Shown here: in pieces, positions 1 through 64,000 of the stretch
How positions within the stretch are numbered: the first letter of the stretch is position 1
Layout: each line of letters starts with the position of its first letter
Assembly: GCF_009659535.1 (NCBI RefSeq)
Contig: NZ_VJZZ01000012.1
Span: forward strand, 124,001 to 188,000
DNA: 64,000 bases
Source of the DNA: Aggregicoccus sp. 17bor-14
GTDB lineage: Bacteria; Myxococcota; Myxococcia; Myxococcales; Myxococcaceae
Direction: 5' to 3'
The notes under the pieces: model-generated
What the model saw: the letters and a program-made list of their open reading frames with translations, nothing else
Told to the model about the DNA's origin: nothing
Database searches by the model: none
Translations under genes and position numbers: made by a program

Positions 1-838
<838 letters not shown>

Positions 839-852
839 CTAGCAGCCGCTCA

Positions 853-1086
853 TCAGGGCGCCTCGTAGCTGCGCGGGCGCGAGTGCGCGAAATCCTTGGC
901 CGTGGGCTCGTGCCCCTTCTGGCCGTGGAACACGCAGGCGCGGCAGGTCCAGCCCTCCCAGCCCTTCTTCACCGCCACGTGCAGGCAGGTGTCGTAGCTG
1001 GGGCAGAAGAGGTTGCGCTCCTGGTGGACCGCCGCCTCGTCGCGCAGGGCGGCCGAGAGGGGACTGGGACAGGGAGTAGTGGACAC
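853..1086 (-). CDS. small Cys-containing hypothetical protein (77 aa)
   Basis: A 77-residue protein I cannot assign to a named family. It has a compact Cys/Trp-rich core: CPSYDTCLHVAVKKGWEGW followed by TCRACVFH. The C-x5-C and C-x2-C spacing suggests one metal (probably zinc) site, but that is inference. I chose the GTG at 1086 because GGAG lies 8 bases upstream (TCTGGAGAATTCCGTG); a longer version from 1122 would add 12 residues with no ribosome site. It lies about 150 bases downstream of the terminator of the structured RNA at 1235-1393 and 119 bases before pyrG, all on the minus strand, so it could share transcripts with either. It is cytosolic by absence of a signal or TM segment. Confidence 0.7.
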   Translation of the reverse strand: MSTTPCPSPLSAALRDEAAVHQERNLFCPSYDTCLHVAVKKGWEGWTCRACVFHGQKGHEPTAKDFAHSRPRSYEAP

Positions 1087-1234
1087 GGAATTCTCCAGAC
1101 GGAAAGAAGCGGGCCCCCCCACTCGTACCGGCCGCGACTGAACGCGGCCGTCACGGGTTCATTCCCGGGTGCCGGTGGCCCGGCGAGAGTGTGGGCAAAG
1201 AGCGGGGTGCAGCGGGAGGGGGAGGCTCGGACAT

Positions 1235-1285
1235 AAAAACGGGCCCGCTCCGCCTGCGTATCGCTACGCGAGAAGGAACGGGCCC
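1235..1285 (-). terminator. intrinsic terminator of the structured RNA
   Basis: An 11-bp stem is formed by GGGCCCGTTCC (1285-1275) and GGAGCGGGCCC (1251-1241), including one G-T pair. The loop contains a second small hairpin, GCGTA-GCGA-TACGC, with a GNRA-type tetraloop. The stem is followed by G and five T (1239-1235). This is the clearest intrinsic terminator in the window. Confidence 0.85.
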
Positions 1286-1323
1286 TTGCAGCTCTTTTGG
1301 CGTCAGCCTTCCGCTGGGCGGTC

Positions 1324-1374
1324 TTAGCGAACCGTGCCAGCGGAGGTGGACGCCTGACAGTTGCTATCGGTCAA
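1324..1374 (-). CDS. 16-aa micro-ORF with near-perfect ribosome site
   Basis: Translation from TTG at 1374 gives MTDSNCQASTSAGTVR and stops at TAA (1324-1326). GGAGG sits 7 bases before the TTG, as good a site as any in the window. The in-register ATG just upstream (ATG CCT TGA) would make only two residues. The peptide is polar, has one Cys, and has no membrane segment. The stop codon lies in the loop of a stable hairpin (1311-1343), and the first base of the start codon and the SD lie in another. That layout resembles leader peptides, but no run of a single amino-acid codon is present. Too short for family assignment; the strength of the signal is all in the translation site and RNA structure. 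Confidence 0.5.
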   Translation of the reverse strand: MTDSNCQASTSAGTVR

Positions 1375-1398
1375 GGCATCACCTCCTTTGCGGCCGCA

Positions 1399-1428
1399 TG
1401 TGTAACGGAGCGCGCCGCGCCGCGCCAA
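1399..1428 (-). promoter_or_regulatory. candidate sigma-70-type promoter for the structured RNA
   Basis: On the minus strand TTGGCG (1428-1423) and TACACA (1404-1399) are separated by 18 bases, placing a start near 1392-1394, just before the SD. The -35 and -10 boxes each match consensus at four or more positions in an otherwise GC-saturated region. Inference from sequence only. Confidence 0.45.
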
Positions 1429-1508
1429 TGAGTCGCGCGCGACCTGTGCGCCCGGCTACGCACAGGGCAGGCGGGCAGGCGTGCAGGGCGGTGTAGGTGG
1501 ATGGGCGC

Positions 1509-3272
1509 TCAGGCCGCGACGAACTGGCGCTCGACGAGGCGGCGGTAGAGCCCGTCCTCGGCCATGAGGCTCTGGTGGCTGCCGCTCTGCACCACGCGGC
1601 CCTTCTCCAGGACGAGCACGCGGTGGGCGCCGGCCACGGTGGAGAGGCGGTGGGCGATGATCAGCGTGGTGCGCCCACGCATCAGGTGGTCGAGCGCGTC
1701 CTTCACCAGGTGCTCGCTCTCGGCGTCCAGGGCGCTCGTCGCCTCGTCCAGGACGAGCAGGCGCGGGTCCTTGAGCACCGCGCGCGCAATGGCCACGCGC
1801 TGCTTCTGCCCGCCCGACAGCTGCACGCCGCGTTCGCCCACGCGCGTCTCGTAGCCCTGCGGGAAGTGGCTGATGAACTCGTGCGCATGCGCGGCGCGCG
1901 CGGCCGCCTCCACCTCCGCGTCGCTCGCGCCGGGGCGCCCGTAGCGGATGTTCTCCGCGAGGCTCGCGCTGAAGAGCAGCGGCTCCTGCGCGACGATGCC
2001 CAGCTGCCCGCGCAGCCACGCGGGGTCGAGCTGCGCGAGGGGCCGGCCGTCCAGCAGGAGGCGGCCGCCCTGCGGGTCGTAGAGGCGCGCGAGCAGCGCC
2101 GCGAGCGTGCTCTTGCCCGCGCCCGAGGGGCCCACCACCGCCACGACCTCTCCGGGCGCAAGCGAGAGCGACACGTCCTGCAGCACGGGGGCCGCGGGGC
2201 GCGAGGGGTAGGCGAAGCGCACGCGCTCGAACTCCACCCGGCCCTCCACGCGGGAGGGGCGCTCGCCGCCGCCGGGAGGAATGGCCGGCGTGCGGTCCAC
2301 CAGCTCGAAGACGCGCTCGGCCGCGCCGCTCGCGCGCATGAAGTCTGCCCACAGGTCCGCGAGCGCGCCGAGCGAGAAGGCGACGAGCAGCGAGTACACG
2401 AGGAAGGAGGTGAGGCCGCCCACGCTCAGGCGCCCGTCCACCACGAGCCGCCCGCCGTACCAGAGCACGATGGCCGCCGCCGCGTAGCCGCCGAAGGAGG
2501 CCGCCCCGAGGAAGGTGGCGGACTGGCGCGCGCGCCGCCGTGCGAGCTCGTAGGCGTGCTCCACGCGCGCCCCGTAGCGCGCCACCTCCGCCGGCTCCGC
2601 CGCGAAGGCGCGCACCGTGCGGATGCCGGCGAGGCCCTCTTCTGCCACCTCGTTCGCACTCGCGAGCGCGTCCTGCACCTCCTTGGAGAGCCGGCGCACG
2701 CGCCGGCCGTAGGTGACCGCGCCCACCGCCACCGCCGGCACGATGGCGAGCATCAGGAGCGTGAGCACGGGCGAGGTGTAGAAGAGCAGCGCGACGGCGC
2801 CCACGGCCGTGGCCGCGTTGCGCAGGCCCATGCTGATGTTCGTGGACACCGTGCTCTGCAGCACCGCGGTATCGCTCGCGAGCCGGCTCGTGAGCTCACC
2901 GGTGCGCCGCTCGTCGAAGAAGGCCACCTCCTGGGACATGAGGCTCGCGAACAGCCTCTGGCGCAGCCGCGTGACGACGCGCTCTCCCGCCGTGTTGAAG
3001 AGGTAGGCGCGCAGGGCCACCGCCACCGCCTGCACCGCGAAGATGAGCGCCATGCCGAGCGCCGCGCGGTCGATGAGCTGGCGGCTGCGCGCCCCGAGCG
3101 CCTCGTCGATGATGAGCTTCATCGCCTGCGGGTAGAGCAGGCTCATCCCGCTGCCGATGACCAGGAACAGCGTTCCCCAGAGCAGCCGCCGGCGCTCGGG
3201 GCGCGCGAGCGAGAGGAGGCGGGCGAGCGTGGCGCGCGAGGGCGGGCGGGGGCGGGCGGGGGTTTCGGTCAC
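1509..3272 (-). CDS. ABC exporter, fused membrane and ATPase domains (MsbA/BmrA type)
   Basis: A 587-residue half-transporter that should dimerise in the inner membrane and export a lipid or hydrophobic compound. The N-terminal half is a six-helix ABC membrane domain (about residues 15-310), with FDERRTGELTSRLASD typical of type IV exporters. The C-terminal ATPase has Walker A GPSGAGKST (about 382), signature LSGGQKQR (about 485), Walker B LLVLDEATSALD (about 504) and the switch His in IIAHRLST. The reading frame stays open far upstream into the divergent reductase gene; I chose GTG at 3272 because it gives family length and avoids that overlap, although no strong SD is visible. Substrate unknown. 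Confidence 0.9.
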   Translation of the reverse strand: MTETPARPRPPSRATLARLLSLARPERRRLLWGTLFLVIGSGMSLLYPQAMKLIIDEALGARSRQLIDRAALGMALIFAVQAVAVALRAYLFNTAGERVVTRLRQRLFASLMSQEVAFFDERRTGELTSRLASDTAVLQSTVSTNISMGLRNAATAVGAVALLFYTSPVLTLLMLAIVPAVAVGAVTYGRRVRRLSKEVQDALASANEVAEEGLAGIRTVRAFAAEPAEVARYGARVEHAYELARRRARQSATFLGAASFGGYAAAAIVLWYGGRLVVDGRLSVGGLTSFLVYSLLVAFSLGALADLWADFMRASGAAERVFELVDRTPAIPPGGGERPSRVEGRVEFERVRFAYPSRPAAPVLQDVSLSLAPGEVVAVVGPSGAGKSTLAALLARLYDPQGGRLLLDGRPLAQLDPAWLRGQLGIVAQEPLLFSASLAENIRYGRPGASDAEVEAAARAAHAHEFISHFPQGYETRVGERGVQLSGGQKQRVAIARAVLKDPRLLVLDEATSALDAESEHLVKDALDHLMRGRTTLIIAHRLSTVAGAHRVLVLEKGRVVQSGSHQSLMAEDGLYRRLVERQFVAA

Positions 3273-3372
3273 GGCCGGGGGTGTAACGCGAAGCGGGCGG
3301 GCGTGCAGCGCGGCCGCGTGTGAAGAAGTGCGGAGCGCTGCGCAGCTTGAGGCGCACACGGGAGGTTTGGCG

Positions 3373-4218
3373 ATGCAGATGCGCGCGTGGGGCCGCACGG
3401 GACTCGAGGTCCCGGTGCTGGGGCAGGGCACCTGGCAGATGGAGGAGGACGACCGCGCGGGCTGCATCCGCGCGCTGCAGGCGGGACTCGACGCGGGCCT
3501 CACCCACGTGGACACCGCGGAGCTGTACGGCCACGGCGAGGTCGAGAGCCTGGTGGGCGAGGCGCTCGCCGGCAGGCGCGACGCGGTGTTCCTCGTCTCC
3601 AAGGTGCTGCCCTCCAACGCAAGCTACGAGGGCACGCTTCGCGCCTGCGAGAAGAGCCTCAAGCGGCTGCGCACCGACCGGCTCGACGGCTACCTGCTGC
3701 ACTGGCCCGGCTCGCACCCGCTCGAGGACACCGTGCGCGCCTTCGAGAAGCTGCAGCAGGACGGCAAGGTGCGCAGCTGGGGCGTGAGCAACTTCGACGT
3801 GCCCGAGCTCGAGCAGCTGCTGCGCCTCGCGGGGCCCGGGCGCATCGCGTGCAACCAGGTGCTCTACCACCTGCTCGAGCGGCGCATCGAGCACGCGGTG
3901 GTGCCGTGGTGCGAGGCGCACGGCGTCGCCGTGGTGGCCTACAGCCCCTTCGGCAGCGGGCAGTTTCCGAAGGCGACGTCCAAGGGCGGGAAGGTGCTCG
4001 CGGAGATTGCCAAGGCCCACGGCGCGAGCGAGCGGCAGGTGGCGCTCGCGTTCCTCGTGCGCAGGCCCTCGGTGCTCGCGATTCCCAAGTCGAGCAAGGC
4101 CGAGCGCGTGCGGGAGAATGCGAAGGCGGCGGAGGTGCGGCTCTCGGACGCGGAGCTCGCGCGGCTCGATGCGGCGTTCCCCGTGGGCGAGGACACGGGG
4201 GAGCTGCCGGTGCTCTGA
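3373..4218 (+). CDS. aldo/keto reductase
   Basis: A 281-residue cytosolic NADPH-dependent oxidoreductase of the AKR superfamily (TIM barrel). The catalytic tetrad is in place: D47 and Y52 (HVDTAELYGHGE), K77 (LVSKVLP) and H110 (YLLHWPG). The cofactor-binding end shows IPKSSKAERVREN. The ATG at 3373 is preceded by GGAGG with 7 bases spacing, which fixes the start; a frame open from 3157 would run into the divergent ABC gene. The substrate cannot be deduced. It converges on kdsB, with a palindromic repeat element between the two stops. Confidence 0.93.
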   Translation: MQMRAWGRTGLEVPVLGQGTWQMEEDDRAGCIRALQAGLDAGLTHVDTAELYGHGEVESLVGEALAGRRDAVFLVSKVLPSNASYEGTLRACEKSLKRLRTDRLDGYLLHWPGSHPLEDTVRAFEKLQQDGKVRSWGVSNFDVPELEQLLRLAGPGRIACNQVLYHLLERRIEHAVVPWCEAHGVAVVAYSPFGSGQFPKATSKGGKVLAEIAKAHGASERQVALAFLVRRPSVLAIPKSSKAERVRENAKAAEVRLSDAELARLDAAFPVGEDTGELPVL

Positions 4219-4240
4219 GGGACACGGTGGGGCGGGCACG

Positions 4241-4283
4241 TCCCTCACCCCGACCCTCTCCCAGAGGGAGAGGGAGGACACGG
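4241..4283 (-). repeat. intergenic palindromic repeat element, copy 1
   Basis: A 43-base sequence identical to the copy at 11926-11968 and nearly identical to that at 21808-21849. The core is a perfect 9-bp inverted repeat, CCCTCTCCC and GGGAGAGGG (4254-4262 and 4266-4274), with a 3-base loop. It abuts the stop codon of kdsB (4284) with no gap and fills the space between two convergent genes, so it may end transcription from both sides. No T tract follows on either strand. Confidence 0.85.
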
Positions 4284-5015
4284 TCAGCGCAGTAACACTT
4301 CGACCTTGGCGACGTCCTCCGGCACGTCCACCGCGACGGTGTGGCCCTGCACCTGGCCGCAGCGGATGCGGATGCCGTGCTCGAGCGCGCGCAGCTGCTC
4401 GAGCTTCTCGGCGCGCTCGAGCGGGGTCTCGGTCAGCGCCGCGAGCCGCAGCAGCGTGTCGCGCCGGTAGCCGTAGAGCCCCAGGTGCGCCCAGCGGCGC
4501 ACGCTGCCCACGTCCGCCGCCTCGCGCACGAAGGGCAGCGTCGCGCGGCTGAAGTAGAGCGCGTCGCCGTCGAGCGCGAGCACCGCCTTCACCACGTTGG
4601 GGCTCACCGCGTCCGCGGCCTCGAGCGGCCGCACCAGCGTGGCCATCTGCACGTCCGCGTCCTCGAAGAGCCCCGCGAGCGTGCGCAGCGAGGCCGGGTC
4701 CACGAGCGGCTCGTCGCCCTGCACGTTCACCCACACGTCCACGTCTGGTCGCCCGCGCGCGACCTCCGCCACCCGGTCCGTGCCCGTGGGGCACGCGGGG
4801 CTGGTCATCACCGCGCGCCCGCCGAAGCCCTGCACCGCGTCCGCGATGCGCGCGTCGTCCGTGGCCACCAGTACCTCCGTGAAGCAGCCCGCCTCCTGGC
4901 AGCGCGTCCACACGTGCTGGATCATCGGGCGCCCGCCGATGAGGGTGAGCGGCTTGCCCGGAAAGCGGGTGCTCGCGTAGCGGGCGGGAATCACGGCGAC
5001 GGTGGAGGAGCCCAT
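4284..5015 (-). CDS. kdsB: 3-deoxy-manno-octulosonate cytidylyltransferase (CMP-KDO synthetase)
   Basis: Activates KDO with CTP to CMP-KDO for lipopolysaccharide inner-core synthesis in the cytosol. At 243 residues it has the usual length. The nucleotide-binding loop VIPARYASTRFPGKPL is at residues 8-23, with VLVATDD, GTDRVAEV, VNVQGDEPLV, YFSRATLPF and HLGLYGYRRDTLL all in the expected order. The ATG at 5015 has GGAGG three bases upstream, slightly close. It is divergent from wecB with 94 bases between starts. It uses CTP, the product of pyrG nearby on the same strand, but the two genes are separated by other units here. Confidence 0.96.
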   Translation of the reverse strand: MGSSTVAVIPARYASTRFPGKPLTLIGGRPMIQHVWTRCQEAGCFTEVLVATDDARIADAVQGFGGRAVMTSPACPTGTDRVAEVARGRPDVDVWVNVQGDEPLVDPASLRTLAGLFEDADVQMATLVRPLEAADAVSPNVVKAVLALDGDALYFSRATLPFVREAADVGSVRRWAHLGLYGYRRDTLLRLAALTETPLERAEKLEQLRALEHGIRIRCGQVQGHTVAVDVPEDVAKVEVLLR

Positions 5016-5109
5016 GATCCTCCGCCTCTATCAAATTCAGGACGCTCGGGGGGCCCTCGACGCGCGCCCCCTAGGCAGCCGCGGGGGCGTGCCTACCTTC
5101 GGTCTCGCC

Positions 5110-6240
5110 ATGAAGAAGGTCCTCCACATCGTCGGCGCGCGCCCCAACTTCATGAAGGTGGCGCCCATCTACAAGGCCATTGCAGCGCGTGGCCTCCTCA
5201 CCCAGGTCCTCGTGCACACGGGGCAGCACTACGACGTGAAGATGAGTGACGTCTTCTTCACGGACCTGGGGCTGCCCGCGCCGCACATCCACCTGAACAT
5301 CGGCTCGGGCAGCCACGCCGAGCAGACGGCGCGCGTGATGATGGCGCTGGAGAAGGTGTGCCTCGAGGAGAGGCCCGACCTCGTCTCCGTGGTGGGCGAC
5401 GTCAACTCCACCGTGGCGGCCGCGCTGGTGACGAGCAAGCTGCACATCCCGCTCGCCCACGTGGAGGCGGGGCTGCGCAGCGGCGATCGGCGCATGCCGG
5501 AGGAGATCAACCGCCTGGTGGTGGACCGCATCGCGGACCTGCTGCTCACGCCGAGCCCCGACGGGGACGAGAACCTCCTCAAGGAGGGCGTGGAGAAGAG
5601 CCGCATCCACTTCGTGGGCAACGTGATGATCGACTCCCTGCTGCAGAGCCGGGAGGCGGCCCTGCGGCTTCCGACGCTCTCGGGGCTGGGCCTCACCGCG
5701 GGCCAGTACGGCGTGTGCACGCTGCACCGCGCCTCCAACGTGGACGACGTGAAGACGCTCAGCGGGCTGCTGGGCGCGCTCGCCTTCGTGAGCCACCGGC
5801 TGCCCATCGTCTTCCCCGTGCACCCGCGCACCCGCAAGATGATTGCCGAGGGGGGCCTGTCGGCCCTGCTGGAGGCGGCGCCGGGCCTGAAGCTCGTGGA
5901 GCCCCTGGGCTACCTGGACTTCCTGTGCCTCACCTCCCAGGCGCGCCTCATCCTCACCGACTCCGGCGGCCTGCAGGAGGAGAGCACGGCGCTGGGCGTG
6001 CCCTGCCTCACCCTGCGCGAGAACACCGAGCGCCCCATCACCGTGGACGTGGGGACGAACCTCGTCGTCGGCGTGGACCCCGAGCGCGTGAAGACGGAGG
6101 CGCTGCGCATCCTCGATGGCCAGGGCAAGAAGGGCCGCATCCCGGAGAAGTGGGACGGCAAGAGCGCCGAGCGCATCGCGGACATCTACGCCGGGTTCCT
6201 CGGGGTCTCGGCGCCGGTGCCGCTCGCGGCCATCGGCTGA
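5110..6240 (+). CDS. wecB: non-hydrolysing UDP-N-acetylglucosamine 2-epimerase
   Basis: Interconverts UDP-GlcNAc and UDP-ManNAc in the cytosol, feeding surface polysaccharide synthesis. The 376-residue protein starts MKKVLHIVGARPNFMKVAPI. Conserved active-site blocks are present: GDVNST (D97), HVEAGLRS (E119), EEINR (E131), TLHRASN, HPRTR, DSGGLQEES and NTERP. The frame is open further upstream, but the ATG at 5110 matches the family N-terminus exactly; no clear SD precedes it. It is divergent from kdsB, and both serve envelope sugar metabolism. Confidence 0.95.
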   Translation: MKKVLHIVGARPNFMKVAPIYKAIAARGLLTQVLVHTGQHYDVKMSDVFFTDLGLPAPHIHLNIGSGSHAEQTARVMMALEKVCLEERPDLVSVVGDVNSTVAAALVTSKLHIPLAHVEAGLRSGDRRMPEEINRLVVDRIADLLLTPSPDGDENLLKEGVEKSRIHFVGNVMIDSLLQSREAALRLPTLSGLGLTAGQYGVCTLHRASNVDDVKTLSGLLGALAFVSHRLPIVFPVHPRTRKMIAEGGLSALLEAAPGLKLVEPLGYLDFLCLTSQARLILTDSGGLQEESTALGVPCLTLRENTERPITVDVGTNLVVGVDPERVKTEALRILDGQGKKGRIPEKWDGKSAERIADIYAGFLGVSAPVPLAAIG

Positions 6241-6482
6241 CGGCGCGGGCCCCCGCGAGAGCGGCACTCCAGGCGGCGCCCACCCGGCGGAAGGGGGGCG
6301 CCGTCGTCGCGTGCGGGGTGCGTCGCGCCGGACCCTGACCCACGGGTGGGACGCGCTGCCCTGCACCCGACGCTCTCCCGCGACTTCGGGGGCATGGCCC
6401 GGAAGGCTCCCCGCACCCACCTCTGCTCGGCAGTGAGGTGGACTGCAAGGCGGGGCAGGGCGAGCCTCGCCGGGGGGAGTAC

Positions 6483-6926
6483 ATGCAGGGGACCTTCCTG
6501 GGAGAAGCGGGACCGCTGCTCGCGGCCGAGGGCGTCGAGCGCGCCGAAGAGGAGGAGGGGGCAGGGCTGCACGCCTACCTCACGGCGTACGCGGCCGGGG
6601 CGCGCAACGTGGCCGTGACGTCGGCGGAGCCGCAGCAGGTGCTGCAGCGGCTGCAGGGGGCGCTCGAGGACCGGCTCGCGCTGCTGGGCCCCCCGGGGCG
6701 CGCCGCGGCGCCGCTCTACGTGGAGCTGGAGGAGCTGCCGCACCACTACCTGCGCGTGGACTTCGAGCTGCAGCTGGTGGAGCACGTGCCGTGGGTGTCC
6801 GACCCGCGCCGCTACGCGTTGAGGCTCCCGGTGGCCGACGTGCTCCCGGTGCTCGACGGCATCGTGGCGTGGGACGACCTGCTGAGCTCGCTGCGCCAGC
6901 GCCTGGGCGCACCGCCCCTGCGCTGA
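6483..6926 (+). CDS. hypothetical protein (147 aa)
   Basis: A 147-residue soluble protein I do not recognise. It has no signal peptide, TM segment or clear motif. The C-terminal half (LRVDFELQLVEHVPWVSDPRRYALRLPVADVLPVLDGIVAWDDLLSSLRQRLG) alternates strands and helices and looks like a folded alpha/beta domain. The ATG at 6483 has GGGGAG about 5 bases upstream; a GTG at 6438 would add 15 residues with no ribosome site. It is followed 27 bases later by the RluA-type gene on the same strand, so the two may be cotranscribed. The 242 bases before it contain only a weak GC hairpin (GGCGCCC/GGGCGCC near 6274-6300). Confidence 0.65.
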   Translation: MQGTFLGEAGPLLAAEGVERAEEEEGAGLHAYLTAYAAGARNVAVTSAEPQQVLQRLQGALEDRLALLGPPGRAAAPLYVELEELPHHYLRVDFELQLVEHVPWVSDPRRYALRLPVADVLPVLDGIVAWDDLLSSLRQRLGAPPLR

Positions 6927-6953
6927 GCAGAGGTGCTAGAGCAGGGGCGCGCC

Positions 6954-7910
6954 ATGGAAGACGACGCCCGCTACGTGGACATCCCCTTCGTCGTCGAGCC
7001 GAACTACGCCGGCTGGCGGCTCGACGACTACCTGCTGGAGAAGCTTCGCCGCATCCCGCGCGAGCGCCTGCACGGCGTCATCCGCCGGGGCGTGCGCGGA
7101 GCGCGGCCCCTCAAGCCCTCCACGCTGCTCGTCCCCGGGCTCGCCTTCCACCTGCGCCGCCGCGCGAGCGAGGAGCCCGAGGTCCCCACCGACCTGCGCG
7201 TGGTGCACGAGGACGCGTGGCTGCTGGTGCTCGACAAGCCCGCGGGGCTGCCCGTGCACCCCACCGCGCGCTACCACCGCGGCACCCTGGTGTCGCTGCT
7301 GCGCGAGCGCTTCGGGCTCGCCTACGCGGAGCCCGTGCACCGGCTGGACCGCGAGACGAGCGGCCTGGTGGTGTGCGGCCGCACCACCGAGGCCTGCCGC
7401 GTGCTCGGCCGGCTCTTCGTCAGCCGCGACGTGCACAAGGAGTACCTCGCGGTGTGCGAGGGCCACCCGCCCCGGGACGCCTTCGAGGTGGACGCGCCCA
7501 TCGCCGAGGGCACCGAGCAGGTGCGCATCGCGGTGCGCATCGACCCGGCGGTGGGCAAGGAGAGCCACACCCACTTCGAGGTGCTGCGCCGCTTCACCCG
7601 CGCAGGCGCGCCCTTCGCGCTGCTGCGCTGCCGCCCGCGCACCGGGCGCCAGCACCAGATCCGCGTGCACCTGCAGCACGCGGGCTTCCCGCTCGTGGGC
7701 GACAAGATGTACGGCCCGGACCCCGGCTACTTCGACCGCTTCAGCCGCCACTGCCTCGAGCCCGAGGCCTGGGAGCGCCTGCGCCTGCCCCGCCACGCGC
7801 TGCACGCCTGGCGCATCGCGTTTCCCCACCCGGAGCACGGCCGGACGGTGCACTTCGAGGCGCCCCTGCCCGCGGACCTGCAGGGCTTCATGGGGGACGC
7901 CGCTCCGTGA
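6954..7910 (+). CDS. RluA-family RNA pseudouridine synthase
   Basis: Converts uridine to pseudouridine in rRNA or tRNA. The N-terminal 60 residues (GWRLDDYLLEKLRRIPRERL) resemble an S4-type RNA-binding segment. The catalytic motif HRLDRETSG places the essential Asp at about residue 132, and RTGRQHQIRVHLQHAGFPLVGDKMYG is the second conserved block. The 318-residue length fits the family. I chose ATG at 6954 over 6933 because the extra residues (MLEQGRA) are not typical. Which RNA position it modifies cannot be told; RluA, RluC and RluD types share these motifs. Confidence 0.92.
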   Translation: MEDDARYVDIPFVVEPNYAGWRLDDYLLEKLRRIPRERLHGVIRRGVRGARPLKPSTLLVPGLAFHLRRRASEEPEVPTDLRVVHEDAWLLVLDKPAGLPVHPTARYHRGTLVSLLRERFGLAYAEPVHRLDRETSGLVVCGRTTEACRVLGRLFVSRDVHKEYLAVCEGHPPRDAFEVDAPIAEGTEQVRIAVRIDPAVGKESHTHFEVLRRFTRAGAPFALLRCRPRTGRQHQIRVHLQHAGFPLVGDKMYGPDPGYFDRFSRHCLEPEAWERLRLPRHALHAWRIAFPHPEHGRTVHFEAPLPADLQGFMGDAAP

Positions 7911-7935
7911 CTCAGCGCGTGCGGTAGACGCCCAC

Positions 7936-8568
7936 TCACCCGGGACGGTGCTCGAGCGCGAGCCGGACGGCGAGGCCGCCCAACACGCTGCCCATCAGGT
8001 AGCGCTGCACCCGTACCCACGAGGGGCGCGTCTGGAACCAGCCCGCCACGGTACCGGCGCTCCACACGATGAGCGTGTTGACCGTGGCGCTGACGGCAAT
8101 CTGCGTGCTGCCGAGCACGAGGCTCTGCGCGAAGATGCCGCCGCGCCCCGCGTCGATGAACTGCGGCAGCAGCGAGAGGTAGAGGACCGCGACCTTGGGG
8201 TTCAGGAGGCTGGTGAGCAGCCCCATGCCGAAGAGCCTCCGGGGCGCGTCGATGGACAGCTGCTGCGGGGCGAAGACGGTCCCGCTCCCACGCACCGCCT
8301 TCACCGCGAGGAAGAGGAGGTACGCCGCACCCGCGAGCTTCAGCGCCTCGTATCCGTAGGGCACGGCGAGCAGCACGGCCGTGATGCCCAGCGCCGCCGC
8401 GAAGAGGTAGAACACGAAGCCCAGGACGATCCCCGCGAGCGAGACCAGTCCCGCCCGCCGCCCCTGGGTCACCGAGCGCGAGACGAGGTACAGCATGTTG
8501 GGGCCGGGCGTGCACACCATGCCCAGCGCGACGAGGGCGAAGCCCACCCAGCGCTCCCACGAGACCAT
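7936..8568 (-). CDS. LysE/RhtB-family exporter
   Basis: A 210-residue inner-membrane protein with five to six hydrophobic helices. The diagnostic family start is intact: GMVCTPGPNMLYLVSRSVTQGRRAGL, followed by GFVFYLFAAALGI, and MGLLTSLLNPKVAVLYLSLLPQF in the second half. Family members export amino acids such as threonine, homoserine or lysine using proton motive force. It lies 9 bases downstream of the EamA-type transporter gene on the same strand, so a two-exporter operon is likely, probably controlled by the divergent MocR regulator. Confidence 0.92.
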   Translation of the reverse strand: MVSWERWVGFALVALGMVCTPGPNMLYLVSRSVTQGRRAGLVSLAGIVLGFVFYLFAAALGITAVLLAVPYGYEALKLAGAAYLLFLAVKAVRGSGTVFAPQQLSIDAPRRLFGMGLLTSLLNPKVAVLYLSLLPQFIDAGRGGIFAQSLVLGSTQIAVSATVNTLIVWSAGTVAGWFQTRPSWVRVQRYLMGSVLGGLAVRLALEHRPG

Positions 8569-8577
8569 GGTCGCTCC

Positions 8578-9486
8578 CTAGGTCCGCGGGGCGAGGACGG
8601 CCGCCCACCGGGTGAAGAGCAGCCGTGCGTTGGTCAGCAGCACGCCCCCCAGCACCAGCACCGCGCCGGCGAGGCTCGTGGCGGGCAGCGGCTCGCCGAG
8701 CGCGAGTGAGCCGAGGAAGAGGGCGATCATCGGCGAGACGTAGAGCCAGGTGGAGGGGAACACCGGGCCCGTGCGCTTCACGAGCCAGAAGTAGATGCCC
8801 GAGGCGACCATGGAGCCCATCACCGTGAGGTAGGCGAGGGCGCCCAGGGCGCGCGGGGCATCGGCGAGCACGAGCGGCCCGCGCTCGAACGCGAGCGAGA
8901 GCAGCAGCAGCCCGGACGATCCGAACACCATCTGGAAGCCGTTCATCGCGAGCGGCTCCACGCCGCGCGAGAGCACCCGCTTCGAGTACACGCTCGCCCC
9001 CGCCACGGCCACCTGCGCGAGCAGCACCGAGCCCGCCGCGACCCAGGTGGCGCGCCCGTAGCTGCCCGCGTCCACCGATGGCCCCACCAGCAGCCACACC
9101 CCGAGCAACCCCAGGCCCAGGCCCAGCCACTGCAGCCGCTCGGGCCGGCGCCGCTCGAGTGCGAGCAGGAACAGGGTCACCAGCGCGGGCCCGGTGGAGG
9201 TGAGCATCGCCGCGATGCCCGAGGGGATGAAGCGCTCGGCGGAGTAGAGGCAGGCGAAGGGGATGAAGGTGTTGCCCGCGCCGATGAGCGCGAGCGAGCC
9301 GAGGGTCCGTCGCCCCCGCGGCAGCGCCACGCCGCGCGCACGCAGCAGCCCCAGCACCATCAACCCCGCGACGAAAAAGCGCACCCCCGCGAAGAGGAAG
9401 GGTGGGAAGCCTGCGGACAGCCCCATCTTGATCGCCAGGAAGGTGGTTCCGTACACCAGGCACATCAGCAGGTACGCGGGCAGCAT
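8578..9486 (-). CDS. EamA/DMT-family transporter
   Basis: A 302-residue inner-membrane protein with about ten TM helices built from two EamA repeats (about residues 3-135 and 148-290). Features include LLMCLVYGTTFLAIKMGL at the start, GNTFIPFACLYSAERFIPSGIAAMLTSTGP in repeat 1, and GIYFWLVKRTGPVFPSTWLYVSPMIALFLGSLALGEPL in repeat 2. The ATG at 9486 has GGGGAG 6 bases upstream. It is probably a metabolite exporter. It is divergently transcribed from a MocR regulator across a 114-base region carrying operator-like repeats; MocR genes are often paired with the transporter or enzyme they control. Confidence 0.92.
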   Translation of the reverse strand: MLPAYLLMCLVYGTTFLAIKMGLSAGFPPFLFAGVRFFVAGLMVLGLLRARGVALPRGRRTLGSLALIGAGNTFIPFACLYSAERFIPSGIAAMLTSTGPALVTLFLLALERRRPERLQWLGLGLGLLGVWLLVGPSVDAGSYGRATWVAAGSVLLAQVAVAGASVYSKRVLSRGVEPLAMNGFQMVFGSSGLLLLSLAFERGPLVLADAPRALGALAYLTVMGSMVASGIYFWLVKRTGPVFPSTWLYVSPMIALFLGSLALGEPLPATSLAGAVLVLGGVLLTNARLLFTRWAAVLAPRT

Positions 9487-9510
9487 GTGGACTCCCCGGG
9501 CGCTGCGCCA

Positions 9511-9580
9511 GATTGTATCGGTACAATCGCGGCAGACTTCCCGGGGTATGGGTACAATCTGCAGCGCCGGCGTACAAACG
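9511..9580. promoter_or_regulatory. operator-like repeats between EamA transporter and MocR regulator
   Basis: GATTGTATCGGTACAATC (9511-9528) is a perfect 7-bp inverted repeat with a 4-base spacer. The half-site GGTACAATC recurs as a direct repeat at 9551-9559, exactly 31 bases on (three helical turns), and a partial GTACAA recurs at 9572, a further 20 bases on (two turns). TACAAT is also a good -10 box, so binding would cover promoters. MocR proteins are known to bind direct repeats at helical spacing; assignment to this regulator is inference. Confidence 0.6.
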
Positions 9581-9600
9581 AAACGAGTGTCACCGTGACA

Positions 9601-10992
9601 ATGTGGGTGCCGAAGCTGGGAGACCGACGGGGCCCGCTGTACCGCATCATCGCGGCGGCGCTGGTGGAGGACATCCAGACCGGGCGGCTGCCGGCGGGCA
9701 CCCGGCTGCCCACCCACCGCGAGCTCGCAGAGAGGGTCGGGGTGACCGTGGGCACCATCACCCGGGCCTACGCCGAGGTAGAGCGGCAGGGCCTCGTGGG
9801 CGGGGAGGTGGGCCGCGGCACCTTCGTGCGCGGCCGCGAGAAAACGCGCTTCCCGCCCCCGGTCGCCGAGTCGGAGGAGGGCGGGGTGGTGAACCTCGAG
9901 CTGAACTGGCCGGTGCCGGCCGCCGGCCAGTACGACGCAACCGCGTTCGAGCGCACCCTCGCGGAGATTGCGAAGAGCCCACAGCGCAGCGCCCTGCTCG
10001 CGTACCAGCCGCACGTGGGCCTCGCCGCCCACCGCGCCGCGGGCGCACAGTGGATGGGCCGGCAGGGGCTCGCGGTGAGCGCGGGACAGGTCACCGTGTG
10101 CTCCGGCGCCCAGCACGCGATGGAGGTCGCGCTCGCCGCCCTCACGCGCCCCGGTGACACGCTGCTCACCGAGGCCCTCACCTACCCGGGCGTGAAGAAG
10201 CTCGCCGAGCGGCTGCAGCTGCGGCTGCAGGGGGTGGCGATGGACGCGGAGGGCCTGCGCCCCGACGCGCTCGAGGCGGCCTGCCGGGGCGATGCGAAGG
10301 TGCTCTACGTCATCCCCACGCACCAGAACCCCACCGGCGCCGTGATGTCCGAGGAGCGGCGCCGCAAGCTCGCCGCCGTGGTCAAGGCGCGCAAGCTCGC
10401 GGTCGTCGAGGACGATGCGTACGGGCTGCTGCTCGAGAAGCGGCCGCGCCCGCTCGCGCACTTCGCGCCCGAGCACACCTACTTCATCGCGGGCACGTCC
10501 AAGCTGCTGTCTCCCGGCCTGCGCATCGCGTACCTCGCGGCGCCGGAGGGGAAGGTGGAGGCGCTCTCCCAAGGCATCTGGATGACCACCTGGATGGCGG
10601 CGCCTCTGAGCGCGGAGCTCGCCACGCGGTGGATCTCCGACGGGACGGCGGACGAGCTGGTGCTGCGCCGCCGGCGCGAGGCCTCCTGGCGCTTCGCGCG
10701 GGCGCAGGCGCTGCTCGGCAAGCACCTGCCGCGCGCCGTCCCGGGCCCGGCCCTGCACCTGTGGCTGCCCTTGCCGGGACGCTGGCGCGCGGACGCCTTC
10801 GCCGCGCAGGCGCGCCGCGCGGGCGTGGCGGTGGGCTCCGCGGAGCTGTTCGCCGTCCCGCCCCATGCCTTCTCGCCGGGCGTGCGCGTGTGCCTCGGCC
10901 CGCCCACCACCCGTGAGCGCTTCGAGGAGGGCTTGCGCCGGCTGGTGTCGGTGCTCGAGGCCGGCCCCGAGTCCATCCCCTCCATCGTCTGA
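9601..10992 (+). CDS. MocR-type regulator (GntR wHTH fused to class I aminotransferase domain)
   Basis: A 463-residue transcription factor. The N-terminal winged helix (about residues 10-78, GPLYRIIAAALVEDIQTGRL, THRELAERVGVTVGTITRAYAEVERQGL) is GntR-like. The rest is an aminotransferase fold; the PLP-binding lysine is K301 in AGTSKLLSPGLRIAYL, with HQNPTGA and EDDAYG also conserved. Such proteins sense PLP or an aldimine ligand and regulate neighbouring genes rather than transaminating. I placed the start at ATG 9601, after which homology begins; the open frame upstream runs through the operator repeats. Likely controls the divergent EamA/LysE exporter pair and itself. Confidence 0.92.
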   Translation: MWVPKLGDRRGPLYRIIAAALVEDIQTGRLPAGTRLPTHRELAERVGVTVGTITRAYAEVERQGLVGGEVGRGTFVRGREKTRFPPPVAESEEGGVVNLELNWPVPAAGQYDATAFERTLAEIAKSPQRSALLAYQPHVGLAAHRAAGAQWMGRQGLAVSAGQVTVCSGAQHAMEVALAALTRPGDTLLTEALTYPGVKKLAERLQLRLQGVAMDAEGLRPDALEAACRGDAKVLYVIPTHQNPTGAVMSEERRRKLAAVVKARKLAVVEDDAYGLLLEKRPRPLAHFAPEHTYFIAGTSKLLSPGLRIAYLAAPEGKVEALSQGIWMTTWMAAPLSAELATRWISDGTADELVLRRRREASWRFARAQALLGKHLPRAVPGPALHLWLPLPGRWRADAFAAQARRAGVAVGSAELFAVPPHAFSPGVRVCLGPPTTRERFEEGLRRLVSVLEAGPESIPSIV

Positions 10993-11054
10993 GCCTCCAC
11001 GCGCCTGGCCGGGGCGCCTGCGCGCGCGGGGCCTGCGCGTTAGCTTCCGGGGGC

Positions 11055-11915
11055 ATGACGCCCGCCACCATCCTGCCCGCCGAGGCCTGTGACCCCGCCG
11101 CGCTGCAGTCCCTGGCCGAGCTGCTGCGCGGCCGCCGCGTCGCGGTGCTCACCGGGGCCGGCTGCAGCACCGAGTCGGGCATCCCGGACTACCGCGGCCC
11201 CGCCTCGCGCGGCCGCCTGCGCACCCCCATCCAGGACCGCGACTTCCTGCGCAAGCCCGAGGTGCGCCAGCGCTACTGGGCGCGCAGCCTGCTCGGCTGG
11301 CCCCGCTTCTGCGCCGCCGAGCCCAACGCGGCGCACGCCGCGCTCGCCCAGCTCGAGGCGCGCGGCCACGTCTCCGGCGTCATCACCCAGAACGTGGACC
11401 GCCTGCACCAGCGCGCCGGCAGCCGCCAGGTCATCGAGCTGCACGGCGCGCTCGCCGAGGTGCTGTGCCTCGGCTGCGGCGCGCTCACCCCGCGCGACCG
11501 GATGCAGCAGCGGCTCCAGGCGCTGAACCCGGACTTCGCGCAACAGCTCGTGGAGGTGCGCCCGGACGGCGACGCCGAGCTGCACGAGGAGGCCGTGGCG
11601 AGCTTCCGGGTTCCCACCTGTGACGTCTGTGGCGAGGGCCTGCTCAAGCCGCACGTGGTGTTCTTCGGCGGCTTCGTCCCGCCGCCCACCGTGGAGGCCG
11701 CGTACGCGCTCGTGGAGCGCTCCGAGGCCCTGCTCGTGGTGGGGACCTCGCTCGCGGTGTACTCGGGGCTGCGCTTCGTGCGCCGCGCGCGCGAGCGGGG
11801 GCTGAACGTGGCCGTGCTCAACCTGGGCGAGACGCGGGCCGATGCGCTCGCGCACCTGCGGGTGGAGGCGCGGCTGGGGGAGGCGCTGCCGCGGCTCGCC
11901 GAGGCGCTGGGGTAG
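11055..11915 (+). CDS. NAD-dependent protein deacylase, sirtuin (Sir2) family
   Basis: Removes acyl groups from lysines using NAD. The 286-residue protein has GAGCSTESGIPDYRG (residues 34-48) for NAD binding, TQNVDRLHQRAG (111-122), catalytic H130 in IELHGAL, and the structural zinc Cys pairs C138/C141 and C189/C192. VVGTSLAVYSG completes the Rossmann fold. The long linker between Cys pairs and GCSTESGIPDYR resemble the SIRT4-like (class II) bacterial group. It stands alone on the plus strand, 62 bases after MocR and convergent with purF, with repeat copy 2 between. Confidence 0.94.
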   Translation: MTPATILPAEACDPAALQSLAELLRGRRVAVLTGAGCSTESGIPDYRGPASRGRLRTPIQDRDFLRKPEVRQRYWARSLLGWPRFCAAEPNAAHAALAQLEARGHVSGVITQNVDRLHQRAGSRQVIELHGALAEVLCLGCGALTPRDRMQQRLQALNPDFAQQLVEVRPDGDAELHEEAVASFRVPTCDVCGEGLLKPHVVFFGGFVPPPTVEAAYALVERSEALLVVGTSLAVYSGLRFVRRARERGLNVAVLNLGETRADALAHLRVEARLGEALPRLAEALG

Positions 11916-11925
11916 GGGAGGGACA

Positions 11926-11968
11926 TCCCTCACCCCGACCCTCTCCCAGAGGGAGAGGGAGGACACGG
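11926..11968 (-). repeat. intergenic palindromic repeat element, copy 2
   Basis: Identical over 43 bases to the copy at 4241-4283. The CCCTCTCCC/GGGAGAGGG arms are perfect. It lies 5 bases beyond the purF stop codon (11974) and 10 bases after the sirtuin stop, between convergent genes, in the same orientation as the other two copies. Confidence 0.85.
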
Positions 11969-11973
11969 GAGCG

Positions 11974-13425
<1,452 letters not shown>

Positions 13426-13613
13426 GCCGTTTGCCTTCTCCCCTTCTCGCCTGTGAAACGGATCAGGAACGTGCCCTCTCGTCAGGGCATTCCGCTCTGG
13501 GACCCGGTCCGATGCCGCAGGGCTGGCCGCGATGCGGGGCTCCTATAGCGCGCTGCCCGCCCGGCGGCCAGGGATGGGAGCGGGAGGGGTCGATTGGGGT
13601 AGGGTGCCCCCAC

Positions 13614-14918
13614 ATGCCCCCCTCCCGGCGCCGCCTGCTGCGCCTCCTCCCCCTCCTGCTCCTGTGTGGGCTGGCGCTCGCCTGGGCGCTCGCCTCGCTG
13701 GACTGGTGCGGGCCCTGGCCCGAGCGCCCCCCGAGGGTGGTGGCCGAGGCCCACGGCCGGGGGGCCCTGAGGGCAGGCGCCGCGCGGGTGGCCCTGCAGC
13801 CCCCGCGGCCCGCGCCCGGGGGGGCCGGCTACCGGCCGCCCCTGCCGGACATGGAGGCGGGGCCCGTGCCCCTGCAGGCCCGGGCGCTCGTCGTGGAGGC
13901 GGGCGGCGCGAGCGTGGGGATGGTGCTGCTGGATCTGCTCAGCGCGCCCGAGCCGCTGGTGGCCGCCGTGCGCGCGCGGGTGGCGGGGCTCGGGCTGCAG
14001 GGCGTGCTGGTGCTGGCCACCCACACCCACTCGTCGATGGGCGGCTACGACCCGCGCCTCGTCGCCGAGGTGGCGGGGATGGGGCGCTACCGGCCCGAGC
14101 TGCAGGAGGTGGCGGTGGTGGCCGCCGCCCGGGCGCTCACCGAGGCCCACGGCGCCCTTGCGCCCGCGCGGCTGCGGCTGGGCGAGGCGCGGGCGCCCGG
14201 GCTCGTGCGCTCGCGCTCCGGAGAGGAGGCCCCCGACGGGCGGCTCCTGCGCGCGGTGCTGCAGGGCGAGCACGGGGGCATCGCCGAGCTGCTCGTCTTC
14301 TCCGCGCACCCCACGCTGGTGCAGCGCCACCTGCGCACGCTGGACCCGGACTACCCGGGGCGCCTCGCCCGGGAGCGCGAGGCCCGGGGGGCCGGCGTCA
14401 GCCTCGTGCTGCAGGGGGCCGCGGGCAACGCCTCGGCGGCGCTGGACGGCGGCGAGGATGCGCCCGGGGCCTTCGCGGGGGCGCTCGCGCAGCTCGCCGC
14501 CGGGGCGCCGCTCGCGCCGGTGGAGGTGGCGGGGCTGGACTACGCGCGCGTGGAGCTGGCCCTGCCGCACCCGGATGCCTCGCGGCTCGCGCCCCTGCCG
14601 CTCGAGCGCGCGGGCGAGACGCTGCTGTGCCGCAGCAGCCTGCAGGTGGCCGAGGTGGGCGCGCTGCGGCTCGGGCCGCTGCACCTGCTCGCCATCCCGG
14701 GCGAGCCCACGGTGGCGGCGGGCGAGCGGCTCTCCGGGGCTGCGGGGCCGGGCACGGTGGTGCTGGGGCTGGGCGGCGGCTACGTGGGCTACGTGGAGAC
14801 GCCCGAGGCGGTGGCGGGGGACCGGGGCGAGGCGCGGCGGCAGTACTTCGGCCCCGCGCTGCTCGAGCGGCTCGGCGCGGGCGCCCGGCTGGCGGGGCGC
14901 GCGGCGCGGTTCTTCTAG
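13614..14918 (+). CDS. membrane-anchored neutral/alkaline ceramidase-like protein
   Basis: A 434-residue protein with an N-terminal hydrophobic segment (about residues 7-29, LLRLLPLLLLCGLALAWALA) that should act as a signal or anchor, the rest lying outside the inner membrane. The motif ATHTHSSMGGYDPRL matches the zinc-binding THTHSxxGGY block of neutral ceramidases, and VFSAHPTLVQ plus LQGAAGNASA correspond to later family blocks. Ceramidases of this family are longer and carry a C-terminal Ig-like domain, which is missing here. Function as an amide hydrolase is plausible but the substrate is unknown. The ATG at 13614 lacks a strong SD. Confidence 0.75.
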   Translation: MPPSRRRLLRLLPLLLLCGLALAWALASLDWCGPWPERPPRVVAEAHGRGALRAGAARVALQPPRPAPGGAGYRPPLPDMEAGPVPLQARALVVEAGGASVGMVLLDLLSAPEPLVAAVRARVAGLGLQGVLVLATHTHSSMGGYDPRLVAEVAGMGRYRPELQEVAVVAAARALTEAHGALAPARLRLGEARAPGLVRSRSGEEAPDGRLLRAVLQGEHGGIAELLVFSAHPTLVQRHLRTLDPDYPGRLAREREARGAGVSLVLQGAAGNASAALDGGEDAPGAFAGALAQLAAGAPLAPVEVAGLDYARVELALPHPDASRLAPLPLERAGETLLCRSSLQVAEVGALRLGPLHLLAIPGEPTVAAGERLSGAAGPGTVVLGLGGGYVGYVETPEAVAGDRGEARRQYFGPALLERLGAGARLAGRAARFF

Positions 14919-14960
14919 CGGTTCTACTGGGGGCTCTTCTGGGGGCTCTGGAGACGCGCC

Positions 14961-15251
14961 CTAGAACTTCTCGAACTTCGAGTCCTCGTCGCGCTTCTTG
15001 AAGAGCAGCGCGGTGCGGCCCAGCAGCTGGGCGAGCTCGGCGCCGGTGGCCTCGGCGAGCCGCTGCGCGGCCTCCTTGCGGTCCTCGGGGCCCTCGTTGA
15101 CCTTCACCTTGATGAGCTCGTGATCGTGGAGGGCCTGGTCCACCGCGGCGACGACGGCGTCCGTGACGCCGTTCTGCCCGACGAGGACGACGGGATCGAG
15201 GTGGTGGCCGAGGGCGCGCAGGGCGCGGCGCTGCTTCCCAGTGAGGGGCAA
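14961..15251 (-). CDS. yhbY: YhbY/CRS1 family RNA-binding protein
   Basis: A 96-residue ribosome-assembly-associated protein with a single CRM domain: LTGKQRRALRALGHHLDPVV at the N-terminus, the LVGQNGVTDAVVAAVDQALHDHELIKVKV core, and ELAQLLGRTALLFKK near the end. In bacteria such proteins bind pre-50S particles. I chose the TTG start at 15251 because AGGAG lies 8 bases upstream and the residue after it matches the family start; no ATG or GTG fits. It is followed by convergent ceramidase-like gene and preceded by the J-domain gene 89 bases away on the same strand. Confidence 0.92.
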   Translation of the reverse strand: MPLTGKQRRALRALGHHLDPVVLVGQNGVTDAVVAAVDQALHDHELIKVKVNEGPEDRKEAAQRLAEATGAELAQLLGRTALLFKKRDEDSKFEKF

Positions 15252-15340
15252 GGGGACTTCTCCTGAAGCGAAGAGGGACGGCGATCGGGCGCGCGGGGGC
15301 TCGAGGGCCCCCGCGAGGGGAACACCGGAGGGGGTGTACC

Positions 15341-17755
15341 CTACTTCTTCTGCGCCGCCATCCGAAGCTCTCGCTGGGCGTCGATGTGGTCCGGCTGCAG
15401 CGCCACGGTGCGCTGGAAGTGCTTCTGGGCCGCGGCGGCGTCCCCGCACAGCTTGGCGATGACGCCCAGGAAGTAGTGCGCCGGCACGCAGCGCTCGTTG
15501 CGCGAGAGCGTGAGCTGCAGGTCCTTGGAGGCCTCGGCCGCGCCCGCCTTCTTGTCCGCGAAGGTGAAGAAGCGCGCGTAGCCGCGCCAGGCGAAGAACT
15601 CGGGCTCGTCGGGGTTGAGGAGGATGGCCTGGTCGAGCATCTCCACGGCCTCGGGGAACTTGCGCGCCTTGACCAGGATGCAGCCCTTCTGGAACAGCTC
15701 CTCTGCCTTCAGGATGTTGCCGATGTCCACCTCGCCCTCGCCGCCGCTCTGGAGCACCTCGAGGTACTGGGCGCGCGAGGCGTCGTCGAGCAGCGTGCGG
15801 TAGGCCTCGCCGATGTAGCCGAAGACCTCGGACTTGAGCTTCTGCAGCTCGGCCGCCGCCCCCGCGGGCAGGGTGTCCGGGTGGTGCAGCTTGGCGAGCT
15901 TGAAGTAGGCGACCTTCACGCTGCTCGCGTCCGTCTTCTCGGAGAGCTCGAGCCGCTCGAAGTGGTTCTGCTTCTTGAGCGTGGCCGCGTACGCGCGCAG
16001 CTGCGCGAGCTCCGTCTCGGGCGAGAGCGTGGGCGGCGGAGGGCCGGGGCGGGCCGCCGCCGGCGCAGGTGCCGCGGCGGCGGGGGGCGGGCGGGGCGCC
16101 GCAGGCGGGGGCGCCGCGGCGGGCGGGGGCCGCGGGGCGGCAGCGGGCGCAGGCCGCGGGGCGGCGGCGGGAGGCGGGGGACGCGGGGCTGCCGCCTGAG
16201 CGGGCGGCGGAGCGCTGGCCTGCGGAGGCGGGCGAGGGGCTGCGCCGGGCGCCGCGGCGGCGGTGCCCGTGGGCGGCGTGGCGGTGCGCGCGGGGCGCGA
16301 GGGCAGCGCCGCGAAGCTCACCGCGTCCAGCTCGCGCAGGAGGAAGGCGAGGCGCAGCACGTGGTCCGCCTCCGCCGGGAGCTCCTGGGTGAGCTGCGCG
16401 AGCGAGCGCACGCCGTCGACGAAGCCCAGGGCGCGCACCTCCTGCGGCGTGAGGCGCAGGTCGCTCACCGGCACGAGGCCGCCGGACTTGAGCATGGGCA
16501 GCTCGAGCACCGGCTGCAGCCGCCGGCGCAGCTCGGGCGTGGGGATGCGGCGCACCAGGTCGCTGAGCACCGCCCAGCGGTTGCCGAGCGGCATCGCCTT
16601 GTGCGCGGGCAGCTCGCTCGGGACGAAGGTGAAGCGACCGCTCTCGGCGAGCAGCGCGCGCAGCAGCAGCCCCTGGGAGCGCTGCGCGAGCTGCGCGAAG
16701 GCGACGGCCGGGTTGAGCAGGCCGAGCCCGAAGAGCGCGCCCACCAGCTCCCCGCCGAAGCGCTCGCGCGCCTCCTCCGCCTGGGCCACCTGCGCGGCGC
16801 TCAGCAGCCCCGCGCTCACGAGGAAGGTGCCGAGCGCGTCGTCCGGGTGGCTCGAGGCCACGTGCTCGGGGGCGCCGCGCCGGAAGTGGAGCTCCAGCAC
16901 GCGGTCGGAGAGGTGCAGCGTGAGCAGCGCGCTCTGGTCGCCCGCAGCGGCGCGCGCGTAGAGGCGCACCGGCGAGAGCTCCGAGAGCTCCCCTTCCGCG
17001 GGCGGCAGCTCGACCGCGGGCTCCGCAGGCGCTGCGGCCGGCACCGCCGACGAGGAGGTGGTGCGAGGCGGCGCAGCGGCGGCCGCGGGTGAGGGAGGCG
17101 GCGCAGCAGGGCGCGGGGCTCCGGGCTCCGACGGGGTGAGCTTCGGGGGGCCGCCCGGAGGCGGCGCGGCGCCCGCGGGCGCGGTGGAGCCGGGGGCGCG
17201 GGTGCCGGGGCCCGCGATGGGTGCTCCGGCGGGCGCCGCGCGCGGAGCAGCGGTGCCCGGTGCAGGAGGTGCCGAGGGCGTCGGTGCTGCCGCAGGCGCT
17301 CGAGGCGCGGCTGCAGCGGTGCCCGGAGGAGGGGGAGCGTTCGCGGCCGCGGGCGTCGGCGGCGTGAGGACGGGCGGAGGCCGCGGCGCGGCGGTGGAGG
17401 CAGGCGACGGCGGTGCAGGTCGCGGCGGCGCCGCGGCGGCGGGCGGCGGCGCGATGACGGGCGGAGCGCTGGCGGCCGGCGGAGGCGGCGGCGCAATCAC
17501 CGATGCCGGCGGCGGCGGCGCGAGCGCGGGGCCGGAGCCCTGCGCGCCCGTGCCCCACTTCTCGCGCGGGATGAGCTCGCGCACCGCGGGGAAGTCGCCC
17601 GGCGGCGCGAACGCGGTGCCGTCCTCGGACACCTCGAGGCGGCCCTTCATCACGCCGTTGGCGAGGAGCAACTCGATCGTCGACGGCGCGAGGGGGCCCC
17701 AGACGGTGCCGGCCTCGTTGCGGACGAAAAACTGTCGGACTTCCCCTTCGGCCAT
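15341..17755 (-). CDS. large multidomain protein: GYF-like, DUF4388, J domain, TPR
   Basis: An 804-residue cytosolic protein. Residues about 5-65 ([20 protein letters not shown]) look like a GYF_2 domain. An Ala/Pro-rich linker follows (about 75-235), then a DUF4388 (PATAN) region (about 255-480, [20 protein letters not shown]). After a second Pro-rich linker come a J domain with the HPD motif intact ([12 protein letters not shown], about 610-630) and TPR-like repeats to the C-terminus ([20 protein letters not shown]). A J domain implies recruitment of a DnaK partner. The pairing of DUF4388 with a C-terminal TPR recurs in the gene at 61898-63466. Role unknown; scaffolding or polarity functions are guesses. 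Confidence 0.88.
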
Positions 17756-17874
17756 CGCGCGCGCAGCTCCGTTTCCGAGGGGCGAGACCCTACCGCTGTG
17801 CAGGGCAGGGGCAAAGCAGCCGAGCAGGGGCGCCGACCCGGGGCCCGGCGCCTGCCCGCAGCCCTGCGGGAGGC

Positions 17875-18834
17875 TCAGGGGAGGTGGGCGAGGAAGGTCG
17901 TCACGTCCCGCTCGAAGCGCTCCGGCTCCTCGAGGTAGGGGAAGTGGGCGCTCTGCGCATACTCCCGCAGGGTGGCATGGGGCAGGGCCTGCGCGAGGGC
18001 GCGCGCGGTCTGGGGCCCGATGGCCCGGTCGTGCTGACCGATGATCACCAGCGCAGGCGCCTGGATGCGCTCGGCGGCGCCGAAGCGGTAGTGCAGCAGC
18101 TCGCCTGCGAAGAGCGCCCGGGACAGCTCGCCCGTGTTGCGCAGGCCGCTCTGCGCGTCCACCCGCTCCATCTCCGCGAGCCGCGCGGGCTGGTGCCACT
18201 GCATCCGGTCGAAGAAGGCCTTGGCATCCAGGCCCTGCAGCGCGGTGGTGACGCGGGTGAAGTCGGAGTCGGCGGGCGGCGCCTTCGCGAGCCGACCCGG
18301 GTACCACTCCTCCAGGGTCTGTGCCCAGCTCGCATAGGAGCCGGGGCCATCCCACAGGCCGTCCACCACGATGAGCCCGGCGACCGCCTCGGGGTGGCGC
18401 GCGGCGTACTCGAGCGCGAGCGCGCCCCCGAAGGAATGGCCCATCAGCACCCAGCGCGGCACGCCGAGCGAGCGCCGCAGCGCCTCGAGGTCCTCCACGA
18501 GCGTGGCCAGCGCGTAGTCGCCGGTCCATGGCCGCTCCGAGCGGCCGCACCCGCGCTGGTCCAGGTATATCCACTGCGCGCTGCGCTCGAGCCGAACGCC
18601 TGCGAGCCGCGCGAAGCTCTCGCTGTTGTAGCCCGGGCCCCCGTGCAGGAAGAGCACGGGCGGCCGCTGCGCCGGGCCGCTCCCCGCGACGCGGTAGTAC
18701 AGCCGTACGCCGTTGAGCACCTGCTCGTGCGAGCCCTGCTGCAGCGCCGGAGGCGCGGCGGGGGCGTGCGCGCAGGCACACAGGAGCAGCAGGAGACCCG
18801 GAACGTGGAGAGCGCGGACCATGGTGCGCCGCAT
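17875..18834 (-). CDS. alpha/beta-fold hydrolase lipoprotein, proline iminopeptidase-like
   Basis: A 319-residue exported hydrolase. The N-terminus has a signal ending LLLLLCAC, so Cys21 is a plausible lipidation site. The fold markers are HGGPGYNSE (oxyanion loop), [12 protein letters not shown], and the nucleophile elbow GHSFGG (Ser134). A catalytic Asp in [10 protein letters not shown] and His in [12 protein letters not shown] complete the triad. HGGPG plus DQRGCGRS is typical of S33 prolyl aminopeptidases and relatives. The start may be the fifth codon (18822). It precedes the large J-domain gene by 119 bases on the same strand. Confidence 0.87.
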
Positions 18835-19018
18835 TCAACACCATCGGGCCCCGCCCCCGTCACCTGAACACGTGCGCTCGGGCTCCAGGGGAACCCTTCC
18901 CTGCACTAGGGCGGGCGCCCAGGCCAGCGCGCAGCACTCCGAGGTGCTCACGCTCGGGTGGGCCTGCTCCTGATCCACCCAGACGCAATCCGGTTGCATC
19001 TGGGGGGCTCGGCCTCAC

Positions 19019-19795
19019 TCAGGCACGAGGCGGCGGCATGGGCGCGGGCTTCATCACCGCGAGCGAGGCGCCGGTGGGGTCCGTGAGGATGCCGAAGCGG
19101 CCCACGCCCGGGATGTCCGTGGCCTCCATGCACACCTTGCCGCCCAGCTGCCGCGCGCGCTCGAGCGCCGCGTCCGCGTCATCCACCGACACGTAGGGCA
19201 GCCAGTGCGCGGGCGCCTCGCCGGGCAGGTGGTTCGTCACCCCGCCGCGGTCCGCGCCGTTGCGGTGCAGGACGTGGTAGGCGCCGGCCTCGCCCATGTC
19301 CAGGGCCTTCGAGGAGAAGCCCGCGACGGCCGCGTAGAAGGCGAGCGCGCGCTTCGGGTCGTGCGTGTGCAGCTCGTTCCACAGCCAGTGGCCGTGGTGG
19401 GCCCAGCCGTCCGGCGGGTCGCCGCCGAGGCTGCGGAACAGGGTGAGCTCCGCGCCCTCGGGGTCCGCGATGCGCGCGAGCCGCCCCACCTCGGGGATGT
19501 CCAGCGGCCCCTCCAGCACCCGGCCGCCGCGGGCCACCGCCTCCTTCGCCGCCGCGTCCACGTCCTCCACGGACACGCACGCGACCCAGCGCGGGGGCTG
19601 CCCCCGTCCGGGAGGCAGGTAGCCGCCGATCATCGCCTCGCCGGCGGTGATCATGTCGTACGTGCCGCCCGCCATGGGGTGGGGCTGCACGCCCCAGCCG
19701 AGGAGCTGGGCGTAGAAGGCCTGCGCCCTCTTCGCGTCCGGCGTGACGAGCTCGAACCACACGAACTTCCCGGGAAGCTGCTTCTGCATGGCCAT
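19019..19795 (-). CDS. VOC (glyoxalase-fold) protein with two domains
   Basis: A 258-residue cytosolic protein made of two vicinal-oxygen-chelate domains (about 8-125 and 135-250). Domain 1 begins GKFVWFELVTPDAKRAQAFYAQLLGW; domain 2 begins GHWLWNELHTHDPKRALAFYAAVAGF. Both end with ADPEGAELTLF or TDPTGASLAVM. This arrangement is common in actinobacterial and myxobacterial proteins annotated as glyoxalase/bleomycin-resistance-like, whose substrates are mostly unknown. The start at 19795 is fixed by AAAGGAG with 7 bases spacing. The Cys-module gene lies 56 bases upstream on the same strand. Confidence 0.9.
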   Translation of the reverse strand: MAMQKQLPGKFVWFELVTPDAKRAQAFYAQLLGWGVQPHPMAGGTYDMITAGEAMIGGYLPPGRGQPPRWVACVSVEDVDAAAKEAVARGGRVLEGPLDIPEVGRLARIADPEGAELTLFRSLGGDPPDGWAHHGHWLWNELHTHDPKRALAFYAAVAGFSSKALDMGEAGAYHVLHRNGADRGGVTNHLPGEAPAHWLPYVSVDDADAALERARQLGGKVCMEATDIPGVGRFGILTDPTGASLAVMKPAPMPPPRA

Positions 19796-19851
19796 GGAAT
19801 GGCTCCTTTCTCCATGGCGACGAACCGGCCCCCGGGATTTCGACAGGCCCG

Positions 19852-20646
19852 CTAGGGCCCCTCGAGCGCCGCGAGCCCCAGCAGGCTGAGGCAGCTGCTG
19901 TCCGCGGGGGGCAGCAGCGGCGGGTCGAAGCAGGTCACCTGCGCGTCGCTCACCTTGCACAGGCCGTAGGGGGTGCGCGCGCAGGCGGCGCGGCTGAAGG
20001 CCGAGGTGCAGGCGTAGCCACACACCGCCTGGCCGTCGCTCGAGCGGCACTGCTGCGGCGGGAGGCTGCGGCCCAGCGCGCAGATGGCGGAGGGGGCGGG
20101 GTCGAAGCAGAGCACCCGGCCCGCCTCGCTGCGGCACACGCCCGCGGGCGTCGCCGCGCACGCGACCCCCTCCGTGCCCGACACGCAGCCGTAGCCGCAC
20201 GCGAGCTTCTGGCCGTAGGCGCGGCACTCGGCCGCGGGCGTGGCGCTGCCCCAGCTCGCGTAGACGACGGGCGGCGGGTCGAAGCAGGTCACCTTGCCGC
20301 TGCGCGCCTGGCACACCCCCTTCGGCGTGCGCGCGCACTTCACGTCCCCGAAGTCCGCGGCGCAGTGGTAGCCGCAGGCGGCCTGGCCCTCGAGCCCCTT
20401 GCACTCGGGCTCGGGCAGGCTCGCGCCGTAGATGCGCACGAGGTAGGCGGGCGGGTCGAAGCACACCGCCTTGCCGTCCACCACCTTGCAGCGGCCCTGC
20501 GGCGTCTGGGCGCACTGGGTGCCGAAGGAGTCGGTGACGCAGCTGTAGCCGCACACTGTCTTGCTGTCCGCGGTGCGGCAGACGGGACCGCCGGGCTCGC
20601 CGGGGTTCGCGGAGAGCAGCGTGAGGAGCAGGGGGAGCAGGACCAC
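19852..20646 (-). CDS. secreted protein with four identical-spacing six-Cys modules
   Basis: A 264-residue protein with an N-terminal signal (VLLPLLLTLLSA). After it come four modules, each with cysteines spaced C-x8-C-x3-C-x8-C-x7-C-x8-C and followed by FDP, at about residues 23-62, 82-121, 141-180 and 200-239. The linkers are all 19 residues, giving an exact 59-residue period. Shared residues include CGYxC, CAxTPxGxC and VxCFDPP. One further Cys sits in linker 3 and one near the C-terminus. Three disulfides per module is the natural reading. I do not recognise the family. Divergent from the TauE-type gene. Confidence 0.85.
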   Translation of the reverse strand: MVLLPLLLTLLSANPGEPGGPVCRTADSKTVCGYSCVTDSFGTQCAQTPQGRCKVVDGKAVCFDPPAYLVRIYGASLPEPECKGLEGQAACGYHCAADFGDVKCARTPKGVCQARSGKVTCFDPPPVVYASWGSATPAAECRAYGQKLACGYGCVSGTEGVACAATPAGVCRSEAGRVLCFDPAPSAICALGRSLPPQQCRSSDGQAVCGYACTSAFSRAACARTPYGLCKVSDAQVTCFDPPLLPPADSSCLSLLGLAALEGP

Positions 20647-20762
20647 GGGCGGGAACCTCGGCAGGGCAGGGGAGACGGCCCCGATTGTGCGCCGGGGCGG
20701 GGTGGTAGGGGCAAGTTCCCGGCAGCGCTCGGGGGCCGAGGCGTGGTACTCGGCCGGTCGAC

Positions 20763-21533
20763 TTGCACGCCCTCGCGCCGCTCCAGCTCCTGCTGCTGTG
20801 CTTTGCCGCCCTGTGCGCAGGGATCGTGGACGCCATCGCGGGAGGGGGCGGGCTCATCACCCTGCCCGTGCTGCTCTCCACCGGGCTTCCGCCGCACCTC
20901 GCGCTGGGCACGAACAAGGGCCAGAGCGTGTTCGGCTCCTTCGCCGCCCTGGTGCGCTTCAGCCGAGGCGGCATGGTGGACGGAGGGCTCGCGCGCTGGA
21001 CCTTCCCGCTGGGCCTGGTGGGCTCGCTGCTGGGCGCCGCGCTCGTGCTCGCGCTCAAGCCCGAGGTGCTCAAGCCGCTCGTGCTCGTGCTGCTCATCGC
21101 GGTGGCCGTGTTCCTCACCTTCCGCAGGGCGCCCCCGCCCGGCGGCCACCCGCAGCCCCCGCGCCAGCGGCTGCTCGCCATCGGTGCGCTCGTGGCGCTC
21201 GCCATCGGCGCCTACGACGGCTTCTTCGGCCCCGGCACCGGCACCTTCCTCATCATCGCGTTCTCGGGCCTGCTCGGGCGCACCCTGAGCCGTGCGAGCG
21301 CGGACGCGAAGGTGGTGAACTTCGCGTCGAACCTCGCGGCCGTGGGGCTGTTCGCCAGCCGCGGTGTCGTGCTCTGGCAGTACGCACTTCCCATGGCTGC
21401 CGCCCAGTTCACCGGCGCGTGGATCGGGGCACACCTCGCCGTGCGCGGCGGGGACCGGTTCGTGCGCATCGTCGTGCTCGGCGTGGTGCTCGCGCTGGTG
21501 CTGAAGCTCGGGCACGACGTGCTGGCGGGGTAG
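20763..21533 (+). CDS. TSUP (TauE/SafE) family transporter
   Basis: A 256-residue inner-membrane protein of about eight helices. The family hallmark is the glycine-rich pair: CAGIVDAIAGGGGLITLPVLL with LALGTNKGQSVFGSFAAL in repeat 1, and GAYDGFFGPGTGTFLIIAF with DAKVVNFASNLAAV in repeat 2. Members export sulfite, sulfoacetate or related anions. The start is a TTG at 20763; no ATG or GTG in frame precedes the family N-terminus, so the start is moderately uncertain. The 116-base gap to the divergent Cys-module gene should hold both promoters. Confidence 0.9.
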   Translation: MHALAPLQLLLLCFAALCAGIVDAIAGGGGLITLPVLLSTGLPPHLALGTNKGQSVFGSFAALVRFSRGGMVDGGLARWTFPLGLVGSLLGAALVLALKPEVLKPLVLVLLIAVAVFLTFRRAPPPGGHPQPPRQRLLAIGALVALAIGAYDGFFGPGTGTFLIIAFSGLLGRTLSRASADAKVVNFASNLAAVGLFASRGVVLWQYALPMAAAQFTGAWIGAHLAVRGGDRFVRIVVLGVVLALVLKLGHDVLAG

Positions 21534-21552
21534 GCAATCCTTTGAAGTCGCT

Positions 21553-21759
21553 CTAGCGCCGGCCGCCGCTGCGGGTGCCTGCGCCACCGCCCGCGCCGCG
21601 CGAGTCCTTGCGCTTCTGCTGCCGCGCCTGCTCCGCGCGCAGCGCCCCGCCGATGCGCTTGCCCGCCACCTTCGTCATCTTCCCCACCTCGTGGCCGGGG
21701 TGGCGGTACTTCTGCGGGAGCTGACTCGCGTCGAAGCGGGAGGGGGGCTTGAAGTTCAT
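21553..21759 (-). CDS. small basic hypothetical protein (68 aa)
   Basis: A 68-residue, strongly basic protein. The first 45 residues (MNFKPPSRFDASQLPQKYRH, then PGHEVGKMTKVAGKRIGGAL) look folded, and the tail is a low-complexity Arg/Gly/Lys stretch that could bind nucleic acid. No family recognised and no clear SD before the ATG at 21759. It lies downstream of the DUF1877 gene on the same strand with repeat copy 3 between. Kept because the N-terminal composition differs from shadow frames. Confidence 0.5.
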   Translation of the reverse strand: MNFKPPSRFDASQLPQKYRHPGHEVGKMTKVAGKRIGGALRAEQARQQKRKDSRGAGGGAGTRSGGRR

Positions 21760-21807
21760 GCCGGCACGGTGGGCATGGAGGCGGGGGCGCGCAGCAGGCA
21801 GCCAGGC

Positions 21808-21849
21808 TCCCTCACCCCGACCCTCTCCCAGGGGGAGAGGGAGGACGCG
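21808..21849 (-). repeat. intergenic palindromic repeat element, copy 3
   Basis: Matches copies 1 and 2 at nearly all positions (loop AGG instead of AGA, and GCG instead of ACA-CGG at the end). It lies 3 bases beyond the DUF1877 stop codon (21853), the end of the biotin carboxylase operon, in the same orientation as the other copies. Confidence 0.8.
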
Positions 21850-21852
21850 AGC

Positions 21853-22368
21853 CTACGAGAGGACGACGAGCATCCCGTGGCCCTGCGCGCTCACGCGGGC
21901 GAGGAAGGTCTTGAGCTCGGCGAAGTAGCTGAGCACGTAGCCGAGCGGGTCCTTCTCCCCCTGCTGGCCGTCCCAGATGTCCGGGTAGATCTCCAGCATG
22001 CGCATGCGCTCGGGGTCGAAGCGCGAGCGCAGCGCCGCGCCGTCCACGGGCGCGAGCGCCTGGGCGATGGCGCGCACGCCCGCGGCGTCGAAGCAGCGCG
22101 CCGGGCCGTAGCCCAGGTCCACCTCGCCCACCTCGCGCCCGCCGCGCTCGAGGAAGTCCAGGGGCGCCTGGCCCTCCACCGCGGTGCCGGTGAGCAGGAA
22201 GTGGATGCCGTGCCAGGCCTCGTCCAGGTCCAGCTCGAGGAAGGCGGCGCCCGAAGCGTCACCGAAGTCCTCCTCGTCCTCGAGGAAGGCCTCCAGCTGC
22301 TCGGGGTCCTTCAGCAGCGCGCGCAGCTGGGCATCCGTGGCGCTGCGCAGGTTGCAGATGATCGCCAT
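21853..22368 (-). CDS. DUF1877 (YfbM-like) protein
   Basis: A 171-residue cytosolic protein. The segment FLELDLDEAWHGIHFLLTGTA is diagnostic of the DUF1877/YfbM family, with GPARCFDAAGVRAIAQAL and the C-terminal LKTFLARVSAQGHGMLVVLS as further family traits. Biochemical function is unknown. It starts 13 bases after the methylmalonyl-CoA mutase stop, so it is probably the last gene of that operon, though a metabolic link is not established. Confidence 0.85.
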   Translation of the reverse strand: MAIICNLRSATDAQLRALLKDPEQLEAFLEDEEDFGDASGAAFLELDLDEAWHGIHFLLTGTAVEGQAPLDFLERGGREVGEVDLGYGPARCFDAAGVRAIAQALAPVDGAALRSRFDPERMRMLEIYPDIWDGQQGEKDPLGYVLSYFAELKTFLARVSAQGHGMLVVLS

Positions 22369-22381
22369 CCTCGCGCGCTCC

Positions 22382-24049
<1,668 letters not shown>

Positions 24050-24055
24050 GACGAG

Positions 24056-24565
24056 CTACTCCACGACTACGAGCTTGGCGTTGATCTCCACGGCGCTGCC
24101 TTCCTTCGCGTGCAGCTCGGTGACCTTGCCGGCCTTGGGGCTCTTGAGCTCGTTCTCCATCTTCATCGCCTCGACGACGACGAGCCCCTGGCCCTCCTTC
24201 ACCTCGTCACCCACGGCGACCAGGATCTTCACCACCTTGCCGGGCATGGGCGCGACGATGGTCTGCTTGCCCTCGGCGCTGAAGGCGGCGCCGGCGGCGC
24301 GCAGGCGCAGCTTGCGCTCGTTGGCCACGTCGATGCGGGTGATCTGGCCCTTGACCAGCACCGCCACCTCGTCGCCCACGTCCTCGAACTCGACGCCGTA
24401 GCTCTCGCCGTCCACCAGCATGCTCACCGCGCCGTGCTCGAGCGTGAGCGCGTCCACCAGGTGGGTCTTGCCGTTGAGCGTGAGCTTGTAGCGGCCCGGG
24501 CCGGCGGGCTCGATGTCCACCGGCGCGGGCTCCTTCTGGCCCTGCAGCTTCGTGAAGTAGCGCAT
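24056..24565 (-). CDS. biotin carboxyl carrier protein of an acyl-CoA carboxylase
   Basis: A 169-residue carrier with a biotinyl domain at the C-terminus; the biotinylated lysine is K135 in [11 protein letters not shown]. The N-terminal half (about 1-90) is a beta-rich segment typical of carriers in propionyl-CoA or acetyl-CoA/propionyl-CoA carboxylases rather than the short AccB type. It follows accC by 24 bases and precedes the mutase by 6, forming a compact operon. The likely carboxyltransferase subunit is pccB at 34943-36505, encoded apart. Confidence 0.93.
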
Positions 24566-24589
24566 TGGGAAGTCTCGGGAGAGGGAGAT

Positions 24590-26098
24590 TTAACGGAGCG
24601 CGCGGCGCCAGGGGCTGATGGCGCCGCCGGTGCCGCTGCCCGCACCGGCCTTCTCGGTGAGGGTGCGCTTGAGCTTCTCGTCGCGCTCGTAGGCGTGCAC
24701 CACGCTGGCCATGAGGGCGATCTCGGTGAGGTGCGGGTCCTCGCCGTGGGTGAGCGCCTCGTGGTGGCGCACGAGGAAGCTGGTGTCGTAGTCGCCGGCC
24801 TTGAACTCGGGGTGGTCGAGCACGGCCTTGAGGTAGCGCACGTTGGTGGTGATGCCCTTGACCACGTACTCGTCCAGCGCGCGGCGGCAGCGGGCCACGG
24901 CCTCGGCGCGGGTGGGGGCCCACACGCTGAGCTTGGAGATCATCGGGTCGTACGTCATCGGCACGGTGTAGCCGGCGTACACGCCCGAGTCGTCGCGCAC
25001 GTTGGGGCCGCCGGGCACGCGCAGGTACTGGATCTTGCCCGGGCTGGGCATGAAGTTCTGCAGCGGGTCCTCGGCGTAGATGCGCACCTCGATGGCGTGG
25101 CCCTGGGGCTCGGGCGCTTCGCTCAGCGGGAGCTTCTCGCCCTCGGCGACCTTGATCTGCAGCGCCACCAGGTCCAGCCCCGTGACCCACTCGGTCACCG
25201 GGTGCTCCACCTGCAACCGGGTGTTCATCTCGAGGAAGTAGAAGTTGCGCTTGGAGTCCACGAGGAACTCCACCGTGCCCGCGCCCACGTAGTTCACGGC
25301 CTTGGCGGCCTTGACGGCGACCTCGCCCATGGCGCGGCGCATCTCGGGGGTGAGGATGGGGCTGGGCGTCTCCTCCACCACCTTCTGGTGGCGGCGCTGC
25401 GCCGAGCACTCGCGCTCGTTGAGGTGGATGGTGTTGCCGTACTGGTCGGCGAACACCTGGATCTCCACGTGGTGGGGCTTGTCGAGGTACTTCTCGATGT
25501 AGACCGCGTCGTTGCCGAACGCGTTCATCGCCTCGCTCTTCGCGCCGCGCCAGGCGGAGTCGAAGTCCTCGATGCGGTCCACGCGGCGCATGCCCTTGCC
25601 GCCGCCGCCGCCCGCGGCCTTGAGCATCACGGGGAAGTCGATCTTCTGGGAGTAGGCGCGCGCCTCCTCCAGCGTGGCGATGGGCTCCGCGGTGCCGGGC
25701 ACCACGGGGACCCCCGCCTTGATCATGTTCTGGCGGGCGCGGGTCTTCTCGCCCATGGCGTCCATGGCGGAAGCCGGCGGGCCGATGAACGTGATGCCGG
25801 CCTTCTCGCAGGCGCGCACGAAGGACGCGTTCTCGCTGAGGAAGCCGTAGCCGGGGTGGATGGCATCCGCGCCGCTCTTCTTGGCGGCCTCGAGGATGCG
25901 CTCCTGCACGAGGTAGCTCTCGCGGCTGGGCGGGGGACCGACGAGGAACGCCTGGTCGGCGGTGCGCACGTGCAGCGCGGAGCGGTCCGCCTCGGAGAAG
26001 ACGGCCACCGTGGCGATGCCGAGCTCCTTGCAGGTGCGCATCACCCGGATGGCGATCTCCCCGCGGTTGGCGACGAGGATCTTGCGGATCTTGGGCAT
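24590..26098 (-). CDS. accC: biotin carboxylase subunit of acyl-CoA (propionyl-CoA) carboxylase
   Basis: Carboxylates biotin on the carrier using ATP and bicarbonate. The 502-residue protein begins MPKIRKILVANRGEIAIRVM. The ATP-grasp glycine loop AAGGGGGKGMRRV, YIEKYLDKPHHVEIQVFADQ, CSAQRRHQKVVEETPSP and FLEMNTRLQVEHPVTEWVTG are all intact. The start at 26098 was chosen over 26128 since the family N-terminus begins there, with AAGGGGG upstream. First gene of the accC, carrier, mcmA, DUF1877 operon. Could serve acetyl-CoA as well as propionyl-CoA; the mutase partner favours the latter. Confidence 0.95.
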   Translation of the reverse strand: MPKIRKILVANRGEIAIRVMRTCKELGIATVAVFSEADRSALHVRTADQAFLVGPPPSRESYLVQERILEAAKKSGADAIHPGYGFLSENASFVRACEKAGITFIGPPASAMDAMGEKTRARQNMIKAGVPVVPGTAEPIATLEEARAYSQKIDFPVMLKAAGGGGGKGMRRVDRIEDFDSAWRGAKSEAMNAFGNDAVYIEKYLDKPHHVEIQVFADQYGNTIHLNERECSAQRRHQKVVEETPSPILTPEMRRAMGEVAVKAAKAVNYVGAGTVEFLVDSKRNFYFLEMNTRLQVEHPVTEWVTGLDLVALQIKVAEGEKLPLSEAPEPQGHAIEVRIYAEDPLQNFMPSPGKIQYLRVPGGPNVRDDSGVYAGYTVPMTYDPMISKLSVWAPTRAEAVARCRRALDEYVVKGITTNVRYLKAVLDHPEFKAGDYDTSFLVRHHEALTHGEDPHLTEIALMASVVHAYERDEKLKRTLTEKAGAGSGTGGAISPWRRALR

Positions 26099-26186
26099 GG
26101 GGCGCCCCCTTAGCACACCGAAGTGCAAAGGGGGCGCGCGCTGCGGGGGACCCGGGAGGGCCCGCCCCGGAGTGTTACGCGCTGCG

Positions 26187-26816
26187 CTACTTGCGGCTGC
26201 TCCTGTACTGCTCCATCAGGGCCTTGGCCTGGGCGAGCTTGGCCTCCACGAAGCGGTCGTCGTCGTCCGGCTCGGGGGGCAGCAGGGGCTCGTCATCGCC
26301 GGGGGCACCCGGGGGGCGGGGGGCGCCGGCGGCCTTGGCGAGGTCCGAGCCGAAGTCCGCCTCGGCGGCGAGCACGTTCTTCGCCGGCTCCCCGAGCAGG
26401 CGGGCGAGCGACACGGGCTCCACGGCGAGCCAGCGGGCCACCTGGCGCATGACCTCGGGGTACTCACCCTCGCGCACGCGCGGGGGCTGGCCGGGGCCGC
26501 TCACGCTGGCGCGCGCATAGCTCATGGCGCGGTCCGCATAGAGCCCCAGCGCCATGTCCCGGAAGTCCTGGGAGAGCGCCGCGGTGACGGCCTCCAGATG
26601 GGCCTCGAGGCTGGTGCCGCGGGGCTTGCTGCCCTGGGCGGGGCGAACCTCGGCGACGTGCCAGCCGGCGTCCGCGAGCGGGCCGGGAGCCTCGGCCCAG
26701 GCCACCTCGGGCATCGTGGCCTCGACCTCGGCGCACACCCGCTTCAGCGTCTGGCGCAGCGCGGTGAGGTTGCCTTCGACATCGGACAGGAACAGCAGCA
26801 AGCGGGGGTGGGACAA
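26187..26816 (-). CDS. hypothetical protein (209 aa) preceded by a strong RNA hairpin
   Basis: A 209-residue soluble acidic protein I do not recognise. It starts MSHPRLLLFLSDVEGNLTAL, then has a helical middle and an acidic Pro-rich tail (PEPDDDDRFVEAKLAQAKAL). I chose TTG at 26816 because AAGGAG lies 7 bases before it; no ATG or GTG fits. A 46-base inverted repeat (26832-26877) lies just before that SD. It is downstream of cheB (122 bases) and upstream of accC stop region on the same strand, so either relationship is possible. Confidence 0.7.
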   Translation of the reverse strand: MSHPRLLLFLSDVEGNLTALRQTLKRVCAEVEATMPEVAWAEAPGPLADAGWHVAEVRPAQGSKPRGTSLEAHLEAVTAALSQDFRDMALGLYADRAMSYARASVSGPGQPPRVREGEYPEVMRQVARWLAVEPVSLARLLGEPAKNVLAAEADFGSDLAKAAGAPRPPGAPGDDEPLLPPEPDDDDRFVEAKLAQAKALMEQYRSSRK

Positions 26817-26831
26817 AAGCGAGCTCCTTGA

Positions 26832-26877
26832 GGGGCTTCTGCGGGGGCTTCGTGAAGAAGTGCCCCCAAGAAGCCCC
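26832..26877 (-). promoter_or_regulatory. long hairpin between cheB and the SD of the next gene
   Basis: On the minus strand GGGGCTTCT (26877-26869) pairs perfectly with AGAAGCCCC (26840-26832). Inside it, GGGGG and CTTC pair with GAAG and CCCCC around a TTCAC loop, with a two-base bulge. It lies 61 bases past the cheB stop and 2 bases before the SD (26829-26824) of the 209-aa gene. It could end the che operon or gate translation of the next gene. No T run follows, which weakens a plain terminator reading. Confidence 0.6.
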
Positions 26878-26937
26878 TGCGCCGCGCGAAAATTTCCCCG
26901 CATCCCCGGCTCCCTGCCTGGTCTGCAGGCCTGCACG

Positions 26938-28035
26938 CTACGCCGGGGCGCGCCGGCCGCAGGCGCGCAGCAGCGCCGCGGGCATCTCCGGGAGCCCCAC
27001 CACGGCCTGGGCCGCGCCGCTCTCGATGGCGACGCGGGGCATGCCGAACACCACGCAGCTCGCCTCGTCCTGGGCGAGCGTGGTGCTGCCGGCCTCGCGC
27101 ATGGCGAGCAGGCCGCGCGCGCCGTCGTCCCCCATGCCGGTGAGCAGCAGGCCCACGGCGCCTGCCCCCGCGCAGGCGGCCACGGACTCGAAGAGCACGT
27201 TCACGCTGGGGCGGTGGCGCGAGACGAGCGGCCCCTGGTCCAGCTCCACGCCGAGGCCGCCCTCCGGCAGGCGGCGCACGCGCAGGTGGTGGTTGCCCGG
27301 GGCGATGAGCACCTGGCCCGCCTGCACGCGGTCTCCCGCGGCCGCCTCCTTCACGTGCAGGCGCGAGGCCGCATCGAGCGAGCGCGCGAACGCGGCGGTG
27401 AAGCCCTCGGGCATGTGCTGGGCCACGACGATGCCCGGGGTGTCCTCGGGCAGCGCCGCGAGCAGCAGCCGCAGCGCCTCGGGGCCGCCGGTGGAGGCGC
27501 CCACCGCGATGACCTGGCGCGCGCCGCCGGGGAGGGCGAGCGCGGCGGGGGAGGCAGCGGGGAAGGGGGCGCGCGGCAGCGGCGCGAGGGCCGGGCGGCG
27601 GCGGCGCGTCTGGGCGGCGGCGCGCAGGGTGTCCAGCAGCAGCACCGCGGACTCCTCGAGGAAGCCGCGCACGCCGAGCCGCGGCTTGCCCACCACGTCC
27701 GCGGCCCCGGCCTCGAGCGCTTCCAGCGCGCGCGCGGTGCCGGCCGCGGCGTAGCCCGAGCAGATGACCACGGGGACGGGGTTGGGCCCGCGCCGCAGCT
27801 GGCGCAGGAAGGAGAGCCCGTCCATGCGGGGCATCTCCAGGTCCAGCAGGATGACGTCCGGCTCCAGGCGCCGCATGCGCTCCATGGCGAAGAGCGGGTC
27901 GGCCGCCACGCTCACCTCCACGTCCGCGTGGCCGGAGAGCAGCTGCAGCATGCCCTGGCGCACCACGGCCGAGTCGTCGACGACGAGGACGCGCAGGGGC
28001 AGGGTCCGGGAGGGCGGGGGCGGCGCGGTGCTCAT
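26938..28035 (-). CDS. cheB: CheB, receptor methylesterase with receiver domain
   Basis: Demethylates and deamidates MCP glutamates, controlled by phosphorylation from CheA. The 365-residue protein has a receiver domain (about 14-130; VLVVDDSAVVRQ, phospho-Asp in ILLDLEMPRMDG, Lys in VGKPRLG). After a linker comes the esterase domain (about 175-360), with triad Ser in VGASTGGPEA, His in AQHMPEGF and Asp in TGMGDDGA. Last gene of the che operon; its ATG overlaps the cheR stop by 4 bases. Confidence 0.96.
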   Translation of the reverse strand: MSTAPPPPSRTLPLRVLVVDDSAVVRQGMLQLLSGHADVEVSVAADPLFAMERMRRLEPDVILLDLEMPRMDGLSFLRQLRRGPNPVPVVICSGYAAAGTARALEALEAGAADVVGKPRLGVRGFLEESAVLLLDTLRAAAQTRRRRPALAPLPRAPFPAASPAALALPGGARQVIAVGASTGGPEALRLLLAALPEDTPGIVVAQHMPEGFTAAFARSLDAASRLHVKEAAAGDRVQAGQVLIAPGNHHLRVRRLPEGGLGVELDQGPLVSRHRPSVNVLFESVAACAGAGAVGLLLTGMGDDGARGLLAMREAGSTTLAQDEASCVVFGMPRVAIESGAAQAVVGLPEMPAALLRACGRRAPA

Positions 28036-28898
28036 CGGGCCCGTCCGTAGATGGTGGGGGCGCGCGGCGCGACGCCGATGCCCGCGCCCAGCCCCAGGAG
28101 GCTCTCGGCGTGGCCCACGAAGAAGAGGCCGTCCGGCGCGAGCCGCTCCAGCAGCCTGCGCACCACGCGCGCCTTGCAGTCCGGGTCGAAGTACATGAGC
28201 ACGTTGCGGCAGAAGACGAGGTCGAAGGGGACGTCGAACAGCGCTTGCGGCCAGGGCTGCTCCACCAGGTTGAGGCGCGCCCAGCGGATGCGCTCGCGCA
28301 GGGCCGTGCAGGCGCGCATGCGCCCGGCCTGCGGTCCGGTGCCCTCGAGCATGTAGCGCTTCAGGTAGGCCTCGGGGATGTCGCGCGCGCGGGCGAGCGG
28401 CCAGGTGGCGGCCTCGGCGGCGCGCAGCACGCGGGTGGAGAGATCCGTGGCGAGCACCTCCACCTTCCAGCCCTCCTCCGCCGGCAGGTGCTCCATCAGG
28501 AGCATGGCGAGGCTGAAGGGCTCCTCGCCGGTGGAGCAGGCGGCGCTCCAGGCGCGCACGGTGCGCGAGCGGGTGCCCGCGGCGGCCTGGGCGCGCCAGG
28601 CGGGCAGCACGCGCTCGCACAGGTACTGGAAGTGCTGCGGCTCGCGGAAGAAGTGCGTCTCGTTGGTGGAGACGCAGTCGAGCATGTGCACCCGCTCCTC
28701 GGGGCTCTGCTCCACGCGGGCGTAGTAGGCGTCGAAGCTCTCCAGGCCCAGCTCGCGCACGCGCCGGGTGAGCCGGCCCACCAGCAGCGAGCGCTTGGCG
28801 TCCGTGAGGGAGATGCCCGCTGCCTCGCGCACGAGGTGCTGGAAGCGGGCGAACCCGGGGTCGCTCAGGGGCGGCAGCTCGGTGGGCCCCCAGCTCAC
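28032..28898 (-). CDS. cheR: CheR, MCP glutamate methyltransferase
   Basis: Transfers methyl groups from SAM to MCP glutamates for adaptation. At 288 residues it has the all-alpha N-terminal domain (about 10-80) and the Rossmann domain with SAM motif AWSAACSTGEEPFSLAMLL. STNETHFFREPQHF and VFCRNVLMYFDPDCKARVV are the other hallmarks, plus LFFVGHAESLLGL at the end. It overlaps cheW by 4 bases upstream and cheB by 4 bases downstream. The MCP in this operon lacks an obvious C-terminal CheR-tethering pentapeptide. Confidence 0.96.
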   Translation of the reverse strand: MSWGPTELPPLSDPGFARFQHLVREAAGISLTDAKRSLLVGRLTRRVRELGLESFDAYYARVEQSPEERVHMLDCVSTNETHFFREPQHFQYLCERVLPAWRAQAAAGTRSRTVRAWSAACSTGEEPFSLAMLLMEHLPAEEGWKVEVLATDLSTRVLRAAEAATWPLARARDIPEAYLKRYMLEGTGPQAGRMRACTALRERIRWARLNLVEQPWPQALFDVPFDLVFCRNVLMYFDPDCKARVVRRLLERLAPDGLFFVGHAESLLGLGAGIGVAPRAPTIYGRAR

Positions 28899-29542
28899 GG
28901 CTCGCCGGCCTCGGACGGCGCGGAGGGCTGGGCCGGCTCGGCCGGCGCTTCGGCCGAGGCCTCGGTCGCAGCGTCAGGCGCTGCCTCGGGCGCGGTGATC
29001 GTCCCGGCGAGCTCCAGCTCGGAGGCGGTGAGGACGCGGTCGATGTCCAGCAGGAGCACGAACTGCTTGTCGCGCTTGCCCAGCCCCTGCAGGTACTCGA
29101 GCCGCAGCCCGGCGCCGAGCGCGGGCGGGGGCTGGATGTCCCCGGCGCCGAAGTCCAGCACCTCCTCCACCGTGTCCACCAGCGCGCCCAGCAGCACCGT
29201 CTCCCCCCTGGCCGGGGTGCCCGGGGGGCCCGGGGGGCCCGGGTCGACGGCCACCTCGAGCACCACCACGCAGCTCCACTTGCTCAGCGGGCTCTGCGGC
29301 CGGCCGAGCTTCACCGCGAGGTCCACCACGGGCAGCGCGCTGCCGCGGCGGTCGAGCACGCCGCGGATGAAGGCGGGGGTGTTGGGGACGGGCGTGACGG
29401 TCTCGAACTGCAGGATCTCGTGCACGCGCAGGATGGGCACCGCGCAGGTGTCCGCGCCGAGGCGGAAGCTCAGGAACTGCTGGACCGGCGCCGGCGCCTC
29501 CAGGTCCCTCGTGTCGGCGCGCCTCGCTCCCGGGCGCCTCAC
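28895..29542 (-). CDS. cheW: CheW-like adaptor protein
   Basis: Couples the MCP to CheA. A single CheW domain covers about residues 20-175 ([68 protein letters not shown]). An acidic Ala/Glu/Pro tail follows. At 215 residues it is longer than E. coli CheW. A Gly-Pro insert (about 107-117) is encoded by a repetitive G/C tract at 29221-29243. The GTG start overlaps the MCP stop by 4 bases. Confidence 0.93.
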
Positions 29543-31209
29543 TTGGCGGCTCCGAAGGGACGGAAGTCGGCGTCGTCGCTGTGCGGCGCGCTCGCCGTGG
29601 CGCTGCGCGTGGGCAGGTAGGTGGGAGCGGCCGGGGCCGCGCGCGGGGGCGGGGCGGAGCGGGGCGGCGCGGAGGGCGCGGCCGGGGGCCGCTCGGCGAG
29701 CTCGAAGAAGGAGATGAGGCTGCGCAGGCCGTCCGCCTGCTGGGCCATCTCCTCCGCCGTGGCGCTGAGCTCCTCGGCGGCCGAGGCGTTGCGCTGGGTG
29801 ACCTCGTCCACGGTGCCCATGGCGCGGCTGATCTGCGCGACGCCGGTGGCCTGCTCGCTGGAGGCGGCGCTCACCTCCTGCACCAGCTCGGCGGCCTTGC
29901 GGATGGTGGGCACCAGCGCGCCGAGCAGCTGCCCGGAGCGCTCAGCGGTCCGCACGCTCGAGTCCGCGACGCCGGCGATCTCCTTGGCGGCCTTCTGGCT
30001 GCGCTCGGCGAGCTTGCGCACCTCGGTGGCCACCACGGCGAAGCCGCGGCCCTGGTCGCCCGCGCGCGCCGCCTCGATGGCCGCGTTGAGGGCGAGCAGG
30101 TTCGTCTGGTAGGCGATCTCCTCGATGATGCCGATGCGCTCGGCGATGCTGCGCATGGCCACCACCGTCTCCTGCACCGCGCGGCTGCCCTCCTCCACCT
30201 CGAGCGCGGCCTGGCGCGAGCTGGCCTCCGTCTGGCGGCCCACCTCGGCGTTCTGGGTGATGGAGGCGTTCATCTGCTGCAGGCTCGCGCTGGTCTCCTC
30301 CACCGAGGAGGCCTGCTCGCTGGTGCCCTGCGAGAGCGCCTGGGAGGCGGACGAGATCTGCTCGCTGCCGGCCGACAGCGCGCTCGCGCCGGTGCTCACC
30401 TCGCCGATGATGCGGGCGAGCTGCTCCACCATGGCGCGCATCGCACGCTGCAGCTTGCCGGTCTCGTCCCCGCGGTCCACCTCCACGCGCTCGCGCAGGT
30501 TGCCCTGGGCGATGCGCTCGGCGTGGCGCACCACGGTGTCGATGGGGCGGGTGACGCTGCGGGTGGTGAGGACGGCGAACACCGCCGCGAAGCAGACGGC
30601 GAACAGGGTGAAGGCGAAGAGGAGGGCGCGCGTGCGCAGGAAGCGCGCGTCGTTGGCGTTGTCGGTGTCCACCATCAGCGTGTGCTCGTGCTCGATGAGG
30701 GCCTTCCAGGTCGCGCGGTAGGCGTCGAGGGCGGGCACCATCTCCTGGTTCATCAGGAGGATGGCGTCCGGGCCCTCGCCGCGGGCGAAGAGCAGCTTCA
30801 CCCGCTCGCGGCTCTCGATGTAGGGCTTGCGCGCGGCCGTCACCGCCTTGAGCAGCTCGCGCTCGCGCTCGGTCTCGAGCCGCGCCTCGATCCTGCTCAC
30901 GCGCTCGGTGATGCCCTTCGTGTTCTCGGCCATGTGGGCGGCGAGGCGCTGCTGCTCCTCGGCGTTCGCCCCCACGTTGCTCATGAGGATGAGCCGCATG
31001 GTGTTCAGGGCGTTCTCCTCGTGCAGGCTCGCCGCCTCGCTCAGCAGTGCGATGGTCCCGTAGCGCCCGTCCACGAGCTCGGTCGAGGCGTCGTTCATGC
31101 GCCCCATGGTGTCCACGGCGAAGAGGCCGGCCGTCAGCAGGATGGCCACGAGCGTGGCGAAGGCGAGGCCGAGGCGGGTTCCGATGCTCCAGTTGTTCCA
31201 GTGACTCAT
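29539..31209 (-). CDS. methyl-accepting chemotaxis protein
   Basis: A 556-residue transmembrane receptor. TM1 is about residues 13-33 and TM2 about 192-214. The periplasmic part between them is alpha-helical, of four-helix-bundle type, as expected of a small-ligand or partner-sensing domain. A HAMP domain follows ([18 protein letters not shown]), then a long coiled signalling region with the hairpin tip [20 protein letters not shown] and [20 protein letters not shown]. The C-terminal tail is Pro/Ala-rich and ends DFRPFGAAK. It overlaps cheA and cheW by 4 bases each, so it is the dedicated receptor of this system. Confidence 0.96.
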
Positions 31210-32897
31210 GGTGTGCTCGGGCGAGGGGGGGAGGAGGGGAGGACGGGCTGCAGCGCCTGGCGCAGCAGGGTGGGCACGTCCAGGATGAGGGCAACGCGGC
31301 CGTCGCCGAGGATGGCGGAGCCGGCGATGCCCGGGAGGCGGTGGAAGAGGCGGCCGAGCGGCTTGACCACGGTCTGGCCCTCGCCGAGCAGCGCATCCAC
31401 GGCGAGGCCGGCGTGGCCGCGCCCGTGGCGCACCACCACCACGCACTCGCGCGCGGGCGCCGGGCCCGGGACGCGGAAGTGGCTGCGCAGCCGCAGGTAG
31501 GGCAGCGCCGCGCCGCGCAGGCTGAAGAGCCCGCTCGCGCGCCCGCGCCCCTCGGCCTCGAGTGGCAGGTCCAGGCACTCGGTGACGCTCTCGAGCGGTA
31601 GCACGTAGACCTCGGGGCCCACCTGCACGCGGAAGCCCTGGATGAGGGCGAGCGTGAGCGGCAGGCGCAGGGTGATGCGGGTGCCCTGGCCCGGGGAGCT
31701 CTCCACCGAGGCGCTGCCGCGCAGCTGCTCCAGGTTGCGCCGCACCACGTCCAGGCCCACGCCGCGGCCGGACAGCTCGGTGACGGTCTCGGCGGTGGAG
31801 AAGCCGGGGGCGAAGATGAGCGCGTCCAGCGCCGCGGGCTCGGGCGTCTCGTCCGGGCCCACCAGGCCGCGCTCGCGGGCGCGCGCGAGCACGCGCCCGC
31901 GCGCGATGCCCGCCCCGTCGTCGCTCAGCTCCACGCCCACGGTGGAGCCCTCGTGGAAGGCGCGCAGCATCAGCCGGGCGCAGGGGTCCTTGCCCAGCGC
32001 CTGGCGCAGGGCGGGCGCCTCGACGCCGTGGTCCAGCGCGTTGCGCACCATGTGCTGGAGCGGGTCCTTGAGCTGCTCGAGCACCGCGTTGTCGATCTCC
32101 ACGCTCTCGCCCTGCAGCTCGAGCCGCGCGCGCTTGCCCAGGGAGGCGGCGAGGTCGCGCACGGTGCGCACGAGCGGGCGGAACGCGGTGCCCACCGGCA
32201 CCATGCGCGCGCGCAGCACCAGCTCCTGCAGGTCGAGGAAGAGGCGGTCGGTGCCGCGCTGGGCCTCGAGCGCGGCCTCGGCCGAGGCGCTGCCGCGCTC
32301 CATCAGGTCCGTCACCCGGGCGCGGGCGATGGCGAGCTCGCCGCACAGGTCCAGCATGCGGTCGAGCCGCTGCGCCTCCACGCGCAGGGAGCGGCCCCGG
32401 GGCGCGGGCGCGAGCGGCTCGGCCGCAGGGGGCTCGGCCGCGGGAGGCGGGGCGGGGCGCGCGCCGGGCAGGTGCCCCGCGGCCGCGGCGGCGAGCCGCG
32501 CGCGCAGCAGGGCGAGCGAGGCGGGCTCGGCGTCCGCTTCGGAGTGAGCTTCGGAGTGAGCTTCGGCGTCACGGCCCTCGATGGCGAGCGCGCCCAGCTG
32601 GCGCAGCCCGTCCGCCGCGTCGAGCAGCAGGCTGACCAGGTCCCGGTCCGCGCGCAGGCGCCCGGAGCGCAGGGGCTCGAGCACCTCCTCGAGCGCGTGG
32701 GCGAGCGCGCTCACCGCGTCGAAGCCGACGAGCGAGGCGGAGCCCTTGAGGGTGTGCGCGGTGCGGAAGAGCGACTGGAGCAGCTCCGCGTCGTCCGGGC
32801 GCGCCTCGAGCAGGAGCAGCCCCTGCTCGAACTCGGCGAGCCGCTCCTCGGCCTCGGCGGCGAAGGTGCGCACCAGCAGGTCGTGGTCGAACTCCAT
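31206..32897 (-). CDS. cheA: CheA histidine kinase (without P2 domain)
   Basis: Autophosphorylates in response to MCP/CheW and passes phosphate to response regulators. The 563 residues comprise an HPt domain (about 1-105; phospho-His H48 in [13 protein letters not shown]), an Ala/Pro linker and a dimerisation region with [20 protein letters not shown] kinase domain follows ([14 protein letters not shown] box, [28 protein letters not shown]), then a CheW-like domain to the C-terminus. No P2 (CheY/CheB-binding) domain is seen between HPt and dimerisation regions, so substrate docking may differ. No receiver domain is attached. Confidence 0.96.
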
Positions 32898-32913
32898 GCT
32901 CAGCGGCCCTCCA

Positions 32914-33411
32914 TCAGAAGGCCCTCACGCGGGCGGCGCCGTCGTCGGTGTGGAAGAGGAGCTGGCGGCCGCGGGTGCCCCCCGTCTCGCGCGAGGCGAC
33001 GGGGATGTTCAGCGCGGCGAGGAAGCGCAGCGCGAGCTGCACGTTGTCCGCGCCCAGGTGGCGCGCGTGCTCCAGCTCCTGCATCACGTGCGCGCCGCCC
33101 ACCACGTGGGCCTGCAGGTGCGCCGGCGCCGAGCCCAGCGCGGCGAGGCGGGTGACGAGCTCGGGCAGGGCGGCGTCCCCGTAGCGGGCGGAGGGGGCCT
33201 CGCCCGCGGGGGCGAAGGGCAGCATGTAGTGGTTGAGCCCGCCCACTCCCAGGCGCGCGTCCCAGAGGCACACCGCCACGCAGGAGCCGAGCACGGTGGT
33301 GACGGCGGTGGGCGTGGCGGTGGCGAGCACGGCGCCCGCGTACAGGTAGTGCGCGGCGCGCTGCGGCGCCGGGGCCGCGTGCTGAAGGGAGAGGCCGCGC
33401 ACGGCGCTCAC
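32914..33411 (-). CDS. cheD: CheD, chemoreceptor glutamine deamidase
   Basis: Deamidates MCP glutamines and is known in other bacteria to work with adaptation. The 165-residue protein shows HYLYAGAVLATATPTAVTTV, LGSCVAVCLWD with the catalytic Cys, and GGLNHYMLPFA carrying the catalytic His. A Thr-type active-site context lies later (HVVGGAHVMQEL). The GTG start at 33411 overlaps the GAF-protein stop by 4 bases; a long open frame upstream of it is the shadow of that gene. cheA begins 16 bases after the stop. Confidence 0.93.
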   Translation of the reverse strand: MSAVRGLSLQHAAPAPQRAAHYLYAGAVLATATPTAVTTVLGSCVAVCLWDARLGVGGLNHYMLPFAPAGEAPSARYGDAALPELVTRLAALGSAPAHLQAHVVGGAHVMQELEHARHLGADNVQLALRFLAALNIPVASRETGGTRGRQLLFHTDDGAARVRAF

Positions 33412-34250
33412 CGGACCCGCGACTGCTGCTGCAGCTCGTGCAGGCGCGCGCAGTAGAGGGCCGTGGAGGCGTGGGTGCCCAGCTGCTGGAACAGCGCGCG
33501 GTCCACCGCGTCCAGCCGCTCCTTGTGGGGCAGCAGCCGGAAGATGGCCACCGCGCCCACCGGCACGGGGCCCACGCGCAGCGGCACGCAGGCGCTCAGG
33601 GTGCGCTCGTGGGGCAGCGCGCCGATGTCCGTGTCGTCGTCCGCCACCCACACCTGGCCGCTGCGCAGCGCCTGGCCGAGCAGGCCGCGCGCCGCGCTCA
33701 CCCGGCGCAGGGGACCAGCGTCCACGCCGAGCGAGCGCGCGAGCTCGAGCGCCTGGCCATCCTCGCTCGCCTCGAAGAGGGCCACCTGCTCGGTGCCCAC
33801 CAGGTTCACCACGATGTCCTGCAGCGCCTCGAGCACCTCCTGGCGGCTGAGCAGGCCGTGCAGGCGGCTCGCGGCCACGGCGCCGTTGAGCAGCTGGAAG
33901 CCCTGCTGCTCCACCGCCTGGAAGCGCTCGGTGAGCTGCTGGTTCTCCGCCTGGATGCCGTCCAGCAGCTGCTGCATGCGCGCGAGCTGGGTGTCGCGCG
34001 CGCGCAGCGCCTCGCGCAGCGGGTCCGGCGCGGCGGCAGCGAGCGGGAGGGAGGCCGGGGCGGCGAGCGGCGGGGGCGTGGGCCGCGCGGGCGAGACGGT
34101 GCCGAGCCGGTCGCTCTCGCGGCGCAGGGTGGCCACCAGGTCCCTCAGGCCGTCGTTCACCCGCTGCAGGTTCTCCGCCTGGGTCTTCTGTGCGGCCTGG
34201 CTCTTCTCGAGCAGGGCGGTGAGGGGCAGCTCCTTCATCGGATCCTTCAT
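33408..34250 (-). CDS. coiled-coil plus GAF domain protein in che operon
   Basis: A 280-residue cytosolic protein. The N-terminal part is helical (about 1-50 and 80-125, QLARMQQLLDGIQAENQQLT) and should form coiled coils. A GAF domain follows (about 130-265; VLEALQDIVVNLVGTEQVALF, GLLGQALRSGQVWVADDD, CVPLRVGPVPVGAVAIF). GAF domains sense small ligands or redox state, or mediate dimerisation. No kinase or output domain is attached. It sits between the response regulator and cheD with a 4-base overlap to cheD, so it is an integral accessory of this chemosensory system. The start could be one codon earlier (GTG 34253) or ATG 34238. Confidence 0.88.
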   Translation of the reverse strand: MKDPMKELPLTALLEKSQAAQKTQAENLQRVNDGLRDLVATLRRESDRLGTVSPARPTPPPLAAPASLPLAAAAPDPLREALRARDTQLARMQQLLDGIQAENQQLTERFQAVEQQGFQLLNGAVAASRLHGLLSRQEVLEALQDIVVNLVGTEQVALFEASEDGQALELARSLGVDAGPLRRVSAARGLLGQALRSGQVWVADDDTDIGALPHERTLSACVPLRVGPVPVGAVAIFRLLPHKERLDAVDRALFQQLGTHASTALYCARLHELQQQSRVR

Positions 34251-34261
34251 CACGGGGGGCT

Positions 34262-34636
34262 TCAGGAGCCGAGGTGGTTGCGCACCTTCGCGAGCAGCTC
34301 GGGGGCGTTGATGGGCTTGAAGACGTAGTCGTTGCAGCCGCTCTCGTAGCCGGCCGTCACGTTCTCCAGCTCGCTGCGGGTGGTGACCATGATGACGGGG
34401 ATGCGGCGGGTGGCCTCCTGCGCGCGCAGCTCGCGCAGGGCCTCGAAGCCGCCCAGGGTGGGCATCATCACGTCCATCAGGATGAGGTCCGGCCGCTCGC
34501 TCAGCGCCTTGTCCACCGCCTCGCGCCCGTTGGTGGCGGTGAGCAGCTCATAGGGCTCGCGGCCCAGGCACATCTGCTCCATGAGGAGCACCGTCCTCGA
34601 GTCGTCGACGAGCAGGACCTTCTTCTTGGTGGGCAC
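34262..34636 (-). CDS. single-domain response regulator (CheY/PilG-like)
   Basis: A 124-residue receiver domain without output domain. VLLVDDSRTVLLMEQ holds the acidic pocket, LILMDVMMPTLGGFEAL the phospho-Asp, MVTTR the conserved Thr, and DYVFKPINAPELLAKV the Lys. GTG at 34636 is preceded by GGAG 7 bases upstream. As first gene of the che operon it is the likely direct output of CheA. The target, whether a motility motor, type IV pili or a transcription factor, cannot be read from sequence. Confidence 0.92.
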   Translation of the reverse strand: MPTKKKVLLVDDSRTVLLMEQMCLGREPYELLTATNGREAVDKALSERPDLILMDVMMPTLGGFEALRELRAQEATRRIPVIMVTTRSELENVTAGYESGCNDYVFKPINAPELLAKVRNHLGS

Positions 34637-34942
34637 TCGGGTGCTCCGGGGAGGGCCGCCGCTGCGGGGCAGGGCGGAGCGGAGCTTCTCGATTGCAACA
34701 GCCGTTCCCCGCAGGGTCAGGAGCGCCCCGCCCGGGGGCGCCCGGCCGCGGCGGCGCAAGTGCCCGCAATCTCTCGCCGCAGCAGGCCCACAGGGGGCGC
34801 GGCTGCGGGGTTCCGGTGGGTCAACCGCGACACGGTGGGGGGTCAATGACCCGCTCCGCGGGACAGGGCAGAAACGACACACCCGCGCACCCGCGGCGAG
34901 GCGGGGCGCGGGTGTGGGCGCGCAGCGGGCGCGGGGTGTGCG
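34637..34942. other. 306-base intergenic region between pccB and the che operon
   Basis: No gene seen. It must hold the che operon promoter and the pccB 3' end. It contains a GC hairpin (34880-34914) and a small perfect palindrome, GGGTCA-A-TGACCC region near 34841-34852. I could not identify a convincing -35/-10 pair. Confidence 0.5.
34880..34914 (-). terminator. GC-rich hairpin downstream of pccB
   Basis: CACCCGCGC (34880-34888) and GCGCGGGTG (34906-34914) form a perfect 9-bp stem with a 17-base loop, 28 bases after the pccB stop codon. No T tract follows on the minus strand, so termination efficiency is uncertain. Confidence 0.4.
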
Positions 34943-36505
<1,563 letters not shown>

Positions 36506-36563
36506 GGTGCCGCGCACTTATCACGACTGCGGGCGGCAGGAAGGGCCCTGCAAGTGGGAGTGC

Positions 36564-37160
36564 CTAGCTCAGGAAGGGGCGCAACACCTGGGCGAGCCGC
36601 TCCGGGGCGTGGAAGGCCACCCCCACCCCGGCCGGCCCCAGGGCGCTGCCGGGGCTCAGGTGCACCACGCGCCCCTCGAAGGCAAAGCTCTTCTCGAGCC
36701 AGGCGAGCTGCACCTGCACCTCCACGTGGGCGTCGCGGGCGAGGCGGTCCTGGGTGGGCACGAAGGCGCCCCCCACGCGCAGCTCGCGCGTCCAGGCCTG
36801 GGCGAGCGCGGTGGGGCTCGCGAAGCGCAGGAGCAGGGGGCCGGGCGCCACGCCCAGCACCTCGGTCATCGCCTCTGCCGGAGGGAGGAAGCGCACGCTG
36901 AAGCCGCCGCGCGCGGCCGCCGTGAGGCCCGCGGGCACCTGCTTGTGCCGCCGCACCTCGCCCTCGAAGTAGAGGCTGCGCTCGGGGCCGAGCTGCAGCT
37001 GCAGGTGCAGCCGCGTGCCCAGGGGCGGCAGGCGCGCCGCGGTGACGAAGCAGCCGCCGCTCGACACGTCCGTGGTGAAGGCGGTGTGGCTCAGGTCCTG
37101 CTCGCCGTAGCGAACGGAGAGCCGGCGGCTCAGCCGCCGGTGCCTGCGCTTCTCGGTCAT
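36564..37160 (-). CDS. PilZ domain protein, apparently two tandem PilZ folds
   Basis: A 198-residue protein. The N-terminal PilZ has the c-di-GMP motif: RRHRR at residues 5-9 and DVSSGGCFV at about 31-39. The C-terminal half (about 105-195, TRELRVGGAFVPTQDRLARD, GVGVAFHAPE) repeats the fold but lacks the RxxxR element, so it may not bind nucleotide. PilZ proteins with this layout are common in myxobacteria and may affect motility or exopolysaccharide. It ends 58 bases before pccB on the same strand. Confidence 0.85.
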   Translation of the reverse strand: MTEKRRHRRLSRRLSVRYGEQDLSHTAFTTDVSSGGCFVTAARLPPLGTRLHLQLQLGPERSLYFEGEVRRHKQVPAGLTAAARGGFSVRFLPPAEAMTEVLGVAPGPLLLRFASPTALAQAWTRELRVGGAFVPTQDRLARDAHVEVQVQLAWLEKSFAFEGRVVHLSPGSALGPAGVGVAFHAPERLAQVLRPFLS

Positions 37161-37274
37161 GGTGTCCCCCCGTGCTGCCGCTGCTGCGGGCGGGCACCCT
37201 AGTCCGGCCGCGGCGCGCGGGGAAAGCCGATTCGGCGGGGCTTGCGGGAGCTCCGGCCGGAGCGCCGCCGGAGC

Positions 37275-38711
37275 TCACGGCGCGCCGGCGAGGCGCCAGC
37301 GCAGGGCGAAGCGGTGCGGCGCGCTGCCCCCGCCGTCCACCCAGCCCAGGGCCGGCTCGCTGCCGCGCAGCAGCGGGCCCAGCTCGGCGCCCGCGGCGAA
37401 GAGGGCCGCGAGCTCGCGGCTCCCCACGACGTCCATCAGCGACACCTGCGCGAGCGCGCGCGCCACGAGGCGCGGGTCCAGCGCGAGCTCCACGCCGTGC
37501 GCGGCGGCGGCGGGCGCAGCGCCGGCGGGCGCGGCGGAGAGCTGGCGCACCAGCGCCTCCGAGACGGCCGCGTCCGTGCCCACCACGAGGTGGCGCCCGC
37601 CGGCCCCCTCCACGACGCGCAGCTGCAGGGTGCCCGCGGGCAGCGCCACCGCCCAGCCGTCCGGCAGCGCGCTCGCGCCGGGCAGCTTCGCGAGCGGGGC
37701 GAGGGCGGCCCTCACCGCGGCCGCGTCGGTGATCTCGGCGGCGAGCGCCTGGCGCGGAGCGAAGAGGCGCGCGGCGGGGCTGCGCAGGGCGCCGCGCGTG
37801 CGCACCTCGGCCACCTGCACCAGCACCTGCCCGGTGAGGCGCGCGGCCACCGCGTCCGCCACGGAGGTGAGCGCGGCCCTGGGGCACTCGGGACAGGCCT
37901 CCTGCACCTGGAGGCGCAGGGCCGTGACCACCGCGGGCAGCGCGCCCTTCAGCACGTGCGCGCGCGCCTGCAGCAGCTGGGGGCCCGCGGCCGGGGCGGG
38001 GTAGGGGCTCGCGCCAGCGGAGGCGAAGGGGGGCAGGGGCAGCGCGCGGCTCTGGCCCTGCAGCTGCAGCGACTGCGCGTCGCCCTCGAGCCCCACCGCG
38101 CCCTCCTGCTCGCCGGTGCGCAGGACGAAGAGCGCGCCCGGCAGCTTCGCGAGCCGCGCGTCCGGCCGGGGGCTCGCGCGCACCAGGCGCTTGGCCTCCG
38201 CGAGCAGGCGCTTCGTTCCCTCGGGCGTGGGGCCCGCGAAGGCGCAGGCCTCGGCGCCCTGCAGCGCGTAGCCCGCCTGCAGGCCCGTCGTCTCCAGCGT
38301 GAGGGTGCTCAGCGCGCCCGTGCGCCGCAGGGTGAGGGGCGCGTGCAGCGCAGCCTCCGCGGCGCGGCGGAAGAGGGCGGCGTCGGAGAGCCGGGTGCAG
38401 GTGATGCGCCCCTCGGCGCGCAGCGAGGTGGTGGCCGCGCCTGCGGGGTCGATGCCGCTGGCGCGCAGGCTCTCGGGCTGGAAGGGGTCCACGGGGAGGA
38501 AGGGGTGGAAGTCGCCCGTCCAGGCCTCGGGGCGCAGCAGCGGGGCGAGCGCGCCGGCGCGGGTGAGGAAGGCCGCCACCCCGCCGAGCCGGTCCAGGCG
38601 CGGCGCGTGGACCACCGTCTGCGCGCCGGCGGCGGCGCGCGGGGTGGGCGTGGGGGCCGCAGGCGCGGGGGAGGGAGCGGCGGCGAGCAGCGCGAGCAGG
38701 GGCAGGAGCAT
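37275..38711 (-). CDS. exported hypothetical protein (478 aa)
   Basis: A 478-residue protein with a signal peptide (MLLPLLALLAAAPSPAPAAP). The body is mixed alpha/beta with blocks such as GVAAFLTRAGALAPLLRPEAW, FQPESLRASGIDPAGAAT and LRVVEGAGGRHLVVGTDAAV. The Leu/Ala-rich repeats and DPRL-type segments resemble periplasmic proteins that carry DUF3352-like folds, but I cannot assign it firmly. Two Cys in EACPECP form a possible CxxC disulfide. The frame is open far upstream, antisense to the TonB receptor; ATG 38711 begins the signal peptide and is the natural start. Confidence 0.75.
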   Translation of the reverse strand: MLLPLLALLAAAPSPAPAAPTPTPRAAAGAQTVVHAPRLDRLGGVAAFLTRAGALAPLLRPEAWTGDFHPFLPVDPFQPESLRASGIDPAGAATTSLRAEGRITCTRLSDAALFRRAAEAALHAPLTLRRTGALSTLTLETTGLQAGYALQGAEACAFAGPTPEGTKRLLAEAKRLVRASPRPDARLAKLPGALFVLRTGEQEGAVGLEGDAQSLQLQGQSRALPLPPFASAGASPYPAPAAGPQLLQARAHVLKGALPAVVTALRLQVQEACPECPRAALTSVADAVAARLTGQVLVQVAEVRTRGALRSPAARLFAPRQALAAEITDAAAVRAALAPLAKLPGASALPDGWAVALPAGTLQLRVVEGAGGRHLVVGTDAAVSEALVRQLSAAPAGAAPAAAAHGVELALDPRLVARALAQVSLMDVVGSRELAALFAAGAELGPLLRGSEPALGWVDGGGSAPHRFALRWRLAGAP

Positions 38712-38960
38712 GGCGGCTGGTGAGAGCAGCGCCCACCCGGGGCTGTCAAGGCGCGAGGGCGCGCGTGTGGGCGGGTGAAGGCATTGCGAAACGGAGCCCG
38801 GCCCCCTTGCTGCGGGCGTGGCGCACGTCACAATCCGCGCGTCCGCCCCGCACGTCTTGGGTCGGCGGACGCTCCCCTCCCCCGTTGTGACGCACGCCTT
38901 CGCCTCTCCTCCGCCGCTGGGCCACGGGGGCGGCGCGTGCGCAGAGGAACCCGAGCTTCC

Positions 38961-41129
38961 GTGAACACTCATCCCCAGGGTTGGAACGTGCACCTGCGCC
39001 GCGCCGCGCTGCTGCTGCTGGTGGGCCTGGGGCCCGCGAGCGCGCGTGCGGCCGGTGCGGCCCAGAGCGACGCGGCCGCGCCGAAGGCACCTGCGACTGC
39101 AGCGCCGGCTCCGGCGAAGAAGCGCGCGAAGAAGAAGCCGGCGAAGGCGCCCGCGCCGCAGGCCGCGGCGTCCGGGGAGCCCGCGGACGCGGAGGCGCAG
39201 GCGCCGGGGATGGACGAGACGGCGCTGTTCGCGCTGGATGAAGTCCTGCTGCAGGAGACGCAGGTGGCGAGCTCCCGGCCGCAGAGCGTGGCGCTGACCC
39301 CGGCGGTGGTGAGCCTGGTGGAGCGCGAGGAGATCCTGCGCTCGGGCGCGCGCGACCTGGTGGACGTGCTGCAGCTGGTGCCCGGCTTCTTCTTCGGCGT
39401 GGACGTGAGCAACGTGGTGGGGGTGGGCTTTCGCGGCAACTGGGGCCACGAGGGCAAGGTGCTGCTCCTGGTGGACGGCCAGGAGATGAACGAGGGGATG
39501 TACTCCACGCTGCCGCTGGGCAACCGCTTCCCGGTGGATCAGATCCAGCGCGTGGAGGTCATCCGCGGCCCCGGCTCCGCGCTGTACGGCGGCAACGCCG
39601 AGCTCGCGGTGATCAACGTGGTCACCCGCGGCGCCGAGCAGCTGCAGGGCGGCGCGGCCTCCTTCAGCTACGGCCAGGCGGGCAGCGGCTTCATGCGGCG
39701 CAACCTCAGCCTCGCCGCGGGCCACGTCTCGCAGAGCGTGGAGGGCTTGAGCGCCTCCGTCTCCGGCACCTTCGGCCAGGGCCAGCGCAGCACCCGCACC
39801 TACGCGGACGGCTACGGCCAGAGCTTCTCGCTGGACGGCGCGAACCGGCTGGACCCGCGCCAGCTCAACCTCGGCGTGCAGTACAAGCAGCTGAAGCTGC
39901 GCGTGCTCTACGAGGACTTCGACACCACCACGCGCGACCTCTACGACCGGGCGCTGGCGGCGCCGATGACCATGGGCTTCGGCTCGCTGCTGGCCGAGCT
40001 GCGCCACGACCTGCCGGTCTCCGAGCAGCTCACGCTCACCACCCGCCTCAACTACAGCCGCCAGGTGCCGTGGCAGAACGCGGAGCCCGGCGACGCCATG
40101 CGCTACAACAAGCGCTTCGCGCGCTACCGCGGCCGCGTGATGCTCGGCTACGCGCCCCTCGAGGGGCTGCACCTGAGCGGCGGCGTGGACGCCTTCGTGG
40201 ACCACGCGGCGCTCAACGACCTGGACCTCACCGGCTTCCAGACGCTGTTCCGCGACACGGGCACCGCGTCCGTGCAGTACACCAGCGTGGCCGCCGTGGC
40301 CGAGGCGCAGCTGGACACCGAGGTGGTGAACGTGGTGGCCGGCGCGCGCCTCGAGCACCACAGCGCCGTGGGCAGCTCCTTCGTGCCGCGGCTCGCGCTG
40401 ACGAAGCAGCTGGGGGACTTCCACGCCAAGGCGATGTTCAGCCGCGCCTTCCGCGCTCCCGGCGTGGAGAACCTCAACTACGGGGTGGACGTCCGTCCCG
40501 AGCACACCACCGCCCTGGAGCTGGAGGCGGGCTACCAGCTGCGCGAGGACATGGCGCTGGTCGCCAACGTGTTCGACATCACCATCCGCGACCCCATCGT
40601 CTACTTCTACGAGGAGGGGACGAACGTGGACGGCTACCGCAACTTCGAGCGCAGCGGCACGCGCGGCGCGGAGCTGGAGTACCGCGTGGAGGGCGCGTGG
40701 GGGCGCGCGGACCTGCGCTACTCGCTGTACACGGCGGCCGGGAAGGCGCAGCCCAGCGCCTACGCCACGGACCGCAAGGGCTCGCTGCTCGGCCTGCCCA
40801 ACCAGCGCGTGAGCCTCTCCGGGTACGCGAAGCTGCCCGCGGGCTTCACCCTCGCCCCCACGCTGCACCTGTTCGGCCCGCGCGCGCGCACGGACGGCCT
40901 GGATGCCGCAGGCGCCACGCAGTACGCGCGCGAGCCCACGCAGCTGCTCGTGCACCTGTTCCTGCAGCGCCAGGACGCCTTCGTGAAGGGGCTGGACCTG
41001 GGGCTCGGCGTCTACAACCTGCTGGGCGCGGACTTCCGCTACGTGCAGCCCTACGACGGCGGCCACGCCCCGCTGCCGGGCCAGGACCGCGAGCTGATGG
41101 TCCGCGCGGGCTACACGCTGCCCTTCTAG
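38961..41129 (+). CDS. TonB-dependent outer-membrane receptor
   Basis: A 722-residue outer-membrane receptor. After the signal (LRRAALLLLVGLGPASARA) comes a Lys/Ala/Pro-rich stretch, then a plug domain (about 85-215; ILRSGARDLVDVLQLVPGFF, LLLVDGQEMN, QIQRVEVIRGPGSALYGGNA). A 22-strand barrel follows, ending in the C-terminal aromatic GYTLPF. A classic TonB box is not obvious; ALFALDEVLLQ is the candidate. The start could be GTG 38961 or GTG 38988. Substrate unknown: siderophore, cobalamin or glycan are all possible. A histidine kinase gene follows 97 bases later on the same strand. Confidence 0.92.
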   Translation: MNTHPQGWNVHLRRAALLLLVGLGPASARAAGAAQSDAAAPKAPATAAPAPAKKRAKKKPAKAPAPQAAASGEPADAEAQAPGMDETALFALDEVLLQETQVASSRPQSVALTPAVVSLVEREEILRSGARDLVDVLQLVPGFFFGVDVSNVVGVGFRGNWGHEGKVLLLVDGQEMNEGMYSTLPLGNRFPVDQIQRVEVIRGPGSALYGGNAELAVINVVTRGAEQLQGGAASFSYGQAGSGFMRRNLSLAAGHVSQSVEGLSASVSGTFGQGQRSTRTYADGYGQSFSLDGANRLDPRQLNLGVQYKQLKLRVLYEDFDTTTRDLYDRALAAPMTMGFGSLLAELRHDLPVSEQLTLTTRLNYSRQVPWQNAEPGDAMRYNKRFARYRGRVMLGYAPLEGLHLSGGVDAFVDHAALNDLDLTGFQTLFRDTGTASVQYTSVAAVAEAQLDTEVVNVVAGARLEHHSAVGSSFVPRLALTKQLGDFHAKAMFSRAFRAPGVENLNYGVDVRPEHTTALELEAGYQLREDMALVANVFDITIRDPIVYFYEEGTNVDGYRNFERSGTRGAELEYRVEGAWGRADLRYSLYTAAGKAQPSAYATDRKGSLLGLPNQRVSLSGYAKLPAGFTLAPTLHLFGPRARTDGLDAAGATQYAREPTQLLVHLFLQRQDAFVKGLDLGLGVYNLLGADFRYVQPYDGGHAPLPGQDRELMVRAGYTLPF

Positions 41130-41226
41130 GCAGGCCCCATGCGCTGGCCCGCGGCCTGCAAAGGCCTGCGGGCACCTGCATCCGGGCTCCGCCCCTTGGT
41201 GAGCGGGGAGCGAGAGCCCTACAGTG

Positions 41227-42744
41227 ATGCCGCAGATGACCCCCCACAACTGGATCTCCGTCATCGCGTGCGTGGGCCACCTCACGCTCGCCGTGCTCGC
41301 GGTGTGGCGCGACGTGCGCAGCCCGCTCGCGCGCCCGCTCGCGCTGCTGAGCATCGACATGTTCCTGTGGAACTTCGCGGCGCTCGCGCACGCGATGTCG
41401 GGGGAGCGCGCGTGGCGCTGGCTCGAGGCGTCCACGTCCCCGCTCGCCACGGCGCTGGTGCTGCACTTCATCCTCACCTTCGTGGGACAGCGCCGCGCGC
41501 TGCGAGGGGTGCTCTACGCGGCGTACGCGGCGAGCGGGTCCATCGCGGCGTGCTCGGCCCTGGCCTTCTGTGGCGTGCGCTGGGCGCAGGCCTTCGCGGG
41601 CTCGGCCACCTGGGGCGCGGTGCACCTGGCCGTGCTGCTGCCCGTCTCGGTGGGCAGCGCGCTGCTCTTCGTGCGGCACTGGCACGTGGCGCCGAGCCCC
41701 GCCGAGCGCGCGCGCACGCTGCTCCTGCTGGTGGCGCTCTCGGTGGCCTCGCCGCTCGCGGTGCTCGAGCTGTGCACCGACTTCGGGGTGCCCGCGCTGC
41801 GCTGGGCGAACCTGGGCACGCTCCTGAGCTCGTGCGTGATGGGACTGGTGGCGCTGCGGCTGCACCTGCTGGAGCGCGAGCTGGAGCGCCGGGCCATGGT
41901 GCAGGGCGTGGCGGTGGCGCTGGCGAGCGTGCTCGCCTACCTCGCGCTCTTCGAGCTGCTGGGGGCGAACACCGCGCTGCTGGCCTTCGGCACCGTCGCC
42001 GTGACGGTGGCGCTGCTCGCCGCGGCCCGCCTCCTCTTCGCCCCCTTCGCCGTGCACAAGGAGCGCCTGGAGCACCTGGCCACCCTGGGCCGCTTCTCCG
42101 CGCAGCTCGCCCACGACCTGAAGAACCCGCTCGCGGCGCTGCAGGGGGCGACCCAGTTCCTGCAGGGGGAGGTGGAGCGGGGGGCGCCGCTGCAGCAGCA
42201 GCAGGAGTTCCTCGGCCTCATCCTCGAGCAGGTGGGGCGGGTGAACGCCGTGGTGGCCACCTACCAGCGGCTGGGCCGGGTGGAGGCGCTGCGCGCGCCC
42301 CACGACCTGAACGCGCTGGTGCGCGACGTGCTCGCGCTGCAGCCCTTCGCGGCGGCCCCCGGCGTGCGGCTCGAGGTGGAGCTGGGCGAGGCCCTGCCGC
42401 CGGTGGCGCTGGACCGTGACCTGCTCTCCGGCGCGCTGGAGAACGTGGTGCGCAACGCCTTCGAGGCCCTGCCGGGCGAGGGCTGCGTCACCGTGCGCAC
42501 GGCGCCCGCCACCCCCGAGGAGCCCGAGGGGGTGGTGCTCACCGTGCGCGACACCGGCGTGGGGATGAACGCGCGGGTGCTCGAGCGCGTCTTCGACGAC
42601 TTCTTCACCACCAAGGCGCAGGGCAGCGGGCTGGGGCTCGCGTTCGTGCGCCGGGTGGTGGAGGCGCACGAGGGCCGCGTGCAGCTGACCAGCGCGGAAG
42701 GGCAGGGCACCACCCTGCGCCTGCACCTGCCGCGCGCGGCCTGA
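41227..42744 (+). CDS. multi-TM sensor histidine kinase
   Basis: A 505-residue inner-membrane kinase. About eight or nine hydrophobic helices fill residues 5-275, similar to the 7TM N-terminal region of other kinases. The transmitter follows: H box FSAQLAHDLKNPLAALQGAT (H296), N box ENVVRNAFEAL, DTGVGM, F box region FDDFFTTKAQGSGLGLAF. HDLKNPL is typical of kinases paired with NtrC-type regulators. It converges on an NtrC-type activator gene, the likely partner. I chose ATG 41227 over the adjacent GTG 41224. Confidence 0.92.
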   Translation: MPQMTPHNWISVIACVGHLTLAVLAVWRDVRSPLARPLALLSIDMFLWNFAALAHAMSGERAWRWLEASTSPLATALVLHFILTFVGQRRALRGVLYAAYAASGSIAACSALAFCGVRWAQAFAGSATWGAVHLAVLLPVSVGSALLFVRHWHVAPSPAERARTLLLLVALSVASPLAVLELCTDFGVPALRWANLGTLLSSCVMGLVALRLHLLERELERRAMVQGVAVALASVLAYLALFELLGANTALLAFGTVAVTVALLAAARLLFAPFAVHKERLEHLATLGRFSAQLAHDLKNPLAALQGATQFLQGEVERGAPLQQQQEFLGLILEQVGRVNAVVATYQRLGRVEALRAPHDLNALVRDVLALQPFAAAPGVRLEVELGEALPPVALDRDLLSGALENVVRNAFEALPGEGCVTVRTAPATPEEPEGVVLTVRDTGVGMNARVLERVFDDFFTTKAQGSGLGLAFVRRVVEAHEGRVQLTSAEGQGTTLRLHLPRAA

Positions 42745-42758
42745 GGCGCAGGTGCCCG

Positions 42759-42800
42759 TGTGCAGGGCGCTGCACAGCGGGCGTGCAGCGCGCTGCACAG
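42759..42800. repeat. two tandem GTGCAG/CTGCAC palindromes between convergent genes
   Basis: TGTGCAG-GGCG-CTGCACA (42759-42776) and GTGCAGCGCGCTGCAC (42783-42798) are near-identical inverted repeats 23 bases apart, filling the gap between the histidine kinase and NtrC-type genes. They could be a bidirectional terminator or paired protein-binding sites. No T tract flanks them. Confidence 0.6.
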
Positions 42801-42804
42801 GTGC

Positions 42805-44187
42805 TCAGCCGCGCTCGCCCAGCCCGTGCTCCTCGAGCTTGTTGTAGAGGGTGCGCCGGCTCACGCCGAGCAGGCGCGCCGCGAGGGTGCGGTTGTTTCC
42901 CGCGCGCTTGAGCGCATCCTCGAGCGCCGCGCGCTCCGTCTCGCGCCGCTGGGCGTCCAGGCTGCTGCTGCCGGGCTCGGCAGGGGACCTCGGCGCGGGC
43001 GGCTGCGCGACGCCGGGCTGGCGCGAGAGCTCGCGCGTGAGGTCCGCCGCGGTGAGGGTGGGACCGTCCGAGAGCACCACCAGGCGCTCGACGAAGTTCT
43101 GCAGCTGGCGCACGTTGCCGGGCCAGGGCTGCGCCTCGAGGAGCGCGAGCGCATCCGGCGTGAGGGTGAAGGGGGGCCGTGCGTTGGCCTTCGCGTGCAG
43201 CGTGAGGAAGTGCGCGGCGAGCGGCGCGATGTCCTCGGGGCGCTCGCGCAGGGGCGGCAGCCACACGGGCACCACGTTGAGGCGGTAGAAGAGGTCCTCG
43301 CGGAACTCGCCGCGCTTCACCATCTCCTCGAGCGGCCGGTGGGTCGCCGCCACGAAGCGCACGTCCACGGTCTGGGTCTGCGTGCCGCCGAGGCGCTCGA
43401 AGGTGCGCTCCTGCAGCACCCGCAGCAGCTTCACCTGCACGCTGGGGGGCAGCTCGCCGATCTCGTCCAGGAACAGCGTGCCGCCGTGCGCGAGCTCCAC
43501 GCGGCCCGGCTTGCGCTGCACCGCGCCCGTGAAGGCGCCCTTCTCGTGGCCGAACAGCTCGCTCTCCAGAAGGCTCTCCGGCAGCGCCGCGCAGTGCAGC
43601 TTCACCAGGGGACCGGCGCGGCGCGCGCTGCCCTCGTGCACCGCCTGGGCGGCGAGCTCCTTGCCCGTGCCGCTCTCGCCGCGCAGCAGCACCGTGGCCT
43701 GGCTCGAGGCGGCGCGCGCGAGCAGCGCCTGCACATCGGCCATGGCCGGGCTGCGGCTGACGAAGGCCCCTGCCCGCGCGGGCTCGGGAGCGCGGGCGGC
43801 GGCTTCCGCGCGGGCGAGCGCCTTGCGCACGCTGAAGAGCAGCTCGTCGCGGTCGAAGGGCTTGAGCACGAAGTCCGCGGCGCCCGCGCGCATCGCCTCC
43901 ACCGCGAGCGGCACCGTGCCGTGCGCGGTGAGCAGCAGCACCGGCAGCTCGGGCGCGCTGCGCTGCACCTCGGCGAGCAGCTGCAGGCCGTCCATCCCGG
44001 GCATGCGCACGTCGCTCACCACCACGTCGATGGGCTGGCGCGCGAGCACCTGCAGCGCCTGTGCGCCGCTGGTGGTCAGGTGCACGCGCAGGCCCGCCTG
44101 CGTGAGCAGGGCGCCGAGCACCTTGCCCACGGCGACGTCGTCGTCCACCACGAGCACGGTGCCAGAGAGAGCGGGAGAGGAGGACAT
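42805..44187 (-). CDS. NtrC-family sigma-54-dependent response regulator
   Basis: A 460-residue transcription activator. A receiver domain (about 10-120; phospho-Asp D59 in VVVSDVRMPGMDG) is followed by the AAA+ domain with Walker A RGESGTGKE, the sigma-54 loop ELFGHEKGAFTGA and Walker B GGTLFLDEIGELPP. Further marks are FYRLNVVPVWLPPLRERPEDI and PWPGNVRQLQN. The Fis-type HTH at the C-terminus is AGNNRTLAARLLGVSRRTLYNKL. It should activate sigma-54 promoters when phosphorylated, most likely by the convergent histidine kinase. Confidence 0.95.
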   Translation of the reverse strand: MSSSPALSGTVLVVDDDVAVGKVLGALLTQAGLRVHLTTSGAQALQVLARQPIDVVVSDVRMPGMDGLQLLAEVQRSAPELPVLLLTAHGTVPLAVEAMRAGAADFVLKPFDRDELLFSVRKALARAEAAARAPEPARAGAFVSRSPAMADVQALLARAASSQATVLLRGESGTGKELAAQAVHEGSARRAGPLVKLHCAALPESLLESELFGHEKGAFTGAVQRKPGRVELAHGGTLFLDEIGELPPSVQVKLLRVLQERTFERLGGTQTQTVDVRFVAATHRPLEEMVKRGEFREDLFYRLNVVPVWLPPLRERPEDIAPLAAHFLTLHAKANARPPFTLTPDALALLEAQPWPGNVRQLQNFVERLVVLSDGPTLTAADLTRELSRQPGVAQPPAPRSPAEPGSSSLDAQRRETERAALEDALKRAGNNRTLAARLLGVSRRTLYNKLEEHGLGERG

Positions 44188-44256
44188 CGGGGCTCCGGAG
44201 AGGGAAGGGGCTCGTTGTACCCCGGGGAGCCCTGCAGGAGCAGTGCCGCCTCAGTC

Positions 44257-47070
44257 CTAGAGGACGGCGAGCCGGCGGGCGCGCTGCGGGTCCTGCAGCG
44301 CGGCCTCCCAGCGGCGCACCGCGGCCTCGCGCTCGGGCTCGGAGCCGTCCGCGAGGTAGCCCAGCGAGTCGTTGAGCGCCCGGCTCAGCTCCTCGAAGGC
44401 GGCGAGGCGCACGTCCAGCTCGCGGTGGCGCAGCGCGGCCACGAGCCAGTCGGCGCGGCGGCGCGTGCGGTTCTCCGCCCACCACGCCGTCCACTGGCGC
44501 GGCTGCAGGCCGAAGGTGGCGCGCGTCACCTCGCGCAGCGCCTCGGCGGCGGCCTGCGCGCACATCTCGTCGTCGCTGCCGGTGAGGTTGATGAGCCCCT
44601 CGATGGACTCGCGGTCGTGCAGCGATCCGAGCGCGCGCGCGGCGAGGCTGCGGCGCAAGGGGTCCCGCGCGGCGAGCTCCTGGCGCAGGTCCTTCATCGC
44701 CGCGTCGAAGCGGGGCAGGCGCTTGAGCGCCGTGGCCGCCACGCGCGCGGCGCTGGAGATGTCCGGCTCGAGGTCGAAGAGGCCGCGCAGCACGCCGGGC
44801 ACCAGCTCGGCGAAGGGCAGGCTGCCCGCGGTGAGCAGCGCGAGGTAGCGCGCGTCCGCGTCGTTCGCGTCCAGCAGCGGCGCGAGCGCGAGCGCGGCGG
44901 GGCGGCCGAGCCGGCTGAGGGCGCCGGGGATGGGGCCCAGCTCGTCCGCGTGCGGCAGCTCGAGCACCGGCAGGCGGCTCCACGCGGTGGGGCCGGGGAA
45001 GCTCCCGGCGAGCACCTTCGCGCTCGCCTCGGGCGTGCGCGCGAGCTCCGCCATCGCGCGCGAGCGCTGGGCCGCATCCGGGCCGACGAGGCGCGCGAGC
45101 AGGGGGCTGAAGTCGGGCGGGGGGCGCTCGCTCTCGGACTGGATGCGCGGGCTCAGCGACGCGGCGCGCCCCATGCCGCTGCCGCTGCCGGCGCCCGTGG
45201 GGCCCCAGCCCAGCCCGGCGAAGAGCGCGGGCGTGGCCACGGGCGCGGAGGGCGTCGCGTCCTCGGGGACGTTGAGCGCGTGCGCGCGCACCTCTCCGAG
45301 GCGCTGCTTGCGGTGCAGGATGAGCTCCTGGAAGGCCGCGCCCAGCTCCTGGCAGAAGAGCGTGAAGTCGCTCAGGCGCCGCTGGCTCACCGGCTTGCTG
45401 CCGGCGTCGCCGTACAGCACGCACACCAGCCGGCCGCGCACCTCCACCGGGTAGAGGCACACGGTGCGCGGGGACACGCGCCCGAACAGCTCCAGGTAGT
45501 GGCGGCTGAGCGCGTCCGGAGGCAGGGGACCTGCGTAGCTGCCGCGGGTGACGGCCACCGTGCGGAACACGCTCGCCGCATCCAGCGGCACCGAGACCTG
45601 CGAGAGCGCGAGCGCGTCGGCGCCCTCGCCGCGCGCCTCCCAGCCCACGGCCGCGCCGCGGATGACGGCGAAGGCCGCCACGTACTCGAAGGTGCGGCGC
45701 CCGTAGCGCAGCGCCGTGTCGATGAGCCGGCCGCGGTCGCGCGAGGCGTCCTTCAGCGCCGCGCGCGCCTGGGCCAGCGTCCAGTCCGGCACGTCGGCCG
45801 AGCCCGGGGCCGAGCCCGGGGCGGAGCCCGCGCTGGAGCTCGCTGCCGCGCTCGTCGCTGCGCGCGGGGGCGCAGCGGCCGCGGGAGGCGCGGCGGGCGC
45901 GGGGGCCGCGGGCGCAGGGTCACTGAAGACGAGGAACTGGGGGTCCGCCGGGCGCGGCGCGGCGACGGGCGGGCGCGCGGGCTCGGGGGCCCGGGGGGCG
46001 TTGAGGCGCAGCGGCTCGCGCACGAAGGCGGGCGGCGGGATGGGCTCTGCAGTGGGCGCAGGCGGCGCCGAGGGCGCGGGCGGCTGCTGCGGCGCCGGCG
46101 CGTTGAGGCGCAGGGGCGCGCGCACGAACGCGGGTGGGGGGATGGCGTCCGGCGCGGGGGGCGGCGGCGTCGCGGCAGGCGGAGCGACGGCAGCGGGCGC
46201 GGGCGGCGATGCAGGGGCGGGAGCCGGAGGCGGGGTGGGGCGGGGCGCGGCCGCCTCGGTGCGCGGGCTCTTGCGCACCTCGAGCGGGATGGGCTCCTCC
46301 ATCACCTGGCGGGCGATGCGCTCCACCATGTCGCGGGTGAGGTCCTCCTCCAGCGTGCGCTCCTCGACGGGCGCCCTTCCGGGCGGGGTGGCGCCGGCGC
46401 GCGGGGCCTCGGGCGTGGAGGCGGCGCGGGGCGCGGGGGCGGCAGGAGCGCGAGGCTCCGGGGCCGGACGCGGCGCCGCGGGCTCCGGCGCGCGCGCGGC
46501 AGGGGACGGGGCGCTGGGCTGCGGCACGGCCGGAGACGAGGCGGTGCGCTGCGGCGCGGGCAGGGGCGGCGCCTCGGCGGCGCGCAGCGGGTCCAGCGCG
46601 GCGAGGAGGCGCGCGTGGCGCGGGAGGAAGGGCTGCTTGTAGATGAGCGAGATCCACTCGCGCACCCGCACCTCGAGCGCCACCCACAGCTCGAGGGGCT
46701 TGCCGAGCAGGAAGCCCACCTCGTCGAGCTCCTTGCGGGGCACCGGGTAGCCGCACGCGACGTGCAGCGTGTTCCCGTCGAGCGAGAGGGGCACCACGCA
46801 CAGCCGCTCGGCGATCTTCGGCGGGATGAAGGAGGCGACGTCCGGGTTCGGCTCGAAGTCCGCCAGGTTCACCGGCCGGTAGCCGGAGGCCTCACCGAGC
46901 GCCTGCAGCAGCCCGGCCTCGTCCATGAGGCCGCGCTCCACCACGCCCAGCTCCAGCAGCACGGTGTCCAGCGCGCCGCCCTCGGCCGCCTGGCGGCGCA
47001 CCGCCTCCTCGGCCCTCTCCGCCGGGAGAAGGCCGCGCGCGACCAGGGTCTGGGCGAGGCGGGCGGGCAT
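44257..47070 (-). CDS. GspE-N domain protein with GAF-like and HEAT-like regions
   Basis: A 937-residue cytosolic protein. Residues about 1-145 resemble the GspE/PilB N-terminal domain (LAQTLVARGLLPAERAEEAV, LLQALGEASGYRPVNL, FIPPKIAERLCVVPL), which in secretion ATPases binds c-di-GMP or partner proteins. A very long Pro/Ala/Arg-rich linker follows (about 160-420). A GAF-like region (about 430-590, LDAASVFRTVAVTRGSYAGPL) comes next, then HEAT-like helical repeats (about 650-937, RRSLAARALGSLHDRESIEGLINLTG). No ATPase motifs are present, so it is not a secretion motor. A scaffold role in motility or signalling is inference. Confidence 0.82.
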   Translation of the reverse strand: MPARLAQTLVARGLLPAERAEEAVRRQAAEGGALDTVLLELGVVERGLMDEAGLLQALGEASGYRPVNLADFEPNPDVASFIPPKIAERLCVVPLSLDGNTLHVACGYPVPRKELDEVGFLLGKPLELWVALEVRVREWISLIYKQPFLPRHARLLAALDPLRAAEAPPLPAPQRTASSPAVPQPSAPSPAARAPEPAAPRPAPEPRAPAAPAPRAASTPEAPRAGATPPGRAPVEERTLEEDLTRDMVERIARQVMEEPIPLEVRKSPRTEAAAPRPTPPPAPAPASPPAPAAVAPPAATPPPPAPDAIPPPAFVRAPLRLNAPAPQQPPAPSAPPAPTAEPIPPPAFVREPLRLNAPRAPEPARPPVAAPRPADPQFLVFSDPAPAAPAPAAPPAAAAPPRAATSAAASSSAGSAPGSAPGSADVPDWTLAQARAALKDASRDRGRLIDTALRYGRRTFEYVAAFAVIRGAAVGWEARGEGADALALSQVSVPLDAASVFRTVAVTRGSYAGPLPPDALSRHYLELFGRVSPRTVCLYPVEVRGRLVCVLYGDAGSKPVSQRRLSDFTLFCQELGAAFQELILHRKQRLGEVRAHALNVPEDATPSAPVATPALFAGLGWGPTGAGSGSGMGRAASLSPRIQSESERPPPDFSPLLARLVGPDAAQRSRAMAELARTPEASAKVLAGSFPGPTAWSRLPVLELPHADELGPIPGALSRLGRPAALALAPLLDANDADARYLALLTAGSLPFAELVPGVLRGLFDLEPDISSAARVAATALKRLPRFDAAMKDLRQELAARDPLRRSLAARALGSLHDRESIEGLINLTGSDDEMCAQAAAEALREVTRATFGLQPRQWTAWWAENRTRRRADWLVAALRHRELDVRLAAFEELSRALNDSLGYLADGSEPEREAAVRRWEAALQDPQRARRLAVL

Positions 47071-47120
47071 GGGGCGGGCGCGGCCATCTTACGGCTGCGG
47101 CCGCAAGGGACAAGGCTGCT

Positions 47121-47984
47121 TTAGCTCGGTTGCACCACGAAAGTGGAGGTGAGCTTGTCGTGCAGCGTCTGGCCGCGGCGGTCGAAGAGCGCGAGCCAGA
47201 AGCCGCCGAGGAAGATCGCGAAGGAGACGCCCGCGAGCACCGCGCGCACCACCGCGCGCGTGGGCGCAGGGGCGAGGCCATGGGTGTCCACCAGGCGCAG
47301 GCCGAGCAGGCGGCGCCCCAGGGTGCGGCCGTTCCAGAGGAAGGCGGCGACCGCGCAGTACACCAGCGCGAGCAGCACGGTGAGCACGAGCCCGGGCAGC
47401 AGGATGGACTCGTAGGCGCGCGCGCGCAGCACCAGGCCGTCCAGCCCGCCCAGCTCCGCGCGCGGCCCCTGCAGGCCGGTGATGGCCGAGGCGGCGACGA
47501 GGTAGAGCGCGGCGAGGCCGAGGATGACGGCCGCGTCCACCGTGAACGAGAGCAGCCGGCGCCACAGCGAGGCGGGGCGCGCGTGCACCTCCACGCCCGT
47601 GGCGGGCGCGGGGGCCGGAGCGCTCACGGCCGCCACGACCGGGGCCGGCGCGACGGGCGCGGGAGGGGGCGCGGCCATGGCGGGCGCGGCGGCGAGCGGG
47701 AGCCCACTCGCGGGGGCGCGCGCGGCAGGGAGCGGGCCGGCGAGCGGGAGCGCGCTCGCGGGGGCGGCGGCCGGCGGCGTGCGCACGGACGGGGCCGCGG
47801 GGTTGCTGCTCCACGCGGGCTCGTTCGCGGCGCGCTCGGGGCCGCGGCGGCGGTCCAGCTGCAGCTCACGGTCGAGCAGACCGGGGGGCGTGGCGGGAGG
47901 GGGCGTTCCGCGCGCGGCGTGCGCGCAGCTGGAACAATCCCCGGTGAGGGGCAGGGGGGCGCCGCACTTCAGGCACTTGGACAA
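47121..47984 (-). CDS. RDD family membrane protein with N-terminal zinc ribbon
   Basis: A 287-residue protein. A small zinc ribbon opens it: C4, C7, C17 and C20. A Pro/Ala-rich segment follows (about 25-130), then an RDD domain (about 138-285) with R-x-x-S-F-x-V-D-A (RRLLSFTVDAAVI), WNGRTLGRRLLGLRLVDTHG and the final RRGQTLHDKLTSTFVV, and three TM helices. RDD proteins are of uncertain transport function. It lies 50 bases before the GspE-N gene on the same strand. Confidence 0.87.
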   Translation of the reverse strand: MSKCLKCGAPLPLTGDCSSCAHAARGTPPPATPPGLLDRELQLDRRRGPERAANEPAWSSNPAAPSVRTPPAAAPASALPLAGPLPAARAPASGLPLAAAPAMAAPPPAPVAPAPVVAAVSAPAPAPATGVEVHARPASLWRRLLSFTVDAAVILGLAALYLVAASAITGLQGPRAELGGLDGLVLRARAYESILLPGLVLTVLLALVYCAVAAFLWNGRTLGRRLLGLRLVDTHGLAPAPTRAVVRAVLAGVSFAIFLGGFWLALFDRRGQTLHDKLTSTFVVQPS

Positions 47985-48045
47985 CGTTTCCTCCGGGATG
48001 ACGGACGGCTCGAACCCGGATGAAAGAGCCTCCTGGCCCCGGCGG

Positions 48046-48098
48046 CAAGAAAAGGACAGGCCCCTGGCCCCTCCCCGAGCGAGGAGGCGTCAGGGGCC
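48046..48098 (-). terminator. terminator downstream of the GlsB-type gene
   Basis: On the minus strand GGCCCCTG (48098-48091) pairs with CAGGGGCC (48066-48059), with an inner CCTCC/GGAGG stem. TGTCCTTTTCTTG follows, a partial T tract. It ends transcription 30 bases past the gene at 48129-48395. Confidence 0.65.
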
Positions 48099-48128
48099 CA
48101 CCAGAGGGTCCTGGATGTGTCGTCCGGC

Positions 48129-48395
48129 TTACGCGTGGACGCGGCGACGGCCGGCGGCGCCCACCAGGAGCAGCACGACGATGGCGCCCACCACGGACAT
48201 CAGGATGCCGGTCGGGTGCAGGTCGAAGAGCTGACCGTCGCGGCGGAAGAGAGAGCCGATGAGACCACCGATGAGGGAGCCGACCATGCCCAGCAGCGTG
48301 GTGGCGACGAGCCCCATGCTCTGACGGCCCGGGAGGATGGCGCGCGCGATGAGCCCAGCGATCAGACCGATGATGATGAATGCGATGATGCCCAT
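48129..48395 (-). CDS. GlsB/YeaQ/YmgE family stress-response membrane protein
   Basis: An 88-residue inner-membrane protein of three helices: MGIIAFIIIGLIAGLIARAI, then GRQSMGLVATTLLGMVGSLIGGLIG, and ILMSVVGAIVVLLLVGAAGR at the end. This family is induced by stress in several bacteria; molecular function is unknown. I chose ATG 48395 since AAGGAG lies 8 bases upstream; a GTG three codons earlier overlaps that SD. A hairpin (48419-48434) lies in the 5' region and a terminator downstream, so it is likely a single-gene transcript. Its codon use is less GC-extreme than its neighbours. Confidence 0.92.
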   Translation of the reverse strand: MGIIAFIIIGLIAGLIARAILPGRQSMGLVATTLLGMVGSLIGGLIGSLFRRDGQLFDLHPTGILMSVVGAIVVLLLVGAAGRRRVHA

Positions 48396-48418
48396 GAGTG
48401 TCACTCCTTGCGGTGAGT

Positions 48419-48434
48419 GGGACCCTCGGGTCCC
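48419..48434 (-). promoter_or_regulatory. hairpin/palindrome upstream of GlsB-type gene
   Basis: GGGACC-CGAG-GGTCCC is a perfect 6-bp stem with a CGAG loop about 16 bases upstream of the SD. It could be an operator or a 5' RNA hairpin. Beyond it, minus-strand TACGTTTC is the only A/T-rich patch near and may be part of the promoter. Confidence 0.35.
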
Positions 48435-48546
48435 GGACGAAAGAAACGTAGGAACGGGGAATGCAACGCGGCACCAAGGGAAAGGACGGGCGCTGTCTGC
48501 CCGCTTGCCCTCCAGGCGTCCCGGTTGACGCGAAGGCCCCGCGTGC

Positions 48547-49293
48547 CTAGCCGAGCTCGCCGTCCAGGTGGCCCATCACCGCGAGCGCGGCGAGCGCCGC
48601 CGTCTCGGTGCGCAGCACCAGCCGCCCGAGGGTGACGGCGCGCGCGCCCAGGGCCTCGAGCGCCTGCACCTCTTCCCGCGCGAGCCCGCCCTCCGGGCCC
48701 ACCACCAGCGCCACGGGCGCGTGGCGCTCGAGCTGGCGGAAGGCCTCGCCCAGGGGCCGGGCGCGCTCCTCCTCGTCGAGCACCAGCAGCTGCGTGCCCG
48801 CGGGCAGCGCGCGCGCCGCCTCCAGCAGGGGCTGCGGCGGGTGCACGCGCGGCACGTCGCTGCGCCCCGACTGGCGCGCCGCCTCCTCGGCGATCTTCTG
48901 CCAGCGCGCCGTCTTGCTCTCGGCGCGCTTGTCCCCGAGCGCCTCCACCTTCACCACGCTGCGGCGCGTGGCCACCGGGTAGAAGGCGGCCGCGCCCAGC
49001 TCGGTGCCCTTCTGCAGCACCAGCTCCAGCTTGTCGCCCTTGGGCAGCCCCTGCAGCACGGCGAGCGCGCGGCGCGCGGGCGCCTCGCGCGCCGGGCCCA
49101 GGCTGAGCCGCAGCGCGCCGTCCGCCGCAGGCGCCAGCACGCGCGCGTCGAAGGCGCGCCCCGCCCCGTCGAACACCTCGAGCGCGTCGCCCTCGGCGAG
49201 CCGCAGCACGTGCACCAGGTAGTGGCGGCGCTCCTCGCCGAGCACGAGCTCGGCGGGCGCGTCCGCGGGCACGGGGGCGAAGAGCCGGACCAC
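48547..49293 (-). CDS. rsmE: 16S rRNA (uracil1498-N3)-methyltransferase
   Basis: Methylates U1498 of 16S rRNA using SAM. The 248-residue SPOUT enzyme has an N-terminal PUA-like segment (about 1-70, HYLVHVLRLAEGDALEVFDG). The knotted domain carries VLQGLPKGDKLELVLQKGTELG, ALVVGPEGGLAREEVQALEALG and VTLGRLVLRTETAALAALAV, all diagnostic. It starts 3 bases after the prmA stop, so the two ribosome-modifying enzymes form an operon. Confidence 0.96.
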   Translation of the reverse strand: MVRLFAPVPADAPAELVLGEERRHYLVHVLRLAEGDALEVFDGAGRAFDARVLAPAADGALRLSLGPAREAPARRALAVLQGLPKGDKLELVLQKGTELGAAAFYPVATRRSVVKVEALGDKRAESKTARWQKIAEEAARQSGRSDVPRVHPPQPLLEAARALPAGTQLLVLDEEERARPLGEAFRQLERHAPVALVVGPEGGLAREEVQALEALGARAVTLGRLVLRTETAALAALAVMGHLDGELG

Positions 49294-49296
49294 GGC

Positions 49297-50169
49297 CTAG
49301 GCCTCGCGGTGGAAGTCCAGCCGCACCCAGTCGCCGATCTGCCCGCCCGCCTCGGGCACCAGCCCGTGCGCGCGGTAGGCCGCCTCGACCTCGGCCCGCT
49401 GGTGCGCGAGCACGCCGGCGAGCACCAGGCGCTTGCCGACGCGCGGCGCGATGAGCGGGGCGAGCTCCACGAGCGTGTTGGCGAGGATGTTGGCCACGAC
49501 GAGGTCGAAGGGCCCCTGCACCTCGGTGAGCTCCTTGCCGCTGAGCTCCACCGTGGGCGTGCCGTTGAGCTCGGCGTTCTCCTGGGCGAGCGTGACGGAC
49601 ATCGGGTCGTTGTCCGTGCCCACCACGCGGCCCGCGCCGAGGCGCTTGGCGGCGATGGCGAGCACGCCGGTGCCGGTGCCCACGTCCAGCACGCTCGCGC
49701 CCGGGTGCTCCGCCATGAAGGCGTCCACCGCGGCGAGGCACAGCGAGGTGGTGGGGTGGTCGCCGGTGCCGAAGGCCATCTTCGGCTCGATGACCAGGCG
49801 CGCCTTGTCCTTCGGCGCGCCTTCCGCCTCCCACGGCGGGCCCACCCAGAGCCGGCCCACCTGCACGCTCTTGATGAGCGCCTTCCAGGCGTTGCTCCAG
49901 TCCTCCTGCGCCTTCTCCTCGAGCACCAGGCGCGCCGTGGGGAAGCCCTCCGCGACGAGCCCCTCGGCCCCTTCCGCCTCCTCGCGCGAGTCGTAGAAGG
50001 CGACGACGATGCACTCGCCGGGGTTCGGGCCGCGCACGCCCGGCATGGGCGGCGCCTCGCGGTCGCGCACCTCGAGGCCGGTGGCCCCGGTCTCGTGCAG
50101 CAGGTCCTGGACGGACTCGCCCTGGTCCTCGGGCAGCTCCACGGTGAGAGAGAAGTAGGTCGAAGCCAT
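49297..50169 (-). CDS. prmA: ribosomal protein L11 methyltransferase
   Basis: Trimethylates lysines and the N-terminus of ribosomal protein L11. The 290 residues have the N-terminal substrate-recognition domain (about 1-105; TYFSLTVELPEDQGESVQDLL, EDWSNAWKALIKSVQVG). The SAM domain follows, with IEPKMAFGTGDHPTTSLCL, SVLDVGTGTGVLAIAAKRLG and FDLVVANILANTLVELAPL. It starts 14 bases after the M16 peptidase stop and precedes rsmE by 3 bases. Confidence 0.95.
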   Translation of the reverse strand: MASTYFSLTVELPEDQGESVQDLLHETGATGLEVRDREAPPMPGVRGPNPGECIVVAFYDSREEAEGAEGLVAEGFPTARLVLEEKAQEDWSNAWKALIKSVQVGRLWVGPPWEAEGAPKDKARLVIEPKMAFGTGDHPTTSLCLAAVDAFMAEHPGASVLDVGTGTGVLAIAAKRLGAGRVVGTDNDPMSVTLAQENAELNGTPTVELSGKELTEVQGPFDLVVANILANTLVELAPLIAPRVGKRLVLAGVLAHQRAEVEAAYRAHGLVPEAGGQIGDWVRLDFHREA

Positions 50170-50183
50170 GGGCGCGCCCTCTA

Positions 50184-52787
50184 TCACGGGCCTACGACTG
50201 CGAGCGCGCTCTTGTCGAAGTCGATGACCCGACGCGCCGCCTCGCGCACGTCCTCGGCCGTGACGGCCGCCACGCGCTCGGCGTAGTGCAGGAAGTTGTC
50301 CATGCCCAGGCCGTAGGCGGCGTCCAGCGCCATGAGCGCCGCGCGCGCGCCGTTGCGCTGCAGGCCGATCTCGTGCGTGCCGATGAGGTGCTGGCGCGCG
50401 CGCGCGAGCTCCTCCTCGGGCACCGGCTCGTCGCGCACGCGCTCGAGCTCGCGGCGGATGCCCTCGAGCGCGGCGTCCAGCTTCTCGGGGCTGGTGCCCA
50501 TGTAGACGGCGAAGTAGCCCGGGTCCACGCCCTCCACCGCGAAGGCGCTCACGCTGTAGGCCATGGAGCGCTTGTCGCGCAGCTCCACGAAGAGCCGGCC
50601 GCCCTGGCCGCTGAGCAGCGTGCTGAGCACCTCGAGCGCGTGGCGCCACGGCTCGTCCACCCGCGCGCCGGGAAAGCCCATCACCAGGTGCGCCTGGGCG
50701 CGCGCGAGCGGGCGGTGCGCCTTGCGCGGGCCCTCGAGCGCGGGCTCGGTGGGGATGGCGGGGGGCGGCTTCGCGCCACCGCGCGCACGGCCAAAGGCCT
50801 CGTGCGCGAGCGCGAGCACCTCGTCCGTGCGCACGTCGCCCACCACGGCGAGCGTGAGCTGGCTCGGGTCCATGTACGCCGCGTGGTAGGCGCGCAGCTG
50901 CGCGGGGCCGAGCGCCGCCATCGAGGCCTGCTCGCCGAGCGAGGGCATCCGGTAGGGATGCACCCGGTAGAGCGTCTTGGCGAAGAGGTCGAAGGCGAGC
51001 CCGCTGGGCTTGTCCTCGCGGGTGAGGATGTCCTGCAGCAGCAGGGTGCGCTCGCGCGCGACCTCGGCCTCGGGGAAGGCGGGGTTCGAGAGGCAGTCCG
51101 CGAAGAGCTCGAAGGCGGGGCGCAGGTGGCGCGAGAGGAACTCGCCGCGCAGGCCCACGCTGTTGCGACCGCCCTGGCCCGCGAGCGAGCCCGCGTACTG
51201 GTCGATGAGGTGGCTGATCTCCTCCGCGCCGTGGCGCGCGGTGCCGCGGGTGAGGCAGCGCCCCAGCAGCGTGGTGAGGCCGTTGTCCGCCTCGCGCTCG
51301 TAGCGCAGCCCGCCGGGGTACACCGCGCGCAGGGCGAAGAGCGGCACCGCGCGCTCCTCGCGGATGATGAGGCGCGCGCCGGAGGGCAGCCGCTCCTCCA
51401 CGATGCGCCCGGGGCTCCCCACCGCCTTGCCGGCGATGCGCAGGGGCTCCTCGGAGCGCGCCGTGCGGGGCACGCGCCGCTCGGCCGGGGCCGCGGGCGC
51501 CTCGCGCGCCACCCGCTCGAGCACGGCCTCCGCCGCGGCCGCATCGAAGGGGCTGCCCTCGGGCAAGAGGCCCGTCACCACCGCGCGGTCGAAGCGGAAG
51601 TAGCGCTCGGCCACCTCGCGCAGGCGCTCCGGGGTGAGGCGCGCCACCTCCTCGTAGTAGCGCGCCTCGGCCTCGAGCCCGCCCAGGCCCGTCTGGTAGT
51701 AGCCCATCTTGCGCGCGAGCCCCTGCACCGTCTCGCGCTGGTACACGGCCTCGCTCTCCACCAGGGCCTTCACCGTCGCGAGCTCCTCCTCGCTCACGGG
51801 CTGCGCTCGCAAGGACGCGAGCACGCGGGCGCTCTCCTCGAGCGCGCGCGGCAGGTGCTCCTTGGGCAGGGTGGCGCTCACGGTGAAGAGGCCGGGGTCT
51901 CGCGGCGTGTACGCGGAGGCGTGCACGTCGTTGACCAGGTTGTACTTGCGCTTCACCTCGAGCGTGAGGCGGCTCGCGTCCCCCTGGCCCGCGATCATGG
52001 CGAGCACGTCCAGCGCGGGCACGTCCGCGTGGTCCGCCTGCGGGATGGGGAAGCCCAGGTACAGGTAGGCCTCCTTCACCTCGTCCGGCTTGAGCGAGAC
52101 GCGCCGGCCTGTGGCGGCGGGCTCCTGCGGCCGCGCGACGGCGCCTGCGTAGGGGCGGCCCCAGTCGCCGCCGAAGATCTCCTCCACCCACTGGCGCAGG
52201 TCCGCCTCCTGCACGTCGCCCGCGACCGAGAGCACCAGGTTCGCCGGGGTGTAGTGGCGCCGGTAGAACTCGAGCACCTTCTCGCGCGTGAAGCTGCGCA
52301 CGCTCGCCTCGGTGCCGATGACCGGCAGGCGGTAGGGGTGGCGCGCGTACGCGGTGGCGAAGAGCTCGCGGCTCGCGCGCCGGCTCGGCGTGTCCTGGCT
52401 GCGCTTGATCTCCTCGCAGACGACCTCGATCTCGCGCGCGAGCTCCTCCGGGTCGAAGGCGCTGTGGCGCACGGCGTCCCCGAGGATGTCCAGGCCGGTG
52501 CGCGCGAACTGGCTCGCGATGACGATGTGGTAGACGGTCTGGTCGAAGGAGGTCCAGGCGTTGATCTCCCCGCCGTGCGCCTCCACGTCGCGCGCGACCT
52601 CGCCCGGGGCGCGGCGCTCGGTGCCCTTGAAGAGCATGTGCTCGTGCAGGTGCGCGAGCCCCGCCTGGTCCTCGCGCTCGTCCGCGCTGCCTACCTTCAC
52701 CCAGACCTGGAAGGCCGCCACCTTGGCGGCGTGTTGCGGTTCGAAGACGACGGTGAGGCCGTTGGGCAGGGTGTAGCGCAGGGGCAT
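50184..52787 (-). CDS. fused two-unit M16 (insulinase-type) metallopeptidase
   Basis: An 867-residue peptidase containing two M16 units. The N-terminal unit is catalytic: inverted zinc motif H46-L-H-E49-H50 in AGLAHLHEHMLFKGT. The C-terminal unit (from about 440) has the fold (RLIIREERAVPLFALRAVYPGG, GLTTLLGRCLTRGT) but lacks HxxEH, as in processing-peptidase beta/alpha pairs; here both are in one chain. No signal peptide is seen from ATG 52787. The start further upstream (52850) has no support. Substrates unknown; such proteins degrade or process peptides in the cytosol or periplasm. Confidence 0.93.
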   Translation of the reverse strand: MPLRYTLPNGLTVVFEPQHAAKVAAFQVWVKVGSADEREDQAGLAHLHEHMLFKGTERRAPGEVARDVEAHGGEINAWTSFDQTVYHIVIASQFARTGLDILGDAVRHSAFDPEELAREIEVVCEEIKRSQDTPSRRASRELFATAYARHPYRLPVIGTEASVRSFTREKVLEFYRRHYTPANLVLSVAGDVQEADLRQWVEEIFGGDWGRPYAGAVARPQEPAATGRRVSLKPDEVKEAYLYLGFPIPQADHADVPALDVLAMIAGQGDASRLTLEVKRKYNLVNDVHASAYTPRDPGLFTVSATLPKEHLPRALEESARVLASLRAQPVSEEELATVKALVESEAVYQRETVQGLARKMGYYQTGLGGLEAEARYYEEVARLTPERLREVAERYFRFDRAVVTGLLPEGSPFDAAAAEAVLERVAREAPAAPAERRVPRTARSEEPLRIAGKAVGSPGRIVEERLPSGARLIIREERAVPLFALRAVYPGGLRYEREADNGLTTLLGRCLTRGTARHGAEEISHLIDQYAGSLAGQGGRNSVGLRGEFLSRHLRPAFELFADCLSNPAFPEAEVARERTLLLQDILTREDKPSGLAFDLFAKTLYRVHPYRMPSLGEQASMAALGPAQLRAYHAAYMDPSQLTLAVVGDVRTDEVLALAHEAFGRARGGAKPPPAIPTEPALEGPRKAHRPLARAQAHLVMGFPGARVDEPWRHALEVLSTLLSGQGGRLFVELRDKRSMAYSVSAFAVEGVDPGYFAVYMGTSPEKLDAALEGIRRELERVRDEPVPEEELARARQHLIGTHEIGLQRNGARAALMALDAAYGLGMDNFLHYAERVAAVTAEDVREAARRVIDFDKSALAVVGP

Positions 52788-52987
52788 GAGGCGTCGGAAC
52801 CTGTCACCCGCCCCCAGGTGGGGCAAGGTGAACCGCAGGGGGTGTCCCACTCCCTAACGCCACCGGACGTCCGCGGCCCGGGCGCGCGCCCTCTGCCCGT
52901 CCGCCCTGCAGGCGGCCGAGTGCACGCGCGTCCCACACGGTGCGAATCTGGAGAATGCGCTGTCCCGGCGCTAACCTGCGCGGACTC

Positions 52988-55174
52988 ATGGCGTCCCTTC
53001 CCACAGAGCTGGAGCCCGATCCGCTCGCCGAGCTGCGCGAGAGCTTCGATGCGCCCGCCCTGGCGCCGGTGACGCCTCCGCCCCCCTTGCGCGCAGCGGC
53101 GCCCGCCCCGGCCAAGGCCCCGCCGCCCCTGCCACCGCGCCGTCCCGCGACCCTGACGGGCACTGCGCCCGCGCCGGCCGCCGCGAGCACGCAGGCCGCC
53201 GCGAGCATGTCCCGGCCGCAGGGCTCGGAGGATCCCTTCGCCGAGCCGCCCGAGCCGCGCATGCCCAAGACGGGCGCGCCGGAGGAGAAGGTCGAGTTCT
53301 TCCGCGCGGTGCTGCGCCAGAAGACCGAGACGCTCGCGCGCGCCCGCGCGCTCTACGCCGACCGCGACCTCGAGGCGGACACGCTGCGCCAGAAGCTCGA
53401 GGCGGCCACGCGCGCGCTCGCGGATGCACAGGCGCAGCTGCTGCCGCTCAAGGACCTGCCCGCGCGGCTCGCCAAGGCGCAAGGGGCGCTCGCGCGCGAG
53501 AGCGCCCGGGCGCAAGGGGCCGAGAAGCGCGCGGCCGCGCTGCAGGCGGAGCTGGACGGCAGCGAGGGCGACCGCAAGGACCTCGCCCGCGCGCTCGCCG
53601 AGGTGGAGGTGCAGCTGCCGCAGCTCACGAGCGCGCTGGAGGCCGAGCGCGCGGCGCGCGGCGGGCTCGCCGAGGAGCTGGTGGGCGCGAAGGAGGCGCT
53701 CGCGCACGCGCAAGACCGGGTGAGCGAGCTCGCGGCGCAGAGCGCCGAGTCCAGCGGCGCGCTGGAGGCGATCCAGGAGCAGTACCAGGCGGTGCTCGCG
53801 GACCTCGAGCGCGTGGGCCAGGAGCACGAGGCGCTCGCGCAGGAGCGCGCGCAGCTCGCCGAGGCGCACGAGGCGCTGGAGCGGCGCGCGGCGCAGCTGG
53901 AGGCCGCGCTCGCCGAGACGCAAGGGGCGCTCGGCGCGCTGGAGAGCGAGAGCGAGTGGTCCCGCAGCTCGCTCGAGGAGGCGCAGGCGCGCGCCCAGCA
54001 GCTCGAAGCCGAGCGCGACCGGCTGGCCGAGGAGCGCGCGGAGCTGAGCGGCCAGGTGCAGGCGCAGGCCGCGGAGCTCGCCTCGCTGGGGCAGTCGCTC
54101 GACGAGCGCGACGTGTCCCTTGCCGAGCTGCGCGCCCAGGCCGCCGAGCTGCAGGAGACGCTGGACCTCACCGCCACCGAGCGCGAGACGCTGCGCATCG
54201 AGCTGCTCGAGGCGCGCGACGCCGGAGCGCACGCGGTGGAGGAGGGCGCGGCGCTGCGCGAGGCGGTGGAGCGCCAGGGCGCGGAGCGCGCGCAGCTCGC
54301 CGAGCAGGTGGAGCGGCTCGAGGCGCAGCTCGCCGAGGAGCGCGCAGAGAGGGCGGAGCTCTCGGGCTCGCTCGAGGCCGCGCAGGGCGCGCTGGGCGAG
54401 GGCGGCGCACGCGAGCGCGCGCTGCAGGCGGAGCTGGAGAGCCTGCAGGCGGCACTGGGCGAGGCGAGCACCCGCGAGCTCGAGCTGCAGGGCACGCTCG
54501 AGGCGGTGCAGCAGGAGCTCTCGGGGGCGCAGGGCGGCCTCGAGCTCGCGCAGCAGGAGCTGGGCGAGACGCGCACCCGCGAGGCGGAGCTCTCGGGCTC
54601 GCTCGAGGCGGCGCAGGAGGCGCTCTCTGCCGAGCGCGCGCAGGTGGAGGCGCTCACCGCGCAACTCGAGGAGTCGCGCCACCAGGCGGAGGCGCAGCTC
54701 GCTGCCCTCAGCGCAGGGAAGGGCGACGCCGAGGGCCGGCTGGGCGCGGAGCTGCAGCGGGCGCGCGGCGAGGCGGAGCGGGCGCAGAAGCTCGCCCAGC
54801 GCGTGGCGCAGCTGGAGACCGCGCTCGAGACGGCGCGCCAGGAGGCCTCTGCCGCGAAGCGCGGGGCGGCCGGCGACGCGAGCGCGGCGCAGGAGCGCGC
54901 GGCGGCGCTCTCCGCGCAGGTGGCGAAGCTCGAGACGGCGCTCGCCCGCGAGCGCGACGCGCGCGAGGTGGCCGAGCGCAAGGCGGCGAGTGCTCCGGCG
55001 CCCGCGGCGGCCGCTGCCCCCTCGCCCGAGCTCACGGCGGAGCGCGACCGGCTGCGCGCGGACGTGGCCGCGATGAAGCGCAAGCTGGTGGCCGCGGAGG
55101 CCGCGATCGAAGCGGCCGCGAGCCTCAAGGCGAAGGTGGCCCGGCTCGAGGCGGCGCTGAAGGGGGCGAAGTAG
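52988..55174 (+). CDS. long coiled-coil protein (728 aa)
   Basis: A 728-residue protein with a Pro/Ala-rich N-terminus (about 1-80) followed by about 620 residues of almost unbroken heptad-patterned Glu/Ala/Leu/Arg sequence (for example AQAQLLPLKDLPARLAKAQG, LAEEVEVQL-type repeats), so a long parallel coiled coil is expected. A short conserved segment precedes it (EEKVEFFRAVLRQKTETLAR). No TM or catalytic domain. Long coiled-coil proteins in myxobacteria act in motility, polarity and division; which applies here is not visible. hemW follows 22 bases later, so cotranscription is likely. Confidence 0.85.
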   Translation: MASLPTELEPDPLAELRESFDAPALAPVTPPPPLRAAAPAPAKAPPPLPPRRPATLTGTAPAPAAASTQAAASMSRPQGSEDPFAEPPEPRMPKTGAPEEKVEFFRAVLRQKTETLARARALYADRDLEADTLRQKLEAATRALADAQAQLLPLKDLPARLAKAQGALARESARAQGAEKRAAALQAELDGSEGDRKDLARALAEVEVQLPQLTSALEAERAARGGLAEELVGAKEALAHAQDRVSELAAQSAESSGALEAIQEQYQAVLADLERVGQEHEALAQERAQLAEAHEALERRAAQLEAALAETQGALGALESESEWSRSSLEEAQARAQQLEAERDRLAEERAELSGQVQAQAAELASLGQSLDERDVSLAELRAQAAELQETLDLTATERETLRIELLEARDAGAHAVEEGAALREAVERQGAERAQLAEQVERLEAQLAEERAERAELSGSLEAAQGALGEGGARERALQAELESLQAALGEASTRELELQGTLEAVQQELSGAQGGLELAQQELGETRTREAELSGSLEAAQEALSAERAQVEALTAQLEESRHQAEAQLAALSAGKGDAEGRLGAELQRARGEAERAQKLAQRVAQLETALETARQEASAAKRGAAGDASAAQERAAALSAQVAKLETALARERDAREVAERKAASAPAPAAAAAPSPELTAERDRLRADVAAMKRKLVAAEAAIEAAASLKAKVARLEAALKGAK

Positions 55175-55196
55175 CCGGCCCCTGCCGGCGTGCCCC

Positions 55197-56432
55197 ATGG
55201 CCCCTTCTCCGGCTCCCTTCTCGGCACCGGTCGACCCCTACACCGGGATGTCGGCCGCCCGCTTCGGGCTCTACCTGCACTTCCCCTACTGCCTGGCGAA
55301 GTGCCCGTACTGCGACTTCGCCGTGGCGGTGGCGCGCGAGCTGCCCGAGGAGCGCTACGCGAAGGCGGTGCTCGCGGAGCTGGAGCTGCGGCTGCAGGCC
55401 GAGCCGCACCTGCGCGGCCGCCCGCTCGAGTCGGTGTTCCTGGGCGGCGGCACGCCCTCGCTGTGGCACCCGCGCTACGTGCAGCGCGTGCTCGAGGGGC
55501 TGCACGCGCGGCTGCCGCTCGCGCCCGGCCTGGAGGTGACGCTGGAGGCGAACCCCACCGTCGCGGACGCCGAGCGCTACGCGGGCTACCGCGCGGCCGG
55601 GGTGAACCGGCTGTCGCTGGGCGTGCAGTCCTTCCAGCCCGAGACGCTGAAGGCCCTGGGCCGCGACCACGACGCCGCGCAGGCGGAGGGAGCCTTCCGC
55701 AAGGCGCGCGCCGCGGGCTTTCCCAGCGTGAGCCTGGACTTCATCTACGGGGTGCACGGCCAGAGCCTCGCGCAGGCGCGGGCGGACGCAGAACACGCCG
55801 CGGCGCTCGAGCCCGAGCACCTGTCCACCTACGCGCTGACGGTGGAGCGCGAGGAGCTCGCCGAGGACACGCCGCTCGCCAAGCAGCTCGCGCGCGGCCA
55901 GCTGCACCTGCCCGAGGACGACGTGGTGGTGCAGATGGCCGCGGCCGTGCGCGAGGCCTACGCCCGGCGCGGCCTCTCGCGCTACGAGGTGTCCAACCAC
56001 GCGCGGGCAGGGCACGAGAGCCGGCACAACGCGCTGTACTGGACGGGTGGCGAGTACCTCGCGCTGGGCGTGGGGGCCACCGGCATGCTGCACGCGCCTG
56101 GCAGCGGCGGGCTCGCCGGCAGCCGCTATACGAACCTGCGCAGCCCCGAGCAGTACCTGCGGGCGGTGGAGGCGGGGCGCCTGCCCGAGGCCTCGCGCGA
56201 GGCGCTCGGCGCGCGCGAGCTCTTCGAGGAGCGCTTCGCCATGGCGCTGCGGCTGCGCTCGGGGGTGCAGTGGGAGCCCCTGCTGCGCGCCTACGGCGAG
56301 GACCCCGCGGCGCGCGAGGCGGAGCTGGGGCGTCTGGTGGCGCACGGGCTCGCTACGCTAAGAGAGGGGCGCCTCACCCTCACCGACGCCGGCGCGGACG
56401 TGCACTCGGAAGTGTGCGCGCGCCTCATCTAG
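55197..56432 (+). CDS. hemW: radical SAM heme chaperone HemW
   Basis: Binds heme and a 4Fe-4S cluster and delivers heme to acceptors. The 411-residue protein has the radical SAM motif C32-x3-C36-x2-C39 in HFPYCLAKCPYCDF. VFLGGGTPSLW, VTLEANPTVADAERYAGYRA, NRLSLGVQSFQPETLKALGR and SLDFIYGVHGQS follow, with the HemW-specific HNALYWTGGEYLALGVGATG. The shorter N-terminus separates it from HemN coproporphyrinogen oxidase. The start may alternatively be at 55248 (MSAARFG). Confidence 0.94.
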   Translation: MAPSPAPFSAPVDPYTGMSAARFGLYLHFPYCLAKCPYCDFAVAVARELPEERYAKAVLAELELRLQAEPHLRGRPLESVFLGGGTPSLWHPRYVQRVLEGLHARLPLAPGLEVTLEANPTVADAERYAGYRAAGVNRLSLGVQSFQPETLKALGRDHDAAQAEGAFRKARAAGFPSVSLDFIYGVHGQSLAQARADAEHAAALEPEHLSTYALTVEREELAEDTPLAKQLARGQLHLPEDDVVVQMAAAVREAYARRGLSRYEVSNHARAGHESRHNALYWTGGEYLALGVGATGMLHAPGSGGLAGSRYTNLRSPEQYLRAVEAGRLPEASREALGARELFEERFAMALRLRSGVQWEPLLRAYGEDPAAREAELGRLVAHGLATLREGRLTLTDAGADVHSEVCARLI

Positions 56433-56452
56433 CGGCCTGAACGGGACCTGCG

Positions 56453-57250
56453 ATGCTCTCCAACTGGATGATGTGGATGCTGATCTCGCGCCTGACCGGC
56501 AGCCCGCTGCTCACGCTCGGGGCGATGGCGGCGCTGTACTGGGGGCTGGACAGCTTCACGCTGCAGCTGCTGCCCAGCCCGCTGCGCGCGTGGAAGCGCT
56601 GGCGGCGAGAGCACTCCCTGCAGCGCCTGCTGGAGGTGAACCCGCACGACCGGCGCGCGCGCTACGAGCTCGCGGACCTGTGGCTCGCGCGCGGGCGCGC
56701 GGCCGCCGCGGTCCAGGTGCTCAAGCCCAACCTGGAGGCGGGCGACGAGGACGTGGCCACGCTGTACCTGCTGGGCGCGGCCTACCTCGGCGCGGGCCAG
56801 GCGGCGCAGGGCGAGCTGCTGCTGGACGAGGCGGAGCGCCTCGAGCCGGGCTACGGCCTGGGCGCCATCGACCTGGCGCGCGGGCGCTCGCGGCTGCGGC
56901 GCGGCGAGCTCACCGGGGACAAGGGCGCGCTCGCGGCGCTCGAGCGCTTCTGCCGCACGCGCCAGGGAAGCGTGGAGGGGCGCGTGCTGCTGGCCCAGGC
57001 GCTCGAGCGCACGGGCCGCGACGGCGAGGCGGCGCTCGCGCGCGCGCAGGCCTGGAGCGACTACCGCGCAGCGCCCACCTTCCAGCGCCGCCGCGAGCGG
57101 CTGTGGGCCTGGCGCGCGAAGCCCTCGCGGCCACTCGCCTACGCGGCCGCGCTCGCGCTGCTGCTGCTCGCCGGCGCGCTCATCGCCAAGCGGATGCCGG
57201 CGGCAGCGCCTGCCGCCCAGCAGAGCGGCTGGGCGGAGGACGGGGACTAG
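56453..57250 (+). CDS. membrane-anchored TPR protein (265 aa)
   Basis: A 265-residue protein with a hydrophobic N-terminal segment (about 4-30, LTLGAMAALYWGLDSFTL) and a C-terminal TM helix (about 228-248, LAYAAALALLLLAGALIAKR). Between them, TPR-like helical repeats occur (about 50-210; ARYELADLWLARGRAAAAVQ, TLYLLGAAYLGAGQAAQGEL, GRVLLAQALERTGRDGEAAL). It starts 20 bases after hemW. It is probably a membrane scaffold; function unknown. Confidence 0.8.
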   Translation: MLSNWMMWMLISRLTGSPLLTLGAMAALYWGLDSFTLQLLPSPLRAWKRWRREHSLQRLLEVNPHDRRARYELADLWLARGRAAAAVQVLKPNLEAGDEDVATLYLLGAAYLGAGQAAQGELLLDEAERLEPGYGLGAIDLARGRSRLRRGELTGDKGALAALERFCRTRQGSVEGRVLLAQALERTGRDGEAALARAQAWSDYRAAPTFQRRRERLWAWRAKPSRPLAYAAALALLLLAGALIAKRMPAAAPAAQQSGWAEDGD

Positions 57251-57253
57251 CGC

Positions 57254-58006
57254 CTACTGGAAGTTGCCCTGGCCCGTGTAGAGCTGGGCCCCGGCCGTGT
57301 AGCTGGGGAAGTCGTCCACGTGCTGCTGGCCGTCCACGGCGGTGAGGCGCACGGAGAAGGCGCCGAGCCCGATGCCGTCGTCGTCGTTGAAGGTGCCGTC
57401 CGTCTCGCGCCGCAGCGTCTGCCAGCTCGGGTTCTTGCTGCTCTTCACCTCCACCTTGGAGAGCGGCAGGCGCGCATCGCGCACCCAGAAGCTGGTCCAG
57501 TCCTGGTGGCTGCCGCTCTGGAACTGGTAGCGCACGGCCTGGCCGTCCGGGCACTTGGCCACCTGCCAGGTGATGGGGGGCGTGGGGTCGCTCTCGCCCT
57601 GCGTGAGCAGCGAGTACAGCGTCTGGCTCGTGTCCAGGTAGCCCTCGCCCGTGGTGTCCCCGAAGGTGACGACCCTGCCCACGGCCTGCTTCCCGGACGC
57701 CGTGGTGAGGAGGACGCACGCGTCGCAGAGGTTCTCCGTATTGGGGATGAGGTTGCTCAGCCCCACGAGCAGCTCGCCCATGTCCTGCTGCACCTGGGAG
57801 GGGTAGGGGCTGCAGGCGTTGTGGAAGGAGCCCGTCCACTCCACCGGGCCCAGGTACAGCTTGCCCGAGTAGGTCTTGCCGAAGGGCTGCACGTCGCCGG
57901 CCTGGGCCGCCGGGCCGCCGCCGCCCTCGTCGCCGCCGCCGCTGCACGCAGCGAGGGCGAGGGTGCCGAGGAGACCGGAGAGGAGGAGCGCGGGAGAGGG
58001 TCGCAT
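57254..58006 (-). CDS. expansin-like lipoprotein
   Basis: A 250-residue lipoprotein (lipobox LALAAC, Cys20) with a Gly-rich linker. The rest aligns along its length with bacterial expansins of the EXLX1/YoaJ type, as I recall them. A barwin-like double-psi barrel (about 40-140; VGRVVTFGDTTGEGYLDTSQTLY) is followed by a C-terminal Ig-like domain (about 145-250). That domain begins ITWQVAKCPDGQAVRYQFQS, continues QDWTSFWVRDARLPLSKVEV and ends DFPSYTAGAQLYTGQGNF. Expansins loosen cellulose or peptidoglycan contacts without hydrolysis. The Asp in GYLDTSQ matches a conserved key Asp. One Trp of the Ig-surface pair appears replaced. Convergent with the TPR gene (3 bases). Confidence 0.78.
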   Translation of the reverse strand: MRPSPALLLSGLLGTLALAACSGGGDEGGGGPAAQAGDVQPFGKTYSGKLYLGPVEWTGSFHNACSPYPSQVQQDMGELLVGLSNLIPNTENLCDACVLLTTASGKQAVGRVVTFGDTTGEGYLDTSQTLYSLLTQGESDPTPPITWQVAKCPDGQAVRYQFQSGSHQDWTSFWVRDARLPLSKVEVKSSKNPSWQTLRRETDGTFNDDDGIGLGAFSVRLTAVDGQQHVDDFPSYTAGAQLYTGQGNFQ

Positions 58007-58086
58007 AGGGGCCCAGACCCTAGTGCGCTGCGCCCGGTGCGGGTCAACCCCACGCACCCTGCCTGCCCGGCCGGCGACCGCGACAC

Positions 58087-58131
58087 TTGACGGCGGCCGC
58101 GAAAAGGGAATGATTAATTCGCTTTTCGCGG
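58087..58131 (+). promoter_or_regulatory. promoter with 35-base palindromic operator before amidase-tetR operon
   Basis: TTGACG (58087-58092) with AATGAT 16 bases on is a good promoter. Overlapping it is a perfect 10-bp inverted repeat, CCGCGAAAAG (58097-58106) and CTTTTCGCGG (58122-58131), with an inner GAAT/ATTC pair: an A/T-rich operator-like site in a very GC-rich region. The TetR regulator encoded second in the operon is the obvious candidate to bind it. Confidence 0.7.
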
Positions 58132-58153
58132 TTCACGGAGCAGGAGGTGTCCC

Positions 58154-59569
58154 ATGGCGAAGCTCGGTGGTCTCTCGCGCCTGGACGGCGTGGCGCAGGC
58201 GGAACTCGTGGCAAAGGGCGAGGTCAGTGCGGCGGAGCTCCTGGAGGCGTGCGCGGAGCGCCTCGCAGCGCTCGAGCCGCTCTTGCACACGGTGGTGACG
58301 CTGGACCTCGAGCGCGCGCGCGGCGTGCGGCCCGCGGCGGGGCCCTTCTCGGGCGTGCCCTTCCTGGTGAAGGACGTGACGCCGTACCCCGGCCTGCGCT
58401 GGGGTCTCGGCTCGCGGCTCTTCGCGAAGAACCTGGCCGCGCCCCCCACGCCCTACGCCGCTCGAATCGACGCGGCGGGCCTGGTGACGGTCGGCAAGAG
58501 CGCGACGTCGGAGCTGGGCATGCTGGGCAGCACCGAGACGCTCGCAGAGGGCGTCACCCACAACCCGTGGGACCTGTCCCTCTCGGCCTCGGGCTCCTCG
58601 GGAGGCGCGGCGGCCGCCGTGGCCGCGGGGCTGGTGCCCTTCGCGCACGCGAGCGACGGCGGGGGCTCGGTGCGCATCCCCGCCTCGGTGTGCGGCCTGT
58701 TCGGGCTCAAGCCGAGCCGCGGCCGCTGCGTGCCGGCGAGCCTCGGGCCCTCCGACTTCGGCGCGCTGGTGAGCGAGCACTGCGTGAGCCGCTCGGTGCG
58801 AGACAGCGCGCTCTTCCTCTCCCTCACCGAGGACCGCGAGGGGCCGCTCGCGCCGTTGGGCTTCGTGCGCGAGCCGCTGCGCCGCAGGCTTCGCATCGGG
58901 ACCTGGACGCGCACGCTGATGGGCGAGGAGCCCACGCCCGAGGTGCGCCGGGCCTACGACGAGGCGGTGGCGCTGTGCACGGAGCTCGGCCACGAGGTGC
59001 AGCCCGTGGTGCCTCCGGACATCGACGGGGCGGCGCTGAGGGACGGCTTCTTCCTCATGGGCGGCGCGGCGGTCGCCGGCGTGGTGCAGATGATGGGGCA
59101 GATGCGCGGAGCGCCCGTGCAGCGCGGGGAGCTCGAGCCCTTCACCTGGGCGCTGGTGGAGGAGCTGCAGCGCCTCGGGCCGGACGCCCTGCCCACGGCG
59201 CGCGCCGCCTTCGCCGCCTGCGCCGAGCGCTACCTCGCGGCGGTGAAGGGCTTCGAAGTCATCCTCACCCCCACGCTGGCCACCGCGCCCTGGCGCCTCG
59301 GCCACCTCTCGCCCGTGCTGCCGCGCGAGGAGCTGCTGCGCCGCACGGCGGCGAGCGTGGGCTACACGCCCATCCACAACATCGCGGGCCTGCCGGGGAT
59401 GAGCGTGCCGCTGCACTGGACGCCCGAGGGGCTGCCCATCGGCACGCACTTCGCGGCGGGCCTGGGTGAGGAGCGCCTGCTGCTGGAGCTCGCGTACCAG
59501 CTGGAGGAGGCGCGCCCGTGGCATCATCGCTGGGCCCCCTTCTCCTACCCCCGCCTCTTCGAGCGCTGA
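58154..59569 (+). CDS. amidase signature family enzyme (6-aminohexanoate-hydrolase/GatA-like)
   Basis: A 471-residue amidase. The Ser-cisSer-Lys triad is K73 (GVPFLVKDVTP), S148 (SASGSSGGAAAAVAAGL) and S172 (SDGGGSVRIPAS); the 24-residue spacing between the two serines is canonical. The overall pattern, with GVTHNPWDLSLSASGSSGG and HNIAGLPGMSVPLHWTPEGL, resembles nylon-oligomer hydrolase-type amidases more than GatA, and no gatB/gatC neighbours exist. The ATG is preceded by AGGAGGTG. First gene of an operon with a TetR regulator whose ATG overlaps this stop. Confidence 0.93.
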   Translation: MAKLGGLSRLDGVAQAELVAKGEVSAAELLEACAERLAALEPLLHTVVTLDLERARGVRPAAGPFSGVPFLVKDVTPYPGLRWGLGSRLFAKNLAAPPTPYAARIDAAGLVTVGKSATSELGMLGSTETLAEGVTHNPWDLSLSASGSSGGAAAAVAAGLVPFAHASDGGGSVRIPASVCGLFGLKPSRGRCVPASLGPSDFGALVSEHCVSRSVRDSALFLSLTEDREGPLAPLGFVREPLRRRLRIGTWTRTLMGEEPTPEVRRAYDEAVALCTELGHEVQPVVPPDIDGAALRDGFFLMGGAAVAGVVQMMGQMRGAPVQRGELEPFTWALVEELQRLGPDALPTARAAFAACAERYLAAVKGFEVILTPTLATAPWRLGHLSPVLPREELLRRTAASVGYTPIHNIAGLPGMSVPLHWTPEGLPIGTHFAAGLGEERLLLELAYQLEEARPWHHRWAPFSYPRLFER

Positions 59570-60195
59570 TGCCCCAGGTCCTCAAAGACGACGTGCGCGA
59601 GCGCATCCTCGCCTCGGCGCTCGAGGCCTTCGCGGCCCAGGGCTACCTGGGCGCGACGATGGCGGGCATCGCCCAGCGCGCGGGGCTGGGCACCGCGAGC
59701 CTGTACCGCTACTACCCGGGCAAGGAGGAGCTGCTGGATGCCGTCGTGACGCCCGCGCTGGCCGAGCGCTTCGAGGCGCTGCTCGAGCGCCGCGTGAAGG
59801 CGCTCGCCCAGCTCGCGCTCTCGCACCCGGCGCCGCCGCCGGACGACGAGGGCGACCAGATGCTGCGCTTCTGGGTGGAGCACCGGCTCGCGGTGGTGGT
59901 GCTGCTGGACCGCGCCGAGGGCACCCCGTACGCGCCCTTCGGCGAGCGCTTCGTGCAGCTGCTCGTCTCCGCCACGCTCGCGCAGCTGCGCGCCTCGCAG
60001 CCGGGCCTGCGGGTGAGCCCCGCGGCGCGCTTCGTGCTCACGCGCATCTTCGAGAACACGCGGCGCATGCTGGCGGCCATCCTCGAGGCCCACCCGGACG
60101 AGCGCGCGCTGCGCGAGGCCATCGCGGGCTTCTGGAGCTACCAGATTCCAGGCCTGCGCGGCTTCGCCGCCTGGCTCGGCGTGCGCGTGAGCTGA
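59569..60195 (+). CDS. TetR family transcriptional regulator
   Basis: A 208-residue repressor. The N-terminal HTH (about 10-55; RERILASALEAFAAQGYLGA, TMAGIAQRAGLGTASLYRYYPGKEELL) is typical of TetR. The C-terminal ligand-binding region (about 65-205) is family-variable. The ATG overlaps the amidase stop in TGATG, so the genes are translationally coupled. It is likely an autorepressor of the amidase operon acting at the palindrome at 58097-58131; the ligand may be an amide substrate or product. Confidence 0.93.
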   Translation: MPQVLKDDVRERILASALEAFAAQGYLGATMAGIAQRAGLGTASLYRYYPGKEELLDAVVTPALAERFEALLERRVKALAQLALSHPAPPPDDEGDQMLRFWVEHRLAVVVLLDRAEGTPYAPFGERFVQLLVSATLAQLRASQPGLRVSPAARFVLTRIFENTRRMLAAILEAHPDERALREAIAGFWSYQIPGLRGFAAWLGVRVS

Positions 60196-60415
60196 AGGCG
60201 CGCGCGGCGCCTGGCCGCCCCGCAGCCGAAGGGTCCGCGCTGTCTTGCGGGCGACGCGCTACGTGCCGGACATCGCAGGCCGCTCGTACCGGAGTGCGAG
60301 GCCGTGGGGTCCGCGCGCGCGGCCTGCACGCGCCGCGCGGTTGCCGCGTCTTGCACTGCACAGCCCCGCGCCCCGTGTGCACCGTCCCGGGTGGAGCAAA
60401 AAAGGGGGGACGCAC

Positions 60416-61819
60416 ATGCGGGGACTTCGCGCAGGAGGGGTGCTGGTGCTGGCGCTGCTGTGGGGCGCCTGCGGGGGGACGGCGGCGGAGGGCGGCGGGG
60501 CGCCGGTCGCGAGCACACCGCCGCCCGCGGGCACGCTGACGCAGGAGGTGCACGCGAGCGCGCTGAACCCGAGCTGGGTGCGCGCGAGCGACGCGCAGCT
60601 GCTCTACGACCACGTGGCGGTGGACGGGGCGGGCAACACCTACGTCTCGTTCCAGTACACCGGGCCGGCCTCGCTCGCCGGGCGCACGCTGCCCTGGAAC
60701 GGGGACGCCTCGGACGTGCACCTGGGCGTGGCGAAGTTCCGGCCCGGCGGCGCGCTGGTGTGGGTGCGGGGCTATGGGCCGGGGACGCCCTCCACCGACC
60801 CGTCCACGTCCTTCTTCGTGCACGCCGCCGCCCTCACGGTGACGCGCGGGGGGACGGTGTTCCTCGGGGGCGAGGCGCAGGGAAGCGGCGTGCAGGTGGG
60901 CTCGCGCACGCTGGGCAACGGCTTCTTCCTGCTCAGCCTCGGCTCCGACGGCCACCGCCGCTTCGCCCGCTCGACGCGGCCGGACGCGGGCACCACCTTC
61001 AGCTTCCTGGACTTCGCCGTGCACCGCCCGGGCGGCGGCTTCTACGCGCTCGCCTCCTTCCGCGTCCTCTCCGAGTCGCGCGCCCCGCGCCTCATGCTCA
61101 TCCGCTACGGCAACGACGGCGCGGCGCGCTGGGGCAACATCTACGAGCAGCCGGAGGGCGCGAGCGCGGAGGGCGCGCGCGTGGCCAGCGACGAGGCGGG
61201 CAACGCGTACGTGAGCGGGCTGGGCACGGGGGCGGTGACCTTCGGCGGGCCCTCCGGCAGCGGCACGATGACCCCCTTCGTCTTCTCCACCACGGGGCAG
61301 GGGAACCACCGCTGGACGCACTTCGTCGAGGCCCCCGAGGGCAGCTTCACGGATGGGCTGGTGGCGCGCGGCGGGCGCGTGGTGCTCGCCGTCACCGACG
61401 TCCCGACGGGAGTCGCAGACCTGCTGGGGCTGAGCACGGGCAACGGCGACGAGCGCTGGCGCCACGTGCTGGGGCCGTCTCGCGGCGGCATCGCCGTGGC
61501 CACCAGCACGCGCAACGAGGTGGTGACGTGCGTGTCGCACGGGGACGCCTCGGCGCTGGGCGTGCCGCGCAGCCCCTCCGTGCCGGACCCGCTGGTGACC
61601 ACCTCCTTCGTCGCGCGCTTCCGCCGCAACGACGGCCAGTTCGGGCGCGCGCGCAACCTCCAGGTGGGCTCGGGGGAGGACATCCGCACGGAGGGCTGCG
61701 CGGTGAGCGACGGGGGCTCCGTCTCGGTGATCGGCCTGTTCCGCGGCACCGCGGACTTCGGCAGCGGGCCGCTCACGAGCAGCACGCCCCGGGCCTTCCT
61801 GCTGCGGCTCACGCCCTGA
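60416..61819 (+). CDS. beta-propeller-like lipoprotein (467 aa)
   Basis: A 467-residue exported lipoprotein (lipobox LLWGAC, Cys at about 19). The body has repeats resembling SBBP-type beta-propeller blades: VDGAGNTYVSFQYTGPASLA, DEAGNAYVSGLGTGAVTFGG and SDGGSVSVIGLFRGTADFGSG, each an Asp-x-x-G-Asn-x-Tyr/Val-x-Ser turn followed by a glycine-rich strand. Such proteins are frequent in myxobacteria and of unknown function. The ATG has AAGGGGGG 6 bases upstream. The 220-base gap before it holds no recognisable gene. Confidence 0.82.
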   Translation: MRGLRAGGVLVLALLWGACGGTAAEGGGAPVASTPPPAGTLTQEVHASALNPSWVRASDAQLLYDHVAVDGAGNTYVSFQYTGPASLAGRTLPWNGDASDVHLGVAKFRPGGALVWVRGYGPGTPSTDPSTSFFVHAAALTVTRGGTVFLGGEAQGSGVQVGSRTLGNGFFLLSLGSDGHRRFARSTRPDAGTTFSFLDFAVHRPGGGFYALASFRVLSESRAPRLMLIRYGNDGAARWGNIYEQPEGASAEGARVASDEAGNAYVSGLGTGAVTFGGPSGSGTMTPFVFSTTGQGNHRWTHFVEAPEGSFTDGLVARGGRVVLAVTDVPTGVADLLGLSTGNGDERWRHVLGPSRGGIAVATSTRNEVVTCVSHGDASALGVPRSPSVPDPLVTTSFVARFRRNDGQFGRARNLQVGSGEDIRTEGCAVSDGGSVSVIGLFRGTADFGSGPLTSSTPRAFLLRLTP

Positions 61820-61897
61820 GGCGCCTGGCAGGTAGGCACGGGTGGGCAGAGGGGGCCACTTAGGGCCCCTCGCCGAAGCGCGCTACGATTGCGTACC

Positions 61898-63466
61898 GTG
61901 ACTCTGGACACCGCCCTCTTCCCCCCGCCCGCGCAGCTGCTCAAGCAGCGCGAGGGCTCGCTCGAGGAGCTGCCGCTGCCCTTGCTCCTGCACGCGCTGA
62001 TGCTGGAGGAGCGCACCTGCACCCTGGAGCTCAAGCGCCGCCAGCTCGAGAAGCGCATCACCTTCGAGGACGGCAGCCCCGTGGCCTGCGCGTCCAACCT
62101 GCTGCACGAGACGCTGGGCAAGTTCCTCGTGGAGAAGGGGCGCCTGAGCGAGGCGGACTACCAGAAGGCGCTCTCCGAGAGCGTGCAGAGCGGCCTGCAG
62201 ATGGGCGAGCTGCTGGTGAAGAAGGGGCTCATCGCGCCCTTCGATCTCTACAAGCAGCTGCAGGCGAACCTCGCCCTGAAGATCCTGGACACCTTCCGCT
62301 GGACGGACGCGCGCTTCCGCCTCATCGCGGACGTGGAGGCCCCCGCCACCAGCGTGCGCATGAACAGCGCCCAGCTGGTGCTCACCGGCGTGAGCAGCTT
62401 CATGCCCTTCGACGCGGTGGCCACCCACTTCACCTTCACCGACGAGCGCCGCTTCGCCCAGGTGCCCGGCGCCCGCGAGGCCGCCGAGGGACTCAAGCTG
62501 AGCGCGAAGGACGCGCGGCTCTTCCAGGCCCTGCGCGCCGAGCCCACCTTCGCCGAGCTGCTCGAGCGCACCGGCCTGGACACGGAGACCGTGCTGCGCC
62601 GCCTCTACGCCCTGTGCATCCTGGGCGTGGCGGGCTTCGCGGACGCGCTGCCCGCCCCTGCGCCTCGCGCCCCGGCCGCCGCCGCCGAGCCGCCGCCGCC
62701 CCCGAGCCCCGCGCCCGCGGCAGCGCCTGCGCCGGGCCCCAGGGGCGTGCCCTTCGCGGACGAGGACGAGGCGGTGCGCAACGCGCTGATGAGCGCCTTC
62801 CTGCAGCACCGCAGCCAGGACCCCTTCGGCCTGCTGGAGGTGCCCGAGGACGTGCAGGCGGTGCCGCTGCGCCGCGCCTTCCTCGCGCTCGCCGAGCGCT
62901 TCAGCCCGCTGCGCTTCGCCACCGCGGAGCTGCGCGAGAAGGCCGAGGCGCTGCTCGCCGCGTACGCGCGCGCCTACGGCGCCCTGAGCGACGTGGACCA
63001 GGCCGCGCTCTGGCGCAAGCGCCGCGCCGCCGCGCGCGAGAAGCAGGCCCAGGCCGCGAGCCGCCCCAGCACCGCGGAGCAGTTCCGCATCCGCACCGAC
63101 CTGCTGGACGGGCGCACCCAGTTCGAGGAGGGCCGCAAGCGCCTCGAGGCGGGCAACTTCCCCGGCGCCTTCGAGTACTTCGAGTACGCGTGCGACATCG
63201 AGCCGCGCAGCGTGCACCGCGCCTTCCGCGCCTGGGCGCGCTACCTGCTCAAGCCCGAGGCGCACGGCCGGCTCGTGCTCGGCGAGCTGGGCGAGCTCAC
63301 CCGCGAGGACCCCACCTGCGAGGACGCGCTGTTCTTCCTCGGCGAGGTGGCGCGCGGCGAGTCGCAGTGGGCCCAGGCCGAGGAGGCCTACCGCAAGGCC
63401 TTCAAGCTCAACCCCAAGAACCGCCGCTACGTGGAGCTCATCCAGGAGACGGGCAAGCGGCGGTAG
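61898..63466 (+). CDS. DUF4388 protein with TPR C-terminus
   Basis: A 522-residue cytosolic protein. DUF4388 (PATAN) region: about residues 28-150 (MLEERTCTLELKRRQLEKRI, LHETLGKFLVEKGRLSEADY). A second helical/winged segment follows (about 190-250), then a Pro/Ala linker. A J-like helical domain comes next (about 285-375, QDPFGLLEVPEDVQAVPLRR) without an HPD motif, and TPR repeats close the chain (FEEGRKRLEAGNFPGAFEYF, AQAEEAYRKAFKLNPKNRRY). The layout parallels the gene at 15341-17755, but the J-like region is degenerate. GTG 61898 was chosen; TTG 61889 is possible. Confidence 0.85.
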   Translation: MTLDTALFPPPAQLLKQREGSLEELPLPLLLHALMLEERTCTLELKRRQLEKRITFEDGSPVACASNLLHETLGKFLVEKGRLSEADYQKALSESVQSGLQMGELLVKKGLIAPFDLYKQLQANLALKILDTFRWTDARFRLIADVEAPATSVRMNSAQLVLTGVSSFMPFDAVATHFTFTDERRFAQVPGAREAAEGLKLSAKDARLFQALRAEPTFAELLERTGLDTETVLRRLYALCILGVAGFADALPAPAPRAPAAAAEPPPPPSPAPAAAPAPGPRGVPFADEDEAVRNALMSAFLQHRSQDPFGLLEVPEDVQAVPLRRAFLALAERFSPLRFATAELREKAEALLAAYARAYGALSDVDQAALWRKRRAAAREKQAQAASRPSTAEQFRIRTDLLDGRTQFEEGRKRLEAGNFPGAFEYFEYACDIEPRSVHRAFRAWARYLLKPEAHGRLVLGELGELTREDPTCEDALFFLGEVARGESQWAQAEEAYRKAFKLNPKNRRYVELIQETGKRR

Positions 63467-63472
63467 CCGGGC

Positions 63473-64000
63473 TCAGGGCGCCACGGTGGTGACGAAGCGG
63501 CGCCGGGTGCCCTCGACCTCGAGGATGACGGCGGGCTTCACCGCGTTGCGGTTCGCATCCAGGGACAGCGTGCCCGCGGCGCCCACGAAGTTGCGCGTGC
63601 TCGCGAGCGCGTCGCGCACCGCGGGACCGTCCAGCGAGGGCGCGCGCGAGAGCGCGGCGATGGCCACCCGCGCCGCGTCGTAGCCGAGCGCGGCGCCCGC
63701 CTCGGGCACCACCCCGTAGCGCTTGCGGTACGCCGCCACGAAGCGCTGCAGCGCGGGCGCCGGGTTGTCCAGCGCGTAGTGCGCTGAGTAATAGCTGCCC
63801 TCGAGCGCGTTGCCCGCGAGCTCCAGCAGGTGGTCGCTCTCCCACCCGTCGCCGCCGAGCAGCGGCTCGGTGAAGCCCAGCTCGCGCGCCTGGCGCGCGA
63901 TGACGCCCACCTCGCTGTAGAAGCCCGGCACGTAGAGCGCCTCGGGGCGCGCCTTGCGCAGCTGTGTGAGGGGCGCGCGGAAGTCCGTGTCCCCCTTCTG
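63473..64000 (-). CDS. branched-chain amino acid-type ABC substrate-binding protein, C-terminal part (partial)
   Basis: The last 175 residues of a periplasmic binding protein (Peripla_BP_6/LivJ type); the signal and first domain lie beyond base 64000. Visible blocks are DTDFRAPLTQLRKARPEALYVPGF, GFTEPLLGGDGW, YYSAHYALDNPAPALQRFVAAYRKRYGVVPEAGAALGYDAARV and the C-terminal DANRNAVKPAVILEVEGTRRRFV. Family members bind Leu, Ile, Val or other amino acids and amides. It converges on the DUF4388 gene with 6 bases between. Confidence 0.9.
   Translation of the reverse strand, partial: QKGDTDFRAPLTQLRKARPEALYVPGFYSEVGVIARQARELGFTEPLLGGDGWESDHLLELAGNALEGSYYSAHYALDNPAPALQRFVAAYRKRYGVVPEAGAALGYDAARVAIAALSRAPSLDGPAVRDALASTRNFVGAAGTLSLDANRNAVKPAVILEVEGTRRRFVTTVAP

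Follow-up and report, generated by a model that had tools for sequence, protein, structure and literature searches.

What kind of RNA is encoded on the minus strand of positions 1427-1235, where a promoter-like block, a 12-nt Shine-Dalgarno (SD) sequence, a TTG-started ORF of 16 codons, a hairpin region and finally a terminator with its T5 run follow one another in the 64-kb window (the whole stretch of 64,000 nucleotides that was analysed)? The answer that comparative sequence makes probable is a stand-alone translated small RNA that contains its own two-state (bistable) translation switch; the predicted transcript would here be about 155 nt long. All the features described below lie on the minus strand. 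The extended SD AAAGGAGGTGAT (1389-1378) is fully complementary to the 16S tail ATCACCTCCTTT, known from the 16S genes of relatives, which end in ...GGATCACCTCCTTTCT; it is invariant in 27 aligned copies of the locus and has no second exact copy in the 6.9-Mb genome. The ORF (1374-1324, TTG to TAA, MTDSNCQASTSAGTVR) begins 7 nt after GGAGG. The terminator (1285-1241) combines an 11-bp stem (1285-1275 with 1251-1241) and an inner hairpin with a GNRA loop (GCGTA-GCGA-TACGC), and is followed by its T5 run (1239-1235). The full complement of the 16S tail, the ORF and the terminator with its inner tetraloop hairpin had all been claimed by an earlier, sequence-only reading of this DNA, and all of them are borne out. 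The promoter-like boxes that it had also pointed to are present, as a -35-like TGGCGC (1427-1422) and a -10-like GTTACAC (1406-1400; (A/G)TTA in relatives) that form a TGGCGC-N~15-(N)TTA block with near-constant spacing in 49/49 main-clade copies, but comparison with the sigma-70 consensus gave no match. The RNA as a whole has a folding energy of -81.7 kcal/mol, compared to -59.1 +/- 4.5 kcal/mol in dinucleotide shuffles (z -5.0), and covariation across relatives is seen in 13/14 pairs of its terminator helix.

Comparison with the 4227 families of Rfam 15 gave 0 matches at the gathering cut-off in the 64-kb window, no relevant match in the RNA region even at E<=5 and, for 12 homologous loci, no match apart from an unrelated tRNA. 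Besides, no description of this RNA was found in the open-access papers searched on myxobacterial sRNAs and ribosome profiling. A DNA search of 60 relatives returned strong matches to the core in about a dozen Myxococcaceae genomes, and named genomes scanned for an exact 19-mer gave matches in records of Myxococcus, Corallococcus, Pyxidicoccus, Archangium, Hyalangium and Citreicoccus, together with one unrelated record; a copy is present in a record named Myxococcus xanthus. With a covariance model trained on 27 copies, exactly one copy per genome was detected in 84/96 Myxococcaceae (77/83 genomes of good quality), the matches at 30-70 bits, which were read singly, including copies of very different sequence. 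Broader models added one further genome of the family as well as divergent genuine members in two more families of the order (L126-L130), and no copy was found in the phylum sample beyond the Myxococcaceae and these two families, a sample in which weak homologues may have escaped detection. Four covariance-model matches (L131, L132, L140 and L141) proved false on inspection, viral contigs carrying the SD and TTG string turned out to hold unrelated gene starts, and looser SD-pattern scans of model-negative genomes gave no extra members among the loci examined. Conservation of the stems and of the ORF in relatives, on which the sequence-only reading had made its own proposal depend, is thereby established. 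On these comparative grounds, the locus is a predicted single-copy small RNA gene, near-universal in Myxococcaceae and previously uncatalogued, which occurs in a group that serves as a model for bacterial development and lies outside all the Rfam families compared.

Two hairpins had likewise been announced from the sequence; the pairing is there, but the hairpins are alternatives with one common strand. The complementarity of the ORF's own codons to the SD and the start codon had been overlooked at that stage. Strand 1 (GGAGGTGATGCCT, 1386-1374) extends from the SD into the start codon, of which it includes the first base. Strand 2 (AGGCGTCCACCTCCGCTGG, opening with AGGCGTCCACCTCC, 1355-1337) covers codons 7-13, of which about 7-11 make up an in-frame anti-SD, and is common to both helices, and strand 3 (CCAGCGGAAGGCTGACGCC, 1317-1299), located past the stop codon, competes with strand 1 for strand 2, as judged from duplex energies and shuffles. 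In the predicted folds, helix 1:2 closes the SD and the start codon while helix 2:3 frees both, the two helices being mutually exclusive.

Regarding the closed fold, 94.8% of the alignment cells of helix 1:2 are paired, and its duplex energy amounts to -24.0 kcal/mol, compared to -17.1 kcal/mol in synonymous recodings; in the g5/g16 clade, the complementarity of strand 2 to the SD is no higher than in such recodings. The initial base of the start codon has a pairing partner in each of the closed hairpins predicted (74/74), and it covaries with this partner (UA 26, AU 3, GC 2). Since strand 1 is nearly invariant, much of the helix changes one-sidedly, and its G-U variants fit the minus strand being the RNA. 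Over the whole structure, 146 double-change cells were counted against 45 +/- 6 after shuffling, an excess that collapses on sliding, that comes in large part from the terminator helix and that was obtained with an alignment (A4) fitted to the model structure.

The open fold is supported by a different kind of evidence. The 2:3 duplex has an energy of -36.9 kcal/mol, compared to -26.3 kcal/mol in shuffles, with 92% at p<=0.05. Two-sided covariation, sought in the close alignment A1, is limited to 3 pairs, with pair counts no better than those of shuffles, so that helix 2:3 rests mainly on complementarity and energies. In nearest-neighbour estimates that treat the closed fold as two separate domains, the SD-open and SD-closed states differ by a median of +1.3 kcal/mol (IQR -1.7 to +4.6), and shuffling of the strand-3 region alone raises this difference to a median of +13.2 kcal/mol, the balance being lost. 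Both folds are thus predicted to be balanced in nearly every lineage, even where the primary sequence is unrelated. The terminator helix is independent of the switch strands, both in individual folds and in the consensus. Taken together, the comparison between genomes establishes a conserved unit with a promoter-like block and a terminator, an in-frame ORF, a predicted competition of strands 1 and 3 for strand 2 and a predicted balance of energies; coding sequence, anti-SD and competitor strand would evolve together.

What is then the product of this unit? An ORF of 12-20 codons starting 7 nt after GGAGG exists in 114/114 family loci, with zero failures. It is found in every one of 74 distinct copies, with 13-19 codons, the same fixed spacing, mostly TTG as start (67, for 5 ATG and 2 GTG) and any of the three stops (TGA 44, TAG 21, TAA 9). 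The distance from the start to the in-ORF anti-SD is 27, 30, 33, 36 or 39 nt, in codon phase 0 in 73/73 scorable copies, and the loop length therefore varies by whole codons only. This constancy of frame, start, stop and spacing, the anti-SD codons being always in phase and a (T/A/I)-S motif being retained, speaks for a micropeptide of 13-19 aa as the effector, the RNA switch just limiting or timing its synthesis by a logic similar to that of type I toxin mRNAs. Against such a role, positions 1 and 2 of codons 2-6 and 12-16 vary freely, the conserved residues are precisely those encoded by the strand 2 codons, and the peptides, as judged by inspection of their list, are hydrophilic and rich in Ser, Thr, Ala and Lys, in contrast to membrane toxins. 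An excess of changes at third codon positions, sought outside the paired codons, was not found. It seems that selection acts on the ORF as a reading frame and much less on the peptide, which is poorly conserved outside the paired codons. A peptide effector is for these reasons a serious, though doubtful, rival. Because of this poor conservation, the act of translation, in terms of RNA conformation and fate, is favoured over the peptide as the output, which would then be the state of the RNA itself.

The bistable translation switch could operate as follows. The SD-closed 1:2 hairpin would form first, given that strand 2 is transcribed before strand 3. The open state may be reached when a 30S subunit gains access early to the very strong SD or, alternatively, when strand 3 invades later via a toehold on CCGC, beyond the SD-pairing part, and displaces strand 1. 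A ribosome reading the ORF would melt strand 2 and free strand 3, and its departure would let the RNA re-close, thereby resetting the system. By these steps, the RNA would gate its own ribosome loading. One may go further and imagine that this core RNA of the myxobacteria is a sensor of ribosome or initiation capacity, in which a super-strong SD is set against an in-ORF mimic of the 16S tail, free 30S subunits choose the fold, and translation of a dummy ORF, rather than its peptide, is the signal; this extension is put forward tentatively, as an unlikely one. In any case, tests of ribosome loading on a tiny ORF as a regulatory input in bacteria become possible with this RNA.

A peptide mRNA or a regulatory sRNA, two of the natures first suggested for the locus, both fit with a stand-alone unit, a conserved frame, covarying stems and the lack of an Rfam match. 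As a base-pairing regulator, the RNA would target other mRNAs through released strand 2, the anti-SD, or through strand 3, which is SD-like. Its stand-alone, sRNA-like organization with a terminator and the mimicry of the 16S tail by strand 2 and of an SD by strand 3 are in line with this function, but both strands are mostly paired in either predicted fold and the conserved frame contradicts a purely non-coding reading, which makes such a regulator distinctly improbable. Control of the ORF by a ligand or by temperature, as in a riboswitch or an RNA thermometer, has been considered as well, as access to the SD is set by two balanced folds. The RNA has no aptamer-like conserved unpaired core beyond the SD and ORF, though, and the closing helix, GC-rich and 13 bp long, is stable for a thermometer; a sensor of either type is very improbable.

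As for the genomic context, an ABC transporter gene, the RNA, a small-protein gene and pyrG follow each other on one strand and in constant order in every genome of the main clade. In the g7 clade, the RNA faces a convergent MATE-like gene, L094, L095 and L102 likewise have a convergent gene downstream, and the neighbours differ again in the g5/g16 clades. The convergent downstream genes of several lineages, the promoter block of the main clade and the covarying terminator together argue for a stand-alone gene rather than a leader. A cis-acting attenuator or leader of the small Cys-rich protein and then pyrG, the third nature that had been suggested and one that the main-clade gene order alone would permit, is largely refuted and scarcely credible, since synteny differs between lineages, several of them have a convergent gene at the end of the RNA, the terminator has no strand in common with the switch and a conserved promoter-like motif lies 3' of the terminator.

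The latter motif, CGGGAATG (1167-1160), is conserved between the terminator and the small-protein gene in main-clade loci, and most relatives have CCTGTTC/CGGTTCG some 15-20 nt further on; from its sequence, the motif looks like the own promoter of the small-protein gene, possibly for an alternative sigma factor. The small-protein gene itself (1122-853), between the RNA and pyrG, encodes an 89-aa Cys-rich protein (CPSYDTC...CRAC) that has no Pfam match and shows about 52-69% identity beside the RNA in main-clade genomes. In loci L092-L107 of the g5/g16 clades, the RNA has a second stable location, where it recurs beside a protein ending in GxGHGVGxCQxGA..RYFPD, SpoIID-like by eye, and beside an LPDDFRPAxGLSxGHAQ protein, hydrolase-like by eye. 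In the g7/g21 clades (L090, L108 and L109), a long hairpin, GGTGGCTGGAGGCGCAGTGTCTGGCCAC, makes up the terminator region and is near-alike in two genera, while terminators vary freely elsewhere; this long hairpin may have an added role. Finally, a record assigned to 'Comamonas sp. KCTC 72670' (L057, BNCN01000002.1) contains the RNA with the ABC transporter, small-protein and pyrG genes at Myxococcaceae-level identity, and looks mislabelled or contaminated.

How does the RNA compare with known systems? Type I toxin mRNAs, such as Helicobacter aapA and hok, contain metastable SD:anti-SD hairpins. The RNA shares with them a short ORF, competing folds, the format of a discrete small mRNA and a predicted sequestration of the SD by an anti-SD located within the message. 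It differs from them by a hydrophilic and weakly conserved peptide, where toxins of this type are hydrophobic membrane peptides, and by being a single-copy core gene rather than a toxin locus. In the leader-peptide attenuators of trp, ermC and catA, a short ORF similarly overlaps alternative hairpins with a terminator close by. Unlike these leaders, the RNA lacks a regulated downstream gene on the same transcript in several lineages, the neighbour being convergent in the g7 clade, L094, L095 and L102, and its terminator stands outside the alternatives instead of being exclusive with an antiterminator. Dual-function sRNAs (SgrS/SgrT, SR1/SR1P, RNAIII) have in common with it a small ORF in a structured RNA and a stand-alone transcript unit with, as predicted here, a promoter and a terminator of its own, whereas it is set apart from them by a conserved design with two states, in which codons of the ORF itself pair with the SD and start codon. 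Within the myxobacteria, the Pxr sRNA of Myxococcus, which has a sigma-54 promoter and is located between nla19 and a NADH dehydrogenase gene (PMC5568312), is also an intergenic RNA of ~100-150 nt with several stem-loops. Identity with Pxr was nevertheless rejected, as the RNA described here sits at another locus, flanked by the ABC transporter gene and by the small ORF that precedes pyrG, and carries an ORF. The RNA is filed as a new RNA family among small translated structured RNAs.

Follow-up and report, generated by a model that had tools for sequence, protein, structure and literature searches.

The window, by which the entire analyzed stretch of 64,000 nucleotides is meant, encodes a protein built of four six-Cys modules, each of which is predicted to fold into three short β-hairpins closed by disulfides. 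This tri-hairpin domain is absent from the copies of Pfam, NCBIfam, and PDB that were searched. The gene and the parts of its product, all on the reverse strand, are as follows.

19852..20646, reverse strand: whole gene, 264 amino acids, GTG start, four tri-hairpin Cys modules
20587..20646, reverse strand: N-terminus, residues 1-20, short and hydrophobic; a probable Sec signal peptide, to judge by the clearer ones of relatives
20461..20580, reverse strand: module 1, residues 23-62, three C-x8-C hairpins, from the sequence and AlphaFold2
20419..20448, reverse strand: helix of linker 1, residues 67-76, from DSSP on the model
20284..20403, reverse strand: module 2, residues 82-121, also modeled by itself with AlphaFold2 (pLDDT 94.8)
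20242..20271, reverse strand: helix of linker 2, residues 126-135, from the whole-protein model
20107..20226, reverse strand: module 3, residues 141-180, from the sequence and the whole-protein model
20065..20094, reverse strand: helix of linker 3, residues 185-194, from the model; holds the invariant extra Cys189
19930..20049, reverse strand: module 4, residues 200-239, from the sequence and the whole-protein model
19864..19899, reverse strand: C-terminal helix, residues 250-261, from the model; holds the invariant extra Cys252

The open frame at positions 19855-20646 of the reverse strand runs without a stop for all 264 amino acids and is closed by a stop codon at positions 19852-19854. Every one of the four modules in the translated protein has exactly the form C-x8-C-x3-C-x8-C-x7-C-x8-C. 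The modules start at residues 23, 82, 141, and 200 (periods of 59/59/59, linkers of 19/19/19), and the translation thus confirmed the preliminary description of four exact six-Cys modules with the spacing 8-3-8-7-8, a 59-residue period, and equal 19-residue linkers. Absent from that description are two Cys residues beyond the modules, Cys189 in the third linker and Cys252 at the C-terminus. All 26 Cys residues (24 in the modules plus these two) are invariant in 19 of 19 aligned four-module proteins, and Cys189 and Cys252 would probably pair to form an extra disulfide around module 4. The possibility of a spurious reading frame in GC-rich DNA was ruled out by the invariant Cys residues and by dN values well below dS: in all 8 pairs measured, dN was lower than dS (for example, 0.019/0.18, 0.010/0.13, 0.034/0.34, and 0.339/0.80), the weakest pair being 0.087/0.18.

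The regularity of the modules had originally been attributed to either strong structural constraint or recent duplication. In pairwise comparisons, the modules of the window protein have only 15 to 19 of 40 residues identical, and when 20 four-module proteins are compared, 77 of 80 modules have their best match in another protein at the corresponding index. These two figures rule out a recent duplication of modules, whereas structural constraint is supported. The old divergence of the modules, taken together with dN being lower than dS, indicates that they were duplicated long ago and have since been maintained by selection.

Whole-protein matches were found in 24 of 60 related genomes. The four modules are all retained in orthologs from 12 further genomes (52 to 62% identity) and from four more (41 to 45% identity). 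Across the phylum, a profile of the module matched 88 of 195 genomes, comprising 81 of at least 96 from the family of the window (a minimum, the 87 negative genomes not being listed by name) and 7 among the remaining genomes. In a related, larger phylum, matches were detected in 22 of 377 sampled genomes, with up to 19 candidates scored per genome. A scan of the genomes of 84,980 species with tight peptide patterns, which is insensitive to divergent members, returned 12 loci, titled Myxococcales, Myxococcaceae, Citreicoccus, Deltaproteobacteria, Proteobacteria, or simply “bacterium.” The genome of the window carries a single gene of this family, which accounts for its four module matches. In many relatives there are seven matches, which in the cases inspected represent a four-module gene plus a three-module paralog. 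This paralog (L031-L036), with 19-residue linkers, is found in many family members and is absent from the window's genome.

The N-terminus of the window protein, MVLLPLLLTLLSANPG, begins with a GTG start codon and is short, hydrophobic, and devoid of positive charge. Judged by eye, several relatives have clearer Sec-type signal peptides. Its earlier characterization as a secreted protein is reasonable in light of these relatives, although its own N-terminus, with an atypical signal peptide, argues for export only weakly.

Structure prediction, which the preliminary description had proposed as a check, produced a confident three-hairpin module. When module 2 of the window protein was folded by AlphaFold2 with 96 aligned modules, the model (pLDDT 94.8) consisted of three short β-hairpins with strands at positions 2-5/8-11, 13-18/21-25, and 31-35/38-42. 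In this single-module model, the Cys residues at 2/11, 15/24, and 32/41 are located opposite each other across two-residue turns, as read from the strand table rather than from coordinates. In two-residue hairpins, residues in such a register occupy a non-hydrogen-bonded site, a favorable place for a disulfide. The model of the whole protein (pLDDT 89.5, pTM 0.83) contains these hairpins four times; within each module, a long strand runs through hairpins 1 and 2, and each linker contains a helix of approximately ten residues. The strand registers and the paired loss or gain of Cys residues among relatives (see below) point to the pairing C1-C2, C3-C4, and C5-C6; this fold, with a disulfide in every hairpin, is highly probable on the strength of the models. 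The Cys residues could in principle bind a metal instead of forming disulfides, as the C-x3-C spacing is compatible with chelation, but this is very improbable given the Sec-type signal peptides of the relatives, the modeled placement of the Cys pairs across two-residue turns, and the lack of a match to any known metal-binding Cys family in Pfam or NCBIfam.

The six-Cys module, initially singled out as the repeating unit, is real, but the evolutionary unit, as judged from the sequences of the relatives, is the C-x8-C hairpin. The consensus of the relatives, CxxxYGxxxC GYx CxxxYGxxxC AxTPxGx CxxxYGxxxC, contains the hairpin unit C-x3-(Y/F)-G-x3-C three times, and the window protein shares the features that define the tri-hairpin family, namely C-x8/9-C hairpins joined by CG[YFW]xC and a 7-residue link. 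The hairpin is assigned as the unit because relatives contain chains of four hairpins (L098, L119, L120, and L128) or five (L030 and L122) and because Cys residues are lost in pairs. There is also one extra hairpin in L092, and L132/L144 have two hairpins, possibly a remnant. In three paralogs from one genome (L105, L155, and L156), hairpin 1 of module 2 carries neither of its Cys residues, the second of them being replaced by Phe. No hairpin retaining only one of its two Cys residues was seen among the variant cases listed.

Some of these relatives have additional regions. The four-hairpin version in L098, L119, and L120 (and partly in L123) is preceded by a conserved RGYREGY-like stretch, and proteins of the L098/L119/L120 type may form a subfamily of their own, distinguished by a different N-terminal part. 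In L101, a further tandem Cys repeat (motif RGWxPSYLSNC), which by eye is unrelated to the hairpin module, comes after one module.

The suggestion that the module may be a new disulfide-rich domain has stood up to database comparisons. The window protein matched 0 families in Pfam-A and no family in NCBIfam at E values of up to 10; no known Cys-rich Pfam domain, such as EGF, granulin, or DUF4215, was recognized, and homologs with the same spacing are many. Three relatives had only sub-cutoff matches in Pfam-A (best E value, 0.064) and nothing beyond such matches in NCBIfam. No match to the window protein was found among PDB sequences; the single PDB match of the module profile, an asparaginase (E value, 1.3), was taken as a chance one. 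Foldseek comparisons with the PDB at E values of ≤0.001 gave no match for one module or for the whole protein, which by itself is no proof of a new fold, and VIA-align found none of Foldseek's candidates at Z ≥ 2 for either query. There were no matches to viral structures at E values of ≤0.001 and none in IMG/VR with one relative as the query; a mobile-element or phage origin was rejected, one relative used as the query having no phage match. In PHROGs, there was no match for the window protein and a best E value of 0.0091 for a relative. A search of plasmids yielded one weak match, in Priestia (23.8% identity; E value, 3e-3). Searches of the open-licence literature, including that on myxobacterial Cys-rich secreted proteins and on concerted hairpin repeats, listed no paper on the tri-hairpin family.

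Granulins (epithelins) also consist of short, stacked β-hairpins that are fixed by disulfides, but these disulfides link neighboring hairpins and include CC pairs, whereas each hairpin of the window protein appears to be self-closed and neither Pfam nor Foldseek returned a match. The SCREPs (secreted cysteine-rich repeat proteins) of animal venoms (PMC6262176) resemble the window protein by description, being secreted and built from repeated disulfide-rich domains.

The hairpin tips differ in their behavior between relatives with fixed and with variable linkers, a division that is our own and was made first by period and then by a linker length of 18 to 20. In the variable-linker relatives, one tip is repeated in most or all hairpins of a given protein, and the tips differ between proteins: NYG in L029, EYGQ/K in L055, AGIN/AGAN in L094, AGLN in L095, YNG in L093, DNYG in L105, and RFGE in L155. 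After the removal of rows more than 60% alike, which reduced the set from 60 to 36 proteins, the agreement at tip positions x3-x6 in the 17 variable-linker proteins was 0.576 across the hairpin positions of one protein versus 0.377 for a given position in different proteins; the former value was reached in 0 of 500 shuffles, which ignore the relatedness of the proteins. The flanking positions x1, x7, and x8 showed the reverse, with 0.168 within a protein versus 0.319 between proteins at the same position. Loop length, compared after the same filtering (76 proteins reduced to 51), is single-valued in 41 of the 51 proteins (all 8 in 34, all 9 in 7) and mixed in 10, versus at most 22 single-valued proteins in 2000 shuffles, which likewise ignore relatedness; this tally includes three paralogs from a single genome as separate proteins. 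In the fixed-linker group, to which the window protein belongs, tip agreement was 0.169 within versus 0.161 between proteins and was reached in 14 of 500 shuffles. The window protein lacks the tip uniformity of its variable-linker relatives. A further observation concerns the genome of L155 and L156 (G420), in which the three paralogs lacking both Cys residues of hairpin 1 in module 2, two of them ∼3 kb apart, each have a uniform tip of their own (DNYG; RFGE; DNSG/DNAG).

Identical tandem units are a common product of repeat amplification or gene conversion, and if the uniform tips of the relatives were such young copies, they would be uninformative with regard to function. Codon usage is slightly in line with this explanation: same-residue tips use the same codon in 853 of 1522 cases (0.56, versus 0.51 expected from the proteins' own usage), and the excess is clear in the exceptional L156 (0.77 versus 0.55 expected). 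However, residues only two or three codons away from the tip remain specific to the hairpin position, and identical tips are spelled with different codons; in L094 all 8 copies differ in spelling, as do all 6 in L155. Given these spellings, young duplication is insufficient for most of the tip uniformity, and amplification as the general explanation is unlikely; the uniformity is most simply read as selection for alike tips. Under such selection it is possible, if somewhat doubtful, that the hairpin arrays are matched to a repetitive ligand, with the tips (NYG, EYGQ, AGIN/AGAN, AGLN, YNG, DNYG, RFGE, and DNSG) kept alike and changed together, even between paralogs, while the framework stays fixed; the four-module branch of the window would then be the one in which the tips have become individual.

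The chances are about even that the window protein is an exported, rigid, rod-like scaffold of tri-hairpin domains that binds a ligand through its hairpin tips. A binding function of the tips, for which we infer both their orientation and a ligand, is put forward tentatively, and the nature of the ligand, e.g., an envelope polysaccharide, is a guess. According to this proposal, the protein would be exported, oxidized, and folded as a stiff row of closed hairpins, in which a single strand would run through the CGYxC link from hairpin 1 into hairpin 2, the A-x-T-P-x-G-x link would connect hairpin 2 to hairpin 3, and the four domains would be stacked with short helices between them. The resulting multivalent binding or spacing scaffold would be periplasmic or extracellular, with the tips projecting and making contacts. 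The variable-linker proteins would make the same contact many times over, a good fit to a repetitive ligand; the hairpins of the window protein would each be individual, fitting either one particular partner or a role in structure alone. For the window protein, binding through the tips is less certain, since its tips are non-uniform and its framework is better conserved than its hairpins; a plain spacer fits too. The protein has no resemblance to an enzyme. If the scaffold proposal is right, most members sampled from one bacterial family, along with scattered ones from related groups, share a compact disulfide fold whose natural arrays, in which hairpin tips have been swapped as a set, would allow a clean test of multivalent β-hairpin recognition and offer a possible engineering scaffold.

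The protein could also be a passive stalk or spacer, stiffened by disulfides and binding no ligand itself, in which even spacing serves rigidity only; this would account for the better conservation, within the four-module family, of the framework (GYx, AxTPxG) and the linkers than of most hairpins and tips. A rigid extracellular stalk has been proposed for the Cys-rich repeats of TraA, which have three invariant and two marginally conserved Cys residues per repeat (PMC3325183). TraA (repeat family TIGR04201) is the nearest case in the literature searched and resembles the window protein in being a myxobacterial exported protein with tandem Cys-rich repeats. It differs from it in having a PA14 domain and MYXO-CTERM, both of which the window protein lacks, ending after its C-terminal helix; TIGR04201 was not detected in the window protein by NCBIfam searches at E values of up to 10. 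The window protein has no other domain that a stalk could present, and a stalk has no need for identical tips, yet the tips are uniform within variable-linker proteins and not between them. A stalk is, on balance, rather unlikely.

The gene neighborhood was compared in 20 fetched regions, and the following genes of the window recur.

20763..21533, forward strand: TauE/SafE family (PF01925) gene, the divergent neighbor, adjoining the Cys gene in 14 of 20 regions
21853..22368, reverse strand: DUF1877 protein, beyond the TauE/SafE gene in the same 14 of 20 regions
15341..17740, reverse strand: DUF4388 + DnaJ + TPR protein, downstream in the same 14 of 20 regions; the start of the reading frame is provisional

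The six other regions all come from the more distant group with 40-47% identity and lack the TauE/SafE, DUF1877, and DUF4388-DnaJ-TPR neighbors. None of these neighbors points to a ligand. Their order has a bearing on a possible role of the protein as a secreted antimicrobial, prey-directed, or inhibitory factor. Such roles are frequent among Cys-rich secreted proteins, and myxobacteria are predators; however, the window's genome has a single gene of the family (four module matches in one gene), gene order is conserved in 14 of 20 regions, and the gene is under purifying selection. This combination looks like that of a core gene rather than a participant in an arms race, making an antimicrobial role very unlikely.

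At 38 loci of other subfamilies, no recurring neighbor of likely meaning was found. Besides the family itself, the recurring clusters there, assigned by eye, were serine/threonine kinase-like (6 loci) and response-regulator-like (4 loci) proteins, which were set aside as clues, being common in such genomes. In the window only, genes for a glyoxalase-like protein and an alpha/beta-hydrolase are located between the Cys gene and the DnaJ gene. The DUF4388 + DnaJ + TPR protein itself (15341-17740, reverse strand) contains a long Pro/Ala-rich part.
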